A stretch of 57,410 bases of DNA from Oscillospiraceae bacterium (lineage in GTDB: Bacteria; Bacillota; Clostridia; UBA1381). The notes under the pieces were generated by a model. It saw nothing but the letters and a program-made list of their open reading frames with translations, had not been told where the DNA came from and did no database searches. How positions within the stretch are numbered: position 1 is the first letter of the stretch; each line of letters begins with the position of its first letter. Location: contig JAFLUB010000015.1 in NCBI GenBank assembly GCA_022509025.1, forward strand, positions 1 through 57,410. The letters run 5' to 3'. The position numbers and the translations under genes are program-made. Positions 1-57,410 of the stretch are shown piece after piece.

Positions 1-1
1 T

Positions 2-2575
2 TACTATTCCAACGGTGAATATACAAACACACCGTCTACGACCATGGAGGTTACCGTTCCTCCTCCGGATGTGGACACAGAAAGCGGTGTTGTGCAGTAC
101 GGAACAAAGGTAACAATATCTCCGGCGCATGGTCTGCGCTTCAGATATTCCGTAAACGGTGAAGAGTTTGAAAATCCTGACGCAAGTAATGTGGTTATAA
201 CAATAACTGAGGATACAGAACTTTTAGTACAGTCAATTGTAGATGATAAGGAACCGGGCGTTGCCTACCTTTGTAATACGGAGACTTATATGTATCATCT
301 GCAGAAATACGGACGAATTGCGGGCAAGTGTTCACCCGCCGGAGCAAGCTTGTCTTTGTACGACAGCGAGGGTAATAAAATTGACTCTACGATTGCGGAT
401 GAAGAAGGAAATTATGCGTTTGAAAATGTTCCACCCGGAACGGGATATATGCTTTCAGTATTTAAATATGGTTATATAGTTGTGACATATGATGATATAA
501 CGGTTACTGCAGAGGAAACAGTAATCATGAATGTAGGTGCGGTTCTTGGCGATTATACTGTAATTATTACAGATGCACAGGAATTTAAGGAGTTTGCCGA
601 TAATGTAAATAACGGTCAAACATACGAACACTATGAGATTATTCTCGATAATGATATTGACATTTCCACTATATGCGGTGAGGACATAGACGGCGAGGAA
701 GTATCGTGGACGCCGATAGGATCAGAAGAACATCCGTTTAAAGGATCATTCAGCGGATGCGGACATACGGTAAGCGGGTTGTATATCAACACCGATAATG
801 AGAGTCAATATTTGGGCTTGTTCGGATATGCCGGTGAAAAATCGAGAATTACCACATTGACAGTGGACGGCTCAGTTGAGGTTTTAGGAACGACATATAT
901 GCGTCCGCCGGCGGCGTCGCAATATCAATATGTGGGTGCTATTACGGGTTACAGCGCCGGATATATAAGCGGATGTCATAATAAGGCAGAGGTTTATTTT
1001 TCGGGCAATTGCGGAGGCGTAGGCGGAATCGCAGGTAAGCTTATCGGTGAAAACGCACTGATAACAGGCTGCTCTAACACTGGCAATGTAAGCGCGCAAT
1101 TCACTGTTTACGGAGGAATTGCGGGACGCGTGAACAATCATGCTTCAGTAACAAGCTGCTATAGTACAGGTTATAACATGCTTATAGAAACTCCTGCGAA
1201 AATTGCAGCAAGCATTGAGATGGATAACGGCGCATCAGCAGAAAAATGTTATTATCTTGCTGAAGCTGAGGCGGAATCTGATATACCGGGTATATACGCA
1301 AAAACAACCGGGCAGTTTGCGTCAGGCGAGGTTGCATATCTCTTGGGCAGTCCGTGGGGACAGAAAATAGGTGTTGACGAATATCCGGTATACGGCGGCG
1401 ATAAGGTGTATCTAACCGATGAAGGCTATACAAACACACCGCCAACGGAAATACATGTACATAAAATCTGCGGCGATGAGACCTGCCCAGATAATCACGA
1501 GGATATTACGTGGACAGCGTGGGACAGCGCTGACAAGCTTCCGACAGAAGCCGGCAATTATTATCTGACAAAGGATGTAGAAATAAGCGGAACGTGGGTG
1601 CCTGCTGATGGTACAAATTTATGCCTGAACTCACACTCCATTATACAGATAGACCATAATAGAAGTGTAATCAGTGTGCAGGGAGAATTTAGCATATGCG
1701 ACTGTTCGGGCATCGGAAAAATCACAGGCGGATACAGCGGTGTAGTTGTCGCGAGCAGTACATTTAATATGTATAGCGGTGAGATTACCGGAAATCATAG
1801 CACTGGCGATGTGTTTGACGGAGCAGGCGTATTAGTATTAAATAACGGCATATTCAACATGCACGGTGGTAAAATCAGCCAAAATACTTCCGAAATCGGT
1901 GGAATCGGCGGAGGTGTGCTGTGCTATCCTGACAGTACGTTCAATATGAGCGGCGGTGAAATCAGCGGAAATACGGCAGGAAACGGCGGCGGAGTAAGTA
2001 TTGAAATTAATGCCAAGATGAATATAAGCGGAAATGTGGTTATAAAGGATAATGAAAACGCGAAAGGTGAAACATCCAATGTCCATTTGGTGGAGAAATC
2101 AAAAAGAATAACTATTTCTGCTCCGCTATCAGACGGCGCGTATATCGGCGTAAACTCAACTGTTTCACCATCTGATGGAAACCCTGTTGATATAACCGAT
2201 GAAAACAGCGCAGATTACAGCGGATATTTCCATAGTGATAGTGAAGATTATACTATAGTGAACGGTGATAATAATGTTGTTAAGCTTTGTGTTCGTATTC
2301 CGACAGAGTTTTCCATAACGTATCACGAAGGAGAGTATCTTGTTTCCGCGCCGGAAGCAGGCACATATACTGCAATTATAGCGGAATACGCGTATGACGG
2401 CACGTTGGAAAGCGTAACATCTGAGGAGGTTACTTTTGATACTCCGGGAACAAAGAGAGTTTTCCATGCTAAGAAACCTGGATTGGCATATATGACAAAA
2501 CTTATGTTATGGTACGGATTTGAAAATATGGAGCCGTGCTGCCAAAGCAAGACTGTTATAACGCTTGTTGACTAA
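2..2575 (+). CDS. Large surface/adhesin-like protein, 5' truncated by window edge
   Basis: The reading frame is open from base 2, so the first ATG at 44 is probably internal and the true start lies outside the window. The visible 857 residues are built of modules. First comes a chitobiase/Fn3-type stretch with a YSVNG core. Then comes a carboxypeptidase-regulatory-like beta-sandwich (a GNYAFENVPPG core, about residues 110-165). A GLUG-like region follows with repeated GLFGYAG, GGIAG and GCSNTGN motifs (about 240-410). Next are right-handed beta-helix type repeats such as GGKISQNTS and GGEISGNTAGNGGG (about 590-680), then a final beta-rich domain. No C-terminal LPXTG or membrane anchor is present, so any anchor or signal peptide would be in the missing N-terminus. 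Such modules are typical of secreted Clostridia proteins. Function is unassigned; adhesion or polysaccharide binding is an inference. Confidence 0.8.
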   Translation, partial: YYSNGEYTNTPSTTMEVTVPPPDVDTESGVVQYGTKVTISPAHGLRFRYSVNGEEFENPDASNVVITITEDTELLVQSIVDDKEPGVAYLCNTETYMYHLQKYGRIAGKCSPAGASLSLYDSEGNKIDSTIADEEGNYAFENVPPGTGYMLSVFKYGYIVVTYDDITVTAEETVIMNVGAVLGDYTVIITDAQEFKEFADNVNNGQTYEHYEIILDNDIDISTICGEDIDGEEVSWTPIGSEEHPFKGSFSGCGHTVSGLYINTDNESQYLGLFGYAGEKSRITTLTVDGSVEVLGTTYMRPPAASQYQYVGAITGYSAGYISGCHNKAEVYFSGNCGGVGGIAGKLIGENALITGCSNTGNVSAQFTVYGGIAGRVNNHASVTSCYSTGYNMLIETPAKIAASIEMDNGASAEKCYYLAEAEAESDIPGIYAKTTGQFASGEVAYLLGSPWGQKIGVDEYPVYGGDKVYLTDEGYTNTPPTEIHVHKICGDETCPDNHEDITWTAWDSADKLPTEAGNYYLTKDVEISGTWVPADGTNLCLNSHSIIQIDHNRSVISVQGEFSICDCSGIGKITGGYSGVVVASSTFNMYSGEITGNHSTGDVFDGAGVLVLNNGIFNMHGGKISQNTSEIGGIGGGVLCYPDSTFNMSGGEISGNTAGNGGGVSIEINAKMNISGNVVIKDNENAKGETSNVHLVEKSKRITISAPLSDGAYIGVNSTVSPSDGNPVDITDENSADYSGYFHSDSEDYTIVNGDNNVVKLCVRIPTEFSITYHEGEYLVSAPEAGTYTAIIAEYAYDGTLESVTSEEVTFDTPGTKRVFHAKKPGLAYMTKLMLWYGFENMEPCCQSKTVITLVD

Positions 2576-2599
2576 AAGCTTCTGCTATAAACGGATAGA

Positions 2600-2627
2600 A
2601 AACGGATAGATTCACGTCTATACGTTT
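2600..2627 (+). repeat. Palindromic flank, left copy, of MITE-like element A
   Basis: A stem with arms AAACGGATAGA and TCTATACGTTT around a short loop. It is repeated with two base differences at 2856-2883 on the other side of the 228-base element. An extra partial copy, AAACGGATAG, lies immediately upstream at 2589-2598. The two copies read like a duplicated hairpin flanking an insertion. Confidence 0.7.
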
Positions 2628-2855
2628 CAGTGTGTAGACAAAGTCTGCACACTGAGCAGACTTTGACAAATTAGGTCAGATTTCACGAAAATAAGCCTGT
2701 CGGCGTACGTGGGTACGGTAAGGCTTGTTTTCGTGAAAAGCGCATAACAGCGGTGTTTTTCGATAAAATACCGCTGTTAAATTTACTTAGTATAAAAATA
2801 CCTTGATATTGTAGATTGTAATATTGCGCGGTCTGGGCAATTTGTCTACAGTCTG
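2628..2855 (+). mobile_element. MITE-like structured repeat, copy A (228 bases)
   Basis: The same sequence occurs inverted at 23487-23715, with about 10 substitutions and one 1-base indel by hand alignment (about 95% identity). The ends are imperfect inverted repeats (CAGTGTGTAGACAAA at the left; the complement of the right end reads CAGACTGTAGACAAA). Inside are a terminal hairpin with an AAA loop (2628-2654), a long hairpin with CACGAAAA/TTTTCGTG arms (about 2683-2739), and an AACAGCGGT/ACCGCTGTT hairpin (about 2746-2779). No coding potential is seen, so it would need a transposase supplied in trans. This could instead be a REP/BIME-like repeat. Confidence 0.75.
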
Positions 2856-2883
2856 AAACGGATAGATTCATGTCTATCCGTTT
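2856..2883 (+). repeat. Palindromic flank, right copy, of MITE-like element A
   Basis: Arms AAACGGATAGA and TCTATCCGTTT form a perfect 11-bp stem with a 6-base loop. It may act as a weak terminator for the surface-protein gene, although the downstream T run is poor. It duplicates the palindrome at 2600-2627. Confidence 0.7.
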
Positions 2884-3109
2884 ATTGTTGCTGAAAATTA
2901 AAAAGATTTTTGTATAAAAAAGGGTTTAGCGTCACGAATGCAGTATTATTAATAGGAAAATCTAATTTATATCTAAAAAAATGTTAGAAATTGCGAAATG
3001 CGGGTAAATATAATGTGTACGCTGTTTAAAATATGAAATATAGTGGCAATACAGGTATATTTTTCTGCATAATGTGCGAAAATAATACCATTAAAAAGGA
3101 GGTGGCGGT

Positions 3110-4918
3110 GTGCCGAGGCGTGTTTCAGATGATATGATAAGCCGCATATGTGACGAAAATGATATAATCGATTATGTTTCACAGTATGTGCAGCTAAAAA
3201 AATCAGGACGCGATTACAGCGGTCTGTGCCCGTTTCATCATGAAAAAACACCGTCATTCCATGTAAGTCAGGAGAAACAGCTTTTCCACTGCTTCGGCTG
3301 CGGAGCAAGCGGAAATCTTGTTCAGTTCGTTATGCGAACTGAAAATCTTGATTTTATTGATTCTCTTAAACTTTTAGCCGATAAAGCGGGGATTGTCATT
3401 CCCGAGGATGACGATGGCTTTAGTGATGAAAAACATGAGAAGAAAAAAAGAATACTTGAGATGAACAAACTTTCTGCAAGGTTTTTCTATAACTGTTTAA
3501 AGGACAAGTCTATAGGTGAGAAGGGTCAGCATTACTTTGTAAAAAGGAATATTCCATGGAAAACCGTAACGGTATATGGTTTAGGGTTTGCGCCGGACAG
3601 CCGTGATATGCTTATAAAACATCTTGCCTCAAAGGGATTTTCCATAGATGAGATAGTCGAAGGCGGATTGGCTGTAAGACGTGACGGAAAGATATACGAT
3701 AAATTCCGTAACCGCGTCATGTTCCCGATAATTGATGTAAGAGGCAATGTTATTGGTTTCGGCGGACGTATAATGGACGACAATAAGGAAGTGAACGGGT
3801 ATAAAATCCCTAAATATCTGAACTCGCCTGAAACACCTGCATTTGATAAGGGAAGAAATCTGTTTTCATTAAATCTTGCAAAGAATGCCAAAGCATCTGA
3901 GATAATCCTATGCGAGGGGTATATGGATGTTATATCTGTATATCAGGCGGGCATAAAAAATATTGTTGCGACTTTGGGAACAGCAATAACCGAAAATCAG
4001 GCAAAACTGATGCTCAGATATGCGGGAGAAATCCTTATCTGCTATGACAGCGACGAAGCAGGCACAAAAGCCGCGCTTAAAGCCATAGATATTATACATA
4101 GCGTGGGAGGACGTTCGAGAGTCATACGTCTCAAAAATGCAAAGGACCCGGATGAATACATAAACAAAAACGGAGTTGAAAAATTCAAAGAGGCTATAAA
4201 AAATGCAATGCCTTCAACGGAATTTAAGATTTCGCTTATAAAAAAACAGTACGACACAACGACTACTGACGGAAAGATACTTTTTATTGAAGAGGCGGCA
4301 AAGATATTCGCTGGAATCAGGGACGCGGTAGAGATTGACGCATATATCACAAAAGTGGCAGAGGATACCGGAATCAGCAGGGATGCGATACTCAGTAAAT
4401 ATCGCGAAAAGACTTCAAAGAATAAAGGTAATTATCCAAGGATTCCGACAAAGACGGAATATCAAAAAAAGACTGAACGGAAAGAGCGTGAAACAATAAG
4501 AGAGGAACGAACTACTCCGGGACTTATCGCTGCTGAGAAGCGGCTTCTGGGACTTATTTCCCAAAACAGGAAACTTTATAAAATGACAGAAAAACGGCTT
4601 AAAGCTGAAGAGTTTTCAACACGGGTTTACAGGAAGCTTGCCGGACTTATCTATGACAGCTATACTCATGACAATTTGCCTGAACCTTCAATAATTTTAA
4701 ACTCATTCAGCGGTGATGAGCTGAGTGAAGCATCGGAGGTCTTTTACAATCTTGAGGTTTACAGCGGTGACGAGGCAACCGTCAGAGAGCTTTTATATAC
4801 AATAATATTGGAAAAACTGGATATTCGTATCAATTCAGAAACCAATGCGGCAAATCTTGCCGGGCTGTTCAGGGAACGGGAAAGAGTTCTTGAAGAAAAA
4901 AATACTTGGGAGGAATAA
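3110..4918 (+). CDS. dnaG: DNA primase DnaG
   Basis: This enzyme synthesises RNA primers at the replication fork. The start is GTG at 3110 behind the strong site AAGGAGGTGG. The 602 residues carry the CHC2 zinc finger (C40, H43, then CFGC with C61 and C64), the catalytic core, and a Toprim domain with EGYMDV (glutamate near residue 269) and DSDEAG (aspartates near 313 and 315). A DnaB-binding C-terminal helical domain follows. Length is normal for the family. The stop codon overlaps the rpoD start by one base, the classical primase-sigma factor arrangement, so the two are very probably co-transcribed. Confidence 0.97.
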
Positions 4919-6081
4919 TGGTAATGCTTGAAAAGAAAAAAGCGATTAAAAAGGAGCTTGTTGAAAAAGGAAAGAAAAAAGGGGTTCTTTCCTATAAAGA
5001 AATAACTGATGCTTTTGAAGAAATCGAAATGGCTACTGACGAGATAGAGCAGTTATATGACAGATTTGAAAAGGAAGGCATAGAGCTGGTAGAGGATCTC
5101 GACAAGGAGCTTGAAGAAATAGAGGTCAGCAAGGAGGAACTTGAGGACCTGTCTGTGCCTGAAGGTATTAATATCGATGACCATGTTAAGATGTATCTTA
5201 AGGAAATCGGAAAAGTCGATTTGTTGACGGCTGAAGAGGAAATGTCCCTTGCAAAGAGAATGGCGGACGGCGAGGAGGCGAAAATGCTTCTCGATGATGA
5301 AGAAGCGGAAATTCCAGATGAAGAAAGGGAAAGGCTTCTTGCTGTTGTAGATGACGGCGAACAGGCGAAAAAAGGACTTGCCGAGGCAAACTTAAGACTG
5401 GTTGTAAGTATAGCAAAGCGATATGTGGGACGCGGAATGTTGTTTCTCGATCTTATTCAGGAGGGTAATCTGGGTCTTATCAAGGCTGTGGATAAGTTTG
5501 ATTATACAAAGGGATATAAGTTTTCAACGTATGCAACATGGTGGATCAGACAGGCTATTACACGCGCCATTGCAGACCAGGCAAGAACTATAAGAATTCC
5601 TGTTCATATGGTGGAAACTATAAATAAACTCGTAAGAGTGTCACGTCAGCTGGTACAGGAACTCGGCCGCGAACCTACCCCTGAGGAACTGGCAAAAGAA
5701 CTGAATATGCCGATTGAAAAAGTGCGTGAAATATCCAAAATATCCCAGGAGCCTGTATCGCTTGAAACTCCGATAGGCGAGGAAGAGGACAGTCATCTTG
5801 GTGATTTCATTCCTGACGATGATGCTCCGGCGCCGTCTGAAGCGGCAAGCTTCGTTCTTCTGAAGGAGCAGCTTGGCGATGTTTTAAAAACACTCACTCC
5901 GCGGGAAGCTAAGGTTTTAAGACTTCGCTTCGGTCTTGATGACGGACGCGCAAGGACTTTGGAAGAAGTCGGCAAGGAGTTTGAAGTCACGAGAGAGAGA
6001 ATAAGACAGATTGAAGCTAAGGCCTTAAGGAAATTACGTCATCCAAGCAGAAGCAAAAAGCTGAAAGATTTTCTTGATTGA
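4918..6081 (+). CDS. rpoD: RNA polymerase primary sigma factor RpoD (SigA)
   Basis: Housekeeping sigma-70 factor directing RNA polymerase to -35/-10 promoters. After an acidic N-terminus come region 1.2, region 2 with the conserved [20 protein letters not shown] segment for -10 recognition and melting, region 3, and region 4 with the helix-turn-helix [20 protein letters not shown] at the C-terminus. The start is ATG at 4918 (overlapping the dnaG stop) or ATG at 4924; the site GGGAGG at 4908-4913 leaves 4 or 10 bases respectively. The many TTGACA-17-TATAAT sites in this window are what this factor would read. Confidence 0.97.
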
Positions 6082-6092
6082 TTTTTAAATTG

Positions 6093-6165
6093 ACGCCTTA
6101 TCTGCCCACGATAAGCGCATTAAAGATTTTCATTACTATTTGTGGGCAGGAAGGCTATGGATATT
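6093..6165 (+). repeat. Intercistronic structured element, truncated copy (rpoD-prmA)
   Basis: This matches the right half of the 166-base elements at 18448-18613 and 51321-51486. It keeps GCCTT (6095-6099) pairing with AAGGC (6151-6155), and CTGCCCAC (6102-6109) pairing with GTGGGCAG (6142-6149). The intervening loop is also conserved, including GATTTTCATTACTATTT. It lacks the left hairpin and the partner of the outer stem. The pairing includes the only ribosome-site-like bases ahead of prmA. Confidence 0.8.
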
Positions 6166-6168
6166 TAT

Positions 6169-7134
6169 ATGGACTGGATACAGGTATCAATTTTCACCAC
6201 CTCCGAGGGTATAGAGCCGGTTAGCGGAAGATTGTATCAGCTCGGAATTAATGGCATAGAGATTGAGGACGAACAGGATTTTAAGGATTTTCTTGAAAAT
6301 AACAAGCAGTACTGGGACTATGTTGATGATGAGCTTGTTAAAAAGATGGAAGGAGAAACTAAAGTCAAGGTGTATGTCAGTGATGATACAGCGGGACGTG
6401 AGTTGCTTATTTCCATAAAATCAACACTCGAGGATTTGAAGTTGCTTGATACTGAACATGAATTCGGCAGGCTTGAAATTGAATATGACAGCATGACGGA
6501 AGAGGACTGGGCGAATAACTGGCGGCAGTATTTCCATACTATGGAGATAGGTGAAAAGCTTATTATAAAACCGGAGTGGGAGGAACTCAAAGAACCAACT
6601 GACAGGGTAGTGTTTAATATAGAACCCGGAATGAGTTTCGGCACAGGCTCCCATTATACAACGCAGCTGTGCCTTGAAGCCCTTGAACAATATGTTACTC
6701 CAGGAATGAAAATGCTTGATCTTGGCTGCGGCAGCGGAATTTTATCAATCATTTCGCTTCTTCTGGGAGCAGATGAAGCTGTCGCTGTCGATATCGACCC
6801 TAATGCTGTTGATACTGCTTATGCTAACGCCGAGAGAAACGGTATCGATAAATCAAAATATACTGTTCTGGCAGGAAATGTTGTGACAGACACGGATATT
6901 CAGGAAAAAATCGCGAAAAATAAATATGAGGTTGTTGCGGCAAATATTGTTGCGGATGTGATAATAGGACTTTGCCCCAAGGCTAAGGAATACATAAAGG
7001 ATGGCGGAGTATTTATAACATCGGGAATAATTGAGGATAGAATAGACGATGTGAAAAAGGCGCTTATAGAAAACGGTTTTGAGATTATCACCGTAAATCG
7101 CCGTAAAGACTGGGCTTCCATAATATGCAGATAA
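6169..7134 (+). CDS. prmA: Ribosomal protein L11 methyltransferase PrmA
   Basis: SAM-dependent methyltransferase that trimethylates ribosomal protein L11. The start at 6169 gives MDWIQVSIFTT, the usual family N-terminus. ATG at 6157 (adding MDIY) and GTG at 6142 are in-frame alternatives supplied by the repeat element upstream. The protein has 321 residues: an N-terminal substrate-recognition domain, then a Rossmann domain with SAM motif LDLGCGSGILS and the NIVADV motif. The distance from the AGGAAGG site (6148-6154) to 6169 is 14 bases, unusually long, and to 6157 only 2, so the real start is unsettled. It follows rpoD without a visible promoter. Confidence 0.93.
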   Translation: MDWIQVSIFTTSEGIEPVSGRLYQLGINGIEIEDEQDFKDFLENNKQYWDYVDDELVKKMEGETKVKVYVSDDTAGRELLISIKSTLEDLKLLDTEHEFGRLEIEYDSMTEEDWANNWRQYFHTMEIGEKLIIKPEWEELKEPTDRVVFNIEPGMSFGTGSHYTTQLCLEALEQYVTPGMKMLDLGCGSGILSIISLLLGADEAVAVDIDPNAVDTAYANAERNGIDKSKYTVLAGNVVTDTDIQEKIAKNKYEVVAANIVADVIIGLCPKAKEYIKDGGVFITSGIIEDRIDDVKKALIENGFEIITVNRRKDWASIICR

Positions 7135-7145
7135 AGAGGTAAGTG

Positions 7146-8273
7146 ATGTTTAAAGTAAATGATAACACATACTATGTCGGAGTCAGTGAAGCGGGGAAAC
7201 TATCAGATGGCGCGTATCTTATAACCGGTGAAAAAAACGCGCTCATAGAAACAGTATCAGACGGATATTCAGACTTGTATATTCAGAATATTCAAGAGAT
7301 ACTATCCATTCGGGAAATTGATTATCTTATTTTCACTCATACTGAACCGCGCTGTCTTGAATGTGTTGAAAAAATTCTGGAATTAAACCCTGACATAGAA
7401 ATTATCGGAACAATACCCACGGTGAAAAATCTTAAGGAAATAACAAACAGAACCTTTAATGAGCGTATTGCAAAGAATAATTCCGTTCTCTGTCTGGGTG
7501 AAGATATGACTCTGCGCTTTACCATCGCGCCGAATCTTCCATCGCCAGACAGTATGCTTGTATATCTTGAAAATTATAAGATTCTTTTCAGCGGACATCT
7601 GTTTGCATCGTATTTCTCAGCGCAGGAGCCGGTAAATGCTGATTTTACGTGTTTGGAGGAATATTATAAGGATAATTTGCTCCCATTTCGTCCGTTTGTG
7701 GCAGGGGCGCTCGAAAAAATACAGATTGATACATCAGTTATATGTCCGTGCAGAGGCAGCATAATATCTGATCGAGTGAAGGAATATATAGAAAAATATG
7801 TTGTTCTTACCGCCGAGGAAACAGATAAGAATAAAACTGTTGTGATATGTTATCCGGCGGATAACGGATACACTAATAAAATGGCTGATATAATTTCAGA
7901 TGAACTTTTATCGAACGGTATAAGAGTACAGCAGGCTGATGCGTGCGCAGAGGATATAGCAAAAAAGCTTAACAGCGCGGATGCGCTTATAATCGGAACT
8001 TCTACCATACATAGAAACGCCCGGAACGAAGTGCTGCATGCAGTGGCGGATTTAAATGCTGTAAGTGTAAACGGCAAACCGTATTTTGTATTCGGCTCAT
8101 ATGGATGGAGCGGAGAGGGAACTGAAATCATACATAATTTTCTTAAAATGCTTAGAATGAAGCCGGTTTCAAAACCTTTCACTGTTCATTTTAATCCGTC
8201 CGAAAAAGATATTGAAGAACTCAGAGGCATAGTAAAACGTTTTGCATGTGATTTGCAAAATATTTATAATTAA
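7146..8273 (+). CDS. FprA-type flavoprotein with apparently degenerate diiron site
   Basis: The architecture is that of A-type flavodiiron proteins (oxygen or NO reductases): an N-terminal metallo-beta-lactamase-like domain (about residues 1-230) and a C-terminal flavodoxin domain (about 235-375, containing VVICYPADNGYT and the glycine-rich FGSYGWSGEG). The start is ATG at 7146 after AGAGG. The iron ligands look lost. The family motif H-x-E-x-D-H reads HTEPRC, the later His before PDSM is replaced (PSPDSM), the Asp of SNDAFG reads SGHLFA, and the last His position reads CRGS. FMN binding seems kept, but diiron chemistry is doubtful. It sits 11 bases after prmA, probably in the same transcript. 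Confidence 0.8.
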   Translation: MFKVNDNTYYVGVSEAGKLSDGAYLITGEKNALIETVSDGYSDLYIQNIQEILSIREIDYLIFTHTEPRCLECVEKILELNPDIEIIGTIPTVKNLKEITNRTFNERIAKNNSVLCLGEDMTLRFTIAPNLPSPDSMLVYLENYKILFSGHLFASYFSAQEPVNADFTCLEEYYKDNLLPFRPFVAGALEKIQIDTSVICPCRGSIISDRVKEYIEKYVVLTAEETDKNKTVVICYPADNGYTNKMADIISDELLSNGIRVQQADACAEDIAKKLNSADALIIGTSTIHRNARNEVLHAVADLNAVSVNGKPYFVFGSYGWSGEGTEIIHNFLKMLRMKPVSKPFTVHFNPSEKDIEELRGIVKRFACDLQNIYN

Positions 8274-8287
8274 AATTGAAATTACTA

Positions 8288-8316
8288 TTGATTTATTAGC
8301 AGAAATAGTATAGAAT
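8288..8316 (+). promoter_or_regulatory. Sigma-A promoter for pgi
   Basis: TTGATT at 8288-8293 and TAGAAT at 8311-8316 with a 17-base spacer, about 50 bases ahead of the pgi start. Confidence 0.6.
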
Positions 8317-8367
8317 AGTAAATAATAAACTAATATGAAATCAAAGGAAATCAGGAGGTACAATACG

Positions 8368-9720
8368 ATGAGTAATATTAAATTCGACTATTCAAAAGCG
8401 CTTCCGTTTGTAGGACAGCATGAGATTGATAACATGGCTGCGTACGTTAAAGACGCGCATGATATGATTCATAATAAATCGGGGGCAGGTAATGATTTTC
8501 TTGGTTGGGTAAATCTTCCTACTGATTATGACAAAGAGGAATTTGCAAGAATTAAGAAAGCGGCAGAAAAAATCCGTTCAGATTCTGACGTTCTTATCGT
8601 AATTGGTATCGGAGGCTCATACCTCGGCGCAAGAGCCGCTGTAGAGATGCTTCAGCATTCATTCTACAATGCGCTTGACGCTGATAAGAGAAAAGGACCT
8701 GCTGTTTTCTTTGCAGGAAATAACATAAGCTCAACATATATGGCTGACTTGCTTGAAACAATCGAGGGTAAGGACATTTCCGTAAATGTTATATCAAAAT
8801 CAGGAACAACAACGGAGCCTGCTATCGCGTTCAGAATTTTCAAGGATTTACTTGAAAAGAAGTACGGCAAGGAAGGCGCAAAGGGCAGAATATATGCAAC
8901 CACTGATAAGGCAAGAGGCGCTCTTAAGTCTCTTGCTGACGAAGAAGGTTATGAAACATTTGTTATTGCCGATGATATAGGCGGAAGATATTCAGTGCTT
9001 ACCGCTGTTGGTCTTCTTCCGATTGCGGCGGCGGGCATTGATATAGATAAGATGATGCAGGGCGCAAAAGAGGCACAGGACGAATACGCTAATCCTGATT
9101 TAGCTGAAAATCAGTGCTATCAGTATGCTGTAGTCAGAAATGCCCTTGCGAGAAAAGGCAAGACAGTTGAGATGATGGTAAATTACGAACCGGCGCTTCA
9201 CTATTTCGGTGAGTGGTGGAAGCAGCTTTACGGCGAGAGTGAAGGTAAGGATAATAAAGGTATTTTCCCTGCGGCTGCTGATTTTTCAAGTGACTTACAC
9301 TCAATGGGTCAGTATATCCAGGAGGGACAGAGAATTCTTTTTGAGACTGCTTTGCTTGTTGAAAGCCCCAGAAAGGATATTAAGATTGAAGCTACCGAGG
9401 ATAATATCGACGGACTTAACTTCCTTGCAGGCAAGACAATAGATTTTGTAAACTCAAAGGCTGCACAGGGTACGGCACTTGCGCACACAGATGGACAAGT
9501 TCCGAATCTGTCTGTTACAATCCCGGCACTTGATGCTTATAACTTCGGTAAGCTTGTATATTTCTTTGAAAAAGCTTGCGGACTTTCGGGATATCTTCTT
9601 GGCGTAAACCCGTTTGATCAGCCCGGCGTTGAGGCATATAAGAAAAATATGTTTGCTCTGCTTGGTAAGCCCGGATACGAGGATGCAAAGGCTGCGCTTG
9701 AGGAAAGATTATCAAAATAA
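8368..9720 (+). CDS. pgi: Glucose-6-phosphate isomerase
   Basis: Interconverts glucose-6-phosphate and fructose-6-phosphate in the cytoplasm. The start is ATG at 8368 behind CAGGAGGT; an upstream in-frame ATG at 8335 lacks a site. The 450 residues match the short Firmicutes form. SIS-domain signatures [11 protein letters not shown] and SKSGTTTEP and the family signature [13 protein letters not shown] are present. It has its own promoter and is followed by a 76-base gap containing a small palindrome (AGTAATCA/TGATTACT, 9728-9744) with no T run, so read-through to the next gene is likely. Confidence 0.96.
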
Positions 9721-9796
9721 GTAACAAAGTAATCAATGATTACTGAAAGAGAGTAAAATCTCAAATATAAAATATTAATAAAGGAGGAAGATTAAC

Positions 9797-10207
9797 ATGG
9801 TTGAACTTCTGATTGGAAAAAAAGGCACTGGAAAAACAAAGGCACTTCTTGATAAGGTAAACGCTGCGATTACCGTTGCTAATGGTAATGTTGTTTACAT
9901 CAGTAACAGCGATGAAAATATGTTTGCTGTTAACTCAAAAGCAAGAATGGCAAACACTTCTGATTTTGATATAAGAACATATGGCGAGTTTCTTGGTTTC
10001 ATCAGCGGAATTGTGAGCCGCGACTATGATATTACGAATATTTTTGTTGACGGTACTTTCAAGATTGTGGGTTCTACAAATCTTGATGGTTTTGAAGAGT
10101 TTCTTCAGAGACTCGAAAATATGAGTAAAAAATTCAATATTTCTTTTGTATTGTCTGTAAGTGTTGACGCAGATACGGCACCTGAATACATAAAGAAGTT
10201 GTCGTAA
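9797..10207 (+). CDS. Small P-loop ATPase-like protein, function unknown
   Basis: A 136-residue protein starting behind AAAGGAGG. A Walker A motif, GKKGTGKT, sits at residues 7-14 right after a beta strand, and a hydrophobic strand ending IFVDG (about residue 90) could supply Walker B. Nothing else is attached: no helicase or motor motifs, no membrane segment. Its size and position (pgi before it, thrC after it) give no clear pathway. A minimal nucleotide-binding protein is all the sequence supports. Confidence 0.75.
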   Translation: MVELLIGKKGTGKTKALLDKVNAAITVANGNVVYISNSDENMFAVNSKARMANTSDFDIRTYGEFLGFISGIVSRDYDITNIFVDGTFKIVGSTNLDGFEEFLQRLENMSKKFNISFVLSVSVDADTAPEYIKKLS

Positions 10208-10219
10208 AAAAATTTAAAC

Positions 10220-10260
10220 TGCCTGCATGAATTGACGTTTTTCTTCAATGCGTGCAGGCA
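10220..10260 (+). terminator. Hairpin ahead of thrC (terminator or attenuator-like)
   Basis: Arms TGCCTGCATGAATTGA (10220-10235) and TCAATGCGTGCAGGCA (10245-10260) form a strong, slightly imperfect stem. The following TGATTTTGTT is a poor T run, so termination is uncertain. It ends 15 bases before the thrC ribosome site. Confidence 0.5.
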
Positions 10261-10288
10261 TGATTTTGTTCATTTGGAGGTTAGATAT

Positions 10289-11791
10289 ATGCAATATCAA
10301 AGTACGAGGGATAAAAGTATTTCCGTAAGCGCTGCTGAGGCGATAAAGACGGGACTGAGTGCTGAGGGTGGATTGTTTGTCCCCGAAAGCTTTCCTTCGG
10401 TTAGTATGGAAGAAATAAAGTCGCTCTCCTCAAAGTCGTATAACGAAAGAGCGTATTTTGTGTTAAGTAAATTTCTTACTGATTTTACTGATGCAGAACT
10501 CAAAAAGTGCATAGACAGCGCGTATACAAAGGCGAAGTTTGAGACGGACAGTATAGCGCCTGTATATAAATTGAATGATAATACTTATTTTCTTGAACTG
10601 TGGCATGGTCCGACCTGTGCATTTAAGGATATGGCACTTCAGATACTTCCGCATCTTCTCACAACATCTATGAAAAAGACGAATGAGGATAAAGAGATTG
10701 TAATTCTGGTTGCGACTTCCGGTGATACGGGAAAAGCGGCTCTTGAAGGATTTAAGGATGTTGAAGGCACAAGAATCATAGTGTTCTATCCGGATAACGG
10801 TGTGAGTGAAATCCAAAAGCTTCAGATGGTTACTCAGGAAGGTAATAATGTAAGTGTTGCCGCGGTAAAGGGTAATTTTGACGATGCCCAGAACGGCGTC
10901 AAGAAGATTTTCACAGATATCGAATATAAAAATCTGCTTGAAAGAAATCAGTTTAAGCTATCATCCGCAAATTCAATTAACTGGGGAAGACTGGTACCTC
11001 AGATTGTATATTATTTTTCTGCGTATGCGGAACTTCTCGGTAATCATGAGATTGAAGCGGGCGATAAAATCAATATAGTTGTTCCGACAGGAAATTTCGG
11101 TAATATTCTTGCAGCGTACTATGCTAACAAAATGGGACTGCCAGTGAATAAGTTTATATGCGCGTCAAATAAAAACAACGTGCTTACCGATTTTATAAAG
11201 ACAGGTATATACAATAAAAACAGAGATTTCCATACGACTATTTCGCCGTCGATGGACATTCTTATTTCAAGTAACCTCGAAAGATTTTTATTTGATCTTT
11301 CGGGAGAAAATGACGCTGAAATAAAGAATTTGATGCAGCAGCTTAACGAAAAGGGCGTTTATGAGATTTCTGAAGAAATCAAGGCAAAAATGCAGAGTAT
11401 GTTCTGTGCCGGCTGTTCCGATGACTCTGAGACGATGGCAACAATAAAGAAATGCGCTGCAGAATATGACTATGTAATAGACACGCACACGGCAGTTGCA
11501 AAATCTGTTTATGATAAATATGTTGCGGAGACGGGAGATAAGACGAAAACAGTTATCGCTTCAACGGCAAGTCCGTTTAAGTTTAATCAGAGTGTTCTCA
11601 TTGCGCTTGAGGATCATAACGCAGTTGTCGGAAAGGATGAATTTACATTACTTGAAGAACTTTCAGCTAAGAGCAGAATGAAGATTCCGAAGTCTCTGTA
11701 TGAATTGAAAGATAAGTCCATCGCATTCGACTTGGTATGCAATAAGGATGAAATGCAGCAGTTTGTAAGCGATTTTCTTATGGTGGAATAA
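10289..11791 (+). CDS. thrC: Threonine synthase
   Basis: PLP enzyme converting O-phosphohomoserine to threonine. The start is ATG at 10289 behind TTGGAGG with 8-base spacing; the frame runs upstream to 10232 through the hairpin and is rejected as the start. The 500 residues match the long bacterial/yeast type. The PLP lysine lies in TCAFKDMALQ, and the phosphate-binding and serine-rich loop is in VATSGDTGKAALEGF. No other threonine gene is adjacent. A GC hairpin precedes it, and a terminator-like hairpin (11803-11822) follows. Confidence 0.95.
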   Translation: MQYQSTRDKSISVSAAEAIKTGLSAEGGLFVPESFPSVSMEEIKSLSSKSYNERAYFVLSKFLTDFTDAELKKCIDSAYTKAKFETDSIAPVYKLNDNTYFLELWHGPTCAFKDMALQILPHLLTTSMKKTNEDKEIVILVATSGDTGKAALEGFKDVEGTRIIVFYPDNGVSEIQKLQMVTQEGNNVSVAAVKGNFDDAQNGVKKIFTDIEYKNLLERNQFKLSSANSINWGRLVPQIVYYFSAYAELLGNHEIEAGDKINIVVPTGNFGNILAAYYANKMGLPVNKFICASNKNNVLTDFIKTGIYNKNRDFHTTISPSMDILISSNLERFLFDLSGENDAEIKNLMQQLNEKGVYEISEEIKAKMQSMFCAGCSDDSETMATIKKCAAEYDYVIDTHTAVAKSVYDKYVAETGDKTKTVIASTASPFKFNQSVLIALEDHNAVVGKDEFTLLEELSAKSRMKIPKSLYELKDKSIAFDLVCNKDEMQQFVSDFLMVE

Positions 11792-11802
11792 TTAAAAAAT
11801 AG

Positions 11803-11822
11803 GGCGTAACATTAGTTACGCC
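11803..11822 (+). terminator. Hairpin after thrC
   Basis: GGCGTAAC and GTTACGCC flank an ATTA loop, followed by TTTAAT. The short T run makes it a weak terminator. It lies just ahead of the galactokinase ribosome site. Confidence 0.5.
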
Positions 11823-11847
11823 TTTAATATTCATAGGAGGAATATCT

Positions 11848-13137
11848 ATGCGTTCTATAATTGAAACAAAAAATGCGCTGATTGCGGGTGAATATAATGA
11901 TAAGCTGAAATATCTGTATTCCTGTGATGACAGCGCTGTAAAAAAATATGCCGAAAGGTATATTGATGTAATCGAGAGTTTTGAAGATACATATGGAGAG
12001 GCAGATGAAATAGCGCTTTTCTCTGCTCCGGGACGTACCGAGATAGGCGGTAATCACACAGATCATCAGCATGGCTGCGTGCTTGCGGGAAGTGTAAATC
12101 TCGATGTCATTTCAGCGGCGCGTCCGAATGGAACAAATACGGTACGCATTCAGTCCAGAAATTATAAGATGGATGTAATTGACCTTGATGACCTCGAAAT
12201 ACATCCGGAACAGTTTGACAAGGCTATTGCCCTTATTAGAGGCGTTATAAAGAAGTTTGTCGATTTGGGATATGAGGTTAAAGGTTTTGACGCATATACC
12301 ACATCTAATGTACTTAAAGGCTCGGGACTTTCATCATCTGCGGCATTTGAGGTGCTTGTAGGCACGATCATTAACGGTTTGTTTGCCAATAATGAGGTTA
12401 ATCCGATAGAGATAGCGAAATTCGGCCAGTTTGCTGAAAACGTGTATTATGACAAGCCAAGCGGACTTATGGATCAGATGGCGTCATCTGTAGGCTCAGT
12501 TGTCGCAATAGATTTTATGAGTACGGAAGAGCCTGTTGTTAACAAGGTTGAATTTGATTTAAAGAAGCACGGTCACGCTCTGTGTATAATCGACTCCGGT
12601 GCCGACCATGCTGAATTGACAAGCGAGTATGCCACAATACCTGCCGAAATGAAAGAAGTTGCGGCATTTTTCGGAAAAGAATATCTTCGTGAGATTGATA
12701 AATCAGAGTTTCTTGCAAATATAAAGAATATACGTGAGAAGATTGATAACGACAGAGCAGTTCTTAGGGCAATTCATTTCCTTAATGAAAATGAAAGAGC
12801 GCAAAAAGAAGTTGAAGCGTTAAGAAACGATGACTTTGAAGGATTTAAGAGACTTGTGAAAGAATCCGGCTTTTCGTCGTATATGTATCTCCAGAATGTG
12901 TTTGCGGCAAGTATGCCGAAAAACCAGGCGGTATCATTAACCCTTGCTCTCTGCGATGAGATATTAGGCGATAAAGGCGCCTACCGCGTACATGGCGGAG
13001 GATTTGCCGGCACTGTTCAGGCGTTTGTACCGTTTGATATGCTTGATGAATTTAAGAGCAGAATAGAAGCTGTTTTAGGAGAAAATATGTGTCATGTGCT
13101 TTCCATTCGTCCTGTGGGCGGTTATGAACTGAAATAA
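11848..13137 (+). CDS. galK: Galactokinase
   Basis: GHMP-family kinase phosphorylating galactose at C1 in the Leloir pathway. The 429 residues carry the galactokinase signature GRTEIGGNHTDHQHG near the N-terminus, the ATP loop LKGSGLSSSAAFE, and a C-terminal GGGFAGTVQAF motif. An N-terminal extension of about 50 residues precedes the signature, as in several Clostridia homologues. The start is ATG at 11848 after ATAGGAGG. galT and galE are not adjacent, so the galactose pathway is dispersed. Galactans are common pectin side chains, which suits the pectin genes further on. A related GHMP sugar kinase cannot be excluded. Confidence 0.88.
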   Translation: MRSIIETKNALIAGEYNDKLKYLYSCDDSAVKKYAERYIDVIESFEDTYGEADEIALFSAPGRTEIGGNHTDHQHGCVLAGSVNLDVISAARPNGTNTVRIQSRNYKMDVIDLDDLEIHPEQFDKAIALIRGVIKKFVDLGYEVKGFDAYTTSNVLKGSGLSSSAAFEVLVGTIINGLFANNEVNPIEIAKFGQFAENVYYDKPSGLMDQMASSVGSVVAIDFMSTEEPVVNKVEFDLKKHGHALCIIDSGADHAELTSEYATIPAEMKEVAAFFGKEYLREIDKSEFLANIKNIREKIDNDRAVLRAIHFLNENERAQKEVEALRNDDFEGFKRLVKESGFSSYMYLQNVFAASMPKNQAVSLTLALCDEILGDKGAYRVHGGGFAGTVQAFVPFDMLDEFKSRIEAVLGENMCHVLSIRPVGGYELK

Positions 13138-13151
13138 TGATTGTATATAAG

Positions 13152-13191
13152 CTGATTGTGTGATATCCATATATTGCGCAATCAGTTTTTT
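13152..13191 (+). terminator. Rho-independent terminator after galK
   Basis: Arms CTGATTGTG (13152-13160) and CGCAATCAG (13177-13185) are followed by TTTTTT. Confidence 0.8.
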
Positions 13192-13317
13192 GATACTGTA
13201 AATTATGGAGCGTACGCGTTATTTGTTACGATATAATGCCGGAGTTTCGTGTTTTTTGAATAATAATGTCTGTAAACGAACATTCTAAATAATAACAGAG
13301 TAAAAGGAGGAAGAAAA

Positions 13318-13752
13318 ATGATAGAGCAGGATACTATAAAATTATTGCGTGAATGTGATGCAGGCGTGAAAATGGGCGTTAAGTCGATAGACGAGACTCT
13401 TGACTATGTGCAAAATAACGATTTAAAGCAGAATCTTTCCGACTGCAAAGCCAAGCATGAAGAATTACAGGATGAAATTCAGACATCACTTGCTAAATAT
13501 CATGATGACGGTAAAGAGCCGAGCATGATGGCAAAGGGAATGTCATGGATGAAGACGAATGTTAAGCTTACCGCTGATGAATCTGACCAGACTGTTGCCG
13601 ACCTGATTACGGACGGCTGCAATATGGGAGTAAAAACACTTAACAAGTATTTGAACCAGTATGAAGCGGCGGATGAAAATTCAAAGGATATTGCAAAAAG
13701 ACTTATAAATATTGAACAGGACCTTGCAATGAACATCCGTTCTTTTCTCTGA
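13318..13752 (+). CDS. Small helical-bundle protein (DUF2383/ferritin-like type)
   Basis: A 144-residue, almost wholly helical, charged protein behind AAAGGAGGAAG. It reads as two similar halves, each with a MGVK-centred helix (KMGVKSIDETLDYV and NMGVKTLNKYLNQYEA), followed by an amphipathic helix and a final helix with IEQDLAMNIRSFL. This resembles the four-helix-bundle DUF2383 group related to ferritin-like proteins, often stress-linked, but that assignment is from memory of the fold. No metal-ligand motif is certain. It is monocistronic: terminators lie on both sides. Confidence 0.7.
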   Translation: MIEQDTIKLLRECDAGVKMGVKSIDETLDYVQNNDLKQNLSDCKAKHEELQDEIQTSLAKYHDDGKEPSMMAKGMSWMKTNVKLTADESDQTVADLITDGCNMGVKTLNKYLNQYEAADENSKDIAKRLINIEQDLAMNIRSFL

Positions 13753-13765
13753 GCAAACATCAATT

Positions 13766-13799
13766 AAAAGATGCTTACAGGAATGTAAGTATCTTTTTT
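13766..13799 (+). terminator. Rho-independent terminator
   Basis: AAAAGATGCTTACA and TGTAAGTATCTTTT around a GGAA loop, running into TTTTTTG. Confidence 0.85.
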
Positions 13800-13870
13800 G
13801 CTTTATTAAATAGTTTTTTTGACGTCACAACATAAAAATTCAGCGTCAGATACAAATTCTTGTAAAAGGC

Positions 13871-13899
13871 TTGATTATTTTATTGGTTTGTGAGATAAT
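13871..13899 (+). promoter_or_regulatory. Sigma-A promoter for PDZ/radical-SAM gene
   Basis: TTGATT (13871-13876) and GATAAT (13894-13899) with a 17-base spacer. Transcription should start near 13906, leaving a short leader before the ATG at 13933. Confidence 0.6.
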
Positions 13900-13932
13900 A
13901 CATTATGGAAAATAATGCAATGGGGTATTGAT

Positions 13933-15255
13933 ATGAGAAAAGCTGATACTACAATTAAATACGTTGAGCCTGACTCCATTGCTTATGAAGCAGGACTTGA
14001 AGCGGGGGACAAGCTTTTAAGTATTAACGGTCATGTATTTCATGATATTCTTGAATACCGTTATCTCACCGCGGAATATGAGGTTACATTGGAAGTCCTG
14101 AAAAAGGACGGAACAAAAGAGATGATAACCGTTGAAAACGACTATGATGACATAGGCATTGAATTTAACGAAGAACTCATAGACGAGGCGCAAAGCTGCA
14201 AAAATAAATGTATTTTCTGCTTTATTGACCAGCTTCCTGAGGGAATGCGCGAAACGGTCTATTTTAAGGATGATGATACGCGTCTTTCGTTTCTACAGGG
14301 TAACTATGTGACGCTCACCAATCTATCCGATGAAGAAATTGACCGGCTTATAAAAATGCGTGTCTCGCCGATAAATATCAGTGTTCACGCAACGGAGCCT
14401 GAGCTTCGGTGTATGATGCTTCATAACCGTTTTGCAGGTACCTGTTATGAAACAATGAGGCGTTTTAAGGAAAATGATATTTATATGAACTGTCAGGTTG
14501 TGCTTTGCCCCGGGATAAACGATGGCGAAAATCTGAAGCGTACATTGTCTGATTTAGGCGCGTTATATCCGAATGTAAACAGCATTTCCGTTGTTCCGGT
14601 GGGATTGACAAGATATCGTGACGGGCTTTATCCGCTAAAACCTTTTACGAAGGAAACCAGCGCGGAAACAATACGCTTTGTTGAACAAATACAGAACGAA
14701 TTCCTTGAAAAGTACGGTACGCGGCTTGTGTATCTCTCTGACGAGTTCTATGTAGACGCTATGCTTCCGATACCACCGGCGGAATGTTATGAGGGCTTTC
14801 CGCAGTTGGAAAACGGCGTGGGGCTTATCGCAAGTATGAAGGAAGAATTTGACAGCGCAATAAATCTTGTAAAGCAGAAAAAAAGATCAAGACATGTTTC
14901 TATAGCAACAGGCGAGATTGCATACGGATTTATAAAAGACCTTGCTGAAAATATAGAGGCAAAATGCGAGGGCGTAATGATAGACGTTTATCCGATAAAG
15001 AATAACTTTTTCGGCGGAGGAGTAAGCGTTTCGGGACTTGTATGCGGATGCGATATAATAGAATCTCTTAAAGGCAGAGTTAAAACAGACACTCTTTTGA
15101 TTCCTGACAGTATGCTTCGAGATGATGATAATGTTTTTCTTGATGATACAACAGTTGAGGACGTTGAAAAGGAGCTTGACGTTAAAATAACCTCTGTTTT
15201 AAACGACGGATATGAATTTATAGAAAAAGTACTTGATGAGGAACTTGAATTTTAA
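13933..15255 (+). CDS. PDZ-linked radical SAM protein (DUF512 family)
   Basis: The N-terminal 60-70 residues form a PDZ-like domain (EPDSIAYEAGLEAGDKLLSI). A radical-SAM-type iron-sulfur motif, CKNKCIFC (C-x3-C-x2-C), follows at about residues 87-94, then the DUF512 C-terminal domain with FYVDAMLPIPPAECYEGFPQ. The family is widespread in Clostridia, usually next to der (engA) as here, 17 bases upstream. Its substrate is unknown. The start is ATG at 13933 with a weak TGGGG site; ATG at 13915 would lie almost on the transcript start. Probable operon: this gene, der, then perhaps plsY and gpsA. Confidence 0.88.
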   Translation: MRKADTTIKYVEPDSIAYEAGLEAGDKLLSINGHVFHDILEYRYLTAEYEVTLEVLKKDGTKEMITVENDYDDIGIEFNEELIDEAQSCKNKCIFCFIDQLPEGMRETVYFKDDDTRLSFLQGNYVTLTNLSDEEIDRLIKMRVSPINISVHATEPELRCMMLHNRFAGTCYETMRRFKENDIYMNCQVVLCPGINDGENLKRTLSDLGALYPNVNSISVVPVGLTRYRDGLYPLKPFTKETSAETIRFVEQIQNEFLEKYGTRLVYLSDEFYVDAMLPIPPAECYEGFPQLENGVGLIASMKEEFDSAINLVKQKKRSRHVSIATGEIAYGFIKDLAENIEAKCEGVMIDVYPIKNNFFGGGVSVSGLVCGCDIIESLKGRVKTDTLLIPDSMLRDDDNVFLDDTTVEDVEKELDVKITSVLNDGYEFIEKVLDEELEF

Positions 15256-15272
15256 AAAGAAAGGATCAGGAA

Positions 15273-16598
15273 ATGAAACCGGTAGTAGCTATAGTCGGCA
15301 GACCTAATGTGGGAAAATCGACTTTGTTTAATAAAATAACAGGAAAAAGAATAAGTATTGTTGAGGATACTCCAGGAGTGACGAGAGACAGAATATTCTC
15401 AGATGCTGCATGGCTTGATAAGCATTTTACCCTTATAGACACAGGCGGTATTGAACCCGCGTCAAAGGATGAAATACTTGTCCAGATGCGCCGTCAGGCG
15501 CAGCTTGCCATAGATATGGCGGATGTTGTCGTGCTTATGGTCAATGTTAAAGACGGTGTGACGGCAAACGACCAGGATGTCGCTCAAATGCTTTTAAAAG
15601 CAAAAAAGGAAATTATATTGGCTGTAAATAAGGTTGACAACATCGGTGAACCACCGTTTGAGTTTTACGAGTTTTATAATCTGGGACTTGGTGATCCGAT
15701 AGCCGTTTCATCCACTCACGGTCTTGGCGTGGGAGATCTTCTTGATGAAGTGACAAAGAAATTCCCTGAGGATGCTGACACATCTGAGGAAGAGGATGAA
15801 ATAAAGGTTGCCGTTATAGGTAAGCCTAATGCCGGCAAATCCTCGCTTATAAATAATATTTTGGGTGAAAACAGAGTAATAGTAAGCGATGTCGCAGGTA
15901 CTACACGTGATGCAATTGACTCGCGCTATGAAAAGGACGGGGATAAGTTTTTGTTCATTGATACCGCGGGAATGAGAAAACGCGGAAAGATTGACGAGGC
16001 TGTTGAGCGCTACAGTGTTGTACGTTCGCTTGCGGCTGTTGACAGAAGCGACGTGTGCGTTATAATGATTGACGCGAGCGAGGGTATAACTGAGCAGGAT
16101 ACCAAAATAGCTGGATACGCGCATGAACAGGGCAGAGCGTGTATTTTTGCCGTGAATAAATGGGATATTATCGATAAGGACGATAAGACCATGAAGAACT
16201 TCACAATGCGAGTTCGTGAAGAGTTTGCGTTTATGTCGTATGCTGAGATAATATTTATCAGCGCAAAGACGGGACAGAGAGTTGAAAAGCTATTGGATTT
16301 AATAAAGGCTGTTAATGAACAGCATAAACGCAGAATAAAAACAGGTATGCTGAACGATGTTTTAAATGAGGCTATGGCAAAACAGCAGCCGCCGTCAGAC
16401 AAGGGCAGACGCTTAAAGGTCTACTACGGCACACAGGCAACAACCGCGCCGCCGACCTTTATACTGTTCGCAAACTCGAAGGAGCTGTTCCATTATTCGT
16501 ATCTGCGATTTATAGAAAATCAGGTGCGCGAAGCGTTTGGGTTTGAGGGAACGCCGATAAAGTTTATAATACGCGAAAAAAACGAAAAGAAAATGTAA
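15273..16598 (+). CDS. der: Ribosome-assembly GTPase Der (EngA)
   Basis: Essential double GTPase for 50S subunit maturation. Two complete G domains are visible: GRPNVGKST at residue 8 with DTPG and NKVD, and GKPNAGKSS near residue 184 with DTAG and NKWD. A C-terminal KH-like domain rich in basic residues ends the protein (441 residues, usual length). AAGAAAGGA gives a modest ribosome site. Confidence 0.96.
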   Translation: MKPVVAIVGRPNVGKSTLFNKITGKRISIVEDTPGVTRDRIFSDAAWLDKHFTLIDTGGIEPASKDEILVQMRRQAQLAIDMADVVVLMVNVKDGVTANDQDVAQMLLKAKKEIILAVNKVDNIGEPPFEFYEFYNLGLGDPIAVSSTHGLGVGDLLDEVTKKFPEDADTSEEEDEIKVAVIGKPNAGKSSLINNILGENRVIVSDVAGTTRDAIDSRYEKDGDKFLFIDTAGMRKRGKIDEAVERYSVVRSLAAVDRSDVCVIMIDASEGITEQDTKIAGYAHEQGRACIFAVNKWDIIDKDDKTMKNFTMRVREEFAFMSYAEIIFISAKTGQRVEKLLDLIKAVNEQHKRRIKTGMLNDVLNEAMAKQQPPSDKGRRLKVYYGTQATTAPPTFILFANSKELFHYSYLRFIENQVREAFGFEGTPIKFIIREKNEKKM

Positions 16599-16625
16599 GT
16601 TAGGTTAAAATCGCCCGGCTCATCG

Positions 16626-16675
16626 CTTTTTGCCGTAGGCAGTACTCCGGTACGATACCGTCGGCTGCAAAGCGG
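16626..16675 (+). repeat. Folded intergenic segment between der and plsY
   Basis: Nested complementarity: CGCTTT pairs with AAAGCG at the base, GCCG with CGGC and GCAG with CTGC in the middle, and CGGTA-CGA-TACCG forms a tip hairpin. No strong T run follows directly. It is single-copy in this window, so whether it is a repeat, an RNA or a processing site is not decidable here. Confidence 0.45.
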
Positions 16676-16722
16676 AAATCTGAATGATTTTTTCTCGGAC
16701 TTTTACGGAGGGGAATTATATT

Positions 16723-17421
16723 ATGAATAGTCAAATTGTGTTGGTATTGATAGCGGTAGCAGTAATATCATATCTTATCGGCTCCATCAATTTTTCGATA
16801 TTGATTTCAAAAGCAATAAGCGGAAAAGATATAAGAGAAAGTGGCTCAGGCAATGCGGGAGCGACGAATATGCTTAGAACCTATGGTAAAAAAATGGGTA
16901 TTCTGACGCTTGTACTTGATGTGTTAAAAGGAATTATCGTAATTTTATTAACGATTGCAGCCTCAAAATGGGTTCAGTCGTATTTAGTGGAAAGTTTCCC
17001 TACAAGTCTTGCCCAGACAAGACCCATACCCACAATAAAGCCGGAAACTCTGAAATACATAGCCGGTGTGTGTGTAATACTCGGTCATAACTTTCCTCTT
17101 TATTTCGGTTTCAAAGGCGGAAAGGGAGTTGCGACAAGTCTTGGAGTGGTGCTTATGCTCGACTGGAAGGTTGGACTTATCATAGCCGTGTTTGCGATTG
17201 CGATTATGGCTATTACGCGCTATGTGTCACTCGGTTCAGTCTTAGGAGGCGCGGCATACATTCTGATTGAAGGCACGAAGATTTTAGTTACTGACCCCGT
17301 AAACAAAGTGTGTTTCGTATGCGTTGTAATTCTCGGCGGACTTCTTATAGTAAGGCATCATGCTAATATAAAAAGATTAATGTGTGGAAATGAAAATAAA
17401 TTAAGTTTCAAGAAAAAATAA
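16723..17421 (+). CDS. plsY: Acyl-phosphate glycerol-3-phosphate acyltransferase PlsY
   Basis: Membrane enzyme starting phospholipid synthesis by acylating glycerol-3-phosphate from acyl phosphate. The start is ATG at 16723 behind GGAGGGG; the frame extends upstream to 16684 without a site. The 232 residues have multiple hydrophobic segments and the family motifs SGNAGATNMLR, GHNFPLYFGFKGGKGVATS and RYVSLGS. The next gene, gpsA, makes its substrate, which supports the call. Confidence 0.95.
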   Translation: MNSQIVLVLIAVAVISYLIGSINFSILISKAISGKDIRESGSGNAGATNMLRTYGKKMGILTLVLDVLKGIIVILLTIAASKWVQSYLVESFPTSLAQTRPIPTIKPETLKYIAGVCVILGHNFPLYFGFKGGKGVATSLGVVLMLDWKVGLIIAVFAIAIMAITRYVSLGSVLGGAAYILIEGTKILVTDPVNKVCFVCVVILGGLLIVRHHANIKRLMCGNENKLSFKKK

Positions 17422-17463
17422 AATGCACAAATTCAATTTGTCGTAAAAATAAGGAGGTTAGCC

Positions 17464-18453
17464 ATGAAAATAGCTGTAATAGGCTCCGGCGGATGGGGAA
17501 CTGCGATAGCAATTCTGTTATCGTCAAGAGGACATGACGTTTATCTGTGGTCATGGATACAGGAGGAAACTGACAGACTTTCTAAAGATAGAGAAAACAA
17601 AGAATTTCTTTCGGGAGTTAAGTTTCCTGAAACGATTTACTGTACGCACGACATGGGTGAATGCGCAGACGGCGCGGAACTCATCATAACCGCTGCTCCG
17701 TCACCCGCTACGCGGACTACGGCAAAACAGCTTTCACCACATGTGAAAGCAGGACAAAAAATAGTTAATATCTCAAAAGGACTTGAGGAAGGCACATTAT
17801 TACGTCTTTCCCAGGTTTATAAAGAGGAAATTCCGCAGGCTGATATATCGGTAATGAGCGGTCCGTCACATGCTGAAGAGGTTTCACGCGGACTCCCCAC
17901 AACCAATGTGGTTGCCTCTGAAAGTGTTGAAACTGCAAAATTTATTCAGGATATCTTTATGGGAGAGATGTTCAGAGTATATACCTCAACCGATATTATA
18001 GGCTTAGAGCTTGGCGGCGCGCTTAAAAACGTTATTGCTTTATGCGCGGGAATAAGTGATGGACTCGGTTACGGAGATAACACAAAGGCGGCTCTTATGA
18101 CAAGAGGACTGGCTGAGATTGCTCGGCTTGGTGAGGCTATGGGAGCTGATAAAAGAACATTTACGGGATTATCAGGCGTTGGCGACCTTATAGTAACATG
18201 CACAAGTATGCATTCTCGTAACCGCAGAGCCGGTATACTTCTCGGACAAGGCAAGAGTCTTAAAGAAACACTTGACAGTGTACATATGGTGGTTGAGGGT
18301 GTTAACACAGCCGCTGCCGCATATGAAATGGCAAAGAAATATAATGTTACGATGCCTATAGTAGAAGAGGCATATAACATATTATATAACGGAAAAGATG
18401 CAAAGGAAGCCGTTTTGAGGCTTATGACAAGGGAGAAACGGGAAGAGGATTAA
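17464..18453 (+). CDS. gpsA: NAD(P)-dependent glycerol-3-phosphate dehydrogenase
   Basis: Reduces dihydroxyacetone phosphate to sn-glycerol-3-phosphate for lipid synthesis. Rossmann motif GSGGWGTA at the N-terminus, the conserved GPSHAEEV segment, the catalytic-lysine region LGGALKNVIALCAG, and GVGDLIVTC are all present in 329 residues. The ribosome site is AAGGAGG. Its TAA stop falls inside the left hairpin of the 166-base intercistronic element. Confidence 0.97.
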   Translation: MKIAVIGSGGWGTAIAILLSSRGHDVYLWSWIQEETDRLSKDRENKEFLSGVKFPETIYCTHDMGECADGAELIITAAPSPATRTTAKQLSPHVKAGQKIVNISKGLEEGTLLRLSQVYKEEIPQADISVMSGPSHAEEVSRGLPTTNVVASESVETAKFIQDIFMGEMFRVYTSTDIIGLELGGALKNVIALCAGISDGLGYGDNTKAALMTRGLAEIARLGEAMGADKRTFTGLSGVGDLIVTCTSMHSRNRRAGILLGQGKSLKETLDSVHMVVEGVNTAAAAYEMAKKYNVTMPIVEEAYNILYNGKDAKEAVLRLMTREKREED

Positions 18454-18613
18454 CGTGAAAAATCACGCTAATCAGATTTGATTGCCCGTGCGATTTTTTC
18501 TCACAAGGTTCGAAAACGCACAGGGGCATAATATCCATTTAACGCCTTATCTGCCCACGATGAGGACGTTGATGTTTTCATTACAATTTGTGGGCAGAAA
18601 GGCTATGGATATT
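18448..18613 (+). repeat. 166-base intercistronic structured element, full copy B (gpsA-trkA)
   Basis: This aligns along its length with 51321-51486. Stems: GATTAACGTGA/TCACGCTAATC with one mismatch (18448-18473, containing the gpsA stop); GCCCGTGCG (18484-18492) with CGCACAGGGGC (18517-18527); AATATCCAT (18530-18538) with ATGGATATT (18605-18613); GCCTT (18544-18548) with AAGGC (18599-18603); and CTGCCCAC (18551-18558) with GTGGGCAG (18590-18597). The last three stack into one long stem that hides an AAGG segment and an ATG. There are no terminal inverted repeats. Confidence 0.8.
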
Positions 18614-18619
18614 ATTAGT

Positions 18620-19972
18620 ATGAACGTTGTAATTGTAGGCGGAGGAAAAGTCGGAAGAAAGCTTGTGAAGGATTTTAATAATGAGGGCGAGAATATTGTT
18701 CTTATTGATATTAAAAATTCCGTATGCGAGAGGGTTGAAGAAAGCTATGACGTCAGATGTGTGAACGGTATAGGAACAAATCTTGAAACTTTGAACGAAG
18801 CCGAGGTCAGAAAAGCTGATTTGTTTATTGCTGTTACTGAAAATGACGAGTATAATGCGCTGTGCGCGGTAATGGCAAAAAAGCTTGGCGCGGAAAGATG
18901 CGTTGCGAGAGTAAGAAACAGAGTATATTTTAAACAGCTTGATTTTATGCGCTCAGCGCTGGGAATAGACCTTATAGTAAATCCTGAATATGCGACTGCA
19001 AGTGAAATATCAAGAATACTACGCTTCCCGGCAGCAATAAATGCTGAAACTTTTGCAAAGGGACGGGTTGAACTTATTGAATTCAATATAGGAGATGATA
19101 ATTCGCTTTGCGATAAGGCTTTATATGAAATATATAAAAAATATAAGATTAAAGTGCTCATATGTGCCGTTCAGCGCGGGAGCGAGGTTTACATCCCTAA
19201 CGGTGATTTTATTATCAGAAAGGGAGATAAGCTGCATATAACGGCGTCCCACCGTGATTTAACATTGTTTATGCGTGAGATTGGCGTTATACAGAAGAAG
19301 GTAAAATCAGCTATACTTATCGGAGGCGGAAGGATATCGTTTTATCTTGCGAAGCTGTTACTGGAAAGCGGAATGCAGGTTAAAATAATAGAAAGTAATA
19401 TGGAACGTTGTCAGGAACTGGCTGAATATCTTCCTAAAGTAGATATAGTGTATGGTGACGGAACAGACAAAAACGTGCTTAGTGAAGAGGGTATAGACAG
19501 GGTTGATTCTCTGGTGGCGCTTACCGGTATAGACGAGGAAAATATGATAATTTCCATGTATGCAAAGACACGAGATGTCGATAAGATTGTCACAAAGGTA
19601 AACCGTATTTCCTTTGCAGACCTTATGGATGATAGCGGAGTATATAGCATAGTAACGCCTAAAAATATTACTGCGGATATAATAATACGCTATGCAAGAG
19701 CGATGAAATCAGCAAAGGAAACTGAAATTGTTACTCTGTACCGTATTGTTAACAACCAGGCTGAAGCTTTAGAGTTTATTGTAAATAAAGAATCAGAACT
19801 GACTTCAAAATCTCTTTCGCAGATAAAAATTAAGAAAAATGTACTGATAGCGGCAATTCTGCACAACAACAAAATGTTTGTGCCGGATGGAAACAGCCGG
19901 ATTTCGGTAGGAGATACTGTAGTTGTTGTGACTACGCAGCACCTGACCACACTAAGCGATATACTGGAATAA
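18620..19972 (+). CDS. trkA: Trk potassium system regulatory subunit TrkA (two RCK domains)
   Basis: Peripheral nucleotide-binding subunit gating a TrkH channel. The 450 residues contain two RCK_N/RCK_C repeats: the first Rossmann motif GGGKVGRKL at the start, the second at SAILIGGGRISFYLAK near residue 230, each followed by an RCK_C domain. The start at 18620 gives MNVVIVGGG, the expected N-terminus. ATG at 18605, inside the structured element, is in frame and would add MDIIS. Neither has a well-spaced ribosome site, since the element's AGAAAGG is 17 or 2 bases away. The gene precedes trkH by 14 bases. Confidence 0.93.
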   Translation: MNVVIVGGGKVGRKLVKDFNNEGENIVLIDIKNSVCERVEESYDVRCVNGIGTNLETLNEAEVRKADLFIAVTENDEYNALCAVMAKKLGAERCVARVRNRVYFKQLDFMRSALGIDLIVNPEYATASEISRILRFPAAINAETFAKGRVELIEFNIGDDNSLCDKALYEIYKKYKIKVLICAVQRGSEVYIPNGDFIIRKGDKLHITASHRDLTLFMREIGVIQKKVKSAILIGGGRISFYLAKLLLESGMQVKIIESNMERCQELAEYLPKVDIVYGDGTDKNVLSEEGIDRVDSLVALTGIDEENMIISMYAKTRDVDKIVTKVNRISFADLMDDSGVYSIVTPKNITADIIIRYARAMKSAKETEIVTLYRIVNNQAEALEFIVNKESELTSKSLSQIKIKKNVLIAAILHNNKMFVPDGNSRISVGDTVVVVTTQHLTTLSDILE

Positions 19973-19986
19973 GAAGGGAATACATT

Positions 19987-21429
19987 ATGAATTTCAGAAT
20001 GATAGCATACTCTATAGGGCGTATTCTGACAGTAATAGCCGCCACTATGCTTTTTCCTCTGTTCATATCATTATATTATAAAGAGGGAATAGCAGTTTCG
20101 TATTTAATACCGATAATTATATCCATTGCGCTTGGCGCCGGTGTGTCTTTAAAATCACCGAAGCATAAGGAATTATTTATAAGAGAGGGTATGGTAATAG
20201 TTGCGCTGAGCTGGATAGCTATATCATTGGTGGGCGCGCTTCCATTCTATATAAGCAAGGCAATTCCAAGCTTTATAGACTGTTTCTTTGAAACAGTCTC
20301 AGGCTTTACAACTACAGGTTCAACAATACTCACAGATGTAGAATCAATGAGCAGGAGCCTGTTGTTTTGGCGCAGCTTCACACACTGGCTCGGCGGTATG
20401 GGTGTGCTTGTGTTCACGATGGCAATATTTTCAGCAAAAGATACGCGAACAACATATATGATGCGCGCGGAAATGCCCGGACCTGTGGTAGGAAAGATAG
20501 CGAGCAAATGGCAGTTTTCATTAAGAATACTATATATGATTTATATTGCGCTTACAGTGATAGAGATAATATTCCTATCTTTCGGAGGAATGCCGCTGTT
20601 TGACAGCGTTGTTCATGCTTTCGGAACAGCGGGAACCGGAGGATTCGGTATAAAAAATGATTCAATAGGGTTTTATAACAGCGCGTACATTGACTATGTA
20701 ATAGCGATATTTATGATGCTGTTCGGACTGAACTTCAACGTATACTATCTCCTGCTCATAAGAAAGTTTGCTCAGATAAAAGGAAATGATGAAGCCAAAT
20801 GGTATCTTGGTATTATGGTAGGAGCGTCTTTAATCATTGCTCTGAATATTATGCCTGTATACCACACGTTCGCAAATTCGTTCAGATATTCATTTTTTCA
20901 GGTTTCGTCTATAATGACTACCACGGGTTATTCCACGGCTGATTTTATCACGTGGCCGATGCTGTCGCAGATTATACTGGTATTATTGATGATAGTGGGC
21001 GCCTGCGCCGGTTCTACAGGCGGAGGTATAAAGGTTATCCGTATAATTATATTACTGAAAGCTGCATTGCATTCCATAAAGAAAGCGGCAAGTCCGAGAC
21101 GTGTTTTCTCTGTCAAGGCTGATGGAAAGAGTGTGGAAAATACCGTTGTACATGGTGTCCTTGCATACTTTGTGATATATATGATTTTTATGGGACTTTC
21201 AATTCTGATAATCAGTCTCGACAATAAAGATTTTGCGACTACCGTGACGTCAGTAATTGCTACTATGAATAATATAGGTCCCGGACTTGCATCGGTAGGA
21301 CCTGCAGGTAATTTCAGTGAGTTCTCTGTTCTGTCAAAGCTTGTAATGTCGGTAGGCATGCTTGCGGGCAGGCTTGAATTCTATCCAATACTTGTTCTTT
21401 TCTTCCCGAGCCTGTGGAAAAGAACATAA
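19987..21429 (+). CDS. trkH: Potassium channel subunit TrkH
   Basis: Integral membrane potassium uptake protein of the TrkH/KtrB superfamily, four M1-P-M2 repeats. The 480 residues show selectivity-filter regions around ETVSGFTTTGST, GTAGTGGFG, MTTTGYSTAD and NNIGPGLASVGP, and the ending MLAGRLEFYPILVLFFPSLW typical of TrkH rather than KtrB. It lies between its partner trkA and a KtrB-type gene. Confidence 0.94.
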   Translation: MNFRMIAYSIGRILTVIAATMLFPLFISLYYKEGIAVSYLIPIIISIALGAGVSLKSPKHKELFIREGMVIVALSWIAISLVGALPFYISKAIPSFIDCFFETVSGFTTTGSTILTDVESMSRSLLFWRSFTHWLGGMGVLVFTMAIFSAKDTRTTYMMRAEMPGPVVGKIASKWQFSLRILYMIYIALTVIEIIFLSFGGMPLFDSVVHAFGTAGTGGFGIKNDSIGFYNSAYIDYVIAIFMMLFGLNFNVYYLLLIRKFAQIKGNDEAKWYLGIMVGASLIIALNIMPVYHTFANSFRYSFFQVSSIMTTTGYSTADFITWPMLSQIILVLLMIVGACAGSTGGGIKVIRIIILLKAALHSIKKAASPRRVFSVKADGKSVENTVVHGVLAYFVIYMIFMGLSILIISLDNKDFATTVTSVIATMNNIGPGLASVGPAGNFSEFSVLSKLVMSVGMLAGRLEFYPILVLFFPSLWKRT

Positions 21430-21444
21430 CAGACGAGAAAAGAA

Positions 21445-22800
21445 GTGATTAACATTTTCAGAAAAATTTTTTTCAGAAAAAGAATAAATCCGGCAAGACA
21501 CATTGCTATAGGATTCATAGCAATTATATTTTTTGGCGCGCTTATCCTTATGCTGCCGTTATCGTCAAAAGAACGTGTGTTCACGCCATTTCTGACGGCG
21601 CTTTTCACGTCAACTTCTGCCACCTGTGTGACAGGGCTGACGCTTATTAACCCCGGCGCGTATCTGAGCGTATTCGGACAGATTATTCTGCTTATTATGA
21701 TACAGACAGGCGGCTTAGGGTTTATGACTATATTGTGTTTCGCGTTTGCAGTCACCAATAAACGTATCGGACTGCGAAACAGGTTGCTTATTGCTCAGTC
21801 GGTCGGTAGTGAAAGTCTTGATGACGTGGTGGGGCTTGCAAAGAATGTGTCTATAATAACCATTATCGTTGAGGCTGCGGGAGCGTTGATAATGTCTATA
21901 CGGTTCATACCTGAATTCGGATTCTTTAAAGGTCTCTGGTTCAGTATATTTCACTCCGTTTCCGCATTTTGCAATGCAGGCTTTGATATAATCGGTGACG
22001 GAAAGAGCATGATATCCTTTGCGCATGATCCGGTTATTCTGGTTACACTCGCTGTTCTTGTAATAACAGGCGGGCTTGGTTTCATCGTCTGGGAGGAGTT
22101 ATTGAAAAAGAAATCATGGAAGAAAATAAGCATGTATTCAAGGGTCATACTTTCTGTGTCGGCAGTCCTGCTGATTTTGGGCACGGTGGTGTATTTTATT
22201 CTTGAATACAATAATCCGGACACGATAGGAAACTGCGCAATTTCCGGGAAGCTGCTGTCTTCTTTTTTTCAGTCTGTAACAACCCGTACAGCCGGGTTTG
22301 ACGCAATTAACCAACGCCGCCTGACAGATTTATCTAAAATCTGGGGAACGGTTCTTATGATGATAGGCGGAGCATCGGCATCAACTGCCGGAGGTATTAA
22401 AACCGGTACTTTTGCTCTGGTAATAATGACGCTTTACACAGTGCTTCGCGCAAAATCTGATGTTGTTATTGCGGGGAGAAGAATAAAGCCTGATATCATT
22501 CTTCATGCGATGGCGCTATTGATTCTGTGGCTTTTATTTGTGATTGCAGGCTCGCTGCTTATAGCCTACATTGATAATCAACCTGTAATAGACGCGATAT
22601 ATGAAACGGCGTCCGCCTACAGCACCGTGGGATTAACAGTGGGAATTTCAGAATCAGCGTCGGTATTTACCAAAATACTGCTTATCATATATATGTTTTT
22701 CGGAAGAGTAGGAATACTGACGATAAGTGTTATGTTTATGGTACGTTCAGCAAAAGAAACGGATATAGAGTATCCTGATGGTAAATTTATAGTCGGATAG
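21445..22800 (+). CDS. ktrB: Potassium channel subunit of KtrB type
   Basis: A second TrkH-superfamily channel, 451 residues, starting at GTG 21445. Filter segments appear at TSTSATCVTGLT, SVSAFCNAGFD, SVTTRTAGFD and ETASAYSTVGLT. The FFGRVGILTI stretch near the C-terminus and the short tail match KtrB rather than TrkH. It is followed 9 bases later by a single-RCK regulator, giving a complete Ktr system directly after a complete Trk system. Confidence 0.92.
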   Translation: MINIFRKIFFRKRINPARHIAIGFIAIIFFGALILMLPLSSKERVFTPFLTALFTSTSATCVTGLTLINPGAYLSVFGQIILLIMIQTGGLGFMTILCFAFAVTNKRIGLRNRLLIAQSVGSESLDDVVGLAKNVSIITIIVEAAGALIMSIRFIPEFGFFKGLWFSIFHSVSAFCNAGFDIIGDGKSMISFAHDPVILVTLAVLVITGGLGFIVWEELLKKKSWKKISMYSRVILSVSAVLLILGTVVYFILEYNNPDTIGNCAISGKLLSSFFQSVTTRTAGFDAINQRRLTDLSKIWGTVLMMIGGASASTAGGIKTGTFALVIMTLYTVLRAKSDVVIAGRRIKPDIILHAMALLILWLLFVIAGSLLIAYIDNQPVIDAIYETASAYSTVGLTVGISESASVFTKILLIIYMFFGRVGILTISVMFMVRSAKETDIEYPDGKFIVG

Positions 22801-22809
22801 GAGATAATT

Positions 22810-23460
22810 ATGAAAACATTTGCGGTGATTGGATTGGGAAGATTCGGTTCGGCTGTTGCTATGCAGCTGTTTAATATGGGATATGAGGTTCTGGCGGTTG
22901 ATAAGGAGATGGAAAACGTCAATCTTGTAGCTGACTATGTCACAAGCGCCGTATGCGGTGACGCAAAGGAAGAAGGAGTATTAAAATCAATAGGGATAAG
23001 AAATTATGACTGTGTGATTGTTTCTATTGGTAACGACCTGGCTGACAGCGTTCTTATAACTCTTACACTAAAAGAAATGGGAATAGAGAAAATTGTTTGT
23101 AAAGCCCGGGACGGACAACACGAGAAGATACTGAAAAAAATAGGAGCCGACAGTGTGATTATTCCGGAAAAAGAGGCGGGAATAAAGACGGCAGTTTCTC
23201 TTGTTTCTAATCGCCTTATAGATATGATAGACCTTTCCGATGATTACAGCATCGCCGATAGGATTGTTCCTGAAAGCTGGATAGGAAAAAAAATAAGTGA
23301 ACTGGCGGTACGGAAACGCTTTGGTGTTAATATTGTAGCTGTAAAAAATCATGCAAAGGAAAACAATGTTAATATAACTCCGGAACCGGATTATGTTTTT
23401 AAAGACAAGGATATTGTGGTACTTGTCGGAAAAACTACTGATATAAATAAATTGAAATAA
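22810..23460 (+). CDS. ktrA: Ktr potassium system regulatory subunit KtrA
   Basis: A single RCK_N plus RCK_C protein of 216 residues, the KtrA format. The Rossmann motif GLGRFGSAVAMQL is at the N-terminus, with an acidic residue at the end of strand 2 (AVDKE). The C-terminal domain has the usual DIVVLVG ending. Members form octameric rings under KtrB dimers and respond to adenine nucleotides. The gene ends 6 bases before the duplicated terminator palindrome. Confidence 0.93.
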   Translation: MKTFAVIGLGRFGSAVAMQLFNMGYEVLAVDKEMENVNLVADYVTSAVCGDAKEEGVLKSIGIRNYDCVIVSIGNDLADSVLITLTLKEMGIEKIVCKARDGQHEKILKKIGADSVIIPEKEAGIKTAVSLVSNRLIDMIDLSDDYSIADRIVPESWIGKKISELAVRKRFGVNIVAVKNHAKENNVNITPEPDYVFKDKDIVVLVGKTTDINKLK

Positions 23461-23467
23461 GATTCCT

Positions 23468-23485
23468 GACTGCCCTCGGGCAGTC
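23468..23485 (+). repeat. Terminator palindrome, left copy, flanking MITE-like element B
   Basis: GACTGCCCTCGGGCAGTC, a near-perfect palindromic stem. It is followed by the element rather than a T run, and an identical copy with a T run lies at 23717-23734. Confidence 0.8.
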
Positions 23486-23486
23486 T

Positions 23487-23715
23487 CAGACTGTCGACAA
23501 ATTGCCCAGACCGCGCAATATTGCAATCTACAATATCAAGGTATTTTTTATACTAAGTAAATTTAACAGCGGTATTTTATCGAAAAATACCGCTGTTATG
23601 CGCTTTTCACGAAAATAAGCCTTACCGTACCCACGTACGCCGACAGACTTATTTTCGTGAAATCTGACCTGATTTGTCAAAGTCTGCACAGAGTGTAGAC
23701 TTTGTCTACACTCTG
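23487..23715 (-). mobile_element. MITE-like structured repeat, copy B (229 bases, inverted)
   Basis: The reverse complement of the element at 2628-2855, with about 10 substitutions and one 1-base indel. The substitutions fall mostly in stems and keep pairing: a T-A to A-T swap in the end hairpin, T.G to T-A in the same stem, C-G to T.G and T.G to T-A in the long CACGAAAA stem, and G.T to A-T in the GCGGT stem. It sits in a terminator context after ktrA and in the opposite orientation relative to its upstream gene. Confidence 0.75.
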
Positions 23716-23716
23716 T

Positions 23717-23740
23717 GACTGCCCTCGGGCAGTCTTTTTT
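23717..23740 (+). terminator. Rho-independent terminator of ktrA, displaced by element B
   Basis: The GACTGCCCTCGGGCAGTC stem is directly followed by an uninterrupted run of T. An identical stem without T run lies at 23468-23485, next to the ktrA stop. Confidence 0.85.
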
Positions 23741-23841
23741 TTGATTAACATTCTCTTTGGTTTGAAAGCTGAAAATGATAATAAAGAGTTTGCATTTTTT
23801 ATGTAGAATTAACAAATAATAAAACAAAAGGCAAAAAGACA

Positions 23842-23870
23842 TTGACAAAAGTTTAACAATCAAATATAAT
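23842..23870 (+). promoter_or_regulatory. Consensus sigma-A promoter for adhE
   Basis: Perfect TTGACA (23842-23847) and TATAAT (23865-23870) with a 17-base spacer. It is the best promoter in the window, consistent with a highly expressed fermentation gene. Confidence 0.85.
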
Positions 23871-23884
23871 GTATTACAGAGAGA

Positions 23885-23914
23885 TTGATAAAAAAATAAC
23901 AATATTTTTATCAA
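23885..23914 (+). promoter_or_regulatory. Perfect inverted repeat just downstream of adhE transcription start
   Basis: TTGATAAAAA (23885-23894) and TTTTTATCAA (23905-23914) are exact 10-base complements with a 10-base spacer, starting about 8 bases after the predicted transcript start. It could be a repressor operator or a leader hairpin. It does not match the Rex consensus TTGTTAA-N4-TTAACAA well. Confidence 0.5.
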
Positions 23915-24012
23915 CTAAATATAGATGAGTATATCATGTATTTGCAGGCCTGAAATACCTGTGTCGTATCGTAGCGTGCAAAGCATGATTCAATATTTTA
24001 GGAGGTATAATT

Positions 24013-26592
24013 ATGTCAGAAGTAAATGTAAATGAAATGATTGACGGCTATGTCAAGAAAGCGCAGGCCGCTCTGGAAGAGTTTATGAACTATGACCAGG
24101 AAAAGATTGATGAAATCGTAAAGGCTATGACGCTTGCCGGTCTTGATAAGCATATGGAGCTTGCCAAGCTGGCTGTTGAGGAAACAGGCAGAGGAGTCTA
24201 TGAGGATAAAATCACAAAGAATATGTTTGCAACCGAGTATGTTTATCATTCCATAAAGAATGATAAAACCGTTGGAGTAATTGAGGAAAATGACCTTGAG
24301 GATTATGAGGTTGTGGCTGAACCTGTAGGTGTTGTATGCGGTGTCACACCTGTAACAAATCCGACTTCAACAACCATGTTCAAGGCGCTTATCTGTATAA
24401 AGTCAAGGAATCCGGTAATTTTCGGTTTCCACCCGGCTGCTCAGCAGTGTAGTGTGGCCGCAGCAAAGGTTGTATATGACGCAGCAGTTGCGGCAGGAGC
24501 ACCGGAGAATTGTATTCAGTGGATTGAACATCCGTCGGTTGAGGCTACAAACGCGCTTATGAATCATCCGGGAGTTGCGACTGTTCTTGCAACAGGCGGC
24601 AGCGGCATGGTTAAGGCTGCATATTCAACAGGTAAGCCGGCATTAGGCGTAGGACCGGGTAATGTTCCGTGCTATATCCATAATAGCGCTGACATTGAGC
24701 AGGCTGTAAATGACCTTATTTTGTCAAAAACCTTTGATAATGGTATGATTTGCGCTTCTGAGCAGGCTGCAATCGTGGATAAGTCAATTTCATCAAAGTT
24801 TGAAAAGCTTATGAAGAAATACGGCTGCTATTTCCTTAAAGAGGATGAAATAAAGAAGGTAAGTGACTATTGTATAAACAGCGAAAAAGGCTCTGTTAAT
24901 CCTGATATAGTTGGTAAAAGCGCATCATGGATTGCCGAAAACGCGGGAATTAAAGTTCCTGAGGGCACAAAAATTCTTTTGGCAAAGCTTGACGGCGTAG
25001 GTCCTGAGTATCCGCTTTCAAGAGAAAAACTAAGCCCTGTTCTGGCATATTTCATTGTCAGCGATGCAGATGAGGGTATAGACAGATCTGAGGAAATGGT
25101 TATGTTCCATGGTATGGGACATTCTGCTGTCATTCATGCAAAGGACAATGATGTTATAAATAAATTTGCAGACAGAATGAAGGCGAGCCGTCTTATAGTA
25201 AATTCACCATCATCACATGGCGCGATAGGCGATATTTACAATTCGAATATACCGTCACTCACATTGGGCTGCGGAAGCTACGGCGGAAACAGTGTCAGCG
25301 GTAACGTTACGACAATTAATCTGATAAATCAGAAGAGAGTCGCAAAGAGGAGAGTTAACATGCAGTGGTTCAAGGTTCCAGATAAGATTTATTTTGAATA
25401 TAATTCAATCCAGTATCTTGAGAAGATGCCGAATATTTCAAGAGCGTTCATCGTAACAGACCCTGGTATGGTATCTCTGGGATATGTAGATAAGATTCTT
25501 TATTATCTGAGAAAGAGAACCGATCATGTCCACTGTGAGATATTCTCGGATGTCGAGCCTGACCCGTCAATCGAAACCGTTCAGAACGGCGCAAAGATGA
25601 TGGATGAATTCAAGCCTGATGTAATAATTGCTTTAGGCGGTGGAAGCGCTATGGACGCTGCGAAGGGAATGTGGCTGTTCTATGAGCATCCCGATATTGA
25701 CTTTAATTCGTTAAGACTTCGTTTTCTTGACATAAGAAAGCGTGCGTTTAAGTTCCCGAAAATGCGTAACAAAGCTCAGCTTGTAGCTATTCCGACAACA
25801 TCAGGAACAGGCTCTGAGGTAACAAGCTTTGCTGTTATTTCTGATAAGAAAAATAACATGAAGTATCCTCTTGCCGATTACGAATTGACGCCGAACGTTG
25901 CTATTATTGACCCGCAGTTCGTTATGACTTTACCTAAGTCTGCAACTGCCGATACAGGTCTTGACGTGCTTACTCATGCGATTGAGTCATATGTGTCAGT
26001 AATGGCATCTGACTATACAGACGGTCTTGCTATAAAAGCGATTCAGCTTGTGTTTAAATACTTGCCCAGAGCCTATAAGAACGGCGCAAGTGACGAGGAA
26101 GCGAGAGAGAAGATGCATAATGCAAGCTGTATAGCAGGTATGGCATTCACAAACGCATTCCTTGGACTTAACCATTCAATTGCTCACAAGATAGGCGGAG
26201 AATACCATATTCCTCATGGAAGAGCCAACGCAGTGCTTCTGCCGCATATTATTGCATACAACGCGTCAGCGCCATCTAAGTTTGTGTCATTCCCGAAATA
26301 TAAGAAGTTTATTGCAGATGAAAAATATGCTGAAATTGCTGCTGCATTGGGACTTCCCGCAAAGACAACCGAAGAGGGCGTAAAGAGCCTTATTGAAGCA
26401 GTTATAAATCTTATGAAGGAAGTTAATGAACCGTTATCATTCTCAGAATGCGGAATTGATGAAGAAACATATATGGCTAAGATTCCGGAGATTGCCGATA
26501 AAGCTTTTGAGGATCAGTGTACAACCGCAAATCCTAAGCTTCCGCTTATTTCAGAAATAGAAGATATTATGAAAAAGGCATATAAGAACTGA
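24013..26592 (+). CDS. adhE: Bifunctional acetaldehyde/alcohol dehydrogenase AdhE
   Basis: Converts acetyl-CoA to acetaldehyde and then ethanol, oxidising two NADH, as filamentous spirosomes in the cytoplasm. The 859 residues hold an N-terminal CoA-dependent aldehyde dehydrogenase domain (catalytic cysteine in [11 protein letters not shown], about residue 247) and, after a linker near residue 440, an iron-dependent alcohol dehydrogenase domain. The latter has [13 protein letters not shown] and the iron-site histidines in [20 protein letters not shown]. It has a perfect promoter, a 140-base leader, and the ribosome site AGGAGG. It is monocistronic. Confidence 0.97.
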
Positions 26593-26602
26593 TAAAATAT
26601 GA

Positions 26603-26716
26603 ACAAAACTCACCACTCGGAGTACCCTGTACGCTATCGGCTTATAGCCGATAGCCGCCACAGGCGAGTTTTGCTAACTGCAAAACCTTCACGGTACGCC
26701 ATCAGGTGAGTTTTGT
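26603..26716 (+). repeat. Cloverleaf-like folded segment after adhE
   Basis: A perfect 12-bp closing stem joins ACAAAACTCACC (26603-26614) and GGTGAGTTTTGT (26705-26716). Inside, GTACC pairs with GGTAC and CCTGT with ACAGG. Two hairpins are evident: CTATCGGCT-TAT-AGCCGATAG and GTTTTGC-TAACT-GCAAAAC. No clear T run follows. It is not a tRNA: there is no CCA-type acceptor and no T-loop motif. It may be a terminator complex or a repeat. Confidence 0.55.
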
Positions 26717-26769
26717 CCGTTCTGAAACAAAAAAATAATATAAATGTCATATAAATATTATGCATTATG

Positions 26770-26778
26770 TGGTATAAT
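26770..26778 (+). promoter_or_regulatory. Extended -10 promoter
   Basis: TGGTATAAT is a full extended -10 (TG-N-TATAAT) with only a weak -35. It lies about 50 bases before the zinc-ribbon gene. Confidence 0.6.
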
Positions 26779-26830
26779 AGTATCAGTTAAACTCGGTTTT
26801 AAATAAAAAAGATGGAAGGAGCATTTTAAA

Positions 26831-27283
26831 ATGGAGGAAGTATTTGACAAATTAAAGGTACATGCAGGCAAAGCCAAGGACGGAGCAGTTAAATTAACAA
26901 AGATTGTGATTGACAAGACAAACAATGTTGTTAATCAGACTAAGCTTAAGTATGCTATCAATGAAACAGAGGATAAAATCAGTGAGATTTATGCTGAAAT
27001 AGGAAAGGCTATTTATGACGGACGTGAATCAGACACTGATATATCTGATGTAATCAGCGAAAAGTGTGATAAAATAGATACACTTCAGGCAGAGGTATCT
27101 GAACTCAAGGAACAGCTTGCCCAGCTTAAGGAAACAGTAAAGTGTTCTGAGTGCGGCGCTTATAATCATGCTGATGACTTATATTGCTCAAAGTGCGGTC
27201 AGAAACTGCGCGCTGTTGAAGAGTTTACAGCAGAAGAGGACGAGAATGCCGTTATAATAGATGCGTCGGAGGACGAAGAATAA
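26831..27283 (+). CDS. Coiled-coil zinc-ribbon protein, function unknown
   Basis: A 150-residue protein. The first 110 residues are helical with heptad-like repeats (TLQAEVSELKEQLAQLKETV). A short zinc ribbon follows with two CxxC knuckles, CSEC and CSKC, separated by 13 residues, then a very acidic tail. Its N-terminal helix (AGKAKDGAVKLTKIVIDKTNN) resembles lipid- or filament-associated amphipathic helices. It lies in the same transcript as the next gene, which is also coiled-coil; the two may form a complex. No catalytic motif is seen. Confidence 0.8.
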   Translation: MEEVFDKLKVHAGKAKDGAVKLTKIVIDKTNNVVNQTKLKYAINETEDKISEIYAEIGKAIYDGRESDTDISDVISEKCDKIDTLQAEVSELKEQLAQLKETVKCSECGAYNHADDLYCSKCGQKLRAVEEFTAEEDENAVIIDASEDEE

Positions 27284-27320
27284 TTTTTTCGGATAAATCG
27301 TTTTGAAAAAGGGTGAATGT

Positions 27321-28133
27321 ATGGATAGTAAAAAGGACATGAATATCGAGTCATATGAAGGTCAGGATGCGTTTTACAGCGGAACAGACGAAGAATATGA
27401 GGAATTTTTAAGAAATGCCGATATAACAATAGATGATGGCGATGAAGCGGAACCTGTAGAGAATACACAGAGAGTAAATCTGAATGAAACAATTAATCTT
27501 CAGAATGTTATCGATAGATTTAAGAAAACAGCCGGCGACATAGGCAGCGGAGCTAAAACGCTTAAAGATTCTGTTGTCAGTAAGATTGATATATTCAAAC
27601 AAAAAAAAGAAGATGAAACCGGGGAAGAAAATAATACTGACACAGATGACGGCATTACCGAAAAGGTAAAAACAGCGCTTGAAAACATATCACAAAATAT
27701 TCAATCAGATTCAAAGGATACCGCAATTCTTGCGGATAAACTTGACGGCGCCGAATCGCAGCTTTCAGATATCTATAAGGATATAGAGTTAATTTCTTCA
27801 AAGCTTGATACGATTTCTTCAAGGCTTGAGTCATCAGGAGAGCGCTCAGGGGCTGGGATGGAAGACCTTGAAGAGAGTTGTTCTGATATTATGACATTGC
27901 TTGAATCAGTTGACGCTGATGTTTCTGAAATAAAGCAGGCGGTTCATTCTGTTTCAAAGCTGAATGATAGTATATTTGATTTGAAGAATACGCAGTATAA
28001 TACAAAAAATGCAATTTCAGAACTTGAAACAGCGTTTGCAAGACTCAAAAGAAAATGTGTGCTTGGCGTTACGGTGCTGAGTATATTGAGTGCAATTGTA
28101 ATAGTGCTTGAAATAATCTTGATGCTTTCATAA
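27321..28133 (+). CDS. Coiled-coil protein with C-terminal membrane anchor, function unknown
   Basis: A 270-residue protein. The start is ATG at 27321 behind AAAGGGTG; a TTG at 27303 is the upstream alternative. An acidic, low-complexity N-terminus is followed by long helices with heptad pattern (about residues 125-235) and a final hydrophobic segment, VTVLSILSAIVIVLEIILML, which would place the bulk in the cytoplasm as a tail-anchored protein. The segment KTAGDIGSGAKTLKDSVVSKI echoes the amphipathic start of the preceding zinc-ribbon protein, supporting a shared function. A strong terminator follows. Confidence 0.75.
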   Translation: MDSKKDMNIESYEGQDAFYSGTDEEYEEFLRNADITIDDGDEAEPVENTQRVNLNETINLQNVIDRFKKTAGDIGSGAKTLKDSVVSKIDIFKQKKEDETGEENNTDTDDGITEKVKTALENISQNIQSDSKDTAILADKLDGAESQLSDIYKDIELISSKLDTISSRLESSGERSGAGMEDLEESCSDIMTLLESVDADVSEIKQAVHSVSKLNDSIFDLKNTQYNTKNAISELETAFARLKRKCVLGVTVLSILSAIVIVLEIILMLS

Positions 28134-28140
28134 GTTTTAT

Positions 28141-28183
28141 GAAATGCGGCAAATATCACATATTTAGCCGCATTTCTTTTTTT
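28141..28183 (+). terminator. Rho-independent terminator
   Basis: GAAATGCGGC with GCCGCATTTC, extended by an inner AAATA/TATTT pair, followed by a TTTTTTT run. Confidence 0.88.
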
Positions 28184-28213
28184 ATAATTTATTTGTCAAA
28201 CTTACATTTTTTA

Positions 28214-28242
28214 TTGAAAATACCAATATTATGTGCTATACT
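28214..28242 (+). promoter_or_regulatory. Sigma-A promoter for the uxa operon
   Basis: TTGAAA (28214-28219), 17-base spacer, TATACT (28237-28242), with TG one base before the -10 (extended). The uxaC start is 40 bases downstream. No obvious operator was recognised. Confidence 0.65.
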
Positions 28243-28282
28243 ATCAATATGTTATAATTAATCTGAATAGGGAGTAGATATC

Positions 28283-29698
28283 GTGAAATCGTTTATGGAT
28301 GAAAATTTTATGCTTAGCAACGATGTCGCTGTAAAGCTTTATCACAATTATGCAGCTAAGATGCCGATATTTGACTATCATTGCCACTTAAGTCCTCAGG
28401 AAATGTATGAGGATAAGCCATTTGAGAGTATAACTGAGATGTTTCTTGACGGAGACCATTACAAATGGCGTTATATGCGCTCAATGGGACTCAATGAGAG
28501 ATATATGACAGGACACAGAACCGGTGATAAACCGTCGGATTATGAAAGATTTGAAGCATTCGTATCTGCGCTTCAGTATGCAATCGGTAATCCGCTCTAT
28601 CATTGGACCCATCTTGAACTTCAAAGATATTTCGGTATAGACACTGTTTGCCGCATAGATACTGCACGCGGGATTTTCGACAGCGCGAACAAGGTTATAA
28701 AAGAAAAGAATATGAGTCCTTCATATCTTATAAACAATTCAAATGTTGCGTGTGTCTGCACTACTGATGACCCTGCGGATACATTGGAATGGCATAAGAA
28801 AATCGCGGAAAAGGGACATATCAAGGCGAAGATTTTACCTACATTCCGCCCTGATTTTATGATTAATATTGATAAGGACACATATGCTGCATACATAAAA
28901 AAATTATCGGCTGTGTCAGGTGTGGAGATTACTTCTTATAATGACCTTATTGATGCAATATATAAAAGAATTGATTATTTCCATTCTGTAGGATGCAGAA
29001 TATCAGATCATGCTCTTGACTGTGTCCCTTATGCTGACGGCATTAATGTAAATTCAGTATTTAAAAAAGCAATATCCGGAATCAGTCTTACTGATAATGA
29101 AATAAAGGGTTATAAATCAAGAGTGCTGATTGACCTTGCAAAAAAATATAAATCCCTTGATTGGGCGATGCAACTACATATCGGAGCGCTTCGTAATAAC
29201 AACACGAAAATGTTTAATCTTTTAGGCGCGGATACCGGCTTCGACTCAATAGCAGATTATAATATAGCCGTTGATTTGTCGAACCTTTTAAATGCAATGG
29301 ATACAACGGATGATCTTCCCAAAACAATTCTTTATACTCTTAATCCGAAGGATAACTATGTAATTGCAACTATGCTGGGTAATTTTCAGGCGGAAGGTAC
29401 AGGCGGTAAAATACAGTTCGGTTCAGGCTGGTGGTTCTGCGACCAACGAGACGGAATGATTGAGCAAATGAAGTCGCTTTCAAATCTCGGCGCTCTTAAT
29501 AAGTTTGTAGGAATGCTTACTGATTCGAGAAGCTTCTTATCGTATACAAGACATGAGTATTTCAGGCGTATCCTGTGTAATCTTATTGGAGAATGGGTTA
29601 TAAACGGCGAGTTTCCGGCTGATTTTGATACGCTCGGAAAAATTGTTGAAGATATCTCGTTCAATAATGCAAAGAATTACTTTGGAATTGAGTTATAG
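28283..29698 (+). CDS. uxaC: Uronate isomerase UxaC
   Basis: Isomerises D-galacturonate to tagaturonate and D-glucuronate to fructuronate, an amidohydrolase-fold enzyme. The 471 residues include the metal-site YHCHLSP near residue 37 and the conserved PFESITEMFLDGDHYKWRYM region. The GTG start at 28283 follows GGGAG. It is the first gene of uxaC-uxaB-uxaA, the classical hexuronate route toward 2-keto-3-deoxygluconate. The next step, kdgK/kdgA, is not in the window. Confidence 0.95.
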   Translation: MKSFMDENFMLSNDVAVKLYHNYAAKMPIFDYHCHLSPQEMYEDKPFESITEMFLDGDHYKWRYMRSMGLNERYMTGHRTGDKPSDYERFEAFVSALQYAIGNPLYHWTHLELQRYFGIDTVCRIDTARGIFDSANKVIKEKNMSPSYLINNSNVACVCTTDDPADTLEWHKKIAEKGHIKAKILPTFRPDFMINIDKDTYAAYIKKLSAVSGVEITSYNDLIDAIYKRIDYFHSVGCRISDHALDCVPYADGINVNSVFKKAISGISLTDNEIKGYKSRVLIDLAKKYKSLDWAMQLHIGALRNNNTKMFNLLGADTGFDSIADYNIAVDLSNLLNAMDTTDDLPKTILYTLNPKDNYVIATMLGNFQAEGTGGKIQFGSGWWFCDQRDGMIEQMKSLSNLGALNKFVGMLTDSRSFLSYTRHEYFRRILCNLIGEWVINGEFPADFDTLGKIVEDISFNNAKNYFGIEL

Positions 29699-29877
29699 GA
29701 GATTAACGTGAAAAAGGAGCGGCACATCTCACCCTTTTCAGGAACTTGAAGTATCCGCATGCGACTGCGTTCCTCAAAAGCGCAATCTGGTTGACTCCAG
29801 GTTGCATGGGCGAGCAGCAAATGTAATTTGCGACCAGCCTTTTCCACGTTACAATTTGTGTTGCTGCAAGGCAGCAA
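29699..29877 (+). ncRNA. Candidate structured intercistronic RNA between uxaC and uxaB
   Basis: TAACGTGAAAAAGG (29704-29717) pairs with CCTTTTCCACGTTA (29838-29851), 13 of 14 positions. Within it are AGGAAC/GTTCCT, a GCAATCTGG/CCAGGTTGC hairpin and GCAAAT-GTA-ATTTGC. After it TTGCTGC-AAG-GCAGCAA (29861-29877) ends just before the uxaB ribosome site. The AAAAGG segment could alternatively pair with a nearer CCTTTT (29733-29738). This is unlike any riboswitch class I recognise; it is a candidate only. Confidence 0.5.
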
Positions 29878-29891
29878 AATGGAGGATTAAA

Positions 29892-31265
29892 ATGGAGCTA
29901 TTAAAAAGAACGGTGGCTCAGAAAAAACATACTGAGCGTGTATTACAGTTCGGAGAAGGTAATTTCTTAAGGGGCTTTGTTGACTGGATGTTTGACAGAC
30001 TGAACAAGGAAAATGACGGTGATTATGGTGTTGCGGTTGTTATGCCTCTGTCAAATCCGACTATGGACAAATTTATAAATGATCAGGATGGTTTATACGA
30101 TTTATATCTGCGCGGACTCCTTAACGGTCAGAGAATAGAAGAAAAGAGGGTTATAGAATGTGTGACCCGCTGTATTGATCCATACGCGAGGACAGACGAA
30201 TTCTTTGAATGCGCTGCGAACCCCGATTTAAGATTTATAGTGTCCAATACAACGGAAGCGGGTATAGAATACAAACCGGGCGATGACGGTAAATCTTTTA
30301 ATAACACAACCTTTCCCGGCAGACTCACAATGTTTCTGAAGAAACGATTTGATTTGAACCTACCGGGCTTTATACTGTTTCCATGTGAACTCATTGATAG
30401 AAACGGTGATGAATTAAAGAAATGCGTATTAAAATACGCAGAGGATTTTGGTTATGGCAGTGATTTTATAAGATGGGTAAATGAAGAGAACCATTTCACA
30501 AACACACTTGTTGACCGTATTGTTACCGGATACCCGAAGGATGATGCCGAAAAGATGTGTGAGGAATACGGATATATTGATAATGTTATAGATACAGCAG
30601 AGATATTCCATTTATGGGTAATTGAGGGTGACAAAAAATTAGCTGCTGAAATCCCGTTTACAGATATAGGCTTGAATGTTCTGTGGACTGATGATGTGAC
30701 ACCGTATAAAAAGCGTAAGGTGCGTATTCTAAACGGCGCTCATACAATGATGGTGCCGGCGGCAAGACTTGCCGGACTTGAATCAGTGGGCGAGGCAATG
30801 AATGATGAATTGATTTATTCATTTATGCATAAGGGCGTATATGAGGAAATCATTCCAACTCTTGACTTGCCGAAAGATGAGCTGATAAAATTTGCGGATG
30901 ATGTAACAGAACGTTTCAGAAACCCTTTCATAAAGCATCTTCTGCTTAGTATAACTTTAAATTCAGTGTCAAAATTCAAGGTGCGCGATTTGCCGTCTCT
31001 ACTGGAATATATTGATAAATTCGGCAAAGAGCCTCCATGCCTTGTATTTTCGCTTGCGGCGCTTATTGCGTTTTATAAAGGCGATGAGGCAAATGACGAT
31101 ATAGCTGTAATGGAATTTATGAAAAATGCGTCTGTGGAAGAAATTCTTTCAAAAAATGAATACTGGGATAGTGACTTATCGTTCCTGCTTCCGTCAGTCA
31201 GGAAGTATCTTGCTGATATTGAGGAAAATGGTATAAGGAACGCAATGAAGGCAATAGTAAAATGA
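29892..31265 (+). CDS. uxaB: Tagaturonate reductase (altronate oxidoreductase) UxaB
   Basis: NADH-dependent reduction of tagaturonate to altronate; polyol-specific long-chain dehydrogenase family. The start is ATG at 29892 behind GGAGG; the frame runs back to 29802 through the folded leader and is not the start. 457 residues: the N-terminal Rossmann region opens with LQFGEGNFLRGFVDWM, and the C-terminal domain carries KVRILNGAHTMMVPAARLAG with the conserved catalytic lysine region of the family. It overlaps uxaA by 4 bases (ATGA), implying translational coupling. Confidence 0.94.
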   Translation: MELLKRTVAQKKHTERVLQFGEGNFLRGFVDWMFDRLNKENDGDYGVAVVMPLSNPTMDKFINDQDGLYDLYLRGLLNGQRIEEKRVIECVTRCIDPYARTDEFFECAANPDLRFIVSNTTEAGIEYKPGDDGKSFNNTTFPGRLTMFLKKRFDLNLPGFILFPCELIDRNGDELKKCVLKYAEDFGYGSDFIRWVNEENHFTNTLVDRIVTGYPKDDAEKMCEEYGYIDNVIDTAEIFHLWVIEGDKKLAAEIPFTDIGLNVLWTDDVTPYKKRKVRILNGAHTMMVPAARLAGLESVGEAMNDELIYSFMHKGVYEEIIPTLDLPKDELIKFADDVTERFRNPFIKHLLLSITLNSVSKFKVRDLPSLLEYIDKFGKEPPCLVFSLAALIAFYKGDEANDDIAVMEFMKNASVEEILSKNEYWDSDLSFLLPSVRKYLADIEENGIRNAMKAIVK

Positions 31266-32674
31266 AACAGATAAAGATTAGTGAAAAAGACAATGTGGCT
31301 GTAATGCTTGAAGGAGATTTAAGCGGTCATAAAGTAGCGCTTTGCGATATAAAGAAGGGTGAAAATGTAACCAAATACGGCTACCCTATAGGACATGCTA
31401 CAGAGAATATCAACGCGGGAGAACATATTCACACACATAATTTAAAGACAAATCTCAGCGGTACTCTGGAATATACATATGAACCCGAGTTGAATGAAAT
31501 AACCCCTGAGCCCAAAAGGACATTCATGGGCTACGTCCGTGAAGACGGCAGAGTTGGAATACGCAATGAGATATGGATTATTAACACTGTAGGCTGTGTC
31601 AATAAGACCTCTGAAATTATAGCGCGAGAAGCTATGGCAAAATACGGTATGGAATGCGATGGAATATACAATTTCCCGCATCCATTCGGATGCTCACAGC
31701 TTGGCGACGACCAAAGAACAACGCAGGCGGTTTTGAAGGGGCTTGTAAATCATCCTAACGCAGCCGGAGTACTCGTTTTGGGCTTAGGCTGCGAAAATAA
31801 TAATATTCCTGTATTTCGTGAAGTTTTAGGCAAGGTTAATGAGAAGCGTGTAAAGTTTTTAAGCACTCAGGAATATAGTGATGAAATCAGTGCCGCGCTT
31901 GATTTAATAGGTGAATTAGTTGAATATGCAAAAACGTTTAAGCGCCGGGAATGCGATTTATCATCGCTTGTAGTAGGTTTAAAATGCGGCGGTTCGGACG
32001 GATTTTCGGGACTTACCGCCAATCCTTTGATAGGACGGTTTTCTGACAGATTAATTTCTTTCGGGGGTAGTACTGTATTAACCGAGGTGCCGGAAATGTT
32101 CGGCGCGGAAACAATACTGATGAACAGATGTCAGGATAAAGAAACATTTGATAAGACTGTGAAGTTGATAAATGATTTTAAGGATTATTTCACAAGTCAT
32201 AACCAGGTAGTGTATGAAAATCCGTCTCCCGGTAATAAAAAGGGCGGTATAACCACATTAGAGGATAAATCTCTCGGCTGTGTTCAGAAATCAGGTAATG
32301 CCAATGTTTCTGATGTTATTCCAATAGGCGGCAGTGTTGAAAAGAAGGGTTTAAATCTGCTGACCGGCCCGGGCAATGATATTGTCGCTGTGACTAACCT
32401 GACCGCGTCGGGGTGTCATCTGATTTTATTTTCTACAGGACGTGGTACGCCTGTTGGCGCGCCTGTGCCGACAGTTAAAATATCAACTAATACTGATTTA
32501 GCAGATAATAAACCGCATTGGATTGACTTTGATGCAGGAGTAGTTCTTGACGGCATAGATTTAACAGATGAACTTACAGATTATGTAATCCGAGTTGCGG
32601 AAGGTCTGAAAACAAATAACGAAAAGTATGGCTATCGTGAAATTTCGATTTTCAAAGACGGTGTAATTTTATAA
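31262..32674 (+). CDS. uxaA: Altronate dehydratase UxaA
   Basis: Dehydrates altronate to 2-keto-3-deoxygluconate. The 470 residues begin with a SAF domain (about 1-90, including HIHTHNLKTNL) and continue with the long dehydratase domain carrying the cysteine-containing GLGCENN and KCGGSDGFSGLTANP motifs, typical metal-dependent UxaA/GarD family features. It has a four-base start-stop overlap with uxaB. The operon ends here or reads on into the HD-GYP gene 32 bases later. Confidence 0.96.
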   Translation: MKQIKISEKDNVAVMLEGDLSGHKVALCDIKKGENVTKYGYPIGHATENINAGEHIHTHNLKTNLSGTLEYTYEPELNEITPEPKRTFMGYVREDGRVGIRNEIWIINTVGCVNKTSEIIAREAMAKYGMECDGIYNFPHPFGCSQLGDDQRTTQAVLKGLVNHPNAAGVLVLGLGCENNNIPVFREVLGKVNEKRVKFLSTQEYSDEISAALDLIGELVEYAKTFKRRECDLSSLVVGLKCGGSDGFSGLTANPLIGRFSDRLISFGGSTVLTEVPEMFGAETILMNRCQDKETFDKTVKLINDFKDYFTSHNQVVYENPSPGNKKGGITTLEDKSLGCVQKSGNANVSDVIPIGGSVEKKGLNLLTGPGNDIVAVTNLTASGCHLILFSTGRGTPVGAPVPTVKISTNTDLADNKPHWIDFDAGVVLDGIDLTDELTDYVIRVAEGLKTNNEKYGYREISIFKDGVIL

Positions 32675-32706
32675 AGGAAAATATATAGGTGGAGACGGAG
32701 GGACTT

Positions 32707-33843
32707 ATGAATTCTCGCATATATAAAATCAACCGGAATCTGGTTGTGGGATGGATGATTATTGTATTAGTGCTGTTTGTAGCTTATCTTGGTGAAGTAT
32801 TAAAAGGCGAACGAACAGTGACATATTTGTGTATATTTATGGCAATGACTGCCATTCCGGCATTTTTTACATTTTTTTTGTACTTAAAAAAGCCTGACAG
32901 AAACGATCTCAGATATTATATTGTTGTCGGATACTTTTTTCTTTATATTTTTGCCATGATGTCAGGAAGCACTACTCTTGTATTCTGCTATATTCTGCCG
33001 ATGCTGTCGCTTTTAGTGTTATACCATCAGCCGAATATTATTCTTTTTACAGGTATTGCATCGTTCATAATTAACATAATTTCTATAGTAAACAGAATAT
33101 TTATAGGTAGCTTAACTATGTCTAACAGTAAAGAAGCGGAAATCCAGATTGCGTTATTGTTGCTCTGCTTTGGCGGTTCATATGCCGCTGCGAAGCTGTA
33201 TGATGAAATTACCAGACAAAACAGAGCTTATTTTGAAATGCTTAACGAAAAAAATACGCAAACTATCGAAACTATCGCCCATGCATTAGAGGCTAAGGAC
33301 GCATACACCCGCGGACATTCACAAAGAGTAGCCGCTTATTCGGTTCAGATTGCAAAAGAGCTCGGGTTACCGGAAGAAGATGTTAAAAATATACGCACTG
33401 TAGCTCTTCTGCATGACATAGGAAAAATAGGTATTCCTGATTCTGTATTAAATAAACCCGGAAAGCTTACAGATGAGGAATATAACATGATGAAGCTTCA
33501 TCCTGTAACAGGCTGCGAAATAATGAAGGATATAAATTCAATTCCGGGAGTTCATGTCGGAACAAAGTACCACCATGAAAGGTACGATGGTAAAGGATAT
33601 CCGGAGGGGCTGAGCGGTGATAATATACCATACATTGCGCGCGTTATCGCAGTTGCTGATGCATATGACGCTATGACAAGCACCCGCGTATACAGAAAAC
33701 GGCTCTCAGATGAAGAGGTCATGTCCGAATTGGAAAATGGCGTGGGTACTCAGTTTGATCCCAATATCGCGAAAACACTGATAAAATTAATTAAAAGCGA
33801 TAAACTTAAAAATGTCGATCCTTGTATGCCTAAAAGCGCATAA
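32707..33843 (+). CDS. Membrane HD-GYP domain protein (cyclic-di-GMP phosphodiesterase type)
   Basis: The N-terminal 170 residues hold about six hydrophobic segments (for example VVGWMIIVLVLFVAYLG and PMLSLLVLYHQ), then a short coiled linker. A complete HD-GYP domain follows with HALEAKDAYTRGHS, LLHDIGKIGIP, HHERYDGKGYPEGLSG and VADAYDAMTS. The HD and GYP motifs are intact, so hydrolysis of c-di-GMP or a related dinucleotide is likely. The start is ATG at 32707 after CGGAGGG. It may be co-transcribed with uxaCBA. No sensory domain is recognisable beyond the membrane part. Confidence 0.9.
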   Translation: MNSRIYKINRNLVVGWMIIVLVLFVAYLGEVLKGERTVTYLCIFMAMTAIPAFFTFFLYLKKPDRNDLRYYIVVGYFFLYIFAMMSGSTTLVFCYILPMLSLLVLYHQPNIILFTGIASFIINIISIVNRIFIGSLTMSNSKEAEIQIALLLLCFGGSYAAAKLYDEITRQNRAYFEMLNEKNTQTIETIAHALEAKDAYTRGHSQRVAAYSVQIAKELGLPEEDVKNIRTVALLHDIGKIGIPDSVLNKPGKLTDEEYNMMKLHPVTGCEIMKDINSIPGVHVGTKYHHERYDGKGYPEGLSGDNIPYIARVIAVADAYDAMTSTRVYRKRLSDEEVMSELENGVGTQFDPNIAKTLIKLIKSDKLKNVDPCMPKSA

Positions 33844-33923
33844 TATTCAGTGCCTCAACTGTTGTTTTTAACCATATCACTTTAAAGGTGTCAATGATAT
33901 ATGACATAAGTGGAGTTTCCTGA

Positions 33924-33952
33924 TTGACATTCTCTGTATAAGGTGATAAAAT
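33924..33952 (+). promoter_or_regulatory. Sigma-A promoter for the PL11 lyase gene
   Basis: Perfect TTGACA (33924-33929), 17-base spacer, TAAAAT (33947-33952). The start codon is at 33998. Confidence 0.75.
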
Positions 33953-33997
33953 AATATAGATGAAGAACAAAATGCTAAAACAAAGGAGAGATAATCT

Positions 33998-36802
33998 ATG
34001 GATTTAAGCTTTGATTTTGGAAGCAAACCTGCCGCTGACGGATATATAAAAATAACCGGCAGAAGTCTTTTTGATGAGGAGATTGGATATGGCATAGGCC
34101 ATAGAGCACAGGCTATGCTTAGAAATTCCGGTGAAAAGGAAATATTGAGAGATTTTCTTATCATGGACAGAAATGATTTCAGAGTAAAGGTTCCGAACGG
34201 AATATATAAGATAAGAATCGCGCTCGGTGATTACGAGGATGAGGGCGACGTTACTACCGTATTCAAAATAAACGGTGAGGAGGAGCATTCATGGGTTAGT
34301 GACAGCACCGTTATTGAGCGATTCCATGAGGTTGAGGTAACAAACGGAGAAATATATTTTGAGTTTTCGGGAAAACATCCGGCGCTTAACGCGATTGATA
34401 TTGCCGCAAAGCGCTGGTTAAAGATGACGGACGTTTCATGGACTACATGCGCAAAGCCGGAAAGTCCGTCAATCACGCTTACCTGGCCGAAGGTGGAGGG
34501 CAGTCATGGATATCAGATTGTAAGAAAAAATCTTAGAAATAATGAGTATGACCAATCGGAAAATGTGTATACCGAAAGTTATACCGATAATTCCGTTCAT
34601 CTTTGTAAGAAGTACGAATATAGTGTATATCCGCTGTATTCAAATAAATTCCGCGGCAGCCACCATACAACGGTTGTTGCAGAAGTAGTTGACGGCGGCG
34701 AGGTTAATGGTGATATAACTGACCTTGTGGCTATATCCAAAGGAAATCACGTAACGCTCCTTTGGGAAAGTACATACAACGCTGCATTCTATAACATATT
34801 CCGTAAGGCTCCTTATGGTAAGCCAATCCAGATAGGAACCACAAGAGAATGCCGTTATGCTGATACTGAGGTGGATACAACCGTAAAATTCACCTATACT
34901 GTTGTTGCGGTAACTCCGCAGGGATATTCGCCGGAATACACGGTTGATTCCGAAATAAAGGCAAAACCGTTCAGGAGAAAGATGGAAACGCTTGACCGCG
35001 CGCTTGTAGCGGTTCCGACTAAGGACGGAGTATTTTTGAGCTGGAGATTACAGGCTTATGAATATAAAATAGGACTCGGTTTTGTTTTGTTCAGAAACTC
35101 GGAACGTATCACGGATGTTTTGACAGGACCTACAAACTATCTCGACCCGGATGGAAAGAAGGGTGATGTATATACAGTAAAGGCAGCGCTTAACGGCAAA
35201 ATGGAGAAAGACGGATACAGTACTAAGGTATGGGACAAGGAGTATCTTTCTATTCCTTTGAACAAGCCGGAACCGTTCATCTCTCCGCGCGGCAGAGTGC
35301 ATGAATATACGGCAAATGACGCAACGGTTGCAGACCTTGACGGTGACGGCGAGTACGAGATAGTATTCCGCTGGGACGCAAACGGAAGAGATAACTCACA
35401 CAAGGGTTTTTCAGGCAACTGTATAATAGATGCGTACAAGCTTAACGGAAAGCAACTTTGGAGAATAGATTTAGGAAAAAATATAAGAGCGGGTCAACAT
35501 TATACGCAGATGATGCTCTATGATTTTAATAACGATGGTAAAGCGGAACTTATATGTAAGACTGCCGATGGTACAATTGACGGCAAAGGAAATATAATCG
35601 GAGACCCTTATGCTGATTATCGCAATCAGGACGGATTTATTCTTGAGGGACGCGAGTATCTTACGATGTTCAACGGCGAAACCGGCGAAATAATGGATAC
35701 TACCGACTACGATCCACCGCGTGGAAATGTTGCAGAATGGGGCGACAGCTGGGGTAACAGAGTTGACCGTTTCCTTGCGTGTGTAGCATATCTTGACGGT
35801 GTTAATCCGAGCGTTGTTATGTGCCGCGGCTACTATGACCATGGCAGACCGACCTATCTTGTAGCGTATGATATTATAGATAATAAATTTGTTAAGAGAT
35901 GGCGCTTTGTTGCGGACAGAACGCATAATATCGAATATACATATCAGGGCAATCATAACCTTGGCGTAGGCGATGTTGACGGTGACGGCAAGGACGAGAT
36001 AGTTTACGGCTCAATGTCTGTTGATGATGACGGACGCGGAATGTTCTCGACAGGTCTTATGCACGGAGACACTATAAATGTCGGTAAATTCACTCCGGAC
36101 GGAGATGGACTGGACTGCTTCCAGATTCACGAAGAGGCGCATGCGGCATTAGGTTTTGAGAGACATAATCCTGCCACAGGTGAAATTCTGTGGGGACATT
36201 ACACCGGCAGAGATACAACCAGAGGTCTCTGCGCAAAGATTGACCCGCGTTATCCGGGTAATCAGTGCTGGGTAATGGGAGAACAGTTATTTACAATGGA
36301 TGGAGAGGTAATAACAGAGAATGCTCCGAAATCAATAAATTTTGCAATTTGGTGGGACGGTGATCTTTTAAGAGAGCTTTTTGATTGTGAACTGGATGAG
36401 ATAATCCAATGCGGACGTCCCAAAATCTATAAATGGGATTATGAAAACGAGAAACTCGTTACAATCTTTGACCCGAAGGGAACATTCACAAATAACGGCA
36501 CAAAAGGCGTTCCATGTATCCAGGCAAGTATTCTTGGCGATTGGCGCGAGGATATTGTGTTAAGAAACGAAGACGACACAGAACTTCGTGTCTACACAAC
36601 AACCCACCTTACGGAACATCGTTTATATACTCTTATGCACGATCCTGTTTATCGTCTGAGTGTTGCATGGCAGAATACAGCATATAATCAGTGTACACAA
36701 ACGGGATTCTATATAGGACCTGATATGAAGGAAATCCCTGTACCGGATCATGATTATGTCAGAGGAGAAATATTACCCGAGTTCACAGAGGATATTGAAT
36801 AG
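33998..36802 (+). CDS. Rhamnogalacturonan lyase (polysaccharide lyase family 11 type), no signal peptide
   Basis: The 934-residue protein begins MDLSFDFGSKPAADGYIKIT, a galactose-binding-like N-terminal domain of the kind found on rhamnogalacturonan acetylesterases (about residues 1-150). Fn3-like beta modules follow (about 150-325). The catalytic region is an eight-bladed propeller of PL11 type with repeated calcium-binding stretches VADLDGDGEYEI, LYDFNNDGKAEL and VGDVDGDGKDEI. PL11 enzymes cleave the rhamnose-galacturonate backbone of pectin. There is no signal peptide or anchor, so it may work inside the cell on imported oligosaccharides, as the Bacillus YesX exolyase does. It has its own promoter and terminator. 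Confidence 0.9.
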   Translation: MDLSFDFGSKPAADGYIKITGRSLFDEEIGYGIGHRAQAMLRNSGEKEILRDFLIMDRNDFRVKVPNGIYKIRIALGDYEDEGDVTTVFKINGEEEHSWVSDSTVIERFHEVEVTNGEIYFEFSGKHPALNAIDIAAKRWLKMTDVSWTTCAKPESPSITLTWPKVEGSHGYQIVRKNLRNNEYDQSENVYTESYTDNSVHLCKKYEYSVYPLYSNKFRGSHHTTVVAEVVDGGEVNGDITDLVAISKGNHVTLLWESTYNAAFYNIFRKAPYGKPIQIGTTRECRYADTEVDTTVKFTYTVVAVTPQGYSPEYTVDSEIKAKPFRRKMETLDRALVAVPTKDGVFLSWRLQAYEYKIGLGFVLFRNSERITDVLTGPTNYLDPDGKKGDVYTVKAALNGKMEKDGYSTKVWDKEYLSIPLNKPEPFISPRGRVHEYTANDATVADLDGDGEYEIVFRWDANGRDNSHKGFSGNCIIDAYKLNGKQLWRIDLGKNIRAGQHYTQMMLYDFNNDGKAELICKTADGTIDGKGNIIGDPYADYRNQDGFILEGREYLTMFNGETGEIMDTTDYDPPRGNVAEWGDSWGNRVDRFLACVAYLDGVNPSVVMCRGYYDHGRPTYLVAYDIIDNKFVKRWRFVADRTHNIEYTYQGNHNLGVGDVDGDGKDEIVYGSMSVDDDGRGMFSTGLMHGDTINVGKFTPDGDGLDCFQIHEEAHAALGFERHNPATGEILWGHYTGRDTTRGLCAKIDPRYPGNQCWVMGEQLFTMDGEVITENAPKSINFAIWWDGDLLRELFDCELDEIIQCGRPKIYKWDYENEKLVTIFDPKGTFTNNGTKGVPCIQASILGDWREDIVLRNEDDTELRVYTTTHLTEHRLYTLMHDPVYRLSVAWQNTAYNQCTQTGFYIGPDMKEIPVPDHDYVRGEILPEFTEDIE

Positions 36803-36804
36803 AA

Positions 36805-36843
36805 AAAAAGCATTGCATCCATATGCCGGATGCAATGCTTTTT
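36805..36843. terminator. Bidirectional terminator between PL11 lyase and aspS
   Basis: AAAAAGCATTGCATCC and GGATGCAATGCTTTTT are exact complements around ATATGCC, with T runs on both strands. It serves the converging genes. Confidence 0.92.
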
Positions 36844-36884
36844 ACATTGTGTATTGGTTCATATAGAAATAATACTTCTTAAAA

Positions 36885-38195
36885 TCACGGATCAAGGTGA
36901 TGAATATCTCTCGGGAACAGGCTTGCTTCACGGATATTTGAAAGCCCGAGAAGCTTCATAACAACACGTTCAAGACCTATGCCCAAACCGCCGTGCGGTG
37001 GCATGCCGTAGCGGTGAATATCAATATACGCGCCTAATTCCTCAGGTTCAACGTTATATCTTTTTAGCTTTGCAACCTGTTCGTCATAGTCATGAATTCG
37101 CTGACCGCCCGTTGTAATCTCAAGACCGCGGAACAATAAGTCAAAGCTTTCGGCAAGCTTCGGGTCGTCTTTTGAGTCCATTGCATAGAACGGACGCTTT
37201 AATCCCGGGAATTTCTCAACAAATATGAACTCACTGTCATGCTTTTCCTTTGCATATTCGCACAGCTTAACTTCGTCTGTAGGATCAAGATCAAACTGAT
37301 TATGAGATTTACCTAAGATGTCGAGTGCCTCAAAAAACGTGACAGAAGGTATATCCTTGATAACAGGAAGTGTTGCGTCAAGCATTTCAAGCTCATGTTT
37401 ATAGTTTTTTTCAAGATACTCCATCACATACTTAAGCATCGCTGTCTCCATAGCCATAACGTCATGCATATCATTGATAAATGCCATTTCAAAGTCAAGA
37501 CCGATATATTCGTTTAAATGACGCGTGGAATTGTGCTTTTCCGCTCTGTAAACAGGCGCTATTTCAAAAACTCTGTCAAAGAACGCTACACATGTCTGTT
37601 TATAGAACTGCGGACTCTGCGCAAGGTACGCGTCTTTGTCAAAATATTTCAGTTTAAAAATATTTGCTCCGCCTTCTGCGCCTGCCGCCACTATTTTCGG
37701 AGTATGAATTTCTGTGAAATTCTGTGACAGCATAAACTCCCTGAACCCTGAAACCACACCCTCGGCAATTCGGAACACTGCTCTCTGTTCAGGGTGGCGA
37801 AGCGCAACGCTTCTGTGCGCCATTGACGTTTCAATTGAACAGCCGAGCTTTTTAGCTGAAACATGCAGCGGATATTCCTTTGCGGGTTTAGAAAGAATTT
37901 CAAATGATGAAAGTGTTATTTCATAGCCGTAATTTGCTCTCTTTTCCTCTTTGACAGTGCCGGTAACATTAACGTATGCGCCTTCACAAAGCGCGTCAAA
38001 ATCGCCTGCGCATTTGTCCTGAGTGTAAACAGATTGAAGTACATATCTTCCGGTACGAAGAATAACAAATGAAAAGCTTCCCATATTTCTCAGCTTATGC
38101 ACACAGGCGGAGAATGAAATCGAATCCCCTGCGGCACTTTCAAGGTCAGCAAGAGTAAACTCACCGATAAGCTGTGAACCGTCTATTTTTTGCAT
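36885..38195 (-). CDS. aspS: Archaeal-type, probably non-discriminating aspartyl-tRNA synthetase
   Basis: Class IIb synthetase, 436 residues, made of an N-terminal OB-fold anticodon domain (about 1-110) and the catalytic core with motif 2 VYRAEKHNSTRHLNEY and motif 3 GLGIGLERVVMKLLG, ending FPRD-IHHLDP. It lacks the roughly 100-residue GAD insertion of bacterial AspRS, so it belongs to the archaeal-like AspRS2 group. It could be mistaken for AsnRS by length, but TGGQRIHDYDEQ fits AspRS. It is the last gene of gatC-gatA-gatB-aspS, which implies charging of tRNA(Asn) with Asp for amidation. Ribosome site GGAGG. Confidence 0.88.
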   Translation of the reverse strand: MQKIDGSQLIGEFTLADLESAAGDSISFSACVHKLRNMGSFSFVILRTGRYVLQSVYTQDKCAGDFDALCEGAYVNVTGTVKEEKRANYGYEITLSSFEILSKPAKEYPLHVSAKKLGCSIETSMAHRSVALRHPEQRAVFRIAEGVVSGFREFMLSQNFTEIHTPKIVAAGAEGGANIFKLKYFDKDAYLAQSPQFYKQTCVAFFDRVFEIAPVYRAEKHNSTRHLNEYIGLDFEMAFINDMHDVMAMETAMLKYVMEYLEKNYKHELEMLDATLPVIKDIPSVTFFEALDILGKSHNQFDLDPTDEVKLCEYAKEKHDSEFIFVEKFPGLKRPFYAMDSKDDPKLAESFDLLFRGLEITTGGQRIHDYDEQVAKLKRYNVEPEELGAYIDIHRYGMPPHGGLGIGLERVVMKLLGLSNIREASLFPRDIHHLDP

Positions 38196-38214
38196 GGTTT
38201 AATTCCTCCAATAA

Positions 38215-39633
38215 CTACTTTAATTTTTCTGTCAGTAAATCCTTTGCAAGCTTCGGATTTGCGCCTTTACCGGCGATGCGGACAACCTGTCCCATAAGGA
38301 ATCCGAACACCTTCTGATTGCCGTTTTTATAGCTTTCAACGCTGTCAGCGTTTTCAGAAATAACCTGATTTACAATTTCCTCAAGTCCCGACGCGTCATT
38401 ATCCATTATAAATCCGTTATTCTTTGCAATCTCCATAGGCTTGCCGCCGTTATCAAACATAATCTTTAAAATATCCTTTGCAGCGTTCTTTGAAACAACA
38501 CCGTCAGTTGACATTTTAACAAGCTCAGCCAAATCAGCCGGGGAGAAGGGGAGGTCCAAGACACTCTTTTCCGACTCATTCAGATGTCTTAATAACTCGA
38601 CCAGCATAAGGTTTGAAATCTGCTTATAGTCAGGATTTATCTTTACCGCTTCATCATAGAAGTCTGAAAAATCCTTGTTTGAGATTATAAGTCTTGAATC
38701 CTCTTCGGGAAGTCCGTATTCTTCGGTGTATCGCGCAAAACGTATTTGCGGCATTTCCGGCATAGAATTCTTTATCTCTTCCATATCCTCGTCAGAAAGC
38801 ATAACAGGCGGAATGTCAGGCTCGGGGAAGTAACGGTAGTCATGCGCTTCTTCCTTACTTCGAAGTGCCTTTGTGTCGCCGTGGTTGTCGTTATAGCGGC
38901 GCGTTTCCTGCACAACTGTTCCGCCGTTATCAAGTATTTCCGACTGACGGTTGATTTCATATTCAATCGCGCGTCCGATAGCTTTTAAAGAGTTAAGATT
39001 CTTTAATTCCGCGCGCGTACCAAACTCGGCAGAGCCGACAGGCATTATTGATATATTAACATCAACACGCATTGAACCCTGTTCCATTCTCGCGTCACAT
39101 ACACCTGCGTATTTAAGACGCAGCGCAATCTGTTCAACAAAATCCTGAACCTCTTCAACTGAACGGAAGTCAGGCTCCGTTACTATTTCAATAAGAGGTA
39201 CTCCGCAGCGGTTATAGTCCGCCATAGAAATGCCCTCATAGTCGTCATGAACAAGCTTTCCCGCGTCCTCCTCAATGTGGATGCGGTTTATGCGAATATC
39301 CTTGCCGCCAGTTACCGTTATATGTCCGTCTGTGCATATAGGATATTCAAACTGTGTAATCTGATAAGCCTTAGGCAAATCAGGATAGAAATAGTTCTTT
39401 CTGTCAAACGCGCTGTAATTATTTACAGTGCAGTCCGTAGCAAAGCCTGCTTTTGCCGCAAGTCTGACAGCGCCCATGTTGAGTAGCGGAAGCGTGCCCG
39501 GAAGTCCGGAACAACGCGGGCAGACACGTGTGTTTTCACTGCCGCCGAATTCATTCTGGCATGTACAGAATACCTTTGAGTCTGTCAGAAGCTCAGCATG
39601 GATTTCAAGACCTATTACAGGTTGGTATCTCAT
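38215..39633 (-). CDS. gatB: Asp/Glu-tRNA amidotransferase subunit B
   Basis: Kinase and tRNA-binding subunit of GatCAB. The 472 residues open with the conserved IGLEIHAELLT, contain YFYPDLPKAYQITQ and RMEQGSMRVDVNIS, and end with the YqeY-like tail domain (DVVSKNAAKDI-type sequence is VSKNAAKDILKIM here). Zinc-binding cysteines CTC and CPRC are present near the N-terminus. Its ATG overlaps the gatA stop by 4 bases. Confidence 0.97.
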   Translation of the reverse strand: MRYQPVIGLEIHAELLTDSKVFCTCQNEFGGSENTRVCPRCSGLPGTLPLLNMGAVRLAAKAGFATDCTVNNYSAFDRKNYFYPDLPKAYQITQFEYPICTDGHITVTGGKDIRINRIHIEEDAGKLVHDDYEGISMADYNRCGVPLIEIVTEPDFRSVEEVQDFVEQIALRLKYAGVCDARMEQGSMRVDVNISIMPVGSAEFGTRAELKNLNSLKAIGRAIEYEINRQSEILDNGGTVVQETRRYNDNHGDTKALRSKEEAHDYRYFPEPDIPPVMLSDEDMEEIKNSMPEMPQIRFARYTEEYGLPEEDSRLIISNKDFSDFYDEAVKINPDYKQISNLMLVELLRHLNESEKSVLDLPFSPADLAELVKMSTDGVVSKNAAKDILKIMFDNGGKPMEIAKNNGFIMDNDASGLEEIVNQVISENADSVESYKNGNQKVFGFLMGQVVRIAGKGANPKLAKDLLTEKLK

Positions 39634-41066
39634 AGCGCTGCCTCCTTTCTGTCAAAATCGCGTTCAAATCTGTCGCATACAGCAATTAGAGTCTTTTCGT
39701 CAAATGATTTGCCGATAAGGCTCATACCTATAGGCATACCGTTTGAATCATAGCCGCATGTGGTTGATATTGCGGGAAGTCCCGCAATATTTACCGTTAC
39801 AGTGTAAATATCGGCAAGATACATTTTAACCGGGTCATTTTCCTGTTCACCTATTTTATAAGCGGTAGTAGGCGCGGTAGGGGTGAGCATAACATCGCAT
39901 TTTTCGAATATCTCTTTGTATTCATTTCTCAGCTGTGTTCTGATACGGGTTGCATTTCTGTAATATGCGTCATAGTAACCTGAACACAGGGCATAGTTAC
40001 CAAGCATTATTCTTCTTTTAACTTCGTTCCCGAAGCCCTCGCGTCTGGAGTTTTTGATGAGGTCACTGTAATCTTCTCCAAGTCCGCTTCTAAGACCGTA
40101 TTTTATACCGTCGAAACGCGAAAGATTACTTGCAGCCTCAGCTGATGAAATTAGATAGTACGCGGAAACCGCATATTCAAGACCGGGGAGTGATACATCC
40201 ACTATCTCACAGCCGAGTTTTTTATAATATTCCACAGCGTTTAGAACCGCTGCTTTAACTTCATCATTTAATCCATCGCCGAAAAATTCTTTCGGAACTC
40301 CCACTTTAAGTCCTGTTATATTACTTCCGACAAGTGATGTATAATCACCTTCAGATTTCTTGCTTGACGTTGCGTCATTTTTGTCATAGCCGTATATACC
40401 GTTAAGCAGATATCCTGTATCCTCAGCGGATTTTGCAATCACGCCTATCTGGTCGAGCGATGAAGCAAAAGCAATAAGTCCCCATCTTGAAACTGCTCCG
40501 TATGTAGGCTTAAGACCTGTCACACCGCAGAATGAGGCAGGCTGACGCACTGAGCCGCCTGTGTCTGAACCCAGCGCCGCGGCGCATAAACCAGCCGCCA
40601 CGCTTGCCGCGGCGCCACCGGAAGAGCCGCCTGTTACGCGGTCTGTATCATAGGGGTTTTTAACTCCGCCGAAATATGAGGTCTGAGATGAACCACCCAT
40701 TGCAAACTCGTCCATATTAGTTTTTCCAAGCATGACTATACCTGATTTTTTGAGTTTTTCCATAACAGTCGCGTCATACGGCGGGATGAAATCTTCAAGC
40801 ATACGCGAAGCGCAGGTGGTTTTCACGCCGAGAGTGCATATGTTATCTTTTACTGATATAGGAATACCGGTAAATGCGTCCGACAACCCCGCGTTAATTC
40901 TATCCTGAGCCTTTTTTGCGTCCTCAAGCGCATTTTCTTGGCAGACAGTGATATAGCTGTTTATTTTTTTATCTCTTTTATTAATTTTGTCGAGATACGC
41001 TTCTGTCAGCTCAACAACGCTGATTTCCTTTTTATCGAGCATATCCCGAATTTCTTTCAAAGCCAT
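39630..41066 (-). CDS. gatA: Asp/Glu-tRNA amidotransferase subunit A
   Basis: Amidase-signature glutaminase supplying ammonia for Gln- and Asn-tRNA formation. The Ser-cisSer-Lys triad regions are visible: lysine in ISVKDNICT, and serines in GGSSGGAAASVAAG and DTGGSVRQPASFCG. Length is normal at 478 residues. It overlaps gatB (ATGA) and lies 25 bases after gatC. Confidence 0.97.
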   Translation of the reverse strand: MALKEIRDMLDKKEISVVELTEAYLDKINKRDKKINSYITVCQENALEDAKKAQDRINAGLSDAFTGIPISVKDNICTLGVKTTCASRMLEDFIPPYDATVMEKLKKSGIVMLGKTNMDEFAMGGSSQTSYFGGVKNPYDTDRVTGGSSGGAAASVAAGLCAAALGSDTGGSVRQPASFCGVTGLKPTYGAVSRWGLIAFASSLDQIGVIAKSAEDTGYLLNGIYGYDKNDATSSKKSEGDYTSLVGSNITGLKVGVPKEFFGDGLNDEVKAAVLNAVEYYKKLGCEIVDVSLPGLEYAVSAYYLISSAEAASNLSRFDGIKYGLRSGLGEDYSDLIKNSRREGFGNEVKRRIMLGNYALCSGYYDAYYRNATRIRTQLRNEYKEIFEKCDVMLTPTAPTTAYKIGEQENDPVKMYLADIYTVTVNIAGLPAISTTCGYDSNGMPIGMSLIGKSFDEKTLIAVCDRFERDFDRKEAAL

Positions 41067-41091
41067 TTAAAAACCAATCCTTTCCGTAAAT

Positions 41092-41370
41092 TCAGACTAC
41101 CTTCGGCACAACAAAGCTGTTATTCTTGACATTCTTTGCGTTAGAGGTGATTTTATCTGTAGGATACGAGTCTGCATGTTCATCTGCGCGCAGGTCATTG
41201 TAATCTACAGCGTCAAGCGCATACGGTGGCTTGGAAGTATCAAACTCACAGACTTTATCCATAATTGCGATAATATCTGTCATATCGTCTGTCATCTTCT
41301 GAAGCTCTTCTTCTGTAAATTCAATTTTGGAAAGCTCAGCAAGATGCTTCGTCAGTTCTGCATTAAACAT
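41092..41370 (-). CDS. gatC: Asp/Glu-tRNA amidotransferase subunit C
   Basis: Small linker subunit that stabilises GatA and GatB, 92 residues, starting with the typical helix LTKHLAELSKIEFTEEELQKM followed by a D-T-S-K-P-P segment and a C-terminal extended tail. It is first in the operon, behind a GGAGG site, with a long hairpin-bearing leader upstream. Confidence 0.93.
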   Translation of the reverse strand: MFNAELTKHLAELSKIEFTEEELQKMTDDMTDIIAIMDKVCEFDTSKPPYALDAVDYNDLRADEHADSYPTDKITSNAKNVKNNSFVVPKVV

Positions 41371-41424
41371 TCTTATCCTCCATTCTGCCGTGTTTTAGCG
41401 GCATAGATTTTAACGCTTATGTTT

Positions 41425-41477
41425 AAAAATAAAAAGACGTGGTATATCAGAACAAACTCCTGACATACAACGTCTTT
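41425..41477 (-). terminator. Terminator-like hairpin in the gatC leader / downstream of the VanW gene
   Basis: On the minus strand AAAGACGT and ACGTCTTT close a long imperfect stem with inner CAG/CTG and GTAT/ATAC pairs, followed by TTTTTATTTTT. It terminates the VanW transcript, but it also lies between a good promoter (41495-41523) and gatC, so it can attenuate the gat operon. Confidence 0.75.
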
Positions 41478-41494
41478 GTTGTACATTTTAATAT

Positions 41495-41523
41495 ACTATA
41501 ACACATTTTAAAAATGTTTGCAA
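41495..41523 (-). promoter_or_regulatory. Promoter for the gatCAB-aspS operon
   Basis: On the minus strand, TTGCAA (41523-41518), 17-base spacer, TATAGT (41500-41495). Transcription would start near 41488 and run straight into the hairpin at 41477-41433. Confidence 0.6.
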
Positions 41524-41561
41524 GGGGTAATTTAATAAAATATTAAATTTCACGGAGAAAA

Positions 41562-43397
41562 TTAATCATCATCGTCATCATCGCTGTCATCATCGTCATC
41601 ATCGCTATCCGTGCTTCTTTCCGATTGTGAAGAACTCTGGCTGCCGCCCGGCGGCATATATGTACTTGAATTAAGCGTATCGGTAGAGATAAGAGTATCG
41701 CCGGAATATACATACCTTGTGGAATGAACGACCCTGTTTCCTCCGGAGGAGGTTTCGGTATTTTTTATCTTTACGCTTCTTTCCGGCTCCCATGCGCCGC
41801 CTATAATACTTACGGTAATGGTGGAACCGTTCGTATAAGCGGATATTTTAACAGGATAGTCGCTTGAATTTCTGAATTTAAAATCCACGCCGCTGTCGGA
41901 AACTGTAGCATCCTGACCGAGTGGAATATATCCGACAGTCAGCATATGATTAAGACGTTCCACGATTGACATATCGGCATAAAGAACCGCGCTGTAGAGC
42001 GTACTGCTGACCTGACATACTCCGCCGCCTATACCGTCCACGCTCTGTCCGTTTAAATATTCTTTTGCGGTGTAAAAACCGTTTTCTTTGGTGCGCTTGC
42101 CAACAGTATCGTTAAAGGAAAATACATCACCGGGACCAATTACCGTACCGTTTATAAGTTCTGCCGCGCGCGCCACATTAGCGCGTCTGTTCTCTGTGGA
42201 TGAAGAGTAATTCGTGGAATATGAAGCAAGAGTTGTCTCAAATAGCTTTTCCTGCAGCTTCGCAGCGGTTTTTTCGGGCTGTGACACGTAGTAGGGGATT
42301 CTGACAGGTTCACAGCCTTCGTACACATTTTGCAGAAGCGGTGCGGCTTCCTCTTTATTTAAGTATCTGCCCGGCACTTCCGGGATTATACTAACATCAT
42401 TACCGTTTATTTCATATTTTGCCTCTGCATGATCCATATATACCATAGCGTCAAGCGACTCAATCGTCATATCATCAGGCGGAGCTGTTTCAAAAGATAC
42501 CTGTATGTTTGAAAACTTCTCTTTTGCTATACTGTTAAGGATTGCTTCCCGTGCCGCTTCCGGATTTTCATTGTATCCTGTATGTCCCGAATATATAGTG
42601 AGCATACCGTCATCCCCGAACTCAACATAGTGCTGCTTTCTTTCGCCCAGAACCATATTTCCGAATTCATGCAGTTTCATGTCAAGTAACGCTGTATCAA
42701 CCTGTGGCGCAGGTATGATTACATGATGTTTAAAAAGCAACATAAAAGCATTGCAGGCATTCTGAATGAAGTTACCATCTCTACAGTAGTTAACAGCTTT
42801 CTGCGCTGTTTCTTCGTACAGAGCGGCGAGTCCTATGTCACTGCCGTTTATATTAAATGTGTGTTCTCCGCTGACAAGAGTAATTTGTGTATTCTCGAAT
42901 AAATGTGTTGAGCTTATAGTGTTAAGAATGTCATCATAACTCAATCCGCCCACGTCAATATTCTCTATGTACACATTTTTCATTGCTTTGTTCGTTGAAA
43001 CTGTAGAAAGAGAATATGAGTATGTAAAAAGCACAACCAGTGTAACCAAAAGAATAAATATGGTTATGAAAGCAGGTCGTTTAATTCTTTTTAAGAAAGT
43101 GTTCTGCATCAGCTGTGCGCGTTTTCGCGTATTTTTCATTTTTCCCGTATCCTCTTTAAACACTTCATCCCAATCTGTCTCATTGTTTAAATCTTCGTTG
43201 TCTGTCTCTAAGTCAAAGTCAATTTCAGATTTCAAATCGCTTTCAGAATTGAAACTGATATCTGCATTGGAAACGTCCGGCGCAGGATTAAAGTCATCTT
43301 CAAATCCCGATTCTGCGAAATCAGATTTATCCGTGTTATATTCATCTGTTATAACGGTGTTTTCAGATTTTTTTTTCGAATTACTGTTTTCCGGCAT
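41562..43397 (-). CDS. Membrane-anchored VanW family protein with acidic tail
   Basis: The 611 residues comprise an acidic cytoplasmic N-terminus of about 105 residues, one membrane helix (ITIFILLVTLVVLFTYSY), a peptidoglycan-binding-4-like region with IDVGGLSYDDIL, and a VanW domain (PGDVFSFNDTVG, GIGGGVCQVSSTLYSAVLYA). It ends in an Asp-rich tail. The VanW domain is common in Firmicutes wall proteins, but its chemistry is unclear. The final residues are almost all Asp/Ser, encoded by GAT/GAC repeats. It follows the cysteine-cluster gene by 17 bases and probably shares its transcript. Confidence 0.9.
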   Translation of the reverse strand: MPENSNSKKKSENTVITDEYNTDKSDFAESGFEDDFNPAPDVSNADISFNSESDLKSEIDFDLETDNEDLNNETDWDEVFKEDTGKMKNTRKRAQLMQNTFLKRIKRPAFITIFILLVTLVVLFTYSYSLSTVSTNKAMKNVYIENIDVGGLSYDDILNTISSTHLFENTQITLVSGEHTFNINGSDIGLAALYEETAQKAVNYCRDGNFIQNACNAFMLLFKHHVIIPAPQVDTALLDMKLHEFGNMVLGERKQHYVEFGDDGMLTIYSGHTGYNENPEAAREAILNSIAKEKFSNIQVSFETAPPDDMTIESLDAMVYMDHAEAKYEINGNDVSIIPEVPGRYLNKEEAAPLLQNVYEGCEPVRIPYYVSQPEKTAAKLQEKLFETTLASYSTNYSSSTENRRANVARAAELINGTVIGPGDVFSFNDTVGKRTKENGFYTAKEYLNGQSVDGIGGGVCQVSSTLYSAVLYADMSIVERLNHMLTVGYIPLGQDATVSDSGVDFKFRNSSDYPVKISAYTNGSTITVSIIGGAWEPERSVKIKNTETSSGGNRVVHSTRYVYSGDTLISTDTLNSSTYMPPGGSQSSSQSERSTDSDDDDDDSDDDDDD

Positions 43398-43414
43398 CTA
43401 AGATATCCTTTCTT

Positions 43415-43933
43415 TTAAATAAAAAATCGTTTAAATTCGTCTATATATTTTGAATATTCCTTCAGAAATTCATAAAACTGCTTGTTTTTAGCAAGAAGTA
43501 TGAATGCTTTTTTTATGTTTTTTATAAATACGCTGTCATAATCCTCGTGAAGAAAAGCCTTCGCTAACGGACAGACGCTTTTTGCTCTGGGGTCTGTTAT
43601 TATTTCAATTTTGCCCTCTTCATTAAGATATGGTGTGAGCGGAAAAATTCTGCATGCGAGCGGTCTTTGGTATCTGTCGCATTTCCCGCTGCAAAAAGCT
43701 ATGGGGACATTATGCTTTTTGCCATCATACTCATAATAAAAATCTGTTTTATCTATTTTTATCCAGTCAGGATTTAAAAGCTTAAAGACCTCCTTTTCTC
43801 CGGGGAAAAGAAACATTCCGCTGTCGTCGCCCTTACAGCATGCTTTGCCACAGAGCATGCCGCAGTCAACTTCTACAGGCGTCACGTCATCAAAGAGTCT
43901 ATAAAGCTGTAAATATACATATGCGGTATTCAT
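43415..43933 (-). CDS. Cysteine-cluster protein (YkgJ/UPF0153-like)
   Basis: About 172 residues from ATG at 43933; a GTG at 43951 is the alternative start. It contains CGKACC near the N-terminus, CSGKCDRYQRPLACRIFP in the middle and SVCPLA later. These arrangements are those of putative zinc- or iron-chelating YkgJ-type proteins. It has no membrane segment. Function is unknown in general. It shares a divergent promoter region with the topoisomerase gene at 44163. Confidence 0.78.
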   Translation of the reverse strand: MNTAYVYLQLYRLFDDVTPVEVDCGMLCGKACCKGDDSGMFLFPGEKEVFKLLNPDWIKIDKTDFYYEYDGKKHNVPIAFCSGKCDRYQRPLACRIFPLTPYLNEEGKIEIITDPRAKSVCPLAKAFLHEDYDSVFIKNIKKAFILLAKNKQFYEFLKEYSKYIDEFKRFFI

Positions 43934-43974
43934 GTTAATGTTAAACCTCACAAAAATTCTTTTTAAACATTACC

Positions 43975-44003
43975 ATTCTATCACAGTTTTTTTATCAAAA
44001 CAA
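43975..44003 (-). promoter_or_regulatory. Promoter for the cysteine-cluster/VanW genes
   Basis: Minus strand TTGTTT (44003-43998), 17-base spacer, TAGAAT (43980-43975). Confidence 0.5.
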
Positions 44004-44076
44004 TAGGTAAATTATTTTTTTTGCTTCTATAACTAAATTGTAACAATCATTTAACATAAAAGAGAAACGCTGTTGT

Positions 44077-44106
44077 TTGACAAAACGACAGATATAGTAG
44101 TATAAT
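44077..44106 (+). promoter_or_regulatory. Promoter for the topoisomerase pair
   Basis: TTGACA (44077-44082) and TATAAT (44101-44106) are both perfect, with an 18-base spacer. Confidence 0.8.
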
Positions 44107-44162
44107 TATCAGGATACAGAACAAAACTTCTATATATTGATAAAAGAAGAGGGAAAGGAACG

Positions 44163-46190
44163 GTGGCATTAATGCCGAGAAAGAAACAGGAATACGGAAA
44201 TGATGATATAGTAAGCTTAAAAGGCGCGGACAGAGTAAGAAAACGCCCCGCGGTAATATTCGGTTCAGACGGACTTGAGGGTTGCGAGCATTCTTTTTTT
44301 GAGATATTATCAAATTCAATAGATGAAGCGCGTGAGGGCTACGGTAATTTAATAGAGGTGACACGCTTTCTGGACGGCTCAATCGAGGTAAAGGACCACG
44401 GCAGAGGCGTTCCTCTTGACTATAACGAGAATGAGGGACGTTTTAACTGGGAGCTTGTCTACTGCGAACTTTATGCCGGCGGTAAGTATAACAATAACAA
44501 AGGCGGAATGTATGAATACAGTCTCGGACTTAACGGCTTGGGCGCTTGCGCTACACAGTATTCGAGTGAATATATGGACGTTACCGTTGTAAGAGATAAA
44601 ACTCTTTATACGCTGCATTTTGAAAAGGGCGAAAACGTCGGCGGACTGCAAAAACAGGAAACACGCAGTATTCAGACGGGAACAACACAGAAATGGCGTC
44701 CCGACACAGATGTATTCACGGATATTGATATTCCTTTGGAATTTTATCAGGATGTTTTAAACAAGCAGGCAATGGTTAATGCCGGACTCAAATTCGTTTT
44801 ATATAATGAAACGGAAACAGGCATAGAAATGTTTGAATACTTCTATGAAGAAGGTATTGTTGACTATGTGAAGGAGTCTGTAGGCGATGATAGCTTTACG
44901 ACTGTTGAAACATGGGAAATGGAGCGTGAGGGACGCGACAGAGATGATAAAGAGGACTACAAAATGAAGATGCAGGTTGCATTCTGCTTTTCAAATAAGG
45001 TCAATATGCTTGAATATTACCATAATTCCAGCTTCCTTGAACACGGCGGCTCTCCTGACAAGGCTGTGAAAAACGCGTTTGTATACGCGATTGACAGATA
45101 TTTAAAGCAAAACGATAAATATAACAAAAATGACAGTAAAATAACATTCACGGACGTTGCCGACTGTCTTGCGCTTGTTATAAACTCATTCTCAACGCAG
45201 ACAAGCTATGAGAACCAGACTAAAAAGGCAATAAATAATAAGTTTATTCAGGAAGCTATGACTGAGTTTCTACGTCAGCAGCTTGAAGTTTACTTCATAG
45301 AAAACAGAACGGATGCGGAAAAGATAGCTAATCAGGTAATGGTAAACAAAAAGAGCCGTGAAAACGCTGAAAAGGCGAGAATTGATATAAAGAAAAAGCT
45401 CACAGGCAACATGGATATAACAAACAGGGTAGAGAAGTTTGTAGACTGCCGCAGTAAGGATATAACACAACGTGAGGTTTATATCGTGGAGGGTGACTCG
45501 GCATTAGGCTCATGTAAGCTGGCGCGTGACCCGATGTTCCAGGCTATAATGCCGATAAGAGGTAAGATTTTAAACTGCTTAAAGGCTGACTATCCGAGAA
45601 TTTTCAAAAGCGATATTATAACGGACCTTGTAAAGGTTTTAGGCTGCGGAGTTGAAATAAAGACATCAAACAACCGCGGTATTGAGAGCTTCAATCTTGA
45701 TAATTTAAGGTGGGATAAAGTTATAATCTGTACAGACGCGGATGTGGACGGTTTCCAGATACGAACTCTTGTGCTTACGATGATATACCGCCTTATGCCT
45801 ACGCTTATCGAAAAGGGCAAGGTGTATATTGCGGAATCTCCGCTTTATGAAATATCAATCACAAAGACAAAACGCAAGGGTGAAAAGCATTTTGCATATA
45901 CAGACGGTGAAAAAGAGGAAATTCTGCGCCGTCTTGCAAAGGAAGGGCTTACAAAGGATAACGATGACTATGATATCAAGCGTTCAAAGGGACTTGGTGA
46001 GAACCAGCCCGAGATGATGAGCCTTACAACAATGCACCCTGCAACAAGACGTCTTATCCGCGTAACTCCTGAGAACGCGGAGCGTACAGCGAGAATGTTT
46101 GATGTTTTGCTTGGTGATAATATACAGGACAGAAAAGAATACATCGCTGAAAACGGCGGAGATTATATGGAAATGCTGGATTTGTCATGA
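44163..46190 (+). CDS. Divergent type IIA topoisomerase B subunit (GyrB/ParE-like)
   Basis: ATPase/Toprim subunit, 675 residues. The GHKL fold is recognisable but altered: VRKRPAVIFGS where GyrB/ParE have VRKRPGMYIG, FEILSNSIDEA (catalytic Glu and Asn kept, the usual Asp before Asn is Ser), DHGRGVP, and GLNGLGAC instead of GLHGVG. The Toprim part has EGDSALGS instead of EGDSAGGS, PIRGKILN, and the metal-binding DADVDGFQI. These substitutions set it apart from standard gyrase, so it is probably the lineage-specific second or third type II enzyme. It starts at GTG 44163 (ATG 44172 possible) and its partner follows 30 bases later. Confidence 0.88.
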   Translation: MALMPRKKQEYGNDDIVSLKGADRVRKRPAVIFGSDGLEGCEHSFFEILSNSIDEAREGYGNLIEVTRFLDGSIEVKDHGRGVPLDYNENEGRFNWELVYCELYAGGKYNNNKGGMYEYSLGLNGLGACATQYSSEYMDVTVVRDKTLYTLHFEKGENVGGLQKQETRSIQTGTTQKWRPDTDVFTDIDIPLEFYQDVLNKQAMVNAGLKFVLYNETETGIEMFEYFYEEGIVDYVKESVGDDSFTTVETWEMEREGRDRDDKEDYKMKMQVAFCFSNKVNMLEYYHNSSFLEHGGSPDKAVKNAFVYAIDRYLKQNDKYNKNDSKITFTDVADCLALVINSFSTQTSYENQTKKAINNKFIQEAMTEFLRQQLEVYFIENRTDAEKIANQVMVNKKSRENAEKARIDIKKKLTGNMDITNRVEKFVDCRSKDITQREVYIVEGDSALGSCKLARDPMFQAIMPIRGKILNCLKADYPRIFKSDIITDLVKVLGCGVEIKTSNNRGIESFNLDNLRWDKVIICTDADVDGFQIRTLVLTMIYRLMPTLIEKGKVYIAESPLYEISITKTKRKGEKHFAYTDGEKEEILRRLAKEGLTKDNDDYDIKRSKGLGENQPEMMSLTTMHPATRRLIRVTPENAERTARMFDVLLGDNIQDRKEYIAENGGDYMEMLDLS

Positions 46191-46220
46191 TGACAATTCA
46201 GATGAAAGGAATTATTATAA

Positions 46221-48431
46221 ATGGCAAGGAAAAAGAAAACACAGACGGAAGAAATAATATATGCTCCTATAGATGAGCAGCCAATTACCGAAACTCTTGA
46301 AAAGAACTATATGCCATATGCGATGAGCGTTATAGTTTCAAGAGCGATTCCCGAAATTGACGGCTTAAAACCGGCGCACAGAAAACTGTTATATACCATG
46401 TATAAGATGGGACTTCTTGGCGGTAAGCTCACAAAGTCCGCTAACGTTGTCGGACAGACAATGAAGCTTAATCCGCACGGTGACGCGGCCATATACGAAA
46501 CGATGGTGCGTCTTACTCGCGGAAACGAGGCTCTTCTGCATCCGCTTGTAGAGTCGCAGGGTAACTTCGGTAAGCAGTATTCGCGTGATATGGCGTATGC
46601 CGCGCCGCGTTATACTGAGGTAAGGTTAGAGTCCATATGCCAGGAGCTTTTCGGGGATATAAACAAGAATACTGTTGAGTTTGTGGACAGCTATGACGGC
46701 GAAATGCAGGAACCGACATTGCTTCCTGTGGCATTCCCGAATATTCTTGTAAACCCTAATCAGGGAATTGCTGTTGGTATGGCAAGCAATATATGTTCAT
46801 TTAACTTGAATGAGGTCTGCAAGGCTACGCGAGAGCTTTTAAAGAATGAAAAGGCTGATGTTATAAAGTATATGCCCGCTCCTGACTTCTCGATGGGCGC
46901 GGATATTATATATTCCGAAAAGGAAATGCGCGATATTTATGAAACGGGCAGAGGCAGTTTTAAAATGCGCGCAAAGTATACCTATGATAAGTCAAATAAC
47001 TGTGTTGAAATAAACGAAATACCGTATACGACAACGGTGGAAGCGGTTATAGGAAAAATAATGGAGCTTGTTAAGGCGAATAAGCTTAAGGAAATCTCAG
47101 ATGCGCGCGATGAAACCGGTCTTGACGGATTTAAGATTGCGATTGATTTAAAGCGCGGTGTTGACCCTGACGCACTCATGAATAAGCTTTATAAGCTTAC
47201 TCCGCTTGAGGACAGCTTCAGCTGTAACTTTAATGTGCTTATAAACGCGAGGCCGATGGTGCTGGGCGTAAGGGAAATACTGCTTCAGTGGATTTCTTTC
47301 AGAATGAAGTGTATCAAAAACGGTATAAAGTACGACATTGCAAAGAAAAGCGAAAGACTGCATCTTTTAACCGGACTTAAAAAGATACTTCTTGATATAG
47401 ATAAGGCAATATCAATTATACGTCACACCGAGAGAGAAGCGGATGTTGTTCCGAATCTTATGGACGGCTTTGATATTGATAAAATACAGGCTGAATATAT
47501 CGCTGAAATTAAGCTTCGTAATCTTAATAAGGAATATATTCTTAACAGAACTGCCGATATAGAAAAGCTTATGGAGGACCTTGAGGAGCTTAACAGGATT
47601 TTAGGCGACGACAAGGAGGTTAAAAAGCTTATTGCCGACCAGCTTAAGAAGATTGCGTCTAAATACGGGCAGGAAAGAAAAACCACACTCATATCAGGCG
47701 AGGATGTGACGGAATATAAGGAAACAGAAAGTATAGACGACTATCCGCTTACTATATTCTTCACAAGGGAGAACTATTTGAAGAAGATTTCAGCCGTTTC
47801 GCTGCGTTCGAGCACAACCGAACATAAGCTGAAGGAAAATGACGAAATTATACAGACCATAGAAACGAGTAACAAATCGGAAATGATATTCTTTTCTGAT
47901 AAGTGTAATGCTTATAAAATGAGGACTTATGACCTTGCAGACGCAAAGGTCAGCACTATGGGAGAATACCTGCCTGGAATATTGGGTCTTGAAGAAGGCG
48001 AAAAAATATTGTATACTGTTGTTACAACGGATTACAGCGGAAAAATGCTCTTTACCTTTGAAAACGGTAAAATGGCAAAGGTGGAGCTTAAAAATTATGA
48101 GACAAAGACGAACAGAAAGAAGCTTATCGGCGCATACGGAAATAAATCCCCGATATGCGATATAAGGCTTATTACAGAGGATATTGATGTTATTCTTATG
48201 TCGGATAATAACAGGGTGCTGTGCCTTAACACGGAAAAGATTCCGCTAAAGGCTACCAAGAGCACACAGGGCGTTCAGGCCATGACGCTTAGGAAGAAGG
48301 GCGCAAAGGTAATAAGAGTTACTCCGGCACCGGAAAGCGGTCTGGAAGCGCCTGAAAAATACAGAACAAAGAATATCCCCGCAGCAGGCGGAATCCTCAA
48401 GAAAGAGGATACGCAGTTAAGTCTTATTTGA
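46221..48431 (+). CDS. Type IIA topoisomerase A subunit (GyrA/ParC-like)
   Basis: DNA-cleavage subunit, 736 residues. The catalytic tyrosine is Y131 in AAPRYTEVRL, with the upstream HGDAAIYETMVRL helix and the arginine before Tyr conserved. The tower and coiled-coil gate span about residues 330-480. The C-terminal part has weak beta-pinwheel repeats but no GyrA box (QRRGGKG), so decatenation or relaxation (topo IV-like) is likelier than supercoiling. It pairs with the divergent B subunit upstream. The true gyrA/gyrB and any second ParC/ParE are presumably elsewhere. Confidence 0.9.
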   Translation: MARKKKTQTEEIIYAPIDEQPITETLEKNYMPYAMSVIVSRAIPEIDGLKPAHRKLLYTMYKMGLLGGKLTKSANVVGQTMKLNPHGDAAIYETMVRLTRGNEALLHPLVESQGNFGKQYSRDMAYAAPRYTEVRLESICQELFGDINKNTVEFVDSYDGEMQEPTLLPVAFPNILVNPNQGIAVGMASNICSFNLNEVCKATRELLKNEKADVIKYMPAPDFSMGADIIYSEKEMRDIYETGRGSFKMRAKYTYDKSNNCVEINEIPYTTTVEAVIGKIMELVKANKLKEISDARDETGLDGFKIAIDLKRGVDPDALMNKLYKLTPLEDSFSCNFNVLINARPMVLGVREILLQWISFRMKCIKNGIKYDIAKKSERLHLLTGLKKILLDIDKAISIIRHTEREADVVPNLMDGFDIDKIQAEYIAEIKLRNLNKEYILNRTADIEKLMEDLEELNRILGDDKEVKKLIADQLKKIASKYGQERKTTLISGEDVTEYKETESIDDYPLTIFFTRENYLKKISAVSLRSSTTEHKLKENDEIIQTIETSNKSEMIFFSDKCNAYKMRTYDLADAKVSTMGEYLPGILGLEEGEKILYTVVTTDYSGKMLFTFENGKMAKVELKNYETKTNRKKLIGAYGNKSPICDIRLITEDIDVILMSDNNRVLCLNTEKIPLKATKSTQGVQAMTLRKKGAKVIRVTPAPESGLEAPEKYRTKNIPAAGGILKKEDTQLSLI

Positions 48432-48476
48432 TTATTAACCTATTAAAACGCACGGGCGGAAAGGAAGTGGCAGGAT

Positions 48477-49841
48477 ATGCGTGACAATAAAGAAAGAGAA
48501 AGATTACAGGAGATATTTCAGGAAAAAGCAGCGGGGGTGTATAAACCGTTCTCGAAGGAGCTTTTTAAGGATTATCAAGTTAAAAGAGGTCTCAGAAATG
48601 AGGATGGAACAGGAGTAATGGCGGGACTCACGTCTGTGGGTGCAGTTATAGGGTACTATATTGAGGACGGAGAGAAAGTTCCGACAGAGGGGCATTTAAG
48701 ATACCGTGGATACGACCTTTCCGATATTGTGAGAAACTGTGAAAATGAAAACAGATTCGGATTTGAAGAGGTTGCATATCTGCTGCTGTTTGGACATCTG
48801 CCGGATTCTGAGACGCTCGCAGATTTCTCGAAGCTGATAGGAAACCAACGCGCTTTGCCGGAAGGCTTTGCCGAAGACATGATTTTAAAAGCACCGAGTA
48901 CAAATATAATGAATAAAATGGCAAGAAGCGTGCTTGCCGCGTATTCATATGACCCTAATCCGGATGAAATAACAGCGGGAAATATAATCAGACAGTCAAT
49001 AGAGCTTATAGCAAGACTTCCCGTAATGGCGGCATACGGCTATCAGGCAAAGAGCCATTACCATGACGGAAACAGCCTTTATCTGCACACACCGCAGACG
49101 GGACTTTCCACTGCTGAAAATTTTCTTTATATGCTTCGTCCCGATAACAAATATACGCGTGAGGAGGCGGAAATGCTTGATGTGCTTCTTATGATACACG
49201 CTGAGCATGGTGGTGGTAATAACTCTGCATTTACAACAAGAGTTGTTTCCTCATCTGATACTGATACATATTCTGCAATCGCGGCTGCAATCGGCTCATT
49301 AAAGGGCCCGAAGCACGGCGGCGCAAACGCAAAGGTTATGGCTATGATGGAGGAAATCAAGAATAACGTCAGAGACTGGGAGGATGATGACGAAGTCAAA
49401 GCATACCTCGCTAAAATAATGCGGAAGGAAGCTTTTGACGGTGCTGGACTTGTTTACGGAATGGGGCATGCGATTTATACATACAGCGATCCGCGGTGCA
49501 TTCTTCTAAAAGAAAAGGCGGAAAGTCTTGTAAAGAATAACCCGGATTTCGAGAAGGAATTTAATCTCTACCGCGCTGTTGAAAGACTGACTCCCGGTGT
49601 TTTTGCTGAGGTTAAGCGTAATGAAAAGGTAATGTGCGCAAATGTGGACATGTATTCGGGTTTCGTATATAAAATGCTCGGCATACCTGCCGATATGTAC
49701 ACTCCGCTTTTCGCTGTTTCGAGAATTGTCGGTTGGTGCGCGCACCGTCTTGAGGAGGTAATAGGCTGCGGCAGAATCATAAGACCGGCGTATAAATCAA
49801 TGCTTAAGAGTAAGAAATATATAGAAATAGATAAACGATAA
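48477..49841 (+). CDS. gltA: Citrate synthase
   Basis: Condenses oxaloacetate and acetyl-CoA to citrate; in anaerobes it usually feeds glutamate synthesis rather than a full cycle. The 454 residues contain the conserved HGGGNNSAFTTRV and GPKHGGANAKV motifs and the catalytic-aspartate region near the C-terminus (KNPDF-type helix, then VDMYSGFVYKMLGIP). The N-terminal part is longer than in minimal bacterial forms. The ribosome site is GGAAGTGG. It reads in the same direction 45 bases after the topoisomerase A gene. A 2-methylcitrate synthase role cannot be excluded. Confidence 0.93.
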   Translation: MRDNKERERLQEIFQEKAAGVYKPFSKELFKDYQVKRGLRNEDGTGVMAGLTSVGAVIGYYIEDGEKVPTEGHLRYRGYDLSDIVRNCENENRFGFEEVAYLLLFGHLPDSETLADFSKLIGNQRALPEGFAEDMILKAPSTNIMNKMARSVLAAYSYDPNPDEITAGNIIRQSIELIARLPVMAAYGYQAKSHYHDGNSLYLHTPQTGLSTAENFLYMLRPDNKYTREEAEMLDVLLMIHAEHGGGNNSAFTTRVVSSSDTDTYSAIAAAIGSLKGPKHGGANAKVMAMMEEIKNNVRDWEDDDEVKAYLAKIMRKEAFDGAGLVYGMGHAIYTYSDPRCILLKEKAESLVKNNPDFEKEFNLYRAVERLTPGVFAEVKRNEKVMCANVDMYSGFVYKMLGIPADMYTPLFAVSRIVGWCAHRLEEVIGCGRIIRPAYKSMLKSKKYIEIDKR

Positions 49842-49853
49842 AAGGAGAAAGTT

Positions 49854-50591
49854 ATGGATAAGGTTAATATACTTGGCGTGTATGTTGATATGGTAAATAT
49901 TCCTCAGGCGGCTGACAGAATTATGGAATTCCTCGGTGAGGATAAATTCCACGCTGTTTTTACGCCGAATTCCGAGATAATCATGCATGCTTATAAAAAT
50001 GCTGAGTTTGCGGATTTACTTAACCGTGCCGAATTGCTGACTGCTGACGGTATAGGCGTGGTGTACGCGTCTAAGATACTCGGTAAGCCTATAAAGGAAC
50101 GCGCCGCGGGCTATGACATTGCAAGACTGGTATTATCTAAGATGAACGAAACAGGTCATAAGCTGTTTATGCTTGGCGGAAAACCCGGAGTTGCTGAGGA
50201 GGCTCAGATAAATCTATTAAAAGACTATCCGAATCTAAAAATAGTTGGACTTAGAAACGGATATTTTAAAGCAGAGGAAGAACCGGAGATTGTAGAGGAA
50301 ATAAACGCATCCGGCGCGGATATGCTCTTTGTGTGTCTCGGAGCGCCGAAACAGGAGGAGTGGATTAACCGTAACAGGGAGGCGTTAAATGTGCGTGTTG
50401 CGATGGGAATAGGCGGAAGCCTTGACGTGTTCGCAGGACGCGTAGAAAGAGCGCCTGAATTCTTCTGTAAAACAGGACTTGAATGGTTCTACAGGCTTTG
50501 TAAAGAGCCGTGGCGTATAGGCAGAATGATGGAGCTGCCCAAGTTTGCGGCTACTGTTATTGCAAAGGGGAAGAAATATAAACAAGAATAG
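49854..50591 (+). CDS. WecG/TagA/CpsF family glycosyltransferase
   Basis: GT26 family enzyme, 245 residues, adding N-acetylmannosamine or a similar sugar to a lipid-linked precursor of wall teichoic acid or another surface glycan. Conserved features: FTPNSEIIMHAYKN, ELLTADGIGVVYASKILG with the catalytic Asp, LGGKPGVAEEA, FVCLGAPKQEEWI and GIGGSLDVFAGRVERAPEFF. There is a basic C-terminal tail. It sits 12 bases after citrate synthase, behind AAAGGAG. Confidence 0.93.
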   Translation: MDKVNILGVYVDMVNIPQAADRIMEFLGEDKFHAVFTPNSEIIMHAYKNAEFADLLNRAELLTADGIGVVYASKILGKPIKERAAGYDIARLVLSKMNETGHKLFMLGGKPGVAEEAQINLLKDYPNLKIVGLRNGYFKAEEEPEIVEEINASGADMLFVCLGAPKQEEWINRNREALNVRVAMGIGGSLDVFAGRVERAPEFFCKTGLEWFYRLCKEPWRIGRMMELPKFAATVIAKGKKYKQE

Positions 50592-50596
50592 AAAGG

Positions 50597-50620
50597 TAAC
50601 GTGAAAAATAAGCGTTACAG
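50597..50620 (+). repeat. Isolated hairpin resembling the left end of the 166-base element
   Basis: GTAACG and CGTTAC enclose TGAAAAATAAG. TAACGTGAAAAA is shared with the left hairpin of element copy B (18451) and with the uxaC-uxaB leader (29704). The rest of the element is absent. It lies between the glycosyltransferase gene and tmk. Confidence 0.45.
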
Positions 50621-50656
50621 TGTGTTCGATATTGTGTGGTATAGCGGAGGTTTTTT

Positions 50657-51331
50657 ATGGGTGTATTGATAGTTATTGACGGTGTTGACGCGAGCGGAAA
50701 GCAGACACAGTCTAAGCTTCTTTCAGAACGACTTAAACACGAGGGGAACGATGTTAAAATGATTTCATTCCCTGCGTATGATAAACCGTCTTCAACACTT
50801 GTGAAAATGTATCTTAACGGTGATTTCGGCGAAAAGCCTTCGGACGTAAACGCTTATGCCACATCTACATTTTATGCTGCCGACCGTTTTTCTACCTACA
50901 GAACGGATTGGGGAAGTGACTATAATACCGGTACGATTATTCTTGCAGACAGATATGTTTCCTCTAACCTTATTCATCAGGCGAGTAAAATAGATACCGA
51001 CGATGAAAAGGACAAATTCATTTCATGGCTTGATGACCTTGAACATAATATATACTCTTTGCCGCGTCCTGATGTAACTGTTTTTCTGGATATGCCACCG
51101 GAATACGGCATTGAACTTATGAGAGACAGGGCTAATAAAGCTGACGGTACCGATAAAAAGGATATACATGAAAGTGATTTTGAATACCTCAAAAAAAGCT
51201 ATGAAAATGCTGTTTATGTTGCAAATCGCTGTGGCTGGAAGCGTATTTCCTGCGTAAACAACGGCGAACTAAGGAGCGTGGAAGAGATACATGAGGATAT
51301 ATATTCCACGATAAAGGAGTATTTACCGTGA
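50657..51331 (+). CDS. tmk: Thymidylate kinase (dTMP kinase)
   Basis: Phosphorylates dTMP to dTDP. The 224 residues begin with a P-loop DGVDASGKQTQ, then carry the DRY segment LADRYVSSNLIHQASK that binds dTMP, a PDVTVFLDMPPE strand, and a LID region with basic residues. It belongs to a Clostridia-type variant with DxSGKQT instead of the usual GSGKTT ending. The ribosome site is GCGGAGG. Its TGA stop lies inside the left palindrome of the intercistronic element (51321-51346). Confidence 0.9.
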   Translation: MGVLIVIDGVDASGKQTQSKLLSERLKHEGNDVKMISFPAYDKPSSTLVKMYLNGDFGEKPSDVNAYATSTFYAADRFSTYRTDWGSDYNTGTIILADRYVSSNLIHQASKIDTDDEKDKFISWLDDLEHNIYSLPRPDVTVFLDMPPEYGIELMRDRANKADGTDKKDIHESDFEYLKKSYENAVYVANRCGWKRISCVNNGELRSVEEIHEDIYSTIKEYLP

Positions 51332-51486
51332 TTAATCACGGTAAATGATTTCATTGCCCGTGCGAGTATTTTCCCGGCAAGCTAAAAAAACGCACATGGG
51401 CATAATCTCCATTTAACGCCTTATCTGCCCACGATAAGAGCGTTAAAGTTTTATTACTATTTGTGGGCAGAAAGGCTATGGAGATT
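51321..51486 (+). repeat. 166-base intercistronic structured element, full copy C (tmk-stalk protein)
   Basis: Same length and order of stems as copy B. The left end is a perfect 26-base palindrome (51321-51346, half-site ATTTACCGTGATT) containing the tmk stop. GCCCGTGCG (51356-51364) pairs with CGCACATGGGC (51391-51401), AATCTCCAT (51404-51412) with ATGGAGATT (51478-51486), GCCTT (51418-51422) with AAGGC (51472-51476), and CTGCCCAC (51425-51432) with GTGGGCAG (51463-51470). Compared with copy B the outer stem shows an A-T to C-G pair change. Confidence 0.8.
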
Positions 51487-51491
51487 TTTGC

Positions 51492-53039
51492 ATGATAAAA
51501 AAACTAATCGTTCTGATTGCCGCGTGTATGCTTTTATGCGGTATTCATGCGTATGCTGCCGATGGAATAGAAATATATATAGACGGTGAGCGGCTCGAAG
51601 GCGGAGCCGCTCCTGTTTATACAGATTATCGTGTGCTTGTGCCTATGCGCGCTGTGTTTGAGGCTATTAATGTAGAGGTTTCGTGGGACGGCACGCAGAA
51701 TAAGGTTACTGCACAGCGTGAAGATGAGTTGGTTGAGCTTATTATTAATAATGCTTATTTGAGTACGGGGATTTTCAATTATGACGGCGAGGTCGTATGG
51801 ACAGATAATATACCTCTTGATGTTCCCGCGCGGCTTATAGATGACTATACATATGTTCCGGTACGCGCAGTGTCGGAAACACTTGGCGCGTCTGTCGAAT
51901 GGATTGAAGAAACCAAAACAGTTATGATAGACAGCCGTAAAAATGCGGACAGCGTAATTTACTATACATCAGAAAATGAGAGCGGAAAACTCTGCTCAAT
52001 CAGGGAAAGCGGTCTTGGCAGACGCGTAATTTCATCTATAGGCGCGCATGACATAGAGGTTTGTGATGATGGATATGTGTACTATCTGTCAAATGATAAT
52101 AATTATCTCTACAGAGCGAATAATAAATACGAAGAAGAACCGCTTTTGGAAAAGAGCATAAATAAAATTGCGATTCATGACGGTTTTATATATTATCAGG
52201 AAATTGAAAATAATGATGAACACAGAGGTGTGCTGTATCGTATGAATATATCTACGCTTCAGGCGGAACAGCTTACGGATCGTCCCGTAAAATGGCCCAA
52301 GATGTATAAAGGCAGGATATATTTTAATATTGACTATGACAATAGAATGTATGTTCTAACTAAGGATGGAGCGTCTTTAAACGTAATAGAAACCGGCAGC
52401 AGCGCCTTTGCAAAATTATATCCGTTTAACTGTGTGTTTTTTGATAACTATATACTGTATGAAGACGGAGTAATGTACAATGATATTATGCGCGTAAGCC
52501 TTGACGGAAAAGAAATAAAAAAACTTGTTAATGCCGGATCTGTTATATATCCCGGCCAGACTCATGGCGATAAGATAGTTTATACATGCCACGATAACGG
52601 TCAGGATATTTACTGCGTCAATATTGACGGCACGGATAATCATCTTGTGCATAAAGGTGATATTTCATGGCTCGATATAGAGATTGTCGCACGCGTTGGA
52701 GATACAATTTATTATAAACATCCTATGCGATATGAGATATACAGGGTCAATCTTGACGGAACCGACGACAGATATGTTTGTTATGGTGAGGATATAGCTA
52801 TAAGTGAAGATGTACTGATTTCAGCGTATCAGCAGAAGCTTTATGCATTTGATACGGATGGCTCTTTGATAAATATCATCTACAGAAGAAATGTTGATAA
52901 GTTTAAAATAGAGGGGAATAATGTGTATTTTACTGACAGTATAAGTAAACGGTTGTATATTTCCGAATCTTACGGAAGCGCCGGCGCTGTTACATTTGAC
53001 GCTGTAGGAGAATGGGTTACGGATTGTGGTGGAATATAA
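51492..53039 (+). CDS. Secreted copper-amine-oxidase-stalk / DUF5050 propeller protein
   Basis: The 515 residues start with a signal peptide (MIKKLIVLIAACMLLCGIHA, cleavage likely after AYA). A copper amine oxidase N-terminal-like stalk domain follows (about 25-150; RVLVPMRAVFEAINVEVSWD and YVPVRAVSETLGASVEW). The remainder is repeated beta-strands of DUF5050 propeller type, with recurring MYKGRIYF, RVSLDGKE and YRVNLDGTDDRYV units. It is an extracellular, probably wall-associated binding protein without known enzyme activity. The ATG at 51492 overlaps, as ATGA, the end of a five-codon frame (51478-51495) that begins at the ATG in the upstream structured element. Confidence 0.88.
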   Translation: MIKKLIVLIAACMLLCGIHAYAADGIEIYIDGERLEGGAAPVYTDYRVLVPMRAVFEAINVEVSWDGTQNKVTAQREDELVELIINNAYLSTGIFNYDGEVVWTDNIPLDVPARLIDDYTYVPVRAVSETLGASVEWIEETKTVMIDSRKNADSVIYYTSENESGKLCSIRESGLGRRVISSIGAHDIEVCDDGYVYYLSNDNNYLYRANNKYEEEPLLEKSINKIAIHDGFIYYQEIENNDEHRGVLYRMNISTLQAEQLTDRPVKWPKMYKGRIYFNIDYDNRMYVLTKDGASLNVIETGSSAFAKLYPFNCVFFDNYILYEDGVMYNDIMRVSLDGKEIKKLVNAGSVIYPGQTHGDKIVYTCHDNGQDIYCVNIDGTDNHLVHKGDISWLDIEIVARVGDTIYYKHPMRYEIYRVNLDGTDDRYVCYGEDIAISEDVLISAYQQKLYAFDTDGSLINIIYRRNVDKFKIEGNNVYFTDSISKRLYISESYGSAGAVTFDAVGEWVTDCGGI

Positions 53040-53064
53040 ATAAATAAATATTTTTGAAACATAG

Positions 53065-53093
53065 AAAATTGCTCGCATTGTGAGCAATTTTTT
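53065..53093 (+). terminator. Rho-independent terminator
   Basis: AAAATTGCTC and GAGCAATTTT around GCATTGT, running into TTTTTT. Confidence 0.9.
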
Positions 53094-53189
53094 GCTAAAA
53101 AATGATTTTTCGGCGGCATATTGGCTCATTGCCACGAAGCAGAAAAACTTGCTACGACGTCAGTACTAATTATTTTCAAGCAAAAATGT

Positions 53190-53208
53190 AAAATGTACTT
53201 GACATTTT
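53190..53208 (+). promoter_or_regulatory. Operator-like inverted repeat over the -35 of the XRE gene
   Basis: AAAATGT (53190-53196) and ACATTTT (53202-53208) are exact complements with a 5-base spacer, spanning the TTGACA of the promoter. Confidence 0.5.
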
Positions 53209-53226
53209 AAAAGAGTATGCTATAAT
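53199..53226 (+). promoter_or_regulatory. Promoter for the XRE/4-TM module
   Basis: Perfect TTGACA (53199-53204) and TATAAT (53221-53226), 16-base spacer, with an extended TG before the -10. Confidence 0.82.
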
Positions 53227-53229
53227 TAA

Positions 53230-53251
53230 AATGTAAAGCATGCTATACATT
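53230..53251 (+). promoter_or_regulatory. Near-perfect 22-base palindrome, likely autoregulatory operator
   Basis: AATGTA and TACATT arms around a central AGCATGCT; 10 of 11 base pairs match. It lies right after the -10 box and before the start codon of a small helix-turn-helix gene, the usual place for autorepression. Confidence 0.6.
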
Positions 53252-53273
53252 ACAGAATAAAGGAAGTGATAAT

Positions 53274-53474
53274 TTGGATAATAGAATAAAAGAATACAGG
53301 AAGCAAAAACGGATTACACAGGACGAATTGGCAAAAGCGGTAGATGTAACGCGTCAGACAATTATATCGCTTGAAAACGGAAAATATAACGCGTCATTGC
53401 AGCTTGCGTACAAGATTGCTAAATATTTCGGCGTATCAATTGAGGAAATATTTATATTTGATGATGATAATTAA
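53274..53474 (+). CDS. XRE-family helix-turn-helix regulator
   Basis: A 66-residue protein that is essentially a single HTH_3 domain: [20 protein letters not shown], the recognition helix in [17 protein letters not shown], and [15 protein letters not shown] at the end. It starts at TTG 53274 with AGGAAG eight bases upstream. Such short regulators followed by a small membrane protein form a common two-gene module in Firmicutes. Palindromes over and after the promoter suggest autoregulation. Confidence 0.92.
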
Positions 53475-53496
53475 ATGAGAATGGAGTGTGATAATA

Positions 53497-53913
53497 ATGG
53501 ATTATAAGAAAAAAATCAAATTAAGAATATGCTTAGGAATAATATATCTTGTGATAGGAGTAATATTATGCATTGTGAGCTATACAGGTTTAACTGATAA
53601 TAAATTCATATCATCATTCGGCGCAGCGCTTGGCGTGGTGGGTATTGCAAGGATTATTCAGTACACGCGGCTTATGAGCGATCCGGAAAGAATGCAGTCC
53701 CGCGCCATAGCTGAAAAGGACGAAAGGAATATAATGCTCTGGGAAAAGGCGCGTTCTCTTGCGTTCGCGGTATATATCAGCGCGGCAGCTGTAGCGATGA
53801 TTGTATGTCTCATGCTTGGATTTGAATTCGCAGGGCAGATTATAGCGTATAATATATGCGGATTTGTCTTTATATATTGGATATGCTATGCCATCATGAA
53901 GCGGAAATATTAA
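53497..53913 (+). CDS. Small four-helix membrane protein, function unknown
   Basis: 138 residues with four hydrophobic segments: LRICLGIIYLVIGVILCIV, SFGAALGVVGIARII, a segment around AVYISAAAVAMIVCLML, and IIAYNICGFVFIYWICYA. Between the second and third is a charged loop (SDPERMQSRAIAEKDERN) shared by DUF2178/DUF3796-type proteins that accompany XRE regulators. The start is ATG at 53497 behind GGAG; GTG at 53488 is the alternative. It lies 22 bases after the XRE gene, in the same transcript. Confidence 0.82.
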   Translation: MDYKKKIKLRICLGIIYLVIGVILCIVSYTGLTDNKFISSFGAALGVVGIARIIQYTRLMSDPERMQSRAIAEKDERNIMLWEKARSLAFAVYISAAAVAMIVCLMLGFEFAGQIIAYNICGFVFIYWICYAIMKRKY

Positions 53914-53926
53914 TATATGTGTAAAT

Positions 53927-53974
53927 AAAAATCGACTGAATCAAAATAATTAAATTTGATTCAGTCGATTTTTT
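53927..53974. terminator. Bidirectional terminator between 4-TM gene and argH
   Basis: A 19-bp perfect stem: AAAAATCGACTGAATCAAA (53927-53945) with its complement at 53955-53973. T runs on both strands serve converging genes. Confidence 0.93.
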
Positions 53975-53983
53975 CATCTGAAA

Positions 53984-55363
53984 TTATTGCTGATTTAAAA
54001 ATTCTTTTGCTTTTCTTATAGCCTTTTCAACAATATCCTTGGCGGGACCTCCGGTAACCTTTCTGTCGTTTACGCATGTTTCCATGCTTATCGCGTCATA
54101 TATGTCGTTTTCGATAATATCGGAAAATTCCTTGAATTCGTCCATTGTCAAATCATCAAGAGATTTATCATTCTCAATCGAATAGAATACCATTCTGCCG
54201 ACAACGGAATGCGCTTCTCTGAACGGAAGTCCTTTTTTAACAAGATAGTCAGCGACATCGGTTGCATTTGTAAATCCGCCCTTTGAACCTTTAAGCATAT
54301 TGTCCTTTTTAACGGTCATGGTCGCAATCATATCGCAGAATACAGGAATACACAACTTAACCGTGTCAATAGCGTCAAATATAGGCTCCTTATCCTCCTG
54401 CATATCCTTGTTGTAGGCGAGGGGAATACCCTTCATTGTTGTAAGAAGTCCCATAAGGTGTCCGTATACGCGTCCTGTCTTTCCGCGTATAAGCTCAGCA
54501 ACGTCCGGGTTTTTCTTCTGCGGCATAATCGACGAACCTGTTGAATACGCGTCATCCATCTCCACGAAAGAGAACTCATGGCTTGACCATAAAATAAGCT
54601 CTTCGCAGAAACGGCTTAAGTGCATCATTATAATTGACAATGAGCTTGCAAGCTCAATCACAAAATCTCTGTCTGATACGCCATCGAGCGAGTTCATTGT
54701 TACAGCGTCAAAGCCTAACTGTTCAGCGACAAAATTTCTGTCAAGCGGGTACGTTGTACCTGCAAGAGCGCCGGAGCCTAATGGCATAACGTTTGTGCGC
54801 TCGCGGCAGTCTTTAAGACGCGATAAATCACGCTTGAACATCTCAAAGTATGCCATAAGGTGATGCGCAAACGTAACCGGCTGAGCCTTTTGCAAATGTG
54901 TATAGCCCGGCATAATTGTTTCTGTATGCTTAGCGGCTAAATCAACGAGTGTGTGCATCGTGTCAAGAAGCATCTCTTCAATGTCCGCGGTTTCATCCAT
55001 AAGATACATACGGATATCAAGAGCTACCTGGTCATTGCGGCTTCTGCCGGTATGCAGTCTTTTGCCGGCGTCTCCTATTCTCTCAATGAGTATTTTTTCG
55101 ATATTCATATGGATATCTTCTGCGTCTATTTCAAATTCAATTTTACCGTTGTCAATATCGCTTAAAATGTTTCTAAGCTCTGTAACGATTTTTTCGCTGT
55201 CCTCGCGTGGTATTATATTCTGCTTGCCCAGCATTGTCGCGTGAGCGATAGAGCCTTTAATATCCTGCTTGTACATACGCTTATCAAAGCGTATTGATGA
55301 ATTGAAATCATCTACCTTTTTATCGGTGCTTTTCTGAAAGCGACCACCCCATAATTTTGCCAT
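53984..55363 (-). CDS. argH: Argininosuccinate lyase
   Basis: Splits argininosuccinate into arginine and fumarate. 459 residues of the fumarase/aspartase superfamily, with the N-terminal [21 protein letters not shown] and the signature [12 protein letters not shown]. It follows argG on the minus strand after a 56-base gap. Confidence 0.97.
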
Positions 55364-55391
55364 AGATATTAAATCCTTTCATACATTGTAA

Positions 55392-55411
55392 GAGGGTGCT
55401 TTTGCACCCTC
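55392..55411 (-). terminator. Intercistronic hairpin between argG and argH
   Basis: GAGGGTGC and GCACCCTC with a 4-base loop form a perfect 8-bp stem. Only CTTAC follows on the minus strand, so it is a partial terminator or mRNA-stability hairpin rather than a full stop. Confidence 0.5.
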
Positions 55412-55419
55412 AGTATTCA

Positions 55420-56637
55420 TTATTCCAAACCATTCTTTTTCTTCATCATTGCACGAACCTTTAAGGGGAGTCCGAACAGATTGATGAATCCTGCGCTGTC
55501 TTTGTGGCTGTACAGCTCATGGCTGTCACCAAATGACGCAATATCCTCGTTATAGAGTGAATACGGTGACTTAGCACCTGCCGGAGTTACGCTGCCCTTG
55601 TAAAGCTTAAGTCTTACTTCACCGGTAACTGTTTCGTCCATAACGTCAAACATAGCTGACATTGATTCGCGAAGCGGTGTGAACCACTTACCGTCATATA
55701 CAAGCTCTGCAAACTTGATAGCTGATTGACGCTTAAATGCCTGAGTGTCACGGTCAAGGCAGAGGAATTCGAGTTCCTGAATAGCAGTGTAGAGAATAGT
55801 ACCGCCCGGAGTCTCATAAACGCCTCTTGACTTCATTCCAACAAGTCTGTCCTCGACGATATCTGCAATACCTACTCCGTACTGTCCGCCAAGCTTGTTA
55901 AGCTCCTCAACGAGCGGGCGCGGATCATATTTTTTACCGTCTATAGATACAGGCTCACCCTTTTCAAAACCGATAGTTACATACTTCGGTGAATCAGGCG
56001 CCTTCTCCGGTGAAACACCGAGCTTCAATAGACTGTCAAGCTGCGGTTCGTTTGCCGGATCTTCAAGATCCATACCCTCGTGGCTGATGTGCCATATGTT
56101 TCTGTCACGTGAATAAAGGTCTTTCTTTGTAACAGGGATTTCAATGTTATGAGCCTCAGCGTAATCAACAGCGTCCTCACGTGATTTGATATCCCATATT
56201 CTCCACGGAGCGATAATTTTAAGTGATGGGTCAAGAGCCTTTATTGTAAGTTCGAAACGAACCTGGTCATTACCTTTACCTGTAGCGCCGTGACAGATAG
56301 CAACAGCGCCCTCTTTGTGAGCAATCTCAACAAGCTTCTTCGCGATAATAGGTCTTGCGTGAGATGTACCGAGAAGGTACTTGCCCTCGTATACTGCGCC
56401 TGCCTTTAATGTAGGGAATATATAATCCTTTACATAGTCATCTCTTAAATCTGCGATGTAGAGCTTAGATGCGCCTGCTTTCTTTGCTCTTTCCTCAAGA
56501 CCTTCTGTTTCCTTGCCTTGTCCGACATCGCCGCATACCGCGATTACATCATAATCGTAATTCTCCTTAAGCCACGGGATAATAATTGACGTGTCAAGTC
56601 CGCCTGAATACGCCAAAACAACTTTTTCTTTTGCCAT
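55420..56637 (-). CDS. argG: Argininosuccinate synthase
   Basis: Joins citrulline and aspartate using ATP. The start is ATG at 56637 behind AGGAGG; the frame extends upstream but reads into the promoter. The 405 residues carry the PP-loop YSGGLDTS near the N-terminus, [13 protein letters not shown] and the [18 protein letters not shown] region. First gene of argG-argH. Confidence 0.97.
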
Positions 56638-56688
56638 AGTTGCAATTCCTCCTAAAATATTATAAAATATAATTATTATACTTCGTAT

Positions 56689-56717
56689 ATTATACAACAA
56701 ATAATATATATATTCAA
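56689..56717 (-). promoter_or_regulatory. Promoter for argG-argH, possible arginine-repressor site
   Basis: Minus strand TTGAAT (56717-56712), 17-base spacer, perfect TATAAT (56694-56689). The -35 region reads TTGAATATATATATT, which resembles half of an ARG box (TGAATAWWWATTCA) but lacks a clean right half, so ArgR control is a suggestion only. Confidence 0.55.
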
Positions 56718-56756
56718 TAGCAAAATTGACAAAAAAATGAAGGAGAAACAGTAAAA

Positions 56757-57260
56757 ATGGTTATAATAGGTATAGACCCCGGATACGCGATTGTCGGAGT
56801 AGGTGTGGTAGAGTACATAGGAAACAAATTCAGAACACTGGAATACGGTGCTATAACAACACCGGCTGGTATGCCGACAACAGAAAGACTGAAAAAAATA
56901 TACGCAGAAATAACAATGTATGCTGATAAGTATAAACCTGATGCGATGGCTATAGAAGAGTTGTTCTTTAACTCAAACCAAAAAACAGCTATAAACGTAG
57001 CCCAGGCGAGGGGGGTATTGCTCACTGCAATTGCAAATAAAGATATACCGATATTTGAATATACGCCGCTTCAGGTTAAGCAATCAGTTACAGGCTATGG
57101 CCGCGCGGATAAGAAACAGATACAGACGATGGTTAAAATGCTTTTGGGACTAAACGCAATCCCGAAGCCTGATGATGCGGCGGACGCTCTTGCGATTGCA
57201 ATTTGTCATGCTCATTCCAATAAAATGAACAATATGTTCGGAATCAACACAGTAAGGTAA
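56757..57260 (+). CDS. ruvC: Holliday junction resolvase RuvC
   Basis: Endonuclease resolving four-way junctions with RuvAB. 167 residues with an RNase H fold: the first catalytic Asp in [16 protein letters not shown], the Glu in [13 protein letters not shown], and the C-terminal [12 protein letters not shown] acidic pair. Ribosome site AAGGAG, 11 bases upstream. ruvA and ruvB, which often follow, are not visible before the window ends and a terminator comes first. Confidence 0.96.
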
Positions 57261-57284
57261 AATCAATATATAGGAATAAATTCT

Positions 57285-57312
57285 CAAAAGCCACAACATA
57301 TTGTGGCTTTTG
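57285..57312 (+). terminator. Terminator after ruvC
   Basis: CAAAAGCCACAA and TTGTGGCTTTTG are exact complements around CATA, with a T-rich end. The last 98 bases of the window are AT-rich and hold nothing I recognise. Confidence 0.82.
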
Positions 57313-57410
57313 TAATATTTGTGTAACAATTATGAAAAGTTACTGAAATATTAGAATTTTGTTTAAAAATAATATAAATTTAATACATATGTGTTTTAAA
57401 TATATGCAAA

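Follow-up and report, generated by a model that had tools for sequence, protein, structure and literature searches.

A large family of structured RNAs without an Rfam entry, mobile and targeting the interval between the Shine-Dalgarno sequence (SD) and the AUG start codon, is represented by three copies in the window (the whole 57,410-nt stretch of DNA analysed here). The RNA core is a conserved H-type pseudoknot composed of stems S1 and S2, and full copies add an enclosing stem (P1) and two preceding hairpins (HP1 and HP2). As the preliminary description had stated, two full copies (copy 1, 18448-18613; copy 2, 51321-51486) and one short copy (about 6090-6165) lie between genes. Both full copies fold better than dinucleotide shuffles (z of -6.6 and -7.2, respectively; 0 of 200 shuffles as good). 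That the element is a structured RNA inserted between SD and AUG is, in our judgement, nearly certain. The features in the window are the following.

18443..18448, + strand: host SD AAGAGG of trkA, read from the sequence, left stranded upstream of copy 1
18448..18473, + strand: HP1 of copy 1, beginning right behind the host SD; basal pairs covary across copies
18451-18453, + strand: gpsA stop codon, just within HP1 of copy 1
18483..18528, + strand: HP2 of copy 1, TGCCCGTGCG...CGCACAGGGGCA, from fold and alignment
18530..18538, + strand: P1 5' arm of copy 1, AATATCCAT, covarying with 18605-18613
18539..18571, + strand: S1 hairpin of the copy 1 pseudoknot, TTAACGCCTTATC / GATGAGGACGTTG, from covariation
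18552-18558, + strand: S1 loop of copy 1, TGCCCAC, one strand of S2, from covariation
18590..18596, + strand: S2 3' strand of copy 1, GTGGGCA, partner of 18552-18558; S2 covaries in relatives
18596..18602, + strand: AGAAAGG of copy 1, candidate SD of the element itself, complementary to the 16S tail CCUUUCU
18605..18613, + strand: P1 3' arm of copy 1, ATGGATATT, the element end, from alignment and covariation
18620..19972, + strand: trkA (Pfam TrkA_N/TrkA_C), start codon 6 nt past copy 1
50657-51331, + strand: thymidylate/deoxynucleoside kinase gene upstream of copy 2 (Pfam)
51313-51319, + strand: host SD AAAGGAG before copy 2, from sequence
51320..51486, + strand: full copy 2 as matched by the covariance model (182.6 bits)
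51320-51346 and 51355-51402, + strand: HP1 and HP2 of copy 2, from fold and covariance model
51404-51412/51478-51486, + strand: P1 of copy 2, from fold and covariance model
51426-51432/51463-51469, + strand: S2 of copy 2
51469-51475, + strand: AGAAAGG of copy 2, from sequence
51492..53039, + strand: gene behind copy 2, with copper amine oxidase N-terminal and DUF5050 domains (Pfam)
6090..6165, + strand: short, pseudoknot-only copy (64.2 bits), between a sigma-70 gene (rpoD-like) and prmA (Pfam)
6090-6123, + strand: S1 of the short copy, with S2 at 6103-6109/6142-6148 and AGGAAGG at 6148-6154, from sequence and covariance model
6157-6165, + strand: ATGGATATT of the short copy, followed by ATG at 6169, from sequence

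The fold was evaluated in relatives, whose loci were chosen by covariance-model matches. Alignment A3 has 74 rows, comprising 72 copies from other genomes and two reverse-strand echoes, which were kept for counting covariation and dropped for GAAAGG. It was fitted for P1 and S1 to a model (R2) built from alignment A2, a set of 65 rows drawn largely from matches to a 19-mer, and S2 lies outside the alignment model. Across P1, S1 and S2, 89.7% of the cells in A3 are paired and both sides have changed in 25 of the 26 pairs. The 203 double-change cells compare with 62 in shuffles and 24-36 with slid partners, and 0 of 500 shuffles reach this number. Double changes occur in six of the seven S2 pairs in A3, and P1 alone accounts for 39 double-change cells in the 65-sequence set A2. 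Covariation of this kind, which preserves pairs, identifies a selected structured RNA. The selected fold proposed from the window is borne out by these compensatory changes, and the A-T to C-G change read in the outer stem is found again across copies, the fourth pair being A-U in 22 and C-G in 6 of 28.

The preliminary description had pictured each full copy as ending in stacked stems. These exist, and covariation is seen for P1 and CTGCCCAC/GTGGGCAG, and not for GCCTT/AAGGC, where no double change occurs. We reject the stack as the conserved state, because GCCTT/AAGGC lacks covariation whereas the S1 hairpin and the pseudoknot covary strongly. The alternative pairing of GCCUU(A)UC with GAAAGGC can form in 98% of cells with zero double changes, and the 14-bp helix in which GCCUU(A)UCUGCCCAC would pair with GUGGGCAGAAAGGC, in competition with the pseudoknot, is likewise devoid of covariation. 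In copy 1 the long hairpin is predicted at -38.6 kcal/mol, and P1 with S1 at -20.7 kcal/mol, to which S2 adds -12.6 kcal/mol with the pseudoknot penalty uncounted; by these values, both the long hairpin and the pseudoknot are possible folds. The minimum-energy structure is the long hairpin in five of seven folded copies, and contains S1 in L141 and L305.

Three copies, the number from which the preliminary description argued, is correct for the window and far too low for the genome (G000, 2.49 Mb). A DNA search of this genome returned 40 scored matches, and a covariance model (R1) from a 28-copy alignment (A1) returned 89: 54 full copies of 131-202 bits, 18 further matches of 39-81 bits and 17 weaker ones. 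We estimate about 70 copies in total (54 full and at least 14 shorter). Seventy-two of the 89 matches score at least 38.9 bits, and 68 were examined, leaving out C57 (contig end), C51:5709 (antisense echo), and C5:29126 and C65:6291 (no locus); the 17 weaker matches, most of which are antisense echoes judging by their places, were also left out. An integron attC array, with gene cassettes clustered between attC sites, was considered and rejected, as the full copies are spread over 33 contigs and sit inside ordinary operons, for example one read by eye as nadK-argR-recN. At C1:84776-90686 (L097), four pseudoknot-only copies occur within 6 kb, each followed by a different gene.

Outside this genome, the carriers are scattered. 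Fifteen congeners have 0-4 matches each, versus about 70 in the own genome. In a sample of the class, at least 17 of 196 genomes (including the own genome) are carriers, scattered among the rest, when the best 21 candidates per genome are passed through strict filters, and in an even sample of 199 genomes from the phylum the element was found in the own genome only (best 20 candidates per genome, strict filters). The exact 19-mer matched at least 83 stretches, mostly from Clostridia-type genomes among the matches listed, and the isolate Ructibacterium gallinarum DSM 107454 is a carrier of one copy or more. Distant variants at L276, L277 and L287 have GGCTCAC/GTGAGCC as S2 and a changed P1, and L277 is in a single-contig genome of 5.5 Mb (G215). 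A full copy also occurs at positions 6895-7100 of a viral contig (L221, IMGVR_UViG_3300031555_010414), among large ORFs that by eye form a phage structural (tail) module, and such a contig is a possible vehicle for transfer.

Six copies in the own genome have an enlarged HP1 loop (C25:6663, C25:7351, C4:51582, C3:50772, C2:34754 and C32:8461; L025, L029, L086, L089, L092 and L015). Those that were read contain an extra GC-rich hairpin, e.g. CCCGCC...GGCGGGT, and end in TTGTTGTTTCACAAT or near it. This group is either a subfamily or the product of a nested second repeat.

The placement of the copies is highly uniform. In the own genome, 52 of the 54 full copies are followed within 10 nt (within 7 nt in 51) by the start codon of an open frame on the same strand, the commonest gap being 3 nt (30 copies) and the exceptions being C15:31927 and C56:19364. 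Copies in random orientation away from gene junctions, or a lack of covariation, had been named in the preliminary description as evidence against its reading; covariation is strong, and nearly all full copies directly precede a start codon. All 14 short copies examined also adjoin a start codon in sense orientation, as do 83 of the 86 exact 19-mer matches in named genomes (among the matches listed; of the exceptions, a contig end cuts off one, and the triple tandem L185 accounts for the others with its two inner members). At relatives' loci the same is true of 34 of 36 pattern matches (exceptions L125 and L293). Placement elsewhere is rare among the examined copies (2 of the 54 full ones), although insertion upstream of the SD would seem harmless. 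The upstream stop codon, which had been placed inside the first hairpin as a general feature, is found there in only 9 of the 54 full copies (an upstream frame of at least 80 codons was found for 39).

The downstream genes examined (20 proteins and three window genes, by Pfam) are functionally unrelated. The window genes behind copies are prmA, trkA and one whose product has copper amine oxidase-N and DUF5050 domains, in agreement with the start-proximal leader that had been described for prmA, trkA and the gene of a surface-type protein. Elsewhere, the products include AddB, an EF-G-like GTPase, glutamate-cysteine ligase, aconitase, Lgt, SAICAR synthetase and a MurG-like glycosyltransferase 28; CobW, a phosphoribosyltransferase, cytidylate kinase, a SLOG/lysine-decarboxylase family protein, a semialdehyde dehydrogenase and QueC; and RemA-like, HAD, amidase, GGDEF and 4Fe-4S proteins, a Clp ATPase and DNA polymerase III gamma/tau. 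Judged from sequence, common regulation of these genes is possible.

Comparison with orthologous genes in congeners reveals the borders of the element. The trkA orthologs of 13 of 13 congeners have the same start codon and no insert, and their junctions are short and plain, e.g. GGGGAG-AATTGATT-ATG, or the genes touch. In 14 of 14 congeners recN is without the element (e.g. GAGGAG-CGAAGTA-ATG, versus AAGGAG-[element]-AAC-ATG in the own genome), and argR has no insert of any kind in the same number. The dnaN gene has a plain leader in 13 of 13 congeners, e.g. ACACAAGGAG-ATATAAAAA-ATG, and reads ACACGGAGAA-[pseudoknot-only copy]-AAT-ATG in the own genome. Orthologous sites at trkA, argR, recN and dnaN thus show the insertion polymorphism of a mobile element, and the empty sites identify the element as a mobile insert placed between SD and AUG. 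A vertically inherited, riboswitch-like leader of a fixed regulon would fit the site before the start codon, the pseudoknot and the possibly exclusive folds. It is largely contradicted by the empty sites, which imply lineage-specific gain at all four genes, and by the presence of about 70 copies before unrelated genes in one genome against 0-4 in congeners, and we regard it as very improbable.

In one congener (G006), the same SD-AUG site of recN (L245) is occupied by another insert, about 220 nt long, whose HP1 loop is large. Its HP1 arms, TAACGTG/CACGTTA, and its 3' end, ATGGAGATT-nnn-ATG (here ATGGAGATT-ACT-ATG), are those of the element and its interior is different, which suggests a wider group of inserts with common ends and different cores. 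An inverted-repeat search of this insert (seed 9, minimum 12, distance 120) found none, the HP1 arms being shorter and further apart.

The left border coincides with the host SD in most copies, as indicated by binding to the anti-SD. The 18 bases up to the HP1 core have a mean of -8.5 kcal/mol in the 54 full copies of the own genome, which is like the -8.8 kcal/mol of 18 ordinary window genes; a control 55-70 nt upstream gives -3.2 and random 18-mers -3.3 kcal/mol. Values of -6 kcal/mol or lower occur in 41 of 54 copies (a count that includes the six copies with enlarged HP1 loops, for which the SD window is off target), 11 of 54 at the control position and 13 of 18 ordinary genes. At L156, L171 and L207, HP1 follows a terminator-like hairpin, its arms pair with the T-rich tract of that hairpin, and by eye there is no upstream SD.

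The right border is about 3 nt before the AUG. The 3' end is constant and the 5' end variable, copies being full, pseudoknot-only or, in one case (L095), about the last 40 nt. The L095 remnant (2814-2880, minus strand) retains only the S2 3' strand, AGAAAGG and the P1 3' arm, and the start of the ORF directly behind it resembles a 16S rRNA methyltransferase (RsmI-like; by eye). In L185 (named MAG SIG610, 1510-1862), three element 3' ends lie head-to-tail before a single gene, the first member being truncated, which shows renewed insertion behind the AGAAAGGCTATGGGAA of an older copy, and in L112/L204 one copy follows the 3' end of an earlier arrival. Such arrangements are expected if the element's own SD-AUG interval becomes a target again.

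The motif AGAAAGG lies directly 3' of S2. GAAAGG is kept in 67 of the 72 relatives' copies and the full AGAAAGG in 50; the named set (n=86) was found by the 19-mer, which fixes the 3' strand, so that counts of S2 and AGAAAGG in this set carry no independent weight. The 16S 3' end ...GGATCACCTCCTTTCT was located in 3 of 41 genomes searched, two of which are congeners (tail ...CCTCCTTTCT), and the complement CCUUUCU is taken from these kin, the own draft genome having no match to the 16S tail. The start codon follows AGAAAGG at a distance of 14 nt in 35 of the 64 copies from relatives and in 33 of 57 own copies having a start, and this spacing holds even over non-conserved bases (e.g. L300, L304 and L310). 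Pseudoknot-only copies that have no upstream SD nevertheless adjoin a start codon (L151, L200, L213, L305, L308 and L310; C37 and C54 in the own genome), which favours a replacement SD over use of the host SD; others have an upstream SD-like segment (those at dnaN and the clp gene, and L158).

On the basis of these sequence patterns, we favour, with some reservation, a mechanism in which the insert strands the host SD and brings its own. The element would be a mobile RNA/DNA unit, non-autonomous, that inserts into the short spacer leading from the SD of a gene to the start codon. Insertion would put about 75-175 nt between the host SD and the AUG, and expression would be kept because the element probably supplies AGAAAGG, single-stranded just 3' of S2, as the replacement SD. 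Several observations count against this: a spacing of 14 nt exceeds what is usual for an SD, a closed P1 would sit between the element SD and the AUG, GAAAGG is missing from 5 of the 72 relatives' copies, neither of the two mover families examined (Y1 transposase and reverse transcriptase) follows copy number, and host SDs upstream of HP1 are mostly intact, as if still used.

The competing 14-bp helix would bury the element SD and the pseudoknot would free it, so that the choice between pseudoknot and long hairpin could be an on/off switch of invaded genes, gated by a ligand, a protein or temperature. We put this regulatory role forward tentatively, as somewhat doubtful, since the SD-burying helix shows no covariation and is absent from the predicted fold in two of seven copies (L141 and L305). 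A leader peptide was also considered and rejected: the GTG in HP1 after the SD opens an 8-codon frame in 20 of 44 copies, a 6-codon frame in 9 and neither of these in 15, and 10 of 54 copies are without the pattern. Initiation at the ATG inside the element is a further possibility: among the copies scored, this ATG runs into the gene in frame, with no stop between, in 33 of 51 full and 8 of 11 short ones, about what the common gaps of 3 and 6 nt alone would give.

Alternatively, the host SD could stay working, with HP1, HP2 and P1/pseudoknot folding the insert away so that SD and AUG are near in space and the insert is translationally silent, like an intron or bypass element. The ordinary strength of the SD before HP1 fits this arrangement, as does the closing of P1 to about 3 nt before the AUG. 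So does the base of HP1, where the bases beside the constant core vary among copies and yet pair, with 1.04 extra pairs versus 0.52 with permuted arms (0 of 2000 permutations; 51 of 54 copies, many of them with arms cut a base too short, to equal effect on the observed and the permuted figure). This flank pairing is either a result of selection after insertion or a by-product of insertion itself. The fold leaves about 10 unpaired nucleotides between HP1 and HP2, the conservation of AGAAAGG would lack a reason, and the pseudoknot-only copies without HP1, HP2 and an upstream SD would not be expected at start codons, so we consider such bridging unlikely.

Another possibility is that mobility is purely a matter of DNA and the RNA fold is idle. 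Selection would keep the hairpins as single-stranded ends on which a Y1/HUH transposase of the IS200/IS605 or REP/RAYT kind acts, inserting 3' of GGAG-type tags, of which SDs are the commonest in non-coding DNA. The insertion right behind an SD-like GGAG agrees with this, and the ends are asymmetric with subterminal hairpins and by eye have neither a terminal inverted repeat nor a clear target duplication. As to a DDE-type MITE, which would have terminal inverted repeats and a target-site duplication, the 5' end ATTAACGTG does not, by eye, match the 3' end ATGGnnATT in inverted orientation, and no constant target duplication was found at three full-copy sites compared, the exact borders being uncertain. 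The own genome also has five Y1 transposase matches (PF01797). However, among these drafts G020 has 19 element matches and no Y1 and G013 has five Y1 and two element matches, and over 41 genomes Y1_Tnp occurs in 27 with no visible relation to element copy number. Idle RNA would also fail to explain the conserved 16S-complementary segment at its preferred distance from the AUG, or why hardly any copies lie anywhere but before a start codon. We judge this account improbable. Reverse transcriptase (RVT_1, PF00078) had no match in the element-rich genomes G000, G019 and G020, drafts that are 81-88% complete and could be missing the gene; a group II intron or retroelement was rejected for the lack of a cognate reverse transcriptase in these same drafts.

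Excision at the RNA level, by which the insert would be cut from the mRNA and SD and AUG rejoined as in a minimal intron, accords with the precise flanking of the element by SD and AUG and with the expression of housekeeping genes, which presumably survives. The variable 5' ends suit splicing badly and Rfam has no match to a self-splicing or other known RNA, making this extremely improbable. A bolder version of the replacement-SD mechanism is a parasite of translation starts, an RNA whose sole insertion site is the SD-AUG interval and which brings its replacement SD beside a switchable pseudoknot, perhaps picking its target on ribosome-engaged mRNA and not on DNA. This would make dnaN, dnaX, the Clp ATPase gene, murG, cmk, argR, recN, trkA and others one translationally co-regulated set; taken as a whole, it is distinctly unlikely to be correct.

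The preliminary description thus had the selected fold right, and it did not foresee mobility, the SD-AUG target, the pseudoknot or the 16S-complementary AGAAAGG. We know of no precedent for the SD-AUG interval as the target of a mobile element, and the mobile elements known to us limit harm by landing between genes or after terminators, or by splicing out. The element lands in the most sensitive bases of housekeeping expression signals, at 66 examined places in one genome, and is tolerated. If its own SD is indeed swapped in, this would be a new survival strategy for a selfish RNA and a natural portable translation-start module, and a regulon could arise by transposition.

As had been supposed, the element matches no known riboswitch class: in Rfam 15, no family reaches its gathering cut-off for the element in the window or at 22 further loci (best sub-threshold E value 8.6, copy 1). 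Elsewhere in those 22 loci, Rfam matches one SRP RNA and one tRNA. Phage and plasmid collections contain no match to the element, and no such element is described in the title or opening abstract lines of any paper listed by searches of an open-access library, a scope outside which most subscription journals fall.

The preQ1 and SAM-II riboswitch classes are translational and have an H-type pseudoknot near the SD. The element resembles them in having a pseudoknot beside an SD just before the AUG and a possibly exclusive fold, and differs in having no Rfam match, in being mobile and in preceding many unrelated genes. In the riboswitch-controlled group I intron of C. difficile, splicing joins the SD and the start region; it too is a mobile-type RNA between SD and AUG, whereas the element has no group I match in Rfam and is only 75-175 nt long. 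The byps are mobile translational bypassing elements in the coding sequences of yeast mitochondria, likewise inserts tolerated by the translation machinery, and the element differs in sitting before the start codon.

Among bacterial motifs that are structured and many-copy or start-proximal, mobile or repeat sequence candidates and the SLH motif are similar to the element, as far as the accessible parts of two noncoding-RNA surveys describe them (PMC11109978, PMC6429828). In the same parts of these surveys, MRSC-65-2 is a single long stem (PMC11109978, PMC6429828), and about 60% of 80 SLH motifs, from Synergistaceae, Clostridia and Negativicutes, precede S-layer-domain genes (PMC6429828). The SLH motif leaves a residual chance that the element has been described before (PMC6429828). 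REP/BIME sequences and IS200/IS605-derived repeats (TnpA-REP/RAYT) are similar to the element in being small, many-copy, non-autonomous, hairpin-rich and spread within a single lineage. REPs are 20-40 bp long according to the accessible part of PMC3733652, whereas the element is a pseudoknotted RNA of 75-175 nt that lies between SD and AUG and is not tracked by Y1 genes.
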